From: an uncultured Legionellales bacterium
GTDB taxonomy: Bacteria > Pseudomonadota > Gammaproteobacteria > Eutrophobiales > Eutrophobiaceae
Direction: 5' to 3'
DNA: 37,124 nucleotides
Assembly (NCBI GenBank): GCA_913046215.1
Contig: CAJWRJ010000016.1
Coordinates: forward strand, 1-37,124
The notes under the pieces are model-generated. The model had not been told where the DNA came from. It did not search any database and saw nothing but the letters and a program-made list of their open reading frames with translations. Both the position numbers and the translations under genes were made by a program. How positions within the stretch are numbered: the stretch's first letter is position 1; each line of letters opens with the position of its first letter. This document shows, piece by piece, positions 1 through 37,124 of this stretch.

Positions 1-55
1 TGCTTCTTCTTTTGGTGCTTCTTCTTTTGGTGCTTCTTCTTTTGGTGCTTCTTCT
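1..55. repeat. 15-bp perfect tandem repeat inside the AsmA-family gene
   Basis: The unit TGCTTCTTCTTTTGG repeats head to tail with no mismatch from position 1 for about 3.7 copies, and presumably continues to the left. On the coding (minus) strand it encodes EEAPK repeats. Because 15 is a multiple of three, gain or loss of units keeps the frame. The result would be a variable-length, charged, proline-containing C-terminal tail. Confidence 0.93.
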
Positions 56-2931
56 GAAGAACCTGGGATTTTTATACCAAGCTTATCAAGTAATTTTTGT
101 TTTGTAGTCTCTTTGAACAGAGCTTTGATCATAGATTCAATATCAGGCAGACATACTTTGTTAACAACTTTTCCTCTGCATTTAATTAAAATATCATAAC
201 CACCGATATTATAACGTTCATCGCCTTTTGTTGCGGTTGAGTGATCAACAATAACATTCATATTATACTTCCATGTTTCATCATTAAGATTAATTAACAT
301 TCCCTTTCCATTTACTTTAAATCCCGAAGCAGTTAACAACAAATCATCGTTATCAATAATTCCATTATTAATATTTAATGTTGCAGTCAAGGATTTAAAT
401 TGTGTGTCTCCTGATGTTTTTATCTCACCGAATCGTTTAGATTCATACATCACTTCTATTTGCTTCAGTGTGCTTGCAATATCAACCCCCTTTAAAAGAC
501 CATCATTAAAAATAATATCGCCCTTACCTGATAATGTGCTTCTTAATTCATTAATATCTTGTCCTTTACTGCCTAGAGATAAATCTATATTCGCAATACC
601 TAAAAGATCGGCTTTGCCCATCAAATCATTTAATAACGGTTCTGTTTCAATACCATCGAGTTTTGATTGAATGTCTAGTTTTGGCATTTCACCATTAACA
701 TCGAGCGTGATCTCACCAGCATAATTACCTCCATATAGCTTTGCTGAAACCGGACTTAATTTTATAAGGCCTTTCTCAGCATTCATGCTGAGCGTGATAT
801 CTGAAAGTGTTGCCTTGGAGATAACTAATTGTCCGATAGCTAAATCGCCTTTTATATTGAGAGCCTGTAGCTCTTTTGTTGGCATAGTAGTGGCAGCCCC
901 TATTGCCACTGTTTCTGGAGTTACTGGTTTTGACTTACCCTCTTTTGGTAAGTACCAATCAACGTTAATATCATCAATACCCAGACCAAATTCTATTGCT
1001 AGGGGATCAAAGTTCTTTATTGAAATATCTCCCTGTAATTTTGTTTTATCCAATTCCATATTTATTTTCTTTGTGAAAAAGGTTGTTGTGCTACCTACAA
1101 AATTAGTTTTAACAGCAACTCGTTTTAAAGCATCTTTGTTTGCAATATTTACAGGTTTCTTATTGAGTGTTTTTAATAATGCTTGTAGATCAAATGGGGC
1201 GATAGAAATCTGACCTTTATATTCAGGATTTCCTTTGAATGAGATAACATCTAAATTACCAGCTACGTCGAGACCAAGCCCACTAACTTGTAGTGAAGTC
1301 AGACTCAAAGAATCTTTCTTAAGATTAATTACGGAATTTGAATTGATTTTTAACTGCACTGGGGAGTTTGGTATATTCTTTCCTGAAAAAACTGCATTTA
1401 AAGAAATTGGTTCTAAATTAATAACGCTAGCATTACCACTTATTTTGGTATTGATGTTGAATGATTTTAAAACCTCTGCAACATCACTTTGTCCAAATGC
1501 GGTCAATAATGATTTAGGTTTCTTACTTATAATCTCGATATTACCCTGCATGCTGCCACTACGCTTTTGAATATTTTTACCTTTTAATTCACCACTAACA
1601 CTAATACCTAAAGCATCAATTGATAAATTCGAGATATTTGCAACACCTGCTTTTGGGTCAATATCAAATACTGTCTCAACATTGAATGAGCCTGGTACTG
1701 CGGACAATTGTTTGGCAAGTCGATTGGTTTCTTTTTTTTCTTTTCCAGAGAACTGTAGTGCAACTTTAAGCAGTGAGGGAAGATCCGAACCAGTTGCCTT
1801 GAGATTCCCTTTAGCAGTTGGAGTGCCAGATTTTAGACTACGCACGTATGCTTCTAGATTTATTTTATTACCGAAAGCATTTAATACTAATTCTTTAATA
1901 TTCAGATCCTGGTCTTTTGAATTTACACTGAGCAGTAAACTTAAATTAAATTTTTTATCAGGTAGTTTGTTTAACTCGCTTGCAAGCGGTTCTATTTCGG
2001 CAATTTTAAAAAGTCGAGGTAGGTCTTTGCCAACTATAGAAAGCTGAGAAGTAAATTTTGGAAAACCCGAGAATAAATTAATAATCTCTGCCTCCCCCTT
2101 AATATTGCTATCAAATGCGACTAAATCTAACGAGTCAATCTTTGTAATATCTTCATCAAAATTAATTTTAATAGCAGAAGTTAACTTCAGCCGAGTTTTA
2201 CCGCCGGGTATTTCCTTACCGCTGACATCCGCCTCTAGTAATATTGGTTTTAGTATTAAAATATCACCCTTTTTCTCATAAGAGAGCGTGCCTTCAAACT
2301 GAATATCTGAGGAAACCGCAGGTTTTGTAGCACTAATCTTTGATGAGGCAGTAATATCAATCGGCTCACCTAACTTTAATTCACCAGTATTTAGATTTGT
2401 TTTTGTAATGTTATATTGAACGCCTTGTTGCAAATCATTCCATTTTATTGATCCATTTTTTATATCAATTCCGCCCAGTATTAATGCTGCAAAGGGTAAA
2501 TTCTGATTTGCATTTTGTTTTTTTTCTTTTGAGTTAACTAAATCATCCCAGTTATTTTCTCCCTTGGCATTCGTAATTAAATTTAATTTCACTCCATGTA
2601 AAATTAATGTATCCATTTCTAGTTCTTTTCTTAATAGAGGCAATAGCTTTGCACGAGCTTTAAATGTTTTTGCCTCTAGAAATAGGGTGCTATCAAAACT
2701 ATTGGTATTGCTAAGTTGCACGCCCTCAATATTGATCCCTAACCAAGGGTAAAGTGTGAGATTAATATCGCCATTAATGCTTAGATTGCGGCCGGTTTCC
2801 TCTTTGACTTTAGAGGCAATTGTATCTTTATAATTATTTGGATCGAAATTGACTAATGTTATTGCAATAACACTTACTGAAATAACTAATATAACTAAAA
2901 GGCTGACAACTAACTTTATTAGTAGCTTCAT
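1..2931 (-). CDS. AsmA family outer-membrane biogenesis protein (C-terminus cut by window edge)
   Basis: The frame is open for 977 codons from ATG at 2931 to the window edge. Residues 1-30 form one hydrophobic segment (MKLLIKLVVSLLVILVIS), a signal anchor. FDPNNYKDTIASKVKEETGR and TLYPWLGINIEGVQLSN follow, typical of the AsmA N-terminal domain. An AsmA-like C-terminal domain lies at roughly residues 650-930 (LYGGNYAGEITLDVNG; SLTATLNINNGIIDNDDL). A charged Glu/Ala/Pro/Lys repeat tail then leaves the window. AsmA-like proteins are inner-membrane-anchored periplasmic proteins linked to outer-membrane assembly and phospholipid transport; that role is inferred from family. At more than 977 residues it is much longer than E. 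coli AsmA (617). It starts 19 bases after argH on the same strand and may be co-transcribed. The Shine-Dalgarno sequence is weak. Confidence 0.88.
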   Translation of the reverse strand, partial: MKLLIKLVVSLLVILVISVSVIAITLVNFDPNNYKDTIASKVKEETGRNLSINGDINLTLYPWLGINIEGVQLSNTNSFDSTLFLEAKTFKARAKLLPLLRKELEMDTLILHGVKLNLITNAKGENNWDDLVNSKEKKQNANQNLPFAALILGGIDIKNGSIKWNDLQQGVQYNITKTNLNTGELKLGEPIDITASSKISATKPAVSSDIQFEGTLSYEKKGDILILKPILLEADVSGKEIPGGKTRLKLTSAIKINFDEDITKIDSLDLVAFDSNIKGEAEIINLFSGFPKFTSQLSIVGKDLPRLFKIAEIEPLASELNKLPDKKFNLSLLLSVNSKDQDLNIKELVLNAFGNKINLEAYVRSLKSGTPTAKGNLKATGSDLPSLLKVALQFSGKEKKETNRLAKQLSAVPGSFNVETVFDIDPKAGVANISNLSIDALGISVSGELKGKNIQKRSGSMQGNIEIISKKPKSLLTAFGQSDVAEVLKSFNINTKISGNASVINLEPISLNAVFSGKNIPNSPVQLKINSNSVINLKKDSLSLTSLQVSGLGLDVAGNLDVISFKGNPEYKGQISIAPFDLQALLKTLNKKPVNIANKDALKRVAVKTNFVGSTTTFFTKKINMELDKTKLQGDISIKNFDPLAIEFGLGIDDINVDWYLPKEGKSKPVTPETVAIGAATTMPTKELQALNIKGDLAIGQLVISKATLSDITLSMNAEKGLIKLSPVSAKLYGGNYAGEITLDVNGEMPKLDIQSKLDGIETEPLLNDLMGKADLLGIANIDLSLGSKGQDINELRSTLSGKGDIIFNDGLLKGVDIASTLKQIEVMYESKRFGEIKTSGDTQFKSLTATLNINNGIIDNDDLLLTASGFKVNGKGMLINLNDETWKYNMNVIVDHSTATKGDERYNIGGYDILIKCRGKVVNKVCLPDIESMIKALFKETTKQKLLDKLGIKIPGSSEEAPKEEAPKEEAPKEEA

Positions 2932-2950
2932 CTAATTTTACTCAGATTGT

Positions 2951-4342
2951 TTATACTTGCTTTTTAAGACGTGTAATTTGCTTTTTAACCTGGGTAGGAG
3001 AAGTCCCACCAATATGATCTCTCGCGGAAACAGACCCCTCGAGGGTTAAAATGTCAAAGACGTCAGCCTCAATAAGGTTAGAAAATTTTTCTAACTCAGA
3101 TAATGACATATCGTCTTTTTTCAAAGTTTTATTATTTTCAATTAAATACTGTACTACTTTACCGACTACTTCATGCGCATCTCGAAATGGTAGCCCCTTA
3201 GCCACTAAATAATCTGCAAGGTCAGTTGCTGTTGAAAAGCCCGCCTGTGCTGCTTCATACATGGCTTTTTGATTAACACTAATAGCCGAAATCAAGCCGG
3301 TATAAGCAATCAAACATGATTTAACTATATCGACTGCATTGAATAAATTTTCTTTATCCTCTTGGTTATCACGGTTATAGGCAAGCGGTTGTGATTTCAT
3401 TAAAGTTAATAGTGCCATGAGATCTCCATATACACGCCCCGTTTTCCCTCTCACAAGTTCAGGAATATCCGGATTTTTCTTTTGCGGCATAATCGAAGAA
3501 CCAGTGCACCATGCATCATCCAGATCAATGAAATGATTACGCTGCGACATCCAAAATACAATCTCCTCAGAAAAGCGAGATAAATGCATCATAATTAAAC
3601 TACCAGATGCTAAAAATTCGACTGCGAAATCTCGGTCACTTACTGCATCCAATGAATTTTGTGTCACCTCATCGAACCCTAGAATCTTAGCAACATAATT
3701 CCTGTCAATTGGGAACGTAGTGCCTGCTAGTGCTGCTGACCCCAAGGGAAGCACGTTTATTCTTTTTCGACAATCCTGCAAACGTGAACGATCTCTTAAT
3801 AACATTTCAACCCAAGCTAAAAGATGATGTCCAAAAGTAACGGGTTGTGCAGACTGCATGTGAGTCATTCCCGGCATAATGGTCCCGTGATGCTCTTCCG
3901 CAAGATTAAGCAAAGCGTTTATAACTTCATTTATTTTGAGTGTAATCTCATCCACCTCATCCCTTAGATAAAGTCGAATATCTGTAGCAACCTGATCATT
4001 TCTTGAACGAGCTGTGTGTAATTTTTTACCTATATCGCCGATACGATCAACAAGAGCACTTTCAATATTCATATGAACATCTTCGAGAGCTGTGGACCAA
4101 ACAAATCGATCGGATTGAATTTCTTTCTCGATCTCTTTTAGCGCATTAACAATCTCACTAGATTCTTTTTTAGATATTACTTTTATTTTTTCCAGCATCT
4201 GAGCATGAGCAATGGATCCCATAATGTCATAGTGAGCCAAACGCTGATCATAAGATACTGATTCAGTGAATTGCTCAACAAAACTATCGGTTGGACCTGA
4301 AAACCGGCCGCCCCAGGGTTTTTTTGTATTTTTTGAAGTCAT
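2951..4342 (-). CDS. argH: Argininosuccinate lyase
   Basis: It cleaves argininosuccinate to arginine and fumarate, the last step of arginine synthesis, in the cytoplasm as a homotetramer. At 463 residues it is the usual family length. The fumarase/aspartase superfamily signature [11 protein letters not shown] starts at residue 281. [12 protein letters not shown] (about 110-121) and [13 protein letters not shown] (161-173) are the other conserved active-site regions. The start is ATG at 4342 with no clear Shine-Dalgarno; the conserved KPWGGRF begins at residue 8, so the start is sound. It lies 36 bases after gshA, in a gap holding an extended -10 promoter, so it may be transcribed both with and without gshA. 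Confidence 0.97.
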
Positions 4343-4362
4343 ATGATTTATGTATTTTTTAA

Positions 4363-4371
4363 ATTATAGCA
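4363..4371 (-). promoter_or_regulatory. Extended -10 promoter candidate for argH
   Basis: On the minus strand TGCTATAAT reads as an extended -10 (TG-N-TATAAT) with a perfect TATAAT. It lies 20 bases upstream of the argH ATG, giving a predicted leader of about 14 bases. No good -35 hexamer is present, which is tolerated with an extended -10. Sequence match only. Confidence 0.5.
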
Positions 4372-4378
4372 GTATAAC

Positions 4379-5683
4379 CTAAGCTGAATTCACCGCATTC
4401 GTGATTTCGTGCGCGGCCGCAAGAAGCGCTAGACGGCCAATTACGCCATAGGTATAAAACCGATTTTGATGAGAATCTGCCCCAAGATTTGGATCTGGGG
4501 TATTACAACAATCTAAAAATGCTAATGGCTCAAAGCGCATCCCTGGCGTATTTAAGTTTTGGCTCGCAGTCCGCATTCCGTGCACACGGTAAAACCCGCC
4601 TACAACATGATGATCCATCATATAGACCACTGGCTCGGCAACTGTTTCCTCATCTCCCCATGTTTCATGGGTATACACTCCTTCCTGAATAATAACTTGG
4701 CTGACTTTCTGCCCCTGCTTAGTAGTGGCCATTCGTGTTCTCTCCTTTCGATTTAACTCGGAAATCTCCGCTTGGCTTCGTATTGACATCACACCCATAC
4801 CATAAGTTCCCGCATCTGCTTTCACCATGACAAATGGATCACCTTCAACACTATATTCGTCATACTTAACTTTTATTTGATCAAGTAATGCTTTTACATT
4901 AGTTGATAGGCAATCAACGCCTTCGTGTTTCATAAAATCAACTTTGCCGCAATTACGAAACATTGGATCAATAAACCATGGATCAATATCTACTAATTCT
5001 GCAAATTCTTTGGCAACCCTTTGATAGAAATTAAAATGACTGGATTTAAGACGAGACGACCAACCCAAGCTTGTGGGGGGAGTTATTTTTTGTTCAATAT
5101 CTTTCAAAATCTCAGGCATGCCACTTGAGAGATCATTATTGAGCAATATAAGATCTGGATTAAAATTATCTACCAAGAGACGATTTTGATCTCGGTAAAT
5201 TGGTTCAAGCAAAATAATTTTTGATGATTCCAACTCAATCCTTGTTGCTGTTGTAATCTCTTCCATGAAAGTACCAATACGAACCTCAAACCCCGCTTTT
5301 TGTATTATTGATTGAAGTGCAGCTATGTTTTCCAGATAAAATAAATTACGCGTATGACTTTCAGAAATAATTAAAATTTTATCGATTGGTAGTTGAATGT
5401 GTTCAACTGCCATCTGTGTAGCATGAATACATAGCGATTCAAATGATGAATTGAGATTATTAAAACCTGATGGGAATAGATTAGTATCAACTGGAGCTAT
5501 TTTATAACCTGAGTTACGTATATCAACAGACGCATAAAAAGGAACCCGTACCTTCGGCCAAACACTTCTAAACCAAGATTCAATCTTCGTTTGATTATTT
5601 AGTATAATACGTTCTAAATTTTGTAGTGGCCCAGTCAATGCCGTAGTCAAATTTGGTACGACTACATTTTTGTTTGTTGTCAT
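4379..5683 (-). CDS. gshA: Glutamate-cysteine ligase, proteobacterial 'ferrooxidans' type (TIGR02049-like)
   Basis: This 434-residue protein resembles the uncommon glutamate-cysteine ligase family first shown in Acidithiobacillus ferrooxidans, which is unrelated in sequence to E. coli GshA. The family makes gamma-glutamylcysteine, the first step of glutathione synthesis. Recognisable stretches are VRVPFYASVDIRNSGYKIAP (about 46-65), NLFPSGFNNLN (68-78) and an ATP-grasp-like VKADAGTYGMGVMSI segment near residue 290. It starts 4 bases after the rsmE stop and is almost surely in that operon. The glutathione synthetase gene gshB, often its neighbour, is not in the window. The assignment rests on remembered family sequence; a profile search would confirm it. 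Confidence 0.85.
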   Translation of the reverse strand: MTTNKNVVVPNLTTALTGPLQNLERIILNNQTKIESWFRSVWPKVRVPFYASVDIRNSGYKIAPVDTNLFPSGFNNLNSSFESLCIHATQMAVEHIQLPIDKILIISESHTRNLFYLENIAALQSIIQKAGFEVRIGTFMEEITTATRIELESSKIILLEPIYRDQNRLLVDNFNPDLILLNNDLSSGMPEILKDIEQKITPPTSLGWSSRLKSSHFNFYQRVAKEFAELVDIDPWFIDPMFRNCGKVDFMKHEGVDCLSTNVKALLDQIKVKYDEYSVEGDPFVMVKADAGTYGMGVMSIRSQAEISELNRKERTRMATTKQGQKVSQVIIQEGVYTHETWGDEETVAEPVVYMMDHHVVGGFYRVHGMRTASQNLNTPGMRFEPLAFLDCCNTPDPNLGADSHQNRFYTYGVIGRLALLAAAHEITNAVNSA

Positions 5684-5687
5684 TTTT

Positions 5688-6419
5688 TTAATTTAAATCA
5701 CCCCATAATTGTTGCGCGAGACTAACACCACAAACTACAGCGGTTTCTGCTCTCAATATCCTTGGTCCAACGTTAACAGGCACAAAATTATTATCCATCG
5801 CTTTTTGAAATTCAAAATCACTAAAACCACCTTCTGAACCAACCATCAATATTAATTTTCTTTCCTTGATTTCAATGTCTGACATTGATTTTTCAGCGCC
5901 TGGATACAGTAAAATTTTTGTCACCTCATCGTGAGATTCGATTGCCTCATCAAATGCCACTGGGCTCTCGATTTTAGTTAATAACCCGCGTCCAGATTGC
6001 TCAGTTGCCCCAACAATAATCTTTTTCCAGTGTGTTAATTTATTTGTCTCTCGGTCTCCTACCAACTTTACATTACTATATTCAGAGATAATAGGTGTTA
6101 TATTCTTAACGCCAAGCTCAACAGCTTTCTGTATTGAAAAGTCCATGTGCTGACCCTTTGAAACTGCCAGACATAGAGTAATATCAAGCGGTGATTCGCC
6201 GAGACACTCCTCCTGTTCCTCCACTTTAACGTGAACAGCTCTTTTTTCAGTTTCAACAATATGTGCATTAAACTGAAGCCCAGAATTGTCAAATAATTTG
6301 ACTTGATCCCCAACACGTAATCGAAGCACATGGAGTATATGATGAGCTTTATCAGACGAGAGAGAAGTAATTTCTCCGGAATAAATTTTTTCCTCAATAT
6401 AAACTCTAGGTACACGCAT
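5688..6419 (-). CDS. rsmE: 16S rRNA (uracil-1498-N3)-methyltransferase
   Basis: It methylates U1498 of 16S rRNA using SAM. At 243 residues it matches the RsmE (SPOUT/trefoil-knot) family. A PUA-like N-terminal domain starts at MRVPRVYIE and contains KAHHILHVLRLRVGDQVKLF. The C-terminal knot carries LMVGSEGGFSDFEF (about 191-204) and GPRILRAETAVV (about 218-229), the SAM-binding loops. Start is ATG at 6419, without a strong Shine-Dalgarno. It is the first gene of the run rsmE-gshA-argH-asmA. Rejected alternative: a frame on the same strand at 6098-6415 overlaps it and has no family features. Confidence 0.96.
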   Translation of the reverse strand: MRVPRVYIEEKIYSGEITSLSSDKAHHILHVLRLRVGDQVKLFDNSGLQFNAHIVETEKRAVHVKVEEQEECLGESPLDITLCLAVSKGQHMDFSIQKAVELGVKNITPIISEYSNVKLVGDRETNKLTHWKKIIVGATEQSGRGLLTKIESPVAFDEAIESHDEVTKILLYPGAEKSMSDIEIKERKLILMVGSEGGFSDFEFQKAMDNNFVPVNVGPRILRAETAVVCGVSLAQQLWGDLN

Positions 6420-6473
6420 AGCTAATTAAACCATTTTAATAATATGATAAAATTCTAATTTATTTAATAAAAA

Positions 6474-6502
6474 ATGTAATCGACTTTCTGTGGATTCTTC
6501 AA
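6474..6502 (-). promoter_or_regulatory. Possible sigma70 promoter for rsmE
   Basis: On the minus strand TTGAAG (6502-6497) and TTACAT (6479-6474) are separated by 17 bases, about 55 bases upstream of the rsmE start. The -35 is good and the -10 mediocre, in a very AT-rich 135-base region where chance matches are common. Confidence 0.3.
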
Positions 6503-6554
6503 TTATTATACTTAAACTTACTTAAAAAAATTAATAAAACATAAATAAAAAATC

Positions 6555-7004
6555 ATGATAAAGAACTTAAAATCATATCTGGATAATATCTTTCAGGAAG
6601 CTCAAAATGAAAATACATCACATCAAAATAAAATAGAACTAGCTACAGCTGTTCTAATGATTGAAATTAGTTTAGCTGATGAAAATACTGGCCCTGAAGA
6701 ATATGAAATCATAAAAAAAATATTATTAGAAAAATTTAATCTTGATAAAAAAAATATAGATGAACTCATATCGCTGGCTAGAGATGAAGTCGACCACATA
6801 GTGTCCTTACATGAATTTGCAGAAATAATAAATAATCATCTTTCAGCAAAGGAAAAATCTGAAATTATTGAGTATCTCTGGCGTGTTGCTTATGCTGATG
6901 CCTATATTCATAAATATGAAGAATATTACATCAGAAAAATTGCAGATTTATTACATGTCTCCCACTCTGATTACATTAAGACAAAATTAAAAGCCGAAAA
7001 ATAA
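6555..7004 (+). CDS. TerB-like (tellurite resistance protein B family) small helical protein
   Basis: This 149-residue, acidic, all-helical protein has the TerB-type layout. A first helix pair contains ATAVLMIEISLADENTGPEE (about 30-49). The second half repeats the theme with LWRVAYADAYIHKYEEYYI (about 107-125), where the paired acidic residues of the fold lie. No signal peptide or membrane segment is visible, so it is likely cytoplasmic. Stand-alone TerB-like proteins are common in proteobacteria and mostly uncharacterised; tellurite resistance should not be assumed, because no other ter genes are near. It stands alone on the plus strand, divergent from rsmE and convergent with metF, with one base between the two stops. 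A TATACT -10 candidate lies at 6507-6512; no Shine-Dalgarno is visible. Confidence 0.8.
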   Translation: MIKNLKSYLDNIFQEAQNENTSHQNKIELATAVLMIEISLADENTGPEEYEIIKKILLEKFNLDKKNIDELISLARDEVDHIVSLHEFAEIINNHLSAKEKSEIIEYLWRVAYADAYIHKYEEYYIRKIADLLHVSHSDYIKTKLKAEK

Positions 7005-7005
7005 T

Positions 7006-7872
7006 CTAGGCGGTCTGTCTTTCATCTAATCCGAGATTTTTCCAGATAAGATTGCTTGCAGCAGACCGATTCATGGTAAAGAAATGAAGTCCTGGTGTAC
7101 CGTTACTAAGTAGTTGATCGCATAGCTCGGTTACCACATCAACTCCAAATTTGAAGATAGCATCACGATCATCTCCAAAATCATATAATTGCTTCAATAT
7201 CCATCGTGGTATTTCCGCACCACATCCTTCGGAAAATCTAACTAATTGCGTGCAATTAGTGATTGGCATTATTCCCGCAACAATAGGCACATTAATATTA
7301 AGTTTCTCACAACACTCAACAAAACGGTAATAAGAGAATGGATTATAAAAATATTGTGTGATAGCACTATTAGCACCTGAATCAATTTTTCTTTTAAAAT
7401 TCTCAATATCCACTGCGGCACTTTTTGCTTGTGGATGGAACTCAGGATAAGCAGCAACCTCAATATGAAAATGATCACCTGTTTCTTTTCTTATAAATTC
7501 AACAAGTTCATTAGCATGTTGAAACTGGCCATAACCAACCGTTCCAGAGGGCAAATCTCCGCGAAGAACTACGATGCGCGTAATATCATGATCGATATAT
7601 TTTTGCAGCATTGACCTGATGTCATTATCCCAATTACCGACACAAGAAATATGTGGGACACATTCGATTCCTGTTTTATTACGGATATCCATGACTGTCT
7701 CAAAAGTCATATTCCGTGTACTTCCGCCAGCCCCATAAGTTACAGAAAAAAAATCGGGATTCAATTCTGCTAATTCAAGCTGCGTGCTTTGCAAACTAGC
7801 TATTGAATCTGGTGTTTTTGGTGAGTAACACTCAAAACTAAATTTTGGCCTATACTGTTTTTGTGATTGCAT
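7006..7872 (-). CDS. metF: 5,10-methylenetetrahydrofolate reductase
   Basis: It reduces 5,10-methylene-THF to 5-methyl-THF with FAD, supplying the methyl group for methionine synthase. At 288 residues it matches bacterial MetF. FSFECYSPKTP near residue 11 contains the catalytic Glu (E14). SVTYGAGGSTR (about 43-53) and the AITQYFYNPFSYYRF region are conserved TIM-barrel segments. It starts 5 bases after the ahcY stop, so both should share the promoter and SAH riboswitch upstream of ahcY. Its 3' end meets the TerB-like gene tail to tail. Confidence 0.96.
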   Translation of the reverse strand: MQSQKQYRPKFSFECYSPKTPDSIASLQSTQLELAELNPDFFSVTYGAGGSTRNMTFETVMDIRNKTGIECVPHISCVGNWDNDIRSMLQKYIDHDITRIVVLRGDLPSGTVGYGQFQHANELVEFIRKETGDHFHIEVAAYPEFHPQAKSAAVDIENFKRKIDSGANSAITQYFYNPFSYYRFVECCEKLNINVPIVAGIMPITNCTQLVRFSEGCGAEIPRWILKQLYDFGDDRDAIFKFGVDVVTELCDQLLSNGTPGLHFFTMNRSAASNLIWKNLGLDERQTA

Positions 7873-7877
7873 TAGCC

Positions 7878-9293
7878 CTAATACCTGTAATGATCTGACT
7901 TATACGGTCCCTCAATCTCGACATTAATGTATTCGGCTTGCTCCTTAGTTAAAGCTGTTAGTTTCGCTCCAATCCTATCAAGATGTAATCGCGCTACTTT
8001 TTCATCAAGATGTTTAGGTAAGACATAAACATCATTTTCGTATTTTTCACCCTCAGTAAACAACTCAATTTGTGCGAGAACTTGATTAGTAAATGAATTT
8101 GACATGACAAAGCTTGGGTGACCAGTTGCACAACCTAAATTAACTAAACGCCCTTTTGCCAAAAGTATAATACGCTTTCCATCGGGAAAAATAACGTGAT
8201 CAACTTGAGGTTTAATTTCCTCCCAATCATATTTTTCTAAACTTGCAACATCAATCTCATTATCAAAATGACCAATATTACAAACAATTGCTTGATCTTT
8301 CATACCGAGCATGTGCTCATGGCGAATGATATTAAAATTACCAGTTGCAGTTACAAATATATCTACTTTATCTATAACATCTTCTAATGTAACAATTCGG
8401 AATCCTTCCATTGAAGCCTGCAAGGCACAAATCGGGTCAATTTCAGTTACCCAAACAGTTGCACCTAGACCACGTAATGATTGTGCACTTCCCTTCCCAA
8501 CATCACCATAGCCCAGAACTAATGCTACTTTTCCGGCAACCATAACGTCAGTTGCACGTTTTATACCATCTACTAATGATTCCCTGCAGCCATATAAATT
8601 ATCAAATTTCGATTTAGTTACGGAATCGTTAACGTTAATTGCAGAAAATGATAACTCCCCTTTTTTCTTCATTTGATATAAACGTTGGACTCCGGTTGTT
8701 GTTTCTTCCGTGACGCCTTTAATTGAAGACAACGTACGAGAATAAAAGTCCTTATCCTTCGCTAATCTCTTCTTTATTGATGCAAACAGGTATATTTCTT
8801 CTTCAGATTCAGGATTTTCAATGACCGATGGGTCTTTTTCTGCTTTAGAACCCAGCACTAGTAGTAGAGTGGCATCGCCTCCATCATCTAAAATCATATT
8901 TGGTGAACCGCCATCGGACCAGGTCATAATCTGATGTGTATAATCCCAATACTCCTCAAGTGTCTCGCCTTTATATGCGAATACAGGTATGCCTTGCTCA
9001 GCAATTGCGGCTGCAGCATGATCTTGAGTTGAGAAAATATTACATGATACCCAGCGAACTTCCGCACCCAATGCACACAAGGTTTCGATCAAAACAGCTG
9101 TTTGAATCGTCATATGAATTGAGCCCGCGATTCTTGCACCCTTTAGAGGTTTTTTATCTGCGTACTCTTTTCGAATTGCCATAAGCCCTGGCATCTCGGT
9201 TTCTGCAATTCGAATTTCTTTGTGCCCCCAATCAGCTAGAGTGATATCGGCGACATGATAGTCAGATGAAACTGGTGTTGCTGCTACGCTCAT
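7878..9293 (-). CDS. ahcY: S-adenosyl-L-homocysteine hydrolase
   Basis: It hydrolyses SAH to homocysteine and adenosine with bound NAD, relieving product inhibition of methyltransferases. The long bacterial form (about 470 residues) is present, with the extra segment around residues 145-190. NAD-binding [10 protein letters not shown] lies near residue 260 and the family C-terminus ends in YKSDHYRY. The start is placed at ATG 9293 (MSVAATPV), because AAGGAG sits at 9306-9301, 7 bases upstream. An in-frame ATG at 9314 would add seven residues (MFIRRNN) but lies upstream of that Shine-Dalgarno, almost against the riboswitch. First gene of ahcY-metF. Confidence 0.97.
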
Positions 9294-9318
9294 ATTGTTT
9301 CTCCTTATAAACAAAATA

Positions 9319-9389
9319 AGCGAGCGCCGTTGGAATAGTTTTGTCTTTATCTGAGCCTAGCGGATAATATCCGTCGCAACGCTCCTCAG
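9319..9389 (-). promoter_or_regulatory. SAH riboswitch in the ahcY leader
   Basis: The minus strand reads CTGAGGAGCGTTGCGACGG ... CTAGGCTCAG ... AACGGCGCTCGC, matching the S-adenosylhomocysteine aptamer known upstream of ahcY in proteobacteria. Pairings visible: GAGCG (9384-9380) with CGCTC (9326-9322); a hairpin CGGAT/ATCCG; and the pseudoknot CTGAG (9389-9385) with CTCAG (9355-9351). The last is a compensated change from the usual CCGAG/CTCGG, as I recall that consensus. Just downstream CTTAT (9320-9316) can pair with ATAAG (9308-9304), covering part of the AAGGAG ribosome site. No terminator is visible, so control is probably at translation. SAH riboswitches are ON switches: SAH should raise ahcY-metF expression. 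Confidence 0.93.
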
Positions 9390-9418
9390 AAAGACTTTTT
9401 ATAACTTTACAGCAGAGG

Positions 9419-9447
9419 AGTATAATCCTCTCTATATTAAGTTTCAA
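9419..9447 (-). promoter_or_regulatory. Sigma70 promoter of ahcY-metF
   Basis: On the minus strand TTGAAA (9447-9442) and TATACT (9424-9419) are spaced exactly 17 bases apart. Transcription should start near 9412, about 22 bases before the riboswitch core. The promoter lies just after the metK stop, so ahcY-metF can be transcribed separately from metK. A near-palindrome, AGAGGA-N6-TCCTCT, spans the -10. Confidence 0.75.
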
Positions 9448-9451
9448 AGAA

Positions 9452-10615
9452 TTACATCAATTGCTGCTTCAAAACCTGGGCTTTATCTGTCCTCTCCCAG
9501 GGCAAATCAATATCTGATCGGCCAAAGTGCCCATAAGCCGCTGTTTTTTGGTAAATTGGTCTCAACAAATCGAGCATTTTAATAATGCCTTTTGGTCTAA
9601 GATCAAAATTCTTGCGAATCGCAATAATTAACTTTTCATGATCAACGGTGCTCGTACCAAATGTTTCAATATTAATGGATGTCGGTTCGGCAACACCAAT
9701 CGCATATGACACTTGTATTTCGCATCGCTTAGCAAGCCCAGCAGCAACAACATTCTTGGCTACATAGCGAGCCGCATAAGCAGCTGATCGATCAACTTTT
9801 GAGGGATCTTTTCCAGAAAAAGCACCGCCTCCATGCCTCGACATTCCACCATAAGTATCAACAATAATTTTTCGTCCTGTTAAACCACAATCACCAACAG
9901 GTCCGCCTATGACAAATCTTCCAGTCGGGTTTACTAAAAAACGCGTTTCATTATTAATCATATTTTCAGGAAGAACAGGTTTAATAATTTCATTGATAAC
10001 TGCTTTTTCTATTTCTTCATGTTCAATCTCTGGATCATGTTGGGTAGATAAAACTATTGTATCAATCGAAACTGGAGTTTCATTTTCATAGACAACTGTT
10101 ACTTGCGATTTAGCGTCTGGTCTTAACCATTCAAGCGCACCACTCTTTCTAATATCAGCTTGTTTTTTGACAAGCAAATGTGCATAGGTAATTGGACATG
10201 GCATCAAAACATCTGTCTCATCACAAGCATAGCCGAACATCAAACCCTGATCCCCTGCGCCTTGATCTAGATCCATTCCCTGGCCTTCATTAACACCCTG
10301 TGCAATATCAGGTGATTGTTTGTCAATTGATATTAGTACCTCACAATTATCTGAATCGAAACCTATTTCGTCTGATGTGTAACCAATTTCACGAATCGTA
10401 TCGCGAGCAACTGTTTCATAATCAATATTTGCTGATGTTGTAATCTCACCAGATAACACTACCATCCCAGTATTAATCATAGTTTCACAAGCAATGCGTG
10501 CAGACGGGTCTTCATTGAAGATTGCATCAACAATTGAATCAGAAATTTGGTCGGCCACCTTATCTGGATGCCCTTCAGAGACAGATTCTGAAGTAAATAA
10601 ACTTGTCTTAGCCAT
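9452..10615 (-). CDS. metK: S-adenosylmethionine synthetase (methionine adenosyltransferase)
   Basis: It makes SAM from methionine and ATP as a cytoplasmic homotetramer needing Mg and K ions. At 387 residues it matches bacterial Met[17 protein letters not shown] (8-23) holds ATP/Mg ligands. [12 protein letters not shown] (about 118-129) and [16 protein letters not shown] (about 256-271, the phosphate loop) are the two family signatures. AGAGAG lies close upstream of the ATG at 10615. It precedes ahcY-metF on the same strand, but those have their own promoter and riboswitch. Divergent from the thioredoxin-fold gene across 129 AT-rich bases, where I see no SAM riboswitch. Confidence 0.98.
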
Positions 10616-10744
10616 ACTCTCTTTTTTAAGTTTTTATCGTTATAGGAAGTTTATCCTTAATAGAAAAATATCTCACGAACTAAAAAGCCATTTTAAAAAA
10701 AATAAAATTCTTACATTAATTTTAATATTAGGTAGTATTAATTT

Positions 10745-11299
10745 ATGGTTTTAAAAGAAACTCCTACATGCAACTTTGATGAAAAAGCATTTGATTTTAA
10801 ATTAATTGGAACCGATGAGAAAATATGGACATTGACTGATTGCGCCGGAACCAACGGCACTTTGATAATGTTTATTTGCAACCATTGTCCATACGTCAAA
10901 GCAATTCAATCAAAATTAGTAGAAGATGCCCGTAAATTACTAGAAGTTGGTATAAAAAGTGTAGCAATCATGTCGAATGATCCTCAAGATTACCCAGAAG
11001 ATTCTTTTGAAAATATGAAAAAAATATCCGAAAAATATAACTATCCCTTCCCGTACCTATTCGATGAAACACAAGAAGTTGCCAAGACTTATGATGCGGT
11101 TTGCACACCTGATTTTTTTGGCTACAACAAATCTCTTGAATTACAATATAGAGGTCGTTTCGACGAAACCGGCATGACTCCATCAAAAAACAAATCGAAC
11201 CATGATTTATTAGAAGCGATGATAATGGTCGCCAAAACATCAAAAGGCCCTCAAAAACAAATTCCCAGTATGGGTTGTTCCATTAAATGGAAAATATAA
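10745..11299 (+). CDS. Thioredoxin-fold / AhpC-TSA-like (PRX-like) family protein
   Basis: This 184-residue protein has the thioredoxin-fold layout: LIMFICNHCPYVKAIQ (about 40-55) puts a CxxC (Cys45, Cys48) at the start of the active-site helix, and TPDFFGYNKSLELQYRGRFD (about 116-135) is the cis-Pro side of the fold. The CNHCPYV form marks a bacterial peroxiredoxin-like subfamily whose substrate is not established. It ends in PSMGCSIKWK, with a further conserved Cys. No signal peptide, so cytoplasmic. A thiol-disulfide or peroxide-related role is inferred. Single gene on the plus strand, 210 bases before tkt. Confidence 0.85.
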   Translation: MVLKETPTCNFDEKAFDFKLIGTDEKIWTLTDCAGTNGTLIMFICNHCPYVKAIQSKLVEDARKLLEVGIKSVAIMSNDPQDYPEDSFENMKKISEKYNYPFPYLFDETQEVAKTYDAVCTPDFFGYNKSLELQYRGRFDETGMTPSKNKSNHDLLEAMIMVAKTSKGPQKQIPSMGCSIKWKI

Positions 11300-11410
11300 T
11301 TGTCTAGAAACTTGCTGCAATCCTATAGGTAAGGGACAATATCAAGATAGATTTATGTAATCTGGTCGTCTGCATCAACAAGTTTTATAAGATTTTTTAT
11401 GCCAATAAGG

Positions 11411-11439
11411 TAATCATCTTGATTATTTTGGTCATAATC
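11411..11439. promoter_or_regulatory. Overlapping inverted repeats upstream of the tkt operon
   Basis: Two perfect inverted repeats share a central arm: TAATCA-TCT-TGATTA (11411-11425) and GATTAT-N7-ATAATC (11421-11439). They lie 71-99 bases before the tkt start, in a 210-base gene-free leader. They could be an operator for a dimeric regulator or alternative RNA hairpins. I find no convincing -35/-10 pair in this leader, so the operon promoter is unplaced. Confidence 0.35.
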
Positions 11440-11509
11440 TCACCAAACTTACTGCATCGCCGATTGGCTTTGATTTTAATGGCTATTTTACCTAAAAAAG
11501 GGGAAAAAC

Positions 11510-13519
11510 ATGCTGGAAAAGCATAATTTAGCAAATGCAATTCGTGCCTTAAGCATGGATGCGGTGCAACGTGCCAATTCAGGTCATCCAGGGGCGCCAA
11601 TGGGTATGGCAGATATTGCGGAAGTGCTTTGGAATGATTTTTTAAAACATAACCCTAATAATCCAAATTGGGATAACCGTGATCGCTTTGTTATGTCAAA
11701 CGGTCATGGCTCTATGCTCATTTATGCCTTACTTCATCTGAGTGGTTATGATTTGCCGATGGAGGAGATCAAAAACTTTAGACAGTTACACTCGAAGACA
11801 CCTGGTCATCCAGAGTATGGTTATGCGCCTGGTATAGAAACGACAACAGGACCGCTTGGTCAGGGGCTAGCAAATGCAGTAGGTATGGCACTAGCTGAAT
11901 CTGTACTTTCTGCAAAATTTAATAGGGATGACCTCGATATTATTAACCACCATACCTATGTCACCGTTGGTGATGGCTGTTTAATGGAGGGCGTTTCCCA
12001 TGAGTCGTGTTCATTGGCGGGAACGCTTGGTTTAGGTAAATTAGTTGCGATTTACGATAGCAATCAAATCTCGATAGATGGTGATGTTGCTGGTTGGTTT
12101 ACCGAGGACATTCCAAAACGGTTTGAATCATATGGTTGGCATGTTGTTCGTGATATTGATGGACATAATCCAAAAGAAATCAAAAGGGCACTAGAAAGCG
12201 CGATTAAGAATACATCGCAACCTAGCATTCTTTGTTGTAATACTGTAATTGGCTGGGGATCTCCAAATAAAGCAGGCAAAGAATCAAGTCATGGTGCTCC
12301 GCTCGGTGATGAAGAAATTCAACTTACAAGAAAAGAACTTGGCTGGGAGCATGAGCCCTTCGATATACCTGATGAATATTATGCTGCATGGGATGCAAAA
12401 CCAAATGGTGAGAAATTGGAAAGTGCGTGGCAAAAAAAACTTTTATCGTATGAAAAAAAATATCCTGAACTGGCTGCTGAGTACAAACGTAGAATGCAAA
12501 ATGAATTTCCCTCTAATTGGTCTGATGTCGTTGATAGATATTTAAATTCAACAGTAGAAAAAGCTGAATCACTAGCCACACGAAAAGCATCACAAAATGC
12601 AATTGAAGCCTATGCGAAACATCTGCCCGAAATGATTGGTGGATCTGCTGATCTTACTGGATCTAATTTAACAAATTGGTCGGGTTCAATCATGATTGAT
12701 AGAAAAAATAAAGATGGTAATTATATATCATATGGTGTGCGTGAATTCGCAATGGCTGCAATTAATAATGGAATTTCTCTGCATAAAGGATTCATTCCGT
12801 ATTCTGGTACTTTTCTCATGTTTTCTGAATACGCTAGAAATGCACTGCGTATGGCAGCACTAATGAAAATTCAAAATATTTTCGTATTTACACATGACTC
12901 TATCGGCCTAGGTGAGGATGGGCCAACACATCAAGCGGTGGAACAAGCCTCAACATTAAGATTAATGCCTAATATGTCATTATGGAGACCTTGTGATGCA
13001 GTGGAGTCAGCGATAGCTTGGCAAGCAGCAATTGAACGTGATAATGGCCCAACAAGCTTATTGCTTTCGAGACAAAATCTAGCGCATCTAAAAAGAACAG
13101 AATCACAACTTCAAAATATAAAACGTGGTGGATATACACTAATCGAGGGAAGCCAAAAACCTGAAGCTATTATTATAGCGACGGGTTCAGAAGTTGAAAT
13201 GGCTCTTAACGTAGCCACAAGATTAAATGCAAATAATAAAAATATTAGAGTTGTTTCTATGCCAAGTGCTGATGTCTTTGATGCTCAGGAGGAGGGTTAT
13301 AAAGAAACTGTCCTGCCTTTTTCTTGTCGAAATCGTATTGCAATAGAAGCTGGGGTAACAGATTACTGGAAAAAGTATACCGGCTTAGATGGTTTGGCTT
13401 TAGGTGTAGATACTTTTGGAGAATCAGCCCCAGCTAAAAAAGTATTTGAACATTTTGGATTGACAGAAAACAGTCTCGAGAAAACAATTATTAATTTTTT
13501 AGAGCAAAAGAAAAAATAA
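11510..13519 (+). CDS. tkt: Transketolase
   Basis: It moves two-carbon ketol units between sugar phosphates using thiamine diphosphate, linking the pentose phosphate pathway to glycolysis. At 669 residues it is full length. [16 protein letters not shown] (21-36) contains the active-site His26. [12 protein letters not shown] is the ThDP/Mg motif, and [14 protein letters not shown], in the pyrimidine domain, is followed by the C-terminal domain. Start ATG 11510 has a purine-rich GGGG ribosome site 6 bases upstream. First gene of tkt-gap-pgk-pyk-fba, with 21 bases to gap. In autotrophs this order can serve the Calvin cycle, but no key Calvin enzyme is in the window. Confidence 0.98.
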
Positions 13520-13540
13520 CTTTAAAATGGAGTCGTAATA

Positions 13541-14554
13541 ATGGCAATAAAGGTAGGTATAAATGGCTATGGGCGAATTGGAAGAAATATCTTACGCGCT
13601 CTTTATGAATCAAAACGAAACAAAGAAATCGAAATTGTCGCAATAAATGATTTGGGCGATGCAAATACAAATGCACATCTAACTCAATACGATACTGCAC
13701 ATGGAAAGTTTCCGGGCAGTGTCGCTGTTGAAAATGACAATATGCTTGTGAATGGCGATAAAATACGTGTTTTGTCTGAGAGAGATCCCTCAAAGTTGCC
13801 ATGGAAAGAGCTTGGCGTTGATGTCGTACATGAATCAACGGGCTTTTTTACTAGCAAAGCAAAAGCAAAGGCTCATATTAATGGAGGAGCAAAGAAAGTT
13901 ATTATTTCTGCCCCTGGCGGAAATGATGTTGATGCAACGGTTGTATATGGTGTCAACGATGATGTTCTTCTTCCTGCACATACAGTAATTTCAAATGCCT
14001 CGTGCACAACAAATTGTTTGGCCCCTGTGGCAAAAGTTCTACATGAAAATATCGGAATGCTAGCCGGTATTATGACAACTGTGCACGCCTATACAAACGA
14101 TCAGGTTTTGACTGACGTTTATCACACAGATTTGCGCCGCGCACGCTCAGCAACCATGTCGATGATTCCTACCAAAACAGGTGCGGCAGCTGCAGTAGGT
14201 TTGGTTTTACCTGAACTAAATGGTCTGCTAGATGGATACGCTGTTCGTGTTCCAACGATTAATGTCTCTATGGTGGATTTAAGTTTTTCCGCCGCAAGGG
14301 AAACAACTGTAGATGAAATAAATTCTTTAATGAGAGAAGCATCAGAGGGGTCGCTTAATGGCGTGCTTGTTTATAATGATGCGCCTTTGGTTTCTATTGA
14401 CTTTAATCATAACCCAGCATCATCCGTATATGACGCAGAATTAACAAAAGTTATTAATGGTAGTCTGGTTAAAGTTGTAGCTTGGTATGATAATGAGTGG
14501 GGGTTTTCAAATCGTATGCTCGATACAACAGTTGCATTAATGAATGCTAAATAA
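13541..14554 (+). CDS. gap: Glyceraldehyde-3-phosphate dehydrogenase, type I
   Basis: It interconverts glyceraldehyde-3-phosphate and 1,3-bisphosphoglycerate. At 337 residues it is standard length. The Rossmann motif [10 protein letters not shown] is at 6-15. The catalytic signature [12 protein letters not shown] puts the nucleophile at Cys155, with His182 in [17 protein letters not shown] closes the C-terminal domain. Asp37 in AINDL suggests a preference for NAD, an inference from the family. GGAG about 9 bases before the ATG supports the start. Second gene of the operon, 12 bases before pgk. Confidence 0.98.
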
Positions 14555-14566
14555 AAGATAAATCTG

Positions 14567-15778
14567 ATGTCAATACTAGTTAAAATCGCTGACCTAGATC
14601 TATCAAACAAAATAGTGCTTGTTAGAGAAGATTATAATGTTCCGTTGGAGAACGGTGAAATTTCTGATAACACAAGAATAACGGCAACACTCCCCACATT
14701 AAAGCAAATCCAAGAAGCAGGCGCTAAAATTATTATCGTCTCCCATTTGGGGCGCCCTGAGGAGGGTAAATATGATGAAAAATTTTCCCTTGCGCCGGTT
14801 GCTAAAGCCTTAAGTAAAAATCTTGAAATGGAAGTACCTCTCATAAAAGATTGGGTAAGTGGTATAGATATGTCTGACAAAGAAATTGTACTTTGTGAAA
14901 ATGTCAGATTTGAAATTGGCGAAATATCAAATAATGATGATCTTTCAAGAAAGATGGCACAGCTTTGTCAGGTTTACGTCAATGATGCTTTCGCAACGTC
15001 ACACCGAGCACAATCCTCTACTCATGGTGTTGCGAAATATGCGGCTGTCTCCGCAGCTGGTCCTCTTCTTATAAAAGAATTAAAAGCATTAACCCGAGCA
15101 CTAAGAGATCCCGAAAAACCAATAATTGCGGTAATTGGTGGCGCTAAAGTTTCCACAAAATTAACTGTTTTAGAAGTGCTTTATAAAAAAATTGACAAGC
15201 TAATCCTAGGTGGAGGAATAGCAAATACTTTTCTAAAAGCTGCTGGATATGAAATCGGTAAGTCTCTTTTTGAAAAAGACTTAGTAAAAACCGCTGAAAA
15301 AATTATCAAAGAAGCTGAAAAAAATAATTGTGATATTCCGCTTCCTATAGATGTCGTAACTGGTGAAAGTTTTGATAATAATACAATTGCTAAAATAAAA
15401 TCTTTAGATGAAATTCAAAAAAACGATATGATCATGGATGTTGGTCCTAAAACAACAAAGAAATTAAATGAAATAATTACCGAAGCTAAAACTATTGTAT
15501 GGAATGGTCCTTTAGGTGTTTTTGAATTTGAGCAATTTGCTCAAGGAACAAAAAATCTGGCAGAAGCTATTGCTACGAGTAATGCTTATTCAATTGCTGG
15601 CGGGGGTGATACAATTGCAGCTGTATCAAAATTCAAGGTTGAAAAAAATATTTCATACATATCGACTGGTGGAGGTGCATTTCTTGAATTTCTAGAGGGA
15701 AAGAAACTCCCTGCAATAGATATACTTGAAGAGGCTGCCCGTGCTTGGATAGCGATGGAAAAAGGTAGAGAGCTGTAA
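14567..15778 (+). CDS. pgk: Phosphoglycerate kinase
   Basis: It transfers phosphate between 1,3-bisphosphoglycerate and ADP. At 403 residues it is slightly longer than the usual 387-397. The N-terminal substrate motif is REDYNVP (20-26), with Tyr where Leu or Phe is usual. HLGRP is at 60-64, and the nucleotide-domain motifs GGAKVSTKL, GPLGVFE and STGGGAFLEFLEG (near 370) are intact. It lies 12 bases after gap with only a weak ribosome site. Third gene of the operon; the 64-base gap to pyk is the longest in the run and AT-rich. Confidence 0.98.
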   Translation: MSILVKIADLDLSNKIVLVREDYNVPLENGEISDNTRITATLPTLKQIQEAGAKIIIVSHLGRPEEGKYDEKFSLAPVAKALSKNLEMEVPLIKDWVSGIDMSDKEIVLCENVRFEIGEISNNDDLSRKMAQLCQVYVNDAFATSHRAQSSTHGVAKYAAVSAAGPLLIKELKALTRALRDPEKPIIAVIGGAKVSTKLTVLEVLYKKIDKLILGGGIANTFLKAAGYEIGKSLFEKDLVKTAEKIIKEAEKNNCDIPLPIDVVTGESFDNNTIAKIKSLDEIQKNDMIMDVGPKTTKKLNEIITEAKTIVWNGPLGVFEFEQFAQGTKNLAEAIATSNAYSIAGGGDTIAAVSKFKVEKNISYISTGGGAFLEFLEGKKLPAIDILEEAARAWIAMEKGREL

Positions 15779-15842
15779 CTAATACTAGTTTTTTAACTGA
15801 AAAATAATATCTAAAAATCATACTTAGGGTAATTATATTATA

Positions 15843-17285
15843 ATGAGAAGAACAAAAATTATTGCCACATTAGGTCCAGCAACAGATAAACCGGATATAT
15901 TAGAAAAGTTAATTAATGCTGGCGTTGATGTATTTCGCCTCAACTACTCTCATCAAACACATGAACATCATGAAAACAGAATGAAGGAAATTCGCCGCCT
16001 TTCATCAAAACATAAACATGCTGTGGCTATAATTGCTGATTTGCAAGGACCAAAAATTAGAATAGAAAATTTTAAAAATGGAGAAATAGAATTAGTAGAA
16101 GGTGAAAATTTTAAAATTGACACGACTCTATCAAAAAATGATGGGGATCAATCACGAGTAGGAACAAGTTATAAAAAATTACCGGATGATATAAAAGTAA
16201 AAGATACTCTAATGATTGATGACGGAAGAATTGTTTTGAATGTTTTATCAAAAAATAAAAATGTTATTGATTGTAAGGTTATAACGGGTGGCACACTAAG
16301 TAATGGCAAGGGAATCAATATCCAAGGTGGTGGATTATCTGCTAAATCTATAACAGAAAAAGATATTGAGGATATGCAACATGCCGCTAAAATTAAAGTT
16401 GATTATATAGCAATATCCTTCCCCAGAAATGGAAGTGACATAAAAAAAGCTCGCAAAATGATGAAGGATTGTAATTGCAATGCACATGTAATTGCGAAGA
16501 TAGAACGTGCTGATGCTCTTATTAATATTGATGAAATCATTGAAGAATCTGATGCAATTATGATTGCACGTGGTGATTTAGGTGTAGAAATTGGCGATGC
16601 GGCACTGCCTCCAATTCAAAAAAGTCTTATCAAAAAGGCAAGACAAATGGACCGTGTTGCTATTACCGCTACTCAAATGATGGAATCAATGATTGAAAAT
16701 AAAATCCCGACGCGAGCTGAAGTATTTGATGTTGCAAACGCGGTGATCGACGGAACTGATGCTGTTATGTTATCTGGTGAGACGAGTATAGGTAATTACC
16801 CAGACGAAGCTGTTAAATCAATGTCTAGAATTTGCGAAGAAGCTGAAAAACAACGCAGTGTTCGTGTTTCAGATCACCGCACTAATCTAAGTTTTGACAA
16901 TATTCCGATGGCAATTGCTATGTCAAGTATGTACTCGGCCAACCATATTGGAGCAAAAGCTATATGCTCATTAACTGAAACAGGAGGCACTTGTTTATGG
17001 ATGTCTCGAATAAGCTCAGGCATCCCAATCTTTGCATTTACAAGACATACTTCGACGCGTCGGCGTGTTGCATTATTTCGTGGGGTGTTCCCCATGAAAT
17101 TTGATATCACACACACCGATCCGTTAGAGGCTAATAAACAAATGATTGACCAATTGACTGAACAAAAAATCGTTGAAAAGGGTGATTTTGTTATTATAAC
17201 TAAAGGTGATTTACGAGGAGAACGTGGGGCATCAAACAACATGAAAATTATTCAAGTAGGTCAAGCATTGGAACACACGCTTTAA
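15843..17285 (+). CDS. pyk: Pyruvate kinase, PykA type
   Basis: It makes pyruvate and ATP from phosphoenolpyruvate and ADP. At 480 residues it has the length of E. coli PykA and its PykA-like GKGINIQGGGLSAKSITEKD segment (about 158-177). Catalytic regions IADLQGPKIR, IAKIERADAL, MIARGDLGVEIGD and TATQMMESMIENKIPTRAEV are intact. The N-terminal RLNYSH (32-37) has Tyr where most family members have Phe (RLNFSHG), and Gln follows where Gly is usual. The C-terminal effector domain keeps SRISSGIPIFAFTRH. Fourth gene of the operon, 35 bases before the preferred fba start. Confidence 0.97.
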   Translation: MRRTKIIATLGPATDKPDILEKLINAGVDVFRLNYSHQTHEHHENRMKEIRRLSSKHKHAVAIIADLQGPKIRIENFKNGEIELVEGENFKIDTTLSKNDGDQSRVGTSYKKLPDDIKVKDTLMIDDGRIVLNVLSKNKNVIDCKVITGGTLSNGKGINIQGGGLSAKSITEKDIEDMQHAAKIKVDYIAISFPRNGSDIKKARKMMKDCNCNAHVIAKIERADALINIDEIIEESDAIMIARGDLGVEIGDAALPPIQKSLIKKARQMDRVAITATQMMESMIENKIPTRAEVFDVANAVIDGTDAVMLSGETSIGNYPDEAVKSMSRICEEAEKQRSVRVSDHRTNLSFDNIPMAIAMSSMYSANHIGAKAICSLTETGGTCLWMSRISSGIPIFAFTRHTSTRRRVALFRGVFPMKFDITHTDPLEANKQMIDQLTEQKIVEKGDFVIITKGDLRGERGASNNMKIIQVGQALEHTL

Positions 17286-17320
17286 CATCATAAAAACAAA
17301 GAAACTAAATGGGGAGAAAA

Positions 17321-18343
17321 ATGATTGTAACTGAACTTGAAACAACCGCAGAAAAGATGGTAGCCAAGGGAAAGGGGATACTCGCAATTGATGAAAGCAC
17401 TCCTACTATAAAGAAGAGGTTTGATACGATTAATGTTGAATCAACAGAAGAAAATAGAAGAGCATATCGTGATTTATTAATTACAAACCCAAACAGTAAT
17501 GAATATATAAGTGGAATGATCTTATATGACGAAACAATCCGACAATCAACTAAAGAGGGGGTGCCATTCGCTAAAAAATTAATAGCTGATGGAATCATGC
17601 CTGGAATTAAAGTTGATACCGGTGCAAAAGATTTTGCGTTACACCCAAATGAAAAGATTACAGAAGGATTAGATGGGTTGCGCGATAGATTAATAGAGTA
17701 TAAAGAACTGGGTGCAAAATTTGCAAAGTGGCGAGCTGTAATAACAATTGGAGATAATATTCCATCAAGTGCATGCATAGATGCAAATGCACATGCTTTA
17801 GCTAGGTATGCAGGACTATGTCAAGAAATTGGAATCGTTCCAATGGTTGAGCCGGAGGTTTTAATGGATGCAGATAACACTATTGAAACTTGTTACGAGG
17901 TTACAGAGAAAACACTATCAACGCTATTTGCAACTCTTAAAAATCAAGACATAAATATCGCTCACACTATTTTAAAAACTAACATGGTTATTTCTGGTAA
18001 AAAATGCCCTACTCAAGCAAATATTGATGAGGTAGCAGAAAAAACTGTTGATTGCCTTTTAAAAAATGTGCCTTCTGAACTAGCTGGCATAGTTTTCCTT
18101 TCTGGCGGTCAAAGTGCTGAATTAGCAACGGCACATCTAAACACAATGAATAAAAATAATAAGGAACTTCCGTGGCCATTAAGTTTTTCATACGGTCGTG
18201 CGTTACAGGAACCATGTCTAAAAGCCTGGAGTGGTAATTCAGATAATATTGAAATTGCGCAAAAGGCATTGTTACATAGAGAAAAATGTAATGGACTTGC
18301 GTGTAAGGGTGAATACGACAAGAAAATGGAAGAAGCTGCTTAA
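17321..18343 (+). CDS. fba: Fructose-bisphosphate aldolase, class I (Schiff-base type)
   Basis: It cleaves or forms fructose-1,6-bisphosphate. This is the class I (eukaryote-like, metal-free) enzyme. Numbered from ATG 17321 it has Asp24 (LAIDES), Lys97 (KVD), Lys136 and Arg138 (KWR), Glu177 and Glu179 (EPE), the Schiff-base Lys219 (ILKTNMV) and Arg293 (SYGR). These match muscle aldolase residues 33, 107, 146, 148, 187, 189, 229 and 303. The usual Pro after the Schiff-base Lys is Thr here. I prefer ATG 17321 (340 residues) because GGGGAG at 17311-17316 is a ribosome site; the in-frame ATG at 17309 overlaps it and would give 344 residues. Last gene of the operon, convergent with can. Confidence 0.96.
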   Translation: MIVTELETTAEKMVAKGKGILAIDESTPTIKKRFDTINVESTEENRRAYRDLLITNPNSNEYISGMILYDETIRQSTKEGVPFAKKLIADGIMPGIKVDTGAKDFALHPNEKITEGLDGLRDRLIEYKELGAKFAKWRAVITIGDNIPSSACIDANAHALARYAGLCQEIGIVPMVEPEVLMDADNTIETCYEVTEKTLSTLFATLKNQDINIAHTILKTNMVISGKKCPTQANIDEVAEKTVDCLLKNVPSELAGIVFLSGGQSAELATAHLNTMNKNNKELPWPLSFSYGRALQEPCLKAWSGNSDNIEIAQKALLHREKCNGLACKGEYDKKMEEAA

Positions 18344-18373
18344 GTATAATTCTAAAAGAATAATTACAGCATT

Positions 18374-19018
18374 TTAGTTTAATTTAAGCTTACTGACTGG
18401 GATGAATTCGCCATTTTCTTTACCCAATAAACGGCCTGTTTCAATTTCAAAATACCACCCATGAATAGCCAAATCCCCGCTATTACACTTTTCTTTTATC
18501 CAAGGGAAAGTCATTAGATTATTTAATGAAGCCTCAATACAGGCTCTCTCACAATAGCTGCATTGCTCATTGAAAGACTTCTTCTCATGCTCTTCTAAAA
18601 TTTTTTCTTTCACACTTTCAAATAACTCAACCCATGGGTCAATAAAACTATAGTTATCGTTTGGATGATTACCTTCCATAAGAGCTTTGATACCACCACA
18701 CTGACTATGCCCAAAAACAATAATATGTTTAACCTTCAAATGCTTTACTGCAAATTCTATCGCAGCATTTGTGCAGTTTAAATTTTCATCGCTATTACTC
18801 ACGGGGACAAGATTTGCAATATTGCGAACAATAAATAACTCACCTGGTGCCGTATTCATAATATGCGCAGGATCAACTCTTGAATCACAACAAGAAATTA
18901 CTAAAAATTGTGGTGACTGCCCATCTTTAGATAACTTTTGATAAAGATCTTTTTGTTTCTCAAAATCTTGATCTAAAAATCTTTCATATCCTTCAACTAA
19001 TTTTTTTACTTCTTTCAT
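18374..19018 (-). CDS. can: Beta-class carbonic anhydrase
   Basis: It interconverts CO2 and bicarbonate. At 214 residues it matches the plant/Can-like beta class. Zinc ligands are visible: Cys43 in CCDSR (with the Asp45/Arg47 pair), and His104 and Cys107 in GHSQCGGI. No signal peptide, so cytoplasmic; the likely role is bicarbonate supply to carboxylases such as acetyl-CoA carboxylase and purine synthesis. It starts 19 bases after purC on the same strand, suggesting glnS-purC-can co-transcription, and ends 30 bases from fba in a convergent pair. No strong ribosome site is visible. Confidence 0.96.
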   Translation of the reverse strand: MKEVKKLVEGYERFLDQDFEKQKDLYQKLSKDGQSPQFLVISCCDSRVDPAHIMNTAPGELFIVRNIANLVPVSNSDENLNCTNAAIEFAVKHLKVKHIIVFGHSQCGGIKALMEGNHPNDNYSFIDPWVELFESVKEKILEEHEKKSFNEQCSYCERACIEASLNNLMTFPWIKEKCNSGDLAIHGWYFEIETGRLLGKENGEFIPVSKLKLN

Positions 19019-19037
19019 AATATTTTAACTCTAATTG

Positions 19038-19931
19038 CTAATTAATTATTTTATTCTTCGCTTCTTCGTACTTTTCCGCTGTTTTTTCAATTACATTAAT
19101 AGGTAATTTTGGACCTGGAGATTTTTTGTTCCAATCAAGTGTTTCTAAATAGTCCCTAATATATTGTTTATCAAAGCTGGGAGGGCTAATACCTATTTTA
19201 TAGGATTCTGCAGGCCAAAAGCGAGATGAATCGGGTGTTAGTAGCTCATCGATTAGTATAAGTTCATTGCTATCATCAAGGCCGAACTCAAACTTGGTAT
19301 CTGCAATGATAATGCCTTTGTTCTTTGTAAACTGTGCTGCCTCATTATATATTTTTAGACTAATATCACGAATTTTTTTAGCTAGCTCCTCACCGATTAA
19401 TTTTTTTGTTTTATTGAAACTAATATTCTCATCATGATCTCCAACATTTGCTTTTGTTGCGGGAGTGAAAATTGGTTCTGATAATTTCTCTGCTTGTTTC
19501 ATCTCAGGGGATAGGCTTATACCACAAATCTCTCCTGTCTTTTTGTAATCCTCCCATCCAGAACCAATCAAATAACCACGAACAACGGCCTCGATTGGTA
19601 GAGGTTTCAACTTTTTTACAACGGTTGCTCTGCCCTCTAAAATTTTAAGCTCCTCTTCGCTATTAATTACATCACTTATTTTAGTTTCTGTAATATGGTT
19701 TGGAATAATATTTTTAAAACGTTCAAACCAAAAGTTTGAGACCTCCGTTAACACGTAACCCTTACCAGGAATTGGATCTGGTAAAATAACATCAAATGCT
19801 GAGAGTCTATCACTAGTAACAATTAATAGATGCTCATCATCTACTTCATAGATATCTCTAACTTTACCACTATTTATAAGTTTGAGACTTTTTATATTAG
19901 AGTGATAAATTATTTTAGGATTATTTTTCAT
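19038..19931 (-). CDS. purC: Phosphoribosylaminoimidazole-succinocarboxamide synthase (SAICAR synthetase)
   Basis: It joins aspartate to CAIR with ATP in purine synthesis. The roughly 300-residue form resembles yeast Ade1 and many proteobacterial PurC. Motifs include SGKVRDIYEVDDEHLLIVTS, DRLSAFDVILPDPIPGKG, a GSGWEDYKKTG segment and IADTKFEFG near the C-terminus. I place the start at ATG 19931 (MKNNPK); the frame is open to a TTG at 19943, which would add four residues, and neither has a clear ribosome site. It lies 30 bases after glnS and 19 bases before can, on the same strand. Confidence 0.95.
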   Translation of the reverse strand: MKNNPKIIYHSNIKSLKLINSGKVRDIYEVDDEHLLIVTSDRLSAFDVILPDPIPGKGYVLTEVSNFWFERFKNIIPNHITETKISDVINSEEELKILEGRATVVKKLKPLPIEAVVRGYLIGSGWEDYKKTGEICGISLSPEMKQAEKLSEPIFTPATKANVGDHDENISFNKTKKLIGEELAKKIRDISLKIYNEAAQFTKNKGIIIADTKFEFGLDDSNELILIDELLTPDSSRFWPAESYKIGISPPSFDKQYIRDYLETLDWNKKSPGPKLPINVIEKTAEKYEEAKNKIIN

Positions 19932-19961
19932 GAAATTATTCAAGCACTGTATTTAAAAAAT

Positions 19962-21650
19962 TTACTTCTGTTTTTTTGCCCAAGAGTCTCTTAGAGAAAC
20001 GGTCCTATTAAATATAGGTTTACCAACATCGGAATCTTTGCTATCGACACAAAAGTAGCCAATTCTCTCGAATTGAAAAAAATCCTCTTTATTGGCAGAT
20101 TTCAACGATGGCTCAAGGAATGCATTCTTCACTACTTTTATAGAATCACTATTTAAAAAATCTTTCCAGCCATTCTCATGCTTATTGCTATCAGGTTTAG
20201 GATCATCAAATAATCTATCATATAAACGTACTTCGGTTTTGAAGGCATGTTCAGCCGATACCCAGTGTAATGTTCCTTTCACTTTGCGGCCATCAGGTGA
20301 ATCGCCGCCTTTTGAATCTGGATCATAAGAGCAATGTAACTCAAGTATATTGTCCGAATCGTCCTTAACAACCTTGTTGCAAATAATATAATATGCATAA
20401 CGTAATCTGACTTCCTTACCTGGTGCTAAACGAAAAAATTTCTTTGATGGTTCTTCCATAAAATCATCTTTTTCAATATAAATTATTTTAGAAAACGGGA
20501 CTTTTCTCTCGCCCATAGTCGGATCATTTGGATGATTCGGAATATCTAGTTGTTCGGATTTATCCTCCGGATAATTATCAATTACTATTTTCAATGGATT
20601 TAAAACGCCCATGACGCGTGGTGCACGGCCTCCTAGATCTTCACGAACACAATTTTCTAAGACACCTACATCGATGGTTGTATCATTTTTAGTTATTCCA
20701 ATCCTGCTACAAAAATCACGAATGGACTCGGGTGTATACCCGCGTCTTCGCATTCCAACAATTGTCGGCATTCGTGGGTCGTCCCATCCGGAAACACTGC
20801 CATCCACTACCAACTCATTTAATTTTCTTTTGCTGGTAATAGTGTAATTTAGATTTAAACGAGCAAACTCGATTTGCTGTGGGTGACAAGTTACGGGCAG
20901 TTGATCCAAAAACCAGTCATAGAGTGGCCTATGATCTTCGAATTCCAGCGTGCATAGTGAATGCGTTATACCTTCCAGAGCATCTGAAATACAATGAGTA
21001 TAATCGTACATCGGATATATACACCAATTATTACCAGTACGGTGATGTGCTGCCTTTTTTATTCTGTAAATGGCTGGGTCTCGCATATTTATGTTAGGTG
21101 ATGACATATCTATCTTTGCTCTTAATATGCACTCTCCTTCCTCAAAATCACCTGCTCGCATGCGTTCAAAAAGACTTAGATTTTCTTCAATGCTTCTATC
21201 TCGATATGGACTATCTTTTCCTGGTTCAGTCAATGTCCCTCTGTGATCGCGTATTTCATCGGCGTTTAGATGATCAACATATGCTTTGCCATTGGTAATC
21301 ATTTGCTTTGCAAATTCAAAAAGCTGCTCAAAATAATCTGATGCATAAAAAAGTCGATCACTCCAATCAAATCCCAGCCACTTTACATCTTGTTGTATTG
21401 AGTCTGTATATTCAGGATCCTCTTTTGCAGGATTAGTATCATCAAAACGAAGATTGCAAAGACCGCCCTTAAAATCATCTGCAATTCCAAAATTTAAACA
21501 AATTGATTTGGCATGACCTATATGAAGGTATCCATTTGGTTCTGGGGGAAATCTAGTATGAACGAGACTCTTGTTTTTTTTATTCTTTACATCATCTTTA
21601 ATGATATTTCGAATAAAGTTACTTGATTCATGGTTAGAATTATCAGACAT
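19962..21650 (-). CDS. glnS: Glutaminyl-tRNA synthetase
   Basis: It charges tRNA-Gln directly with glutamine. At 562 residues it is close to E. coli GlnRS (554). The class I HIGH motif is at 43-46 inside [16 protein letters not shown]. The KMSKS-like motif is TSKRKL, where E. coli has MSKRKL. The C-terminal beta-barrel anticodon-binding domain is present. AGGA 6 bases before ATG 21650 supports the start. First gene of glnS-purC-can. GlnRS is largely confined to gamma/betaproteobacteria and eukaryotes, consistent with the placement. Confidence 0.98.
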
Positions 21651-21715
21651 TGACTATCCTTATGTCATAACAGCAGCATTAATAACGAACATAACTTGTA
21701 CTGTGATTTGATAAA

Positions 21716-22942
21716 TCAATTATAATTTCTTGCAAACCTGGGTAAGTTGCCTTTAAGGCCCATTGCCCTTGCCATGATTGCATTCTTAACTATTGGCATC
21801 TCATCAACAATATCTAAACCTAAATTACGTAACCATTGTACTGATTGAAATTTATTTTCAAAGAGATATTTAAATCCATCGAGCATATACATTATCTGTT
21901 GATTTTCAGTCCGACGCCAACGCTCATATCTTCGTAAAACTTGCAATCGACCAATATCTCTATCTGAATTAAATGTATCTATGAGTATTTCAGCTAGTGA
22001 AGCAGAATCAAGAATACCCAAATTAGCACCCAAACCAGCTAAAGGATGAACGGTATGCGCACTATCTCCGATAAGAGCAAGTCTTGGCTGAACATAATGA
22101 TCAGCTTGGGCTCGGCTCAATGGAAAAATATTTCGCTCGGTGCTCTCTTTGATTTGCCCTAATTTATTCTCAAAAGCTACTGCCAACTCATTTTGAAATG
22201 TTGCCTTATCCAATTTAAGAAGCTCATCAATCCGCTCGGGTTTAGCTGACCAGACGATGCCCGATTGATGGGGATTTTTCATTGGTAAAAAAGCAAGCGG
22301 CCCGTCACTTAAAAAACGCTGCCGAGCAACTGCACTGTGTTCAATTTCAGTGGTAACAACACATGCTAAAGCTGACTGCTCATAATCATGCTTTTGAAAA
22401 TTAATATTACAAAGCTGCCTAACTTTAGAGTTGGACCCATCAGCTGCAACGACAAGTTTTGTTTTTAATTCCTGTGAGTTATCAATATCAATACATATTG
22501 CATTCGCATCTTTTTCTATAGATTTTGGTGAGGCTCCCTTAATCAAATCAATATTTTCGAATTCATTTATTTTCTGAAACAAAGCATCTGTAAGAAAATT
22601 TTGTGCAATAATATAACCCATTGCGGGTTCACAAATTGATGCACTTTCAAAACGAATTTCACCATCTCCATTTTCATCCCAAACATGCATGCGACGAAAA
22701 GGGGAAATGCTATCCTCTGGAATCAAATGCCATGCACCGGTTTTGTTTAAGATCCTTTTGGAACTAATAGTAATTGCAAATATTCGTGAATCATTTTTCT
22801 GTGATGAACGATCTGCCCTAACATCCCTATCAAGCAATGCAACCTTGAAATTGGCTTTTGCCAAAAGACAAGCCAAAGAACAACCAACGACCCCGCCGCC
22901 ACAAATCACAACATCATAATCATATCCTTCAATTCTTTTCAT
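21716..22942 (-). CDS. ubiI: FAD-dependent ubiquinone-pathway hydroxylase, UbiI (VisC)-like
   Basis: A 408-residue flavoprotein monooxygenase of the UbiH/UbiI/UbiF family, which hydroxylates the ubiquinone ring using O2. It has the N-terminal FAD motif VVICGGGVVGCSLACLLAKA (about 10-29), the DG motif VVAADGSNSKVRQ near residue 165 and the second FAD motif LIGDSAHTVHPLAGLGANLG near residue 290. Its ATG overlaps the ubiH stop by 4 bases (ATGA), so the two are translationally coupled. Third position in pepP-ubiH-ubiI, as in E. coli, makes UbiI (C5 hydroxylase) the best name; UbiF or a broader-specificity UbiM-type enzyme cannot be excluded by eye. The usual AGQG reads AGLG here. Confidence 0.85.
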   Translation of the reverse strand: MKRIEGYDYDVVICGGGVVGCSLACLLAKANFKVALLDRDVRADRSSQKNDSRIFAITISSKRILNKTGAWHLIPEDSISPFRRMHVWDENGDGEIRFESASICEPAMGYIIAQNFLTDALFQKINEFENIDLIKGASPKSIEKDANAICIDIDNSQELKTKLVVAADGSNSKVRQLCNINFQKHDYEQSALACVVTTEIEHSAVARQRFLSDGPLAFLPMKNPHQSGIVWSAKPERIDELLKLDKATFQNELAVAFENKLGQIKESTERNIFPLSRAQADHYVQPRLALIGDSAHTVHPLAGLGANLGILDSASLAEILIDTFNSDRDIGRLQVLRRYERWRRTENQQIMYMLDGFKYLFENKFQSVQWLRNLGLDIVDEMPIVKNAIMARAMGLKGNLPRFARNYN

Positions 22943-24159
22943 AGGTTTATATCTCTTACCAGACGTGGTTGGTGCCCTGATACTCCCATCGCTTTTTTAA
23001 GTAATGTTGATTTTAGTTCTGGGATGCAATCAATTAGGATCATTGCGAAATTTGAGAATGAATGATACAGAAAGGATTCATTGTAAAAACAATTAGCGAT
23101 GCCGTTGCAAAACTCAATGACGCTTTTTTGATCGGGAGAGCGGAGTTCTATATATTTTTCTAATATACTCTCATCGTCAATCGCTAATTTTTTTTCAAGG
23201 CCATCGGTTATGCACTCCGCCAAACCGACAGCATCTCTTAAACCGAGATTGAACCCTTGTGCTGCATTAGGATGAATTGTATGTGCGGCGTTACCTAATA
23301 AAACCAGATTTTTTTCAAATTGTTTGCGAGCTTCGATATAGAAAATTGGATAACCCCGACGTTTTTCTATTTTGCAAATTTTACCCAAACGACGTCCGAA
23401 TTCATTCTCTATAACCTTTACGTATTCATCATCTAGCATATTTAGATAATCGTTTGCCTTGTCTGAATGAGCAGTAAAAACTAATACCGAACGATTGTCA
23501 TCAATTGGTAAAAGTGCAATAGGACCATGCGATGTAAAACGCTCATAGGCTACAGAGTGATTTGGTTTTTGTGTTGTTATATTTGAAACAATTGCAGTTT
23601 GTTTATAATCGCTTTTCTTTACTTCTATTCCAGATAATTCTCTAACTTTTGAATTACTGCCATCTGCTCCGACCAGAAGCTTTGTATCTATCATCTTAGT
23701 ACCATTAGATGTTGATAGCTCTAAAGTTATTCCTGAATCTTGTTTTATAAAATTTTCTAATTTAACAGGACATAATATTTCTATATTTTCAAATTGTTTA
23801 ATTTTTTTATGTAATGCTTTACCCATTGATTGAGCAATGACTACATGACCTAATTCAGATAAATTTGATTCGCTGGCTGTCAGACGTGTAAAACCAAATT
23901 TCTTTTGATTTGAAACATGTATTTCTTTTATTGGAGTAACATGTGCATATATTTCATTCCAAACACCAAAATGCTCCAATATATGTTTAGAGGATGGAGA
24001 AAGAGAGATTCCTCTTTCATCATAACTCGGTTGTCGATCTTCTTCTAAAACCGAGGTCTCAATAAGAGCTATAGATAGATTCGTGGATGCAATTGCACAG
24101 GCAAAACTCGCCCCAACCATACCTCCACCAACAATTGCAACATCATAATCATGCTGCAT
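22939..24159 (-). CDS. ubiH: 2-octaprenyl-6-methoxyphenol hydroxylase, UbiH
   Basis: This is the second flavoprotein hydroxylase of the ubiquinone pathway in this operon, 406 residues. FAD motif VAIVGGGMVGASFACAIAS lies at about 7-25, the DG motif LVGADGSNSKVRE near 160, and the second FAD motif is LLGNAAHTIHPNAAQGFN. The Asn in GNAAH, where paralogues have Asp, is typical of UbiH, as I recall it; the usual AG before QGFN is AA here. It directly follows pepP, overlapping it by 11 bases, the gene order of E. coli. No membrane anchor is evident; it probably works in the soluble Ubi complex. Confidence 0.88.
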   Translation of the reverse strand: MQHDYDVAIVGGGMVGASFACAIASTNLSIALIETSVLEEDRQPSYDERGISLSPSSKHILEHFGVWNEIYAHVTPIKEIHVSNQKKFGFTRLTASESNLSELGHVVIAQSMGKALHKKIKQFENIEILCPVKLENFIKQDSGITLELSTSNGTKMIDTKLLVGADGSNSKVRELSGIEVKKSDYKQTAIVSNITTQKPNHSVAYERFTSHGPIALLPIDDNRSVLVFTAHSDKANDYLNMLDDEYVKVIENEFGRRLGKICKIEKRRGYPIFYIEARKQFEKNLVLLGNAAHTIHPNAAQGFNLGLRDAVGLAECITDGLEKKLAIDDESILEKYIELRSPDQKSVIEFCNGIANCFYNESFLYHSFSNFAMILIDCIPELKSTLLKKAMGVSGHQPRLVRDINL

Positions 24160-25462
24160 CAGCCATTAATTCCTCGATTTCATTAATTGTCTTAGGCGCA
24201 TCTTTACTTAAAACATCATTACCGTCCTTGGTGACTACAACATCATCTTCAATCCTAACTCCTATGTTGTGTAGCTCTCTGGATAAATCTTGACTAGCAG
24301 GTAAATAAATCCCAGGTTCAACGGTCATAACCATACCAGCCTCAAGCATCCTCCATTCCCCATCTAACTTGTAATCACCAACATCATGAACATCCATGCC
24401 TAACCAATGACCTGTTCGATGCATATAGTATTTTGTGTATTCTTCATTTTCTATCAAGTCATCAATATTTCCCTTCAAAATTCCTAGGTCGACTAGTCCT
24501 TCTGTTAATACTTTTACAGCCGCATCATGTGGATTATTCCAATATTTGCCAGGCTTTATCTCATCGATAGCAGCTTTTTGAGCAGCTAAAACTAAACTGT
24601 AAATATCGCGCTGTGCCCCCGTATATTTTCCGTTAACAGGGAATGTTCTAGTAATGTCGCTTGCATAACACTGATACTCTGCACCAGAATCAATTAATAA
24701 TAGATCGCCTTCAACTATTGCATCACTATTATCCGTGTAGTGTAAAATACATGAGTTTGCTCCAGAACCAACGATTGCAGGATAAGCGCTGTGACGTGCG
24801 CCATTTTTAATAAATTCAGATATCAATTCTCCTTCCAATTGATATTCATACATTCCCGGCATACAACTTTTCATAGCACGCTTGTGCGCCTTAGCTGAAA
24901 TCTTCGCCGCCTTTCGCATTAAACTAATTTCATATCGACTCTTATAGAGTCTCATTTCATGCAGAAAATGATTAAGTGAAATAAACTCATCGGGCGCAAC
25001 CGCACCTGATCTTACATTACTTTTAATTTGATTAACCCAACCAAGTACTCTTTGATCGAAATTTTGGTTGCTGCCCATGTTATAGAAAACTCTCTCGTGC
25101 CCTTCAATCAAACCCGGCAAAATATCATCCATATCTTCAACTGGAAAAGCATCATCTGCAGCATAAATTTCAAGCGCGCCCTGCAAACCAGATCGTCTGC
25201 CATGCCAGGTCTCCATTTTTTCGTCACGTTCACGGCAAAATAATATGTACTCTCCCTCATCACGATCTGGGATCAATACGACAACAGCCTCGGGTTCTGA
25301 ATAGCCAGTTAGATAGTAAAAATCACTATCGGGACGAAATGGAAATTCAACATCTCGATTTCTTATGGATACAGACGCAGTGGGGAGAATTGCGATGCTC
25401 TCCGAACCCATCATATCCATAAGGCGTTTACGACGATTCTTGAATTCTTTTGTATCAATCAA
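24149..25462 (-). CDS. pepP: Xaa-Pro aminopeptidase (aminopeptidase P)
   Basis: It removes the N-terminal residue ahead of proline; a cytoplasmic two-manganese enzyme. At 437 residues it matches E. coli PepP (441). The N-terminal domain carries RNRDVEFPFRPDSDFYYLTG (33-52). The C-terminal pita-bread domain shows LLIDSGAEYQCYASDITRTF with two Asp metal ligands, HRTGHWLGMDVHDVG with the metal His, and TVEPGIYLP with a Glu ligand. The start is TTG at 25462, with AGGA 8 bases upstream; no ATG fits the family N-terminus (the first internal Met is residue 15). The small ygfB-type gene often found upstream is absent. Confidence 0.96.
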   Translation of the reverse strand: MIDTKEFKNRRKRLMDMMGSESIAILPTASVSIRNRDVEFPFRPDSDFYYLTGYSEPEAVVVLIPDRDEGEYILFCRERDEKMETWHGRRSGLQGALEIYAADDAFPVEDMDDILPGLIEGHERVFYNMGSNQNFDQRVLGWVNQIKSNVRSGAVAPDEFISLNHFLHEMRLYKSRYEISLMRKAAKISAKAHKRAMKSCMPGMYEYQLEGELISEFIKNGARHSAYPAIVGSGANSCILHYTDNSDAIVEGDLLLIDSGAEYQCYASDITRTFPVNGKYTGAQRDIYSLVLAAQKAAIDEIKPGKYWNNPHDAAVKVLTEGLVDLGILKGNIDDLIENEEYTKYYMHRTGHWLGMDVHDVGDYKLDGEWRMLEAGMVMTVEPGIYLPASQDLSRELHNIGVRIEDDVVVTKDGNDVLSKDAPKTINEIEELMADAA

Positions 25463-25799
25463 TCTGGTAATCCTAATCTATATTTTTTAGTTTATTTTCT
25501 AATTTAATGCTGTTTTAACTAATATTTTTAGCGCCAAAAACATATTACTTCTAGATACGAAATCAAACTACCTCAGAAGTGAGGCCCAAAACTCATAGCA
25601 TTTTAATCATATATTCTATCTTTTTATTTGGCTATTACAGCACTAACTAATTGATTTTCGCTGAACATTAACAATTGGCGCCCATTTTTCCTTTGCATCA
25701 TGAGTTGACCAGCAAATCCAAGCAATCTATATTCTTGTTTATATGATATATCAACAATATACTCAGTTCATTCGATAACTGAATAATAGGGTAAAGATC
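25463..25799. other. Gene-free divergent region between pepP and the zapB-like gene
   Basis: This 337-base AT-rich stretch separates divergent genes. On the plus strand it holds a good promoter (25705-25733) and a 6-bp hairpin, TCAGTT-N8-AACTGA (25763-25782), in the predicted leader. A short perfect hairpin CCTCA-GAAG-TGAGG lies near 25570-25585, without a T-run. I see no clear pepP promoter, tRNA, repeat or credible gene here. Confidence 0.6.
25705..25733 (+). promoter_or_regulatory. Sigma70 promoter for the zapB-like/zapA genes
   Basis: TTGACC (25705-25710) and TATATT (25728-25733) are separated by exactly 17 bases, each differing by one base from consensus. The predicted start near 25740 gives a leader of about 60 bases before ATG 25800, which has AGGG 8 bases upstream. 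Confidence 0.72.
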
Positions 25800-26024
25800 A
25801 TGAGCGACCACAATGATAATAACACGGATCTAAGCGCGCTTGAGGAACGTGTTGATGAATTAATTAACACCGTCAATGAGCTCAAGACTGAAAATTCGAG
25901 TTTAAAAAATCAACAGGAAAATCTTGTAAATGAACGTGCTATACTAATTGAGAAGACAGAGCATGCTAGAAGTCGAATAGAGGCAATGATAACTAGACTA
26001 CGTGCAATGGAAACAAGATCATGA
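25800..26024 (+). CDS. Small coiled-coil protein, TIGR02449 family (ZapB-like)
   Basis: A 74-residue, charged protein with no membrane segment. From about residue 12 to the end it is one heptad-rich helix (LEERVDELINTVNELKTENS, then RAILIEKTEHARSRIEAMIT), expected to form a coiled-coil dimer. A family of this size and pattern is regularly encoded just before zapA in gammaproteobacteria and is annotated as TIGR02449 or ZapB-like. A division role is inferred from this linkage; direct homology to E. coli ZapB is not clear by eye. Its stop overlaps the zapA ATG by 4 bases (ATGA), so translation is probably coupled. Confidence 0.88.
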   Translation: MSDHNDNNTDLSALEERVDELINTVNELKTENSSLKNQQENLVNERAILIEKTEHARSRIEAMITRLRAMETRS

Positions 26025-26332
26025 ATAAAAAACCATTAAAAGTTACAATTTTAGATAAAGAATATCTAATAACTTGTGAAGCAGAAGAGCTTGATTCACT
26101 ACATACCGCAATAAATTTCTTGAATACAAAAGTTGCTGAAACGAAGAAAAATGGTAGTGTCATAGGATCCGAAAGAATTGCTGTCATGACAGCACTGAAT
26201 ATAGCAAATGAAATGTTGGAACATAAAAAAGAAAACCAAGATAAAAAATTTAAAATCGACACTACGCTTAATAGATTACAAAATAAAATTAACGATGCAT
26301 TAGATATAGAAAAACAATTAGATTACGGCTAA
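26021..26332 (+). CDS. zapA: Cell division protein ZapA
   Basis: It binds FtsZ and promotes bundling of filaments at the division ring. At 103 residues it is typical. The N-terminal globular part contains VTILDKEYLITCEAEELDSL (9-28). ERIAVMTALNIANEMLEH (about 51-68) starts the long helix that forms the dimer and tetramer coiled coil. It overlaps the upstream coiled-coil gene by 4 bases and is followed after about 40 bases by the 6S RNA gene, a linkage conserved in gammaproteobacteria. Confidence 0.95.
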   Translation: MNKKPLKVTILDKEYLITCEAEELDSLHTAINFLNTKVAETKKNGSVIGSERIAVMTALNIANEMLEHKKENQDKKFKIDTTLNRLQNKINDALDIEKQLDYG

Positions 26333-26371
26333 TGCAAAGAAGTAGTCTCGTCGTATAAGAAAATAAAAATT

Positions 26372-26561
26372 GGGTGTCTTCTGTCATGTTCGTTATCAAG
26401 CTCGTGGTAACTTGAGCCGATAAGATATAAAACAGGGGATCTTTAATCAGTATTGTTGTGCATGTCCATCCACGTGGAAAGCCTGAAATGCTGGCTTAGA
26501 TACCCACTTGAACCTCTGGTTCAAGTTCAATGCCTCTGAAACGACATCATGGTTGATACCC
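26372..26561 (+). ncRNA. ssrS: 6S RNA
   Basis: The roughly 190-base region after zapA matches the 6S RNA fold and several conserved stretches of the E. coli RNA (184 bases). The closing stem pairs GGGTGTC (26372-26378) with GATACCC (26555-26561), continued by ATGTT (26386-26390) with GACAT (26543-26547). TTGAGCCGATA (26412-26422) is like E. coli CTGAGCCGATA. The distal hairpin ACTTGAACC-TCT-GGTTCAAGT (26506-26526) matches the E. coli TTGAACC/GGTTCAA hairpin. 6S RNA mimics an open promoter and binds sigma70 RNA polymerase, lowering transcription in stationary phase. Exact ends are uncertain by a few bases; a TATAAG at 26354-26359 may be its -10. Confidence 0.92.
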
Positions 26562-26582
26562 CGCTAATTTAGATTTTAATTC

Positions 26583-28109
26583 TCAGCTTAAGAACTTTAT
26601 ATAAGCAGGATTTTTAGTTTCATCCCAGTATGGGATACCAAGTTTATTAATAAAATTTTGAAAGTTTTCTTTTTGCTCATTATGAACTTGAAAACCCATA
26701 AGTACACGACCATATGCTGCACCATGATTCCTATAATGAAATAAGCTAATGTTCCAGTCTTCGCCCATCTCACTTAAAAAATGTAACAACGCTCCAGATC
26801 TTTCCGGAAATTCAAAACGATATATAAGTTCGTTTTCAGCTTGTGGTGCGTGACCTCCAACCATATATCTGATATGCATTTTAGCAATCGCGTTATCACT
26901 TAAATCGACAACATCGTAACCCTTCTCTTCGAGTTGTTTCATTAGTATGTTTTTTTCGTCAACACCATTTTTCAATTGCACGCCCACAAAAATATGGGCT
27001 TCGTTATCATCCGCATAACGATAATTAAACTCGGTAATTAAACGAGAACCCAAATCACGGCATAACTTACGAAAACTACCAGGGCGTTCAGGTATCATTA
27101 TAGAAATAAGCGCCTCTCTATTTTCACCCAAAGCTGAAAGCTCTGCTATATGTCTTAAACGATCAAAATTAACATTCGCTCCACTGAAAATCGTTACTAA
27201 TTCTTTATCCTCTATATTATTGTTTGCTACATACTGCTTTAGCCCAGCAAGTGCCAATGCGCCTGCAGGCTCAGGAATTGATCTTGTGTCCTCGAAAATA
27301 TCTTTAACAGCTGCACATATTTCATCAACACTAACTAGCAGTATTTCATCAACAAGGTCCTTTGCAATCCGATAACACTCTTCCCCTGCTTGCTTAACTG
27401 CAGCGCCATCAGCAAAAATACCAATATGATCTAATTCTATTAGCTCCCCCGATTTAAGTGCATCATGCATGCATGGTGCCTCATCCGGTTCAACACCAAT
27501 AATTTTTATATTGGGATCTATCGTTTTTACATAAGCAGCAATTCCCGCAACTAAACCGCCGCCGCCAACAGGAACAAAAATAATATCTGGCTTATTTGGA
27601 TGTTGATCCAATAATTCAACTCCAACTGTTGCCTGTCCCGAGATAACTAAAGGATGATCATATGGAGAAACATAATACATTCCTTTTTCAGATGAGAGTT
27701 CTAATGCATGCTCTTTAGCATCATCATATGTATTACCAAACAAGATAACCTCTGCATCCATTCTTTTTACTGAGTCAATTTTGATTTCAGGCGTTGTTTT
27801 AGGCATAACAATAATTGATTTCAAATTAAGGTGTTTTGCTGCAAGCGCCACGCCCTGAGCATGGTTTCCTGCCGAGGCCGCAATCACCCCTCGATCTCGC
27901 TCGCTTTTTGATAAGGAGGCGATTAAGTTGTAAGCGCCTCTTATCTTATAGGAGAATACCGACTGCTGATCTTCGCGTTTCAGCCATATTTTGTTGTTGT
28001 GGCGCAAAGAAAGTTGAGTGGCATAGTCAAGATCAGTGAGTTTTGCAACTGCGTAAACTCGCTGGCTAGCTTCCTTAATTAATTTTTTGTATTCCTCGAA
28101 CATTAGCAT
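26583..28109 (-). CDS. ilvA: Threonine ammonia-lyase, biosynthetic (threonine deaminase)
   Basis: It deaminates threonine to 2-oxobutanoate, the committed step of isoleucine synthesis. The 508-residue biosynthetic form has an N-terminal PLP catalytic domain with Lys55 in FSYKIRGAYN, AASAGNHAQGVALAA and the glycine loop VPVGGGGLVAG (about 182-192). Two C-terminal ACT-like regulatory repeats begin at EREALISIMIPERPGSFRK-like sequence near residue 330 and ENELIYRFEFPERSGALLHF near 420; isoleucine inhibition is expected from the family. Start ATG 28109 is followed by a second in-frame ATG at 28103; neither has a clear ribosome site. Tail-to-tail with the 6S RNA gene; divergent from rpiA. Confidence 0.95.
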   Translation of the reverse strand: MLMFEEYKKLIKEASQRVYAVAKLTDLDYATQLSLRHNNKIWLKREDQQSVFSYKIRGAYNLIASLSKSERDRGVIAASAGNHAQGVALAAKHLNLKSIIVMPKTTPEIKIDSVKRMDAEVILFGNTYDDAKEHALELSSEKGMYYVSPYDHPLVISGQATVGVELLDQHPNKPDIIFVPVGGGGLVAGIAAYVKTIDPNIKIIGVEPDEAPCMHDALKSGELIELDHIGIFADGAAVKQAGEECYRIAKDLVDEILLVSVDEICAAVKDIFEDTRSIPEPAGALALAGLKQYVANNNIEDKELVTIFSGANVNFDRLRHIAELSALGENREALISIMIPERPGSFRKLCRDLGSRLITEFNYRYADDNEAHIFVGVQLKNGVDEKNILMKQLEEKGYDVVDLSDNAIAKMHIRYMVGGHAPQAENELIYRFEFPERSGALLHFLSEMGEDWNISLFHYRNHGAAYGRVLMGFQVHNEQKENFQNFINKLGIPYWDETKNPAYIKFLS

Positions 28110-28159
28110 AAGATAACATTAACAGGCGTTCTAACATACATATTCATTGGAGCTTATTT

Positions 28160-28813
28160 ATGTCACAGGACAATAAGAAAAGAAATGTCGCTAAGGCGGC
28201 AATCGAATACATAAAAAATAGCACTATTATTGGTGTTGGCACAGGAAGCACTGTGAATTTTTTTGTTGAAGAGCTCGCCAAAAATAAAGGATTGATTGAA
28301 GGTGCTGTATCGAGCTCAATTGCTACGGAAAAACTGCTTAAAGATAATAATATACCGGTAGTCACATTAAATAGCGTCACCGAATTATCTGTCTATATTG
28401 ATGGAGCAGATGAGGCAACAAAAAATAAACACCTTATTAAAGGCGGTGGAGGTGCGCTAACTCGTGAAAAGATTATAGCGGCTGCAAGTAAAGAGTTTAT
28501 CTGCATAATAGATGATTCAAAACTTGTACCCCTACTTGGAAGTTTTCCTCTTCCTGTAGAGGTCATACCTATGGCACAGAGCTATGTTGCAAGAGAAATT
28601 GTAAAAATAGGTGGTCAGCCTGAACTAAGACAAGACTTTCAAACAGACAATGGCAATATAATTCTTGATATACATAATCTTAAAATAGAAAATCCAATTG
28701 AACTTGAAAATCAATTGAATCAAATAACAGGGGTTGTTACAAACGGCTTATTTGCAAAAAGGTCTGCAGATACACTTTTAATTGCTAAGGATGATGGAAT
28801 TATAAAAAATTAA
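28160..28813 (+). CDS. rpiA: Ribose-5-phosphate isomerase A
   Basis: It interconverts ribose-5-phosphate and ribulose-5-phosphate, feeding nucleotide and histidine synthesis. At 217 residues it matches E. coli RpiA (219). Motifs: GVGTGST (25-31), DGADEA (81-86, with catalytic Asp) and [11 protein letters not shown] (94-104), where Glu103 aligns with the catalytic base of the E. coli enzyme. GGAG 7 bases before ATG 28160 supports the start. It is divergent from ilvA across 50 bases and 32 bases upstream of the DUF3429 gene. Confidence 0.97.
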
Positions 28814-28845
28814 ATGTTCTTGCCAATTTGCTATTTTAATCTCTC

Positions 28846-29244
28846 TTGAAAAAAATACATCTCATACTCGGCTATGGTGGGCTAATTCCTTTTTTCGGTC
28901 TTGCTCTTCTCCATTATTTAAATTTTGAAAATGCAGATTCTTTTTTGATTGCATATGCTGCCTTAATTTTTAGCTTCCTGGGCGGTCTACTATGGAAATC
29001 AACATTATATAATGATCTACCGGCGCATGTTATCTATATATCAGTTACTGTAATGCTTTGGGCGTGGGTCTGGTTAATTTTTAACCAACTAAATTGGTTT
29101 TTTACTGCATCATGCTCTTTTTTTGCTCTCTATCTCTATGAAAAAAAATACCTAATACAGACATACCCTGATGGATTTATAAAACTACGCTTACATCTAT
29201 CGATGTCAGCGACAGTTGTACTCCTTGTCGTCTTTTTTATTTAG
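28846..29244 (+). CDS. DUF3429 family integral membrane protein
   Basis: A 132-residue hydrophobic protein with about five membrane segments (roughly residues 4-25, 32-51, 60-80, 83-98 and 114-132). LGYGGLIPFFGLALLHYL at the start, ALIFSFLGGLLWKS in the second segment and LRLHLSMSA before the last fit the DUF3429 pattern; function is unknown. The only usable start is TTG at 28846: an in-frame TAA lies 9 bases upstream and the next Met would remove half the protein. No ribosome site is visible, so expression may rely on readthrough from rpiA, 32 bases upstream. Convergent with hemF, 9 bases between stops. Confidence 0.75.
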   Translation: MKKIHLILGYGGLIPFFGLALLHYLNFENADSFLIAYAALIFSFLGGLLWKSTLYNDLPAHVIYISVTVMLWAWVWLIFNQLNWFFTASCSFFALYLYEKKYLIQTYPDGFIKLRLHLSMSATVVLLVVFFI

Positions 29245-29253
29245 GCAAGCACT

Positions 29254-30162
29254 TCACTCCGATAACCAATCTTTTGGCTTGAGAAAAACGTCATATAACT
29301 CTGCTTCTTTTGAGCCGGCATCAGGCTGCCAGTTATACTCCCAACGTGCTAGTGGTGGCATCGACATCAAAATTGATTCTGTTCTTCCTCCAGATTGCAG
29401 CCCAAATAATGTTCCGCGATCATAAATTAAATTAAATTCTGCATAGCGGCTACGCCGATATAATTGAAATTTCCTCTCTTGTTTTGTGTAAGACATACTT
29501 TGACGTCGTTCAACAATTGGTAGATAAGCTTTAAGAAAATGCTCTCCAACACTTTTCATAAATGAAAAACATGTGTCAAAACCCCATTCATTTAAGTCAT
29601 CGTAAAATATTCCACCAATTCCTCTTGGTTCATCTCTATGCTTAAGATAAAAATATTCATCACACCATTTTTTAAACTTTCCATAACTATTTTCACCAAA
29701 ACCATCGCAAGCCGCTTTTGAAATTTTATGCCAATGTTTTGCGTCCTCAATGAATCCATAATATGGAGTAAGATCAAATCCTCCACCAAACCACCAGATA
29801 GGGTCTTCTCCATCTTTTTCTGCAATAAAAAATCTTATGTTCATATGTGTTGTTGGTATGAAGGGATTCAAAGGATGAATGACCACAGAATTACCAAGCG
29901 CTTGAAAAGATCTACCAGCTAGCTCGGGTCTATTTACGGTGGCAGACGGAGGCAGATTGTCACCGAATACATGTGAAAAATTGACCCCGCCCTGTTCAAA
30001 AACCTTCCCATCACTAAAAACACGTGTTCTTCCGCCGCCGCCTGATTTTCGCTCCCACTGATCCTCTTTTAAGACCAAATTACTGTCAATATCGACGAAT
30101 TGAGCACAAATTTGGTCCTGTAAATGTAATAAATAGTCTTTAATAATGTTGATATCGATCAT
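29254..30162 (-). CDS. hemF: Oxygen-dependent coproporphyrinogen-III oxidase
   Basis: It converts coproporphyrinogen III to protoporphyrinogen IX with O2 in haem synthesis. At 302 residues it matches E. coli HemF (299). The family signature [11 protein letters not shown] lies near residue 142. [15 protein letters not shown] (about 123-137), [17 protein letters not shown] (about 180-196) and the dimer-interface/active-site [20 protein letters not shown] near 245 are intact. It implies aerobic growth; no hemN is seen here. Divergent from hisB across a short region containing a CCTCTAGAGG palindrome. Confidence 0.97.
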
Positions 30163-30182
30163 TTTATATCCGATTGTTGGTA

Positions 30183-30212
30183 ATCACGCCTCTAGAGGTT
30201 ATCCTATCACGC
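30183..30212. promoter_or_regulatory. Palindrome flanked by direct repeats between hemF and hisB
   Basis: A perfect 10-bp palindrome CCTCTAGAGG (30189-30198) lies between two copies of ATCACGC (30183-30189 and 30206-30212), 23 bases apart, about two helical turns. The set sits in the divergent hemF-hisB control region. It may be an operator; no known regulator consensus is recognised, and chance is possible. Confidence 0.3.
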
Positions 30213-30255
30213 TTATTTTTAATGAAACAATAATGCTGATTAGGTGATAGACATA

Positions 30256-30849
30256 ATGAGTGAGCGTAAAGCGACTGTAGAACGAAATACTAAAGAAACA
30301 CAAATAAAGGTATCTCTAGTATTAGAGGGTCAAGGCAAGTCTAAACTCGATATAGGTATTCCATTTCTGGAGCACATGCTGGAGCAAATTGCTCGTCATG
30401 GCCTGTTTGATCTTGAGATAAAAGCAAAAGGTGATCTAGAAATCGACGCTCATCATACTGTAGAAGACGTTGGGATAACGCTGGGACAAGCATTTGCCGA
30501 TGCTTTAAAAGATAAAAAAGGTATCCGCCGTTACGCCCACGCCTATGTTCCGCTTGATGAAGCATTGTCTCGTGTTGTAGTGGACTGCTCGGGTCGACCT
30601 GGTCTTGAATACAATGCTAATTACCCACGTGCAAGAATTGGTGAATTTGATGTTGACCTTATTTTTGAATTTTTCCAAGGGTTTGTTAATCACGCAATGA
30701 TGACTTTACATATTGATAATATTAGAGGACGTAACTCACATCATATTGCCGAGACAATATTTAAAGCATTTGGTCGTTCCCTTAGAGTTGCAGTCGAAAT
30801 CGACCCGGTCATGAAAGATGTACTACCATCAACTAAAGGCTCGCTCTAA
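30256..30849 (+). CDS. hisB: Imidazoleglycerol-phosphate dehydratase (stand-alone HisB)
   Basis: It dehydrates imidazole glycerol phosphate in histidine synthesis, using two Mn ions. The monofunctional form (197 residues) has no N-terminal histidinol-phosphatase domain, unlike E. coli HisB. Metal motifs [10 protein letters not shown] and NSHHIAE are visible, and the N-terminus [18 protein letters not shown] is typical. I use ATG 30256, which has AGGTG 9 bases upstream; an in-frame GTG at 30244 overlaps that ribosome site and would add four residues. hisH follows after 11 bases. Confidence 0.96.
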
Positions 30850-30860
30850 AAAAATAAACT

Positions 30861-31508
30861 ATGCCAAAAATAGTTGTTCTTGATTATGGTAGTAGCAATC
30901 TAAGATCAGTTACAAAAGCACTTGAAACTGTTGCTGAAAGTAAGCACGAAGTAATTGTTAGTGATGATCCTAAGATAATACTTGGTGCAGATAAAATCGT
31001 TTTCCCTGGCCAGGGAGCGATCGGGCAATGCATGAAAAATCTTCGCGAAAAAAATCTAGACGATATAATTAGAGAGTGTATAAATAATAAACCTTTCCTT
31101 GGTATATGCTTAGGTCTTCAATCACTTATGGATTATAGCGATGAAGATGGTGGCGTTAAGGGATTAGGACTTATACCGGGTAGCGTTATTCGTTTTGAAG
31201 AAAATATAAAAGATCATGATAATAATAAATTTAAAATTCCATCAATGGGGTGGAATGAAGTCTTCCAAACAAAAAAACATCCTCTATGGCGGGGTATAGA
31301 TGATGGGAGTCGTTTTTATTTTGTACACAGCTATTACGTAAAAATTGAGAATAATGCAAATATTGCGGGTAGCACTGATTATATATGCCGTTACACATCA
31401 GCTGCTTGTCGGGATAACATTTTTGCCACTCAATTTCATCCGGAAAAGAGTCAACAAGCTGGATTAACTTTGTTGAAAAATTTTATAGAATGGAATGGTG
31501 ATAATTAA
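30861..31508 (+). CDS. hisH: Imidazole glycerol phosphate synthase, glutaminase subunit
   Basis: It releases ammonia from glutamine and passes it to HisF, which makes imidazole glycerol phosphate and AICAR. The 215-residue class I glutaminase domain has the nucleophile Cys83 in GICLGLQSL and His193/Glu195 in QFHPEKS, completing the triad. PGQGAIGQCM (49-58) forms the oxyanion region. It lies 11 bases after hisB, but hisA and hisF, which usually follow, are not here: the gene meets purD tail to tail with 6 bases between stops. The AICAR by-product feeds PurH, also encoded in this window. Confidence 0.96.
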   Translation: MPKIVVLDYGSSNLRSVTKALETVAESKHEVIVSDDPKIILGADKIVFPGQGAIGQCMKNLREKNLDDIIRECINNKPFLGICLGLQSLMDYSDEDGGVKGLGLIPGSVIRFEENIKDHDNNKFKIPSMGWNEVFQTKKHPLWRGIDDGSRFYFVHSYYVKIENNANIAGSTDYICRYTSAACRDNIFATQFHPEKSQQAGLTLLKNFIEWNGDN

Positions 31509-31514
31509 CAACCA

Positions 31515-32798
31515 TTAATTTTCTCTCTGTATAGCTCTATAACCAATATCATTTCTAAAAAACATTCCGTCGTAATTAATTTCGTTTATTGCATCATATG
31601 CTTTTTGTTTTGCTTGGCTAACCGTATCTCCAAGTGCTGTTGCACATAGAACTCTTCCTCCCGCGGTGACTATGTTTCCATCTGTCATTGAAGTACCTGC
31701 ATGAAATATTTTAATGTATTCAGGAAATATAGAGTTTAGGCCTTCTATTATATCGCCCTTACTAGCGCTAGCTGGATATCCATCTGAAGCGGAAACTACG
31801 CCTACCGCCGATCTCGAATCCCAATCTATATTGCACTTTGTTAGCGTATTATCAAATGAGGCGAGACACATGGAGACTAAATCACTTTTTAGACGCATCA
31901 TTATTGGTTGAGTCTCTGGGTCACCAAAACGGCAATTAAATTCTAAAACTTTTAAATTGCCATCATTAGTAACCATAAGGCCAGCATATAAGAAGCCAGT
32001 ATATGTTCTTCCCTCGCTCTCCATCCCCTTAATTGTTGGTAATATCACCTCTTCTAATATGCGTTGCTGTATTGCTGAGTTGGCAATGGGCGCCGGAGAA
32101 TACGCGCCCATACCGCCCGTATTAGGTCCCATGTCGCCATCATCCCTTGCCTTATGATCTTGTGATGTAGCCAGAGGCAAAACATTTTTACCATCTGATA
32201 TAACGATATAACTAACTTCCTCGCCCTCTAAAAACTCCTCTATAACAATACGGTGCCCGGCGTCGCCAAACTTATTGCCAGATAACATTTCTTTGATTGT
32301 TTTTATCGCCTCATCTTGTGAAGATGCAATAACCACACCTTTCCCGGCAGCTAACCCATCGGCCTTAATTACGATCGGCATTTTTTTTGATTTTACGTAA
32401 TCAATCGCTAAATTTTCCTCTGTAAAAACTTCGTATTCAGCTGTTGGTATTTGAAATTTCTTAAGAAAATTCTTACAAAAAGATTTAGAGCCCTCAAGCT
32501 CTGCTGCTGCTTTGGTCGGGCCAAAACAACGAAGACCGCTCTCCTGAAAATCATCTACAATTCCATCTACAAGAGGAGCTTCCGGACCAACTATGGTTAG
32601 TTCAATTTCTTCTTTTTTAGCAAATGTTTTTAATGCATTAATATCATCGGCACTTATTTCGATATTAGTAACTTTATCTTCATTAGCTGTTCCTGCATTA
32701 CCAGGTGCTACATACACCATCTCAACTTTACTAGATTGAGCCGCCTTCCAAGCTAAAGCATGCTCACGACCACCACCACCAACGATAAGGATTTTCAT
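31515..32798 (-). CDS. purD: Phosphoribosylamine-glycine ligase (GAR synthetase)
   Basis: It joins glycine to phosphoribosylamine with ATP, the second step of purine synthesis. At 427 residues it is standard length. The N-terminal motif is ILIVGGGGREHALAWKAAQS (3-22). ATP-grasp segments include IVIKADGLAAGKGVVIA (about 142-158), and KVLEFNCRFGDPETQ near 285 is the metal-binding family signature. It starts 35 bases after purH in the usual purH-purD order. Confidence 0.97.
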   Translation of the reverse strand: MKILIVGGGGREHALAWKAAQSSKVEMVYVAPGNAGTANEDKVTNIEISADDINALKTFAKKEEIELTIVGPEAPLVDGIVDDFQESGLRCFGPTKAAAELEGSKSFCKNFLKKFQIPTAEYEVFTEENLAIDYVKSKKMPIVIKADGLAAGKGVVIASSQDEAIKTIKEMLSGNKFGDAGHRIVIEEFLEGEEVSYIVISDGKNVLPLATSQDHKARDDGDMGPNTGGMGAYSPAPIANSAIQQRILEEVILPTIKGMESEGRTYTGFLYAGLMVTNDGNLKVLEFNCRFGDPETQPIMMRLKSDLVSMCLASFDNTLTKCNIDWDSRSAVGVVSASDGYPASASKGDIIEGLNSIFPEYIKIFHAGTSMTDGNIVTAGGRVLCATALGDTVSQAKQKAYDAINEINYDGMFFRNDIGYRAIQREN

Positions 32799-32833
32799 AT
32801 AAAAAATTGTGCTTTCAATATTATTAAAAATTA

Positions 32834-34393
32834 TTAGTGCAAAAAATGTCGCATCTTGGTAAATACCATTGCCATATTGTGTTCATTAGCAGCAGCAATT
32901 ACCTCTTCATCACGAACTGAACCACCGGGTTGAATTATTGCGCGTATTCCTTCGCTTGCTGAAGAATCTACAACATCACGAAAAGGGAAAAAAGCATCTG
33001 ATGCCATAACACTATTAGTTATTTCAATCTTTTCATCTTTTGCCTTAATCGCAGCAATTCGCGCACTATATATACGACTCATTTGTCCTGCTCCGATTCC
33101 GATAGTTTTTTTATCCTTTGCAAAAACAATAGCGTTTGATTTAACATATTTGACGACATTCCATGCAAAGAGTAAATCATCGAGTTCTTCTTCCTTTGGT
33201 GATCTTTTTGAAACAATTTCAATATCGTTGCGGTTTAAAGTCTCCCAGTCATTGTCTTGTAATAACAAACCACCGCTAACTCGTTTCATATTTAGATCCT
33301 TAATATCATCTTTTCTATAACCAGCTTCTAAAAGACGAATGCCATCTTTTTTTTCTATAATTTTAATACTCTCTGGTGAAACAGATGGAGCAATGATTAC
33401 CTCGACAAACTGCCTATCAATAATTGTTTTTGCGGTTTTTGCATCTAATTCCTCGTTAAAAGCAATAATGCCCCCGTATGCAGAAGTTGGATCTGTAGCA
33501 TAGGCCCCCTCATATGCTTCGAGCGGTGTTGACCCTGAGGCAACACCACACGGATTTGCATGTTTCACAATAACGCAGGTCGTATTCTTAAAAGACAACG
33601 CACACTCGAAGGCTGCATCCGTATCAGCAATATTATTATATGAAAGTTCTTTCCCCTGAATCTGTCTAGCGCTCGCCAGAGTACCCATCATTGGATTCGG
33701 TTCTGAGTAGAAGGCACCAGTCTGATGAGGATTTTCACCGTAGCGCAAATCCTGCTTCTTAATGAATTGGCTAGTAAAAGTTTGGGGGTAATTGAGCTGC
33801 TCCTTCTTACTATTAAATCCACCCAAATAATTTGAAACATTTGCATCATAATTTGCTGTATGAGAGAAAACTTTCTGTGCTAGATTAAAACGCGTTTCGT
33901 CACAAATACTCCCATTACTTTTTAATTCATCAAGTACGCTATTGTAATCTTCTGAATTTACTACCGCGGTTACAGAATTATGATTCTTAGCTGCTGAACG
34001 CAACATCGCTGGGCCACCGATATCTATATTCTCGATTGCCTCTTCAAAACTACAACATGTTTTACTTGCTGTTTCTTCAAATGGATACAAATTAACAACG
34101 ACAAGATCGATTGTCTTTATAGAATGCTCTTCCATCACTGCGTCATCAACCCCTCTCCTTGCTAAAAGTCCTCCATGAATCTTAGGATGTAATGTCTTAA
34201 TTCTACCGCCCATCATTTCTGGGAAATTGGTGTAGTCTGACACCTCAATAACATCAATATTATTTTCAGCTAGTAATTTTGCTGTACCGCCTGTTGAGAG
34301 AATTTCAATTCCCAGTTTTGATAAGCCTTTACAAAAGTCGACAATTCCTGATTTATTTGACACGCTAACTAGAGCACGTTTAACAATTGTCAT
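32834..34393 (-). CDS. purH: Bifunctional AICAR transformylase / IMP cyclohydrolase
   Basis: It performs the last two steps of IMP synthesis. At 519 residues it is slightly shorter than E. coli PurH (529). The cyclohydrolase (MGS-like) domain covers about 1-150 with [25 protein letters not shown] and [16 protein letters not shown]. The transformylase domain follows, with [15 protein letters not shown] and the catalytic [12 protein letters not shown], and ends [15 protein letters not shown] 7 bases upstream supports ATG 34393. It follows fis on the same strand after 116 bases holding its own promoter candidate. Confidence 0.98.
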
Positions 34394-34430
34394 TTTCTTG
34401 TCCTTGGTCTGATAGGATTATTTAAATAGG

Positions 34431-34459
34431 ACATTATTGTAAATATTGCGATATTGCAA
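34431..34459 (-). promoter_or_regulatory. Sigma70 promoter candidate for purH-purD
   Basis: On the minus strand TTGCAA (34459-34454) and TAATGT (34436-34431) are spaced exactly 17 bases, about 38 bases upstream of the purH ATG. TTGCAATATCGCAA overlaps the -35 as a short dyad (TTGC/GCAA); it does not match the PurR consensus as I know it. Confidence 0.45.
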
Positions 34460-34509
34460 CGCTTAAAGAGAAAGGATGATTATTTTAAGATAGGTGGACT
34501 GAGCACCCC

Positions 34510-34791
34510 TTAATCAAGTTTGTACTTTTTCAACCTATTGCGTAACGTGACACGATTCATACCGAGCATATTCGAAGCTTGGGTAATATTCCAATCCGTA
34601 TGCTGCATGACAACATCAAAAAATGGTTTTTCTACTTCTTGAAGAAAAAAATCATAAAGTTGATTTGGACTGTGACCATTAAGATCATTTAAATATCTTT
34701 TCATACTTTTTTCGACATTATTAGCCAGTGATTTCTGTGCGTAACTTCTTTTTTCCGCAGCTGTTTTTTTTCTTGCCTTCTTTTTACTCAT
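34510..34791 (-). CDS. fis: DNA-binding protein Fis
   Basis: A nucleoid-associated protein that bends DNA and activates rRNA and other growth-linked promoters. At 93 residues it is close to E. coli Fis (98). Residues from about 28 (VEKSMKRYLNDLNG) to the end align with the Fis core, including FLQEVEKPFFDVVMQHT and the helix-turn-helix WNITQASNMLGMNRVTLRNR. The N-terminus differs: MSKKKARKKTAAEKR is strongly basic and replaces the beta-hairpin arm of E. coli Fis. Its ATG overlaps the dusB stop by 4 bases, the conserved dusB-fis operon. Confidence 0.95.
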   Translation of the reverse strand: MSKKKARKKTAAEKRSYAQKSLANNVEKSMKRYLNDLNGHSPNQLYDFFLQEVEKPFFDVVMQHTDWNITQASNMLGMNRVTLRNRLKKYKLD

Positions 34792-35762
34792 GCTGCAAAT
34801 CTCTTTTCTGAACCAAACAAATTATTCAAGGCTAATATTTGCTCTTTCGCGGTAACAATTTGATTGATTGATTTATATAGGGAGTTTTGTTTTATTTTTT
34901 GACAGTACCACGATATGTGTTTGCGTGCGATTCTAACTCCTTGTTTTTCGCCATAAAATTTGTGTATTTGGCTGACATGGTAAATAACTATTTTGTGAAT
35001 TTCTTCGAGGGTAGGTAAAGCCAATTTGTCACCCGTTCTAAGATAATGATCGATTTCTCGAAAGATCCATGGGTTACCTTGTGCCGCCCTTCCTATCATT
35101 ATTCCATCAACTCCATAATCATTTATTATTTTTTTTGCCGTCTCCGGCGTTGTGATATCCCCATTTGCAATCACGGTAATGTCATATCGAGCCTTAATTT
35201 CACCCGCCGTCTCGTGCTCAACACTACCTTTGAATCCGCATGCACGTGTTCTTCCGTGTATCGTTAGTGCCTGTATACCCGAATCTGATGCAATCCTTGC
35301 GATGTTTAAAGCATTACGGTTATTTTTGTCCCAACCTGTTCTAATTTTTAACGTAACCGGAACATCTACTGCTTTCACCACCGATTCTAAAATTCTGCTT
35401 ACTAATAGTTCATCTTTTAGTAGAGCTGAACCCGCCATTACTTTGCAAACTTTTTTTGCAGGACACCCCATATTGATATCAATAATTTGCACACTTCTAT
35501 CAACATTAAATCTAGCCGCTTCTGCCATCATCGATGGGTCAGCGCCAGCTATCTGAACAACCCTTGGCTCTAACTCGCCATTAACTTCTAATTTCAGTTT
35601 TGTTTTTCTAAACTTAAATAATTCTGGATTAGAAGTAACCATTTCCGAGATTGCCATTCCTGCTCCCAATTCACGACATAGCTCTCTATATGGTTGATCT
35701 GTGATTCCAGCCATTGGTGCAAGCACCAAATTATTTTTAAGCTTATAAGGTCCTATAAACAT
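34788..35762 (-). CDS. dusB: tRNA-dihydrouridine synthase B
   Basis: An FMN enzyme that reduces uridine to dihydrouridine in tRNA. At 324 residues it matches E. coli DusB (321). VLAPMAGITDQPYRELCREL (13-32) forms the start of the TIM barrel. The catalytic Cys100 lies in NMGCPAKKV, the same number as in E. coli; TIHGRTRACGFKG and GIMIGRAAQGNPWIF are FMN/tRNA-binding segments. The ATG at 35762 lacks a close ribosome site. The 115 bases before it should contain the dusB-fis promoter, but I cannot place one firmly. Confidence 0.97.
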   Translation of the reverse strand: MFIGPYKLKNNLVLAPMAGITDQPYRELCRELGAGMAISEMVTSNPELFKFRKTKLKLEVNGELEPRVVQIAGADPSMMAEAARFNVDRSVQIIDINMGCPAKKVCKVMAGSALLKDELLVSRILESVVKAVDVPVTLKIRTGWDKNNRNALNIARIASDSGIQALTIHGRTRACGFKGSVEHETAGEIKARYDITVIANGDITTPETAKKIINDYGVDGIMIGRAAQGNPWIFREIDHYLRTGDKLALPTLEEIHKIVIYHVSQIHKFYGEKQGVRIARKHISWYCQKIKQNSLYKSINQIVTAKEQILALNNLFGSEKRFAA

Positions 35763-35877
35763 AGAAACAGGAATTTGAAATCCTTTTTACTGATAACAAT
35801 ATAATTATTTTCACTTATAATAACGACAAACTGTGGGTTGTAAAGAAGGAATTTTTTGATGAATAAAATCAGATACT

Positions 35878-36759
35878 TTAAAGTCTAACTCCATGTAAAC
35901 TCACCCAGCTTTTCTTCAAAACAGGTTTATCCATATTAAAATTATCTCTATATGTTGCCAGACACTTTTCGGCCTGCTCATTTAGTACTCCTGAAAGAAT
36001 TATATGGCTGTTCTTTTTTGTTAGCCTTGAAAATTCTCCATACAATTTCATCAGCGGATTTAACAAAATATTTGCTACTAAAATATCTGCTTTTGGAATA
36101 GAAAGGTTCTCGGTATCTACCGTCGATACTATTTTTCCCAGTTTATTATTTTTTATATTCTCCTGTGCTATTTCTAAAGCAGTTTCATCATTATCAACTG
36201 CATATACTTTTCTTGCCCCAAGTTTTGCAGCAACCATTGAAAGAATTCCGGATCCACATCCATAGTCTATGACGACTTTATTCTCCATATTATTCATACA
36301 GAACCACTCAATACAAAGAGATGTCGTAGGATGAGCTCCGGTACCGAAAGCAAGACCAGGATCAACAATGATTGTTGGTATTTTGCTTTTTAGTGGTGCG
36401 CACCAACTAGGTGAAATACATATTTTCTCAAGGAAAATCATTGGTTGATATTTGGACTTAAATTCGTCAATCCAATCTTTATCTTCCAATGATTCAATTC
36501 TACAATCTTGAATAGCTTTGCCGTTGGCAAACTTATCTAACTGAGCTATCAAGTTGTCGATATTGCACGCCGCACTTAATAGGACGGTTATTTTAGTTTT
36601 ATCCCAAAATGCATTCTCATCATTATTGCATTCATCAAAAATAGGTTCGCTACTAGATGCGCTGATGCTAACTGAAACTGCGCCAACCTCTTCAAAAAAA
36701 ATTGACAACTGGTCGACGTAATCCTGAGTTGTTTCAACTTCGAGCTGCAACCACATCAT
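35878..36759 (-). CDS. prmA: Ribosomal protein L11 methyltransferase
   Basis: It tri-methylates lysines and the N-terminus of ribosomal protein L11 with SAM. At 293 residues it matches E. coli PrmA exactly in length. An N-terminal L11-recognition domain starts WLQLEVETTQDYVDQLSIFF. The catalytic domain has DPGLAFGTGAHPTT (133-146), SAM motif I VIDYGCGSGILS (about 163-174) and NILLNPL. The start is one of two adjacent ATGs at 36759 and 36756. It lies 37 bases after accC, the conserved accC-prmA order. Confidence 0.97.
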   Translation of the reverse strand: MMWLQLEVETTQDYVDQLSIFFEEVGAVSVSISASSSEPIFDECNNDENAFWDKTKITVLLSAACNIDNLIAQLDKFANGKAIQDCRIESLEDKDWIDEFKSKYQPMIFLEKICISPSWCAPLKSKIPTIIVDPGLAFGTGAHPTTSLCIEWFCMNNMENKVVIDYGCGSGILSMVAAKLGARKVYAVDNDETALEIAQENIKNNKLGKIVSTVDTENLSIPKADILVANILLNPLMKLYGEFSRLTKKNSHIILSGVLNEQAEKCLATYRDNFNMDKPVLKKSWVSLHGVRL

Positions 36760-36796
36760 ATGGAATATTTATCCTGGAGAGCTTATAAAAAAGATT

Positions 36797-37124
36797 CTAT
36801 TTAATACCCAGCTTTTTCTCTAAATAGTGGATATCAGCACCGCCCGCAATAAAGGCTGGGTCCTTAACAAGATCCTGATGAAGCGGAATATTTGTTTTTA
36901 TCCCGTCTATAACGATTTCTGATAGCGCCATTGATAAGCGTGTTAATGCGAGCTCTCTAGTTTCACCGTGCGCGATTAATTTACCAATCATGGAATCATA
37001 ATAGGGTGGCACTTTATATCCCTGATAAACGTGGGTATCAACACGAATTCCAAATCCACCAGGAGGATGATAGTGCTGTATAACACCCGGAGAGGGTAGA
37101 AAATTCTCTGGATCTTCGGCATTG
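36797..37124 (-). CDS. accC: Biotin carboxylase subunit of acetyl-CoA carboxylase (C-terminal part only)
   Basis: The C-terminal 108 residues of AccC are visible; the rest lies beyond the right edge. The frame reads [20 protein letters not shown] (start of the biotin-carboxylase C-terminal domain), then [39 protein letters not shown] and a KLGIK C-terminus, closely like E. coli AccC. AccC carboxylates biotin on AccB in fatty acid synthesis. An internal Met at 37012 (MPPYYDS-type reading, a GTG codon) is not the start, because conserved sequence continues upstream to the edge. Confidence 0.96.

Follow-up and report, generated by a model that had tools for sequence, protein, structure and literature searches.

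The stretch of DNA analysed here, referred to throughout as the window, comprises 37,124 nucleotides of one contig from an uncultured Legionellales bacterium. On its minus strand, metK is followed by an SAH aptamer (9393-9315), ahcY and metF, with metF beginning 5 bases past the end of ahcY. Gene names were assigned with NCBIfam models, all of which scored above their cut-offs. The genes and promoter elements are listed below.

9452..10615, minus strand: metK, methionine adenosyltransferase, upstream of the promoter match (TIGR01034, 614 bits, cut-off 309.4)
9442..9447, minus strand: -35 box TTGAAA (consensus scan, 10/12 together with the -10 box)
9419..9424, minus strand: -10 box TATACT (consensus scan; family comparison)
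7878..9293, minus strand: ahcY, adenosylhomocysteinase, 471 aa (TIGR00936, 625 bits, cut-off 497.6, scanned from 9287)
7006..7872, minus strand: metF, methylenetetrahydrofolate reductase (TIGR00676, 313 bits, cut-off 293.7)

The open reading frame called automatically for ahcY has TTG at 9314 as its first codon. Judged from the sequence, the true start is the ATG at 9293, which lies about five to seven bases 3' of AAGGAG, as it does in relatives. The gene shares 86-93% identity with ahcY from marine gammaproteobacterial MAGs that bear labels such as 'Legionellales bacterium'. Elsewhere in the window, a 6S RNA (RF00013) was matched at 26375-26559 on the plus strand with 86.2 bits.

A sigma-70-like match, TTGAAA-17-TATACT (9447-9419), starts four bases past the metK stop. 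Promoter-type matches were no more frequent in this region than in shuffles; most ahcY leaders of the family have a match of similar spelling at a similar distance in front of them. The message probably begins near 9412, and the promoter match would let ahcY-metF be transcribed without metK. A start at this position, after metK, would place metK outside the switch, which agrees with the regulon described in the accessible text of PMC4239095. The suggestion in the initial annotation that ahcY-metF is controlled separately from metK therefore gains support from the promoter match and its counterparts in the family. Its observation that the leader lacks a terminator was likewise borne out, as the two terminator-like sites in 6900-11600 both fall at 9612-9697 within metK and none in the leader.

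An inverted repeat at 9431-9414 (minus strand), AGAGGA-TTATAC-TCCTCT, spans the -10 box. Repeats spanning the -10 box, with changing arms, are also seen in the ahcY leaders L124, L148, L028, L130 and L009; in L124 and L148 the arms GCGGGAGTA-TACTCCCGC are followed by a T-run. Such a repeat is possibly a metK terminator hairpin that overlaps the ahcY promoter.

Between the promoter match and ahcY lie the elements of the aptamer.

9315..9393, minus strand: SAH riboswitch aptamer RF01057 (cmscan 66.5 bits, gathering cut-off 37, model 1-78 complete)
9390-9385 with 9355-9350, minus strand: P1, which holds CTGAG/CTCAG (Rfam structure line)
9373-9370 with 9364-9361, minus strand: P2 (Rfam structure line)
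9384-9380, minus strand: pseudoknot 5' strand GAGCG, partner 9326-9322
9326-9322, minus strand: pseudoknot 3' strand CGCUC, common to the aptamer and the predicted sequestering hairpin

On-switching, the aptamer and the target genes are known for the SAH riboswitch class, which was reportedly described by Wang et al. in 2008. The full-length covariance-model match confirmed the SAH aptamer that had been read in this leader, and it is the only RF01057 match found in a search of the whole 1.40 Mb genome. The SAM/SAH riboswitch RF01727 was unmatched by cmscan of the window. As in other RF01057 members, which stand before SAM-cycle genes (ahcY, metF, metH), the genes downstream are ahcY and then metF. 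This pair is given as the core regulon of SAH riboswitches in Proteobacteria (PMC4239095), and for the class the reported Kd is 20 nM, with a selectivity of at least 1000-fold (PMC11188199).

The initial annotation had described CTGAG/CTCAG as a compensated pseudoknot. The compensated pairing stood: CTGAG (9389-9385) is complementary to CTCAG (9355-9351), and one C-G pair of the Rfam consensus is U-A here. The assignment did not, as this helix is P1 and the pseudoknot is GAGCG/CGCUC according to the Rfam structure line. In a table of PMC7392346, AGGCUC is assigned to P1. Across 41 family leaders the changed pair is UA in 24, CG in 11 and UG in 6; U-A is the commonest state of this pair in the family, and the change is not special.

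Covariation of the aptamer helices was evaluated in 41 of the 42 family ahcY leaders, with L120 excluded for its long insert before the start. P1 was paired in 97.2% of cells and showed both-sided changes at 4/6 pairs, P2 was paired in 97.0% with such changes at 4/4 pairs, and the pseudoknot was paired in 100% with both-sided change at 2/5 pairs. Altogether, 98.0% of 615 cells were paired and 10 of the 15 pairs had a both-sided change somewhere. Both sides had changed in 62 cells, a count equalled in 0/500 shuffles; similarly, for pairing, changed cells and covariation alike, the observed value was reached in 0/500 shuffles, and pairing fell to 22-46% when the strands were slid. On its sequence, the aptamer is a genuine SAH riboswitch of the known class RF01057. 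A degenerate or non-functional aptamer has almost no chance of being the correct description: one-base insertions in the P1-pseudoknot linker are the only oddity in its favour, and they stand against a score that is second highest of the 76 family matches. Translational control of ahcY-metF, as initially proposed, is supported by the covariance score, the helix covariation in 41 relatives, the position of ahcY as the next gene downstream and the terminator-less leader.

The manner of this control was approached through the predicted structures around the ribosome site, which involve the following elements.

9280..9327, minus strand: predicted sequestering hairpin (9327-9316 with 9293-9280, two one-base bulges; 9314-9309 with 9300-9295)
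9301..9306, minus strand: Shine-Dalgarno AAGGAG of ahcY (sequence; unpaired probability 0.99 in both modelled states)
9285..9293, minus strand: ahcY start ATG AGC GTA (codons 1-3), predicted hairpin partner strand (codon constraint)

The initial annotation had placed a short hairpin across the ribosome site, CTTAT (9320-9316) with ATAAG (9308-9304), overlapping AAGGAG (9306-9301). The three positions are correct and the bases are complementary there, and all five pairs are intact in L020 and L119, two family neighbours from the genus. Control of translation by this hairpin is very improbable all the same, since its energy alone is -0.3 kcal/mol and its ensemble probability is 0.00 with or without the pseudoknot strands held. 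Conservation is also lacking: 59.7% of aligned cells are paired, versus 81.5% when the alignment is slid by one column, and all 5 pairs are kept in 3/6 genus members. Because this hairpin begins 3' of the pseudoknot strand and does not compete with the pseudoknot, it offers no switch, and SAH could not exert control by exclusion. Finally, CTTAT is taken by a far stronger pairing with ATGAG, through four Watson-Crick pairs and one G-U. In the computed folds, the annotation had the right 5' arm and the wrong partner, which is the ATGAG of the start codon instead.

In the fold of 9412-9231, the 5' arm GCGCUCGCUUAU (9327-9316) pairs with AUGAGCG-U-AGC-A-GC (9293-9280) and, in the upper part, UUGUUU (9314-9309) pairs with AAACAA (9300-9295), leaving a loop of 8 bases, AUAAGGAG (9308-9301), that contains the Shine-Dalgarno. 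This hairpin is the minimum-energy fold of 9412-9231 and of 9329-9255. Its energy is about -19 to -21 kcal/mol (-21.2 for 9329-9255; -19.3 for the segment ending at +24, with a z of -3.7 against shuffles). The pseudoknot strand CGCUC finds its hairpin partners in G9287, A9285, G9284, C9283 and G9281. A simple CGCTC/GAGCG register, with the pseudoknot strand on ATGAGCG, had a probability of 0.00; CGCUUAU/AUGAGCG plus GCU/AGC was preferred. Since the CTTAT arm is continuous with the pseudoknot strand, which the hairpin uses, the base of the hairpin and the pseudoknot are mutually exclusive. According to these models, the start codon lies in a computed helix that excludes the ligand-bound aptamer fold.

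Similar folds were computed for 40 of the 42 family ahcY leaders (L154 and L155 were left out). At least four of the five pseudoknot-strand bases pair at or beyond the start codon in 38/40, and at least two start-codon bases are paired in 35/40. The median z was -2.9, with 29/40 leaders at or below -2 and three leaders of one genus (L004, L013 and L023) near 0. Covariation in the hairpin alignment inside the family amounted to 2 cells changed on both sides, a value matched by 129/500 shuffles; the alignment is uninformative on this point because the lower and middle stem hardly varies within the family. L120, with its long insert, was left out of this alignment and of the opening-cost calculation described below. 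Support for the hairpin rests on consistency, on codon constraint and on a between-class test.

The codon constraint concerns the first codons of ahcY, examined over the first 190 codons in 41 loci (L013 was left out as short, and L028, whose start was misread, was counted as a miss at codons 2-3). Among 70 conserved columns with four- or six-fold degeneracy (median codon entropy 1.81 bits), Ser2 and Val3 rank lowest. Ser2 is encoded by AGC in 39/40 and AGT in 1 (0.17 bits), and Val3 by GTA in 35/39 and GTT in 4 (0.48 bits); AGC makes up 11% of the serine codons in 24 window genes. Ala4 ranks ninth, and its third base, which is unpaired in the hairpin, varies, matching what the hairpin pairing predicts. 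All 42 family riboswitch ahcY genes start [A/G]TG-AG[C/T]-G. GAGCG is present at the start in 41/42 family genes with a riboswitch versus 0/5 without (Fisher p 4e-6), a comparison that is not independent evidence, because the ahcY tree (L013, L028 and L151 left out as short) places the five riboswitch-less genes in other ahcY lineages.

The conserved ATGAGCGTAGC could alternatively reflect conservation of the protein (MSVA) or of the start-codon context in place of RNA pairing. This explanation, which we consider improbable, draws on the relatedness of the family ahcY genes, on the 39/42 that begin with ATG or GTG and then AGC GT, and on the riboswitch-less family genes, which come from other lineages and are not a clean control. 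It is opposed by the fixed choice of codon, and not of residue alone, at codons 2-3, with AGC a rare codon, and by the free variation of residues 5-9. The ATGAGCG start is found in 0/5 riboswitch-less family ahcY genes and is also absent from Kangiella (L037), Lysobacterales (L039) and Marinicella (L043), which lie inside the riboswitch-bearing part of the ahcY tree and have no SAH match within 3 kb upstream. In L134 and L139, moreover, the partner has moved to codons 4-7 and a perfect 7- or 9-pair match is kept. As a separate observation, five family genomes without a riboswitch (L158-L162) carry ahcY of other lineages, on long branches in the tree; from the sequences, ahcY replacement seems to accompany the absence of the switch.

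For the between-class test, the pairing of the pseudoknot strand was followed beyond ahcY. Searches of the family yielded 76 SAH matches in 45/53 genomes (the search of the whole order covered the same 53), with ahcY as the next gene in 42, metH in 33 and metK in 1. The genus with small genomes keeps only the ahcY copy (one SAH match per genome, six genomes), and no SAH riboswitch or remnant was found before metH of the genome that holds the window (L166 1034-1467). The between-class set added 27 aptamers from named contigs, including five before metK, to the family loci; L063 was left out of the coevolution tests, as its pseudoknot strand was not found. Over 41 distinct strands, the pseudoknot strand scored -14.0 with its own downstream partner versus -11.05 (sd 0.31) with permuted partners, a value reached in 0/10000 permutations. 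When the set was reduced to one locus per strand class (18 classes), every one of the 30 draws gave 0/2000 permutations. Across these 18 classes, the pseudoknot strand co-varies with its downstream partner; the own downstream sequence beats 95/100 of its shuffles in only 56/102 loci.

The partner differs amongst loci. In L111, before metH, CUCACUUAU pairs with AUAAGUGAG; in L068, before metK, CGCUCAUUA pairs with UAAUGAGCG; and in L064, CUCAUUUCUU pairs with AGGAGAUGAG over the Shine-Dalgarno. In L050, L055 and L057, outside the family, a terminator-like hairpin with a T-run has the pseudoknot strand as its 5' arm. From their sequences, these three ahcY switches look transcriptional.

In a group of metH leaders (L112, L116, L126, L131, L133, L144, L027 and relatives), an imperfect copy of the metH start (AAGCGA..AUGACGG) lies downstream of CUCGCUUA/UAAGCGAG. 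The stretch between the copy and the true start complements both (CCGUCAAUCGCUU-like). Read by eye, leaders such as L112 look like a three-helix antisequestor cascade.

Additionally, SAH riboswitches stand directly before metK in six loci (L147, L068, L069, L070, L078 and the second match of L093, 1484-1556), where the downstream metK is 61-71% to the window MetK by tblastn. L147 shares one contig of G006 with L151, which precedes ahcY, and L093 likewise has one SAH match before metK and another before ahcY. According to the available part of PMC4239095, metK is not under the control of SAH riboswitches, a rule that these six loci contradict.

Altogether, we assign a probability of about 0.72 to the reading that this leader is a member of RF01057 in which translation of ahcY(-metF) would be turned on at high SAH via the predicted start-codon-sequestering hairpin. 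Without SAH, the hairpin would form, bury the AUG and keep expression off; the 3' pseudoknot strand and the seven next bases would pair with the start codon and codons 2-4, and the Shine-Dalgarno would sit in the loop. SAH would stabilise the pseudoknot, so that the lower six hairpin pairs would be lost, opening by the ribosome would become cheaper and expression would be on. A ribosome docked at the loop Shine-Dalgarno may open the rest, or the upper stem may be unable to form against the P1-pseudoknot stack. Since the aptamer emerges before the hairpin during transcription, it may also be favoured by folding kinetics when SAH is present.

The on-state was modelled by simply holding the pseudoknot strand unpaired, with pseudoknot energies outside the model. 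Under this treatment, the cost of opening -13 to +13 in the window drops from 17.8 to 12.3 kcal/mol (by 5.5). The drop in relatives has a median of 4.8 kcal/mol and is at least 2 in 38/41, with L151 changing in the wrong direction (-2.3). The upper 12 pairs stay, and the AUG has an unpaired probability of 0.05. The modelled sign agrees with an on-switch, and the remaining cost is high.

The persistence of the upper stem, with 12.3 kcal/mol still needed for opening, speaks for a different reading, namely that the aptamer binds SAH while the hairpin is incidental or constitutive (setting a basal rate) and control runs via RNA stability or Rho-dependent termination of the untranslated message. 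The accessible text of PMC11487190 describes several other translational riboswitches that also act on message levels, which counts in its favour. We judge it unlikely, as the 18 classes show coevolution between the pseudoknot strand and its partner, and the terminator 5' arm of L050, L055 and L057 makes sense only if the pseudoknot competes.

Compared with RF01057 at large, the switch of this locus has the same aptamer architecture, score and position before ahcY-metF, with metK uncontrolled here; the aptamer shows no difference, and it is the predicted expression platform of this family that extends into the coding region. Other riboswitches are known to sequester a start codon, among them the add adenine riboswitch of Vibrio vulnificus, as far as the consulted part of PMC5847336 goes. 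The add aptamer is unrelated, and add reuses a P1 strand, whereas here the 3' pseudoknot strand would be reused and the Shine-Dalgarno sits in the loop (PMC5847336, in part). The E. coli thiC TPP riboswitch is alike in having the ribosome site and start codon in a stem-loop with mutually exclusive pairing; its ligand turns expression off, unlike SAH riboswitches, which turn it on (PMC5234074, in part). The SAM/SAH riboswitch RF01727 shares a pseudoknot and a related ligand (PMC7367207, in part) and occurs before metK in Rhodobacterales (PMC2864571, in part). For the SAH class, start-codon sequestration was found in none of the titles and abstracts of the open papers retrieved, a set in which the primary SAH papers fell outside the scope. 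What seems recordable, with no claim of priority, is that the ahcY coding start is a conserved switch strand in this family and that one exchange rule appears to serve several outputs.

On balance, we favour a class-wide rule by which the 3' pseudoknot strand and about seven next bases swap to a partner downstream, with lineage-specific outputs. These would be a terminator (L050, L055 and L057), the Shine-Dalgarno (e.g., L064 and L107), a leader hairpin before metH and, in this family, the ahcY start codon together with codons 2-7. If this is true, the ahcY coding sequence is itself a riboswitch element, under selection at synonymous sites, and a reporter fusion that ends at the start codon of such a leader would lack half of the switch. 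The hairpin model would also explain the frozen first codons of ahcY in this family, and would provide a base-resolution, testable mechanism for a small SAH on-switch in a streamlined, uncultured lineage of marine gammaproteobacteria.
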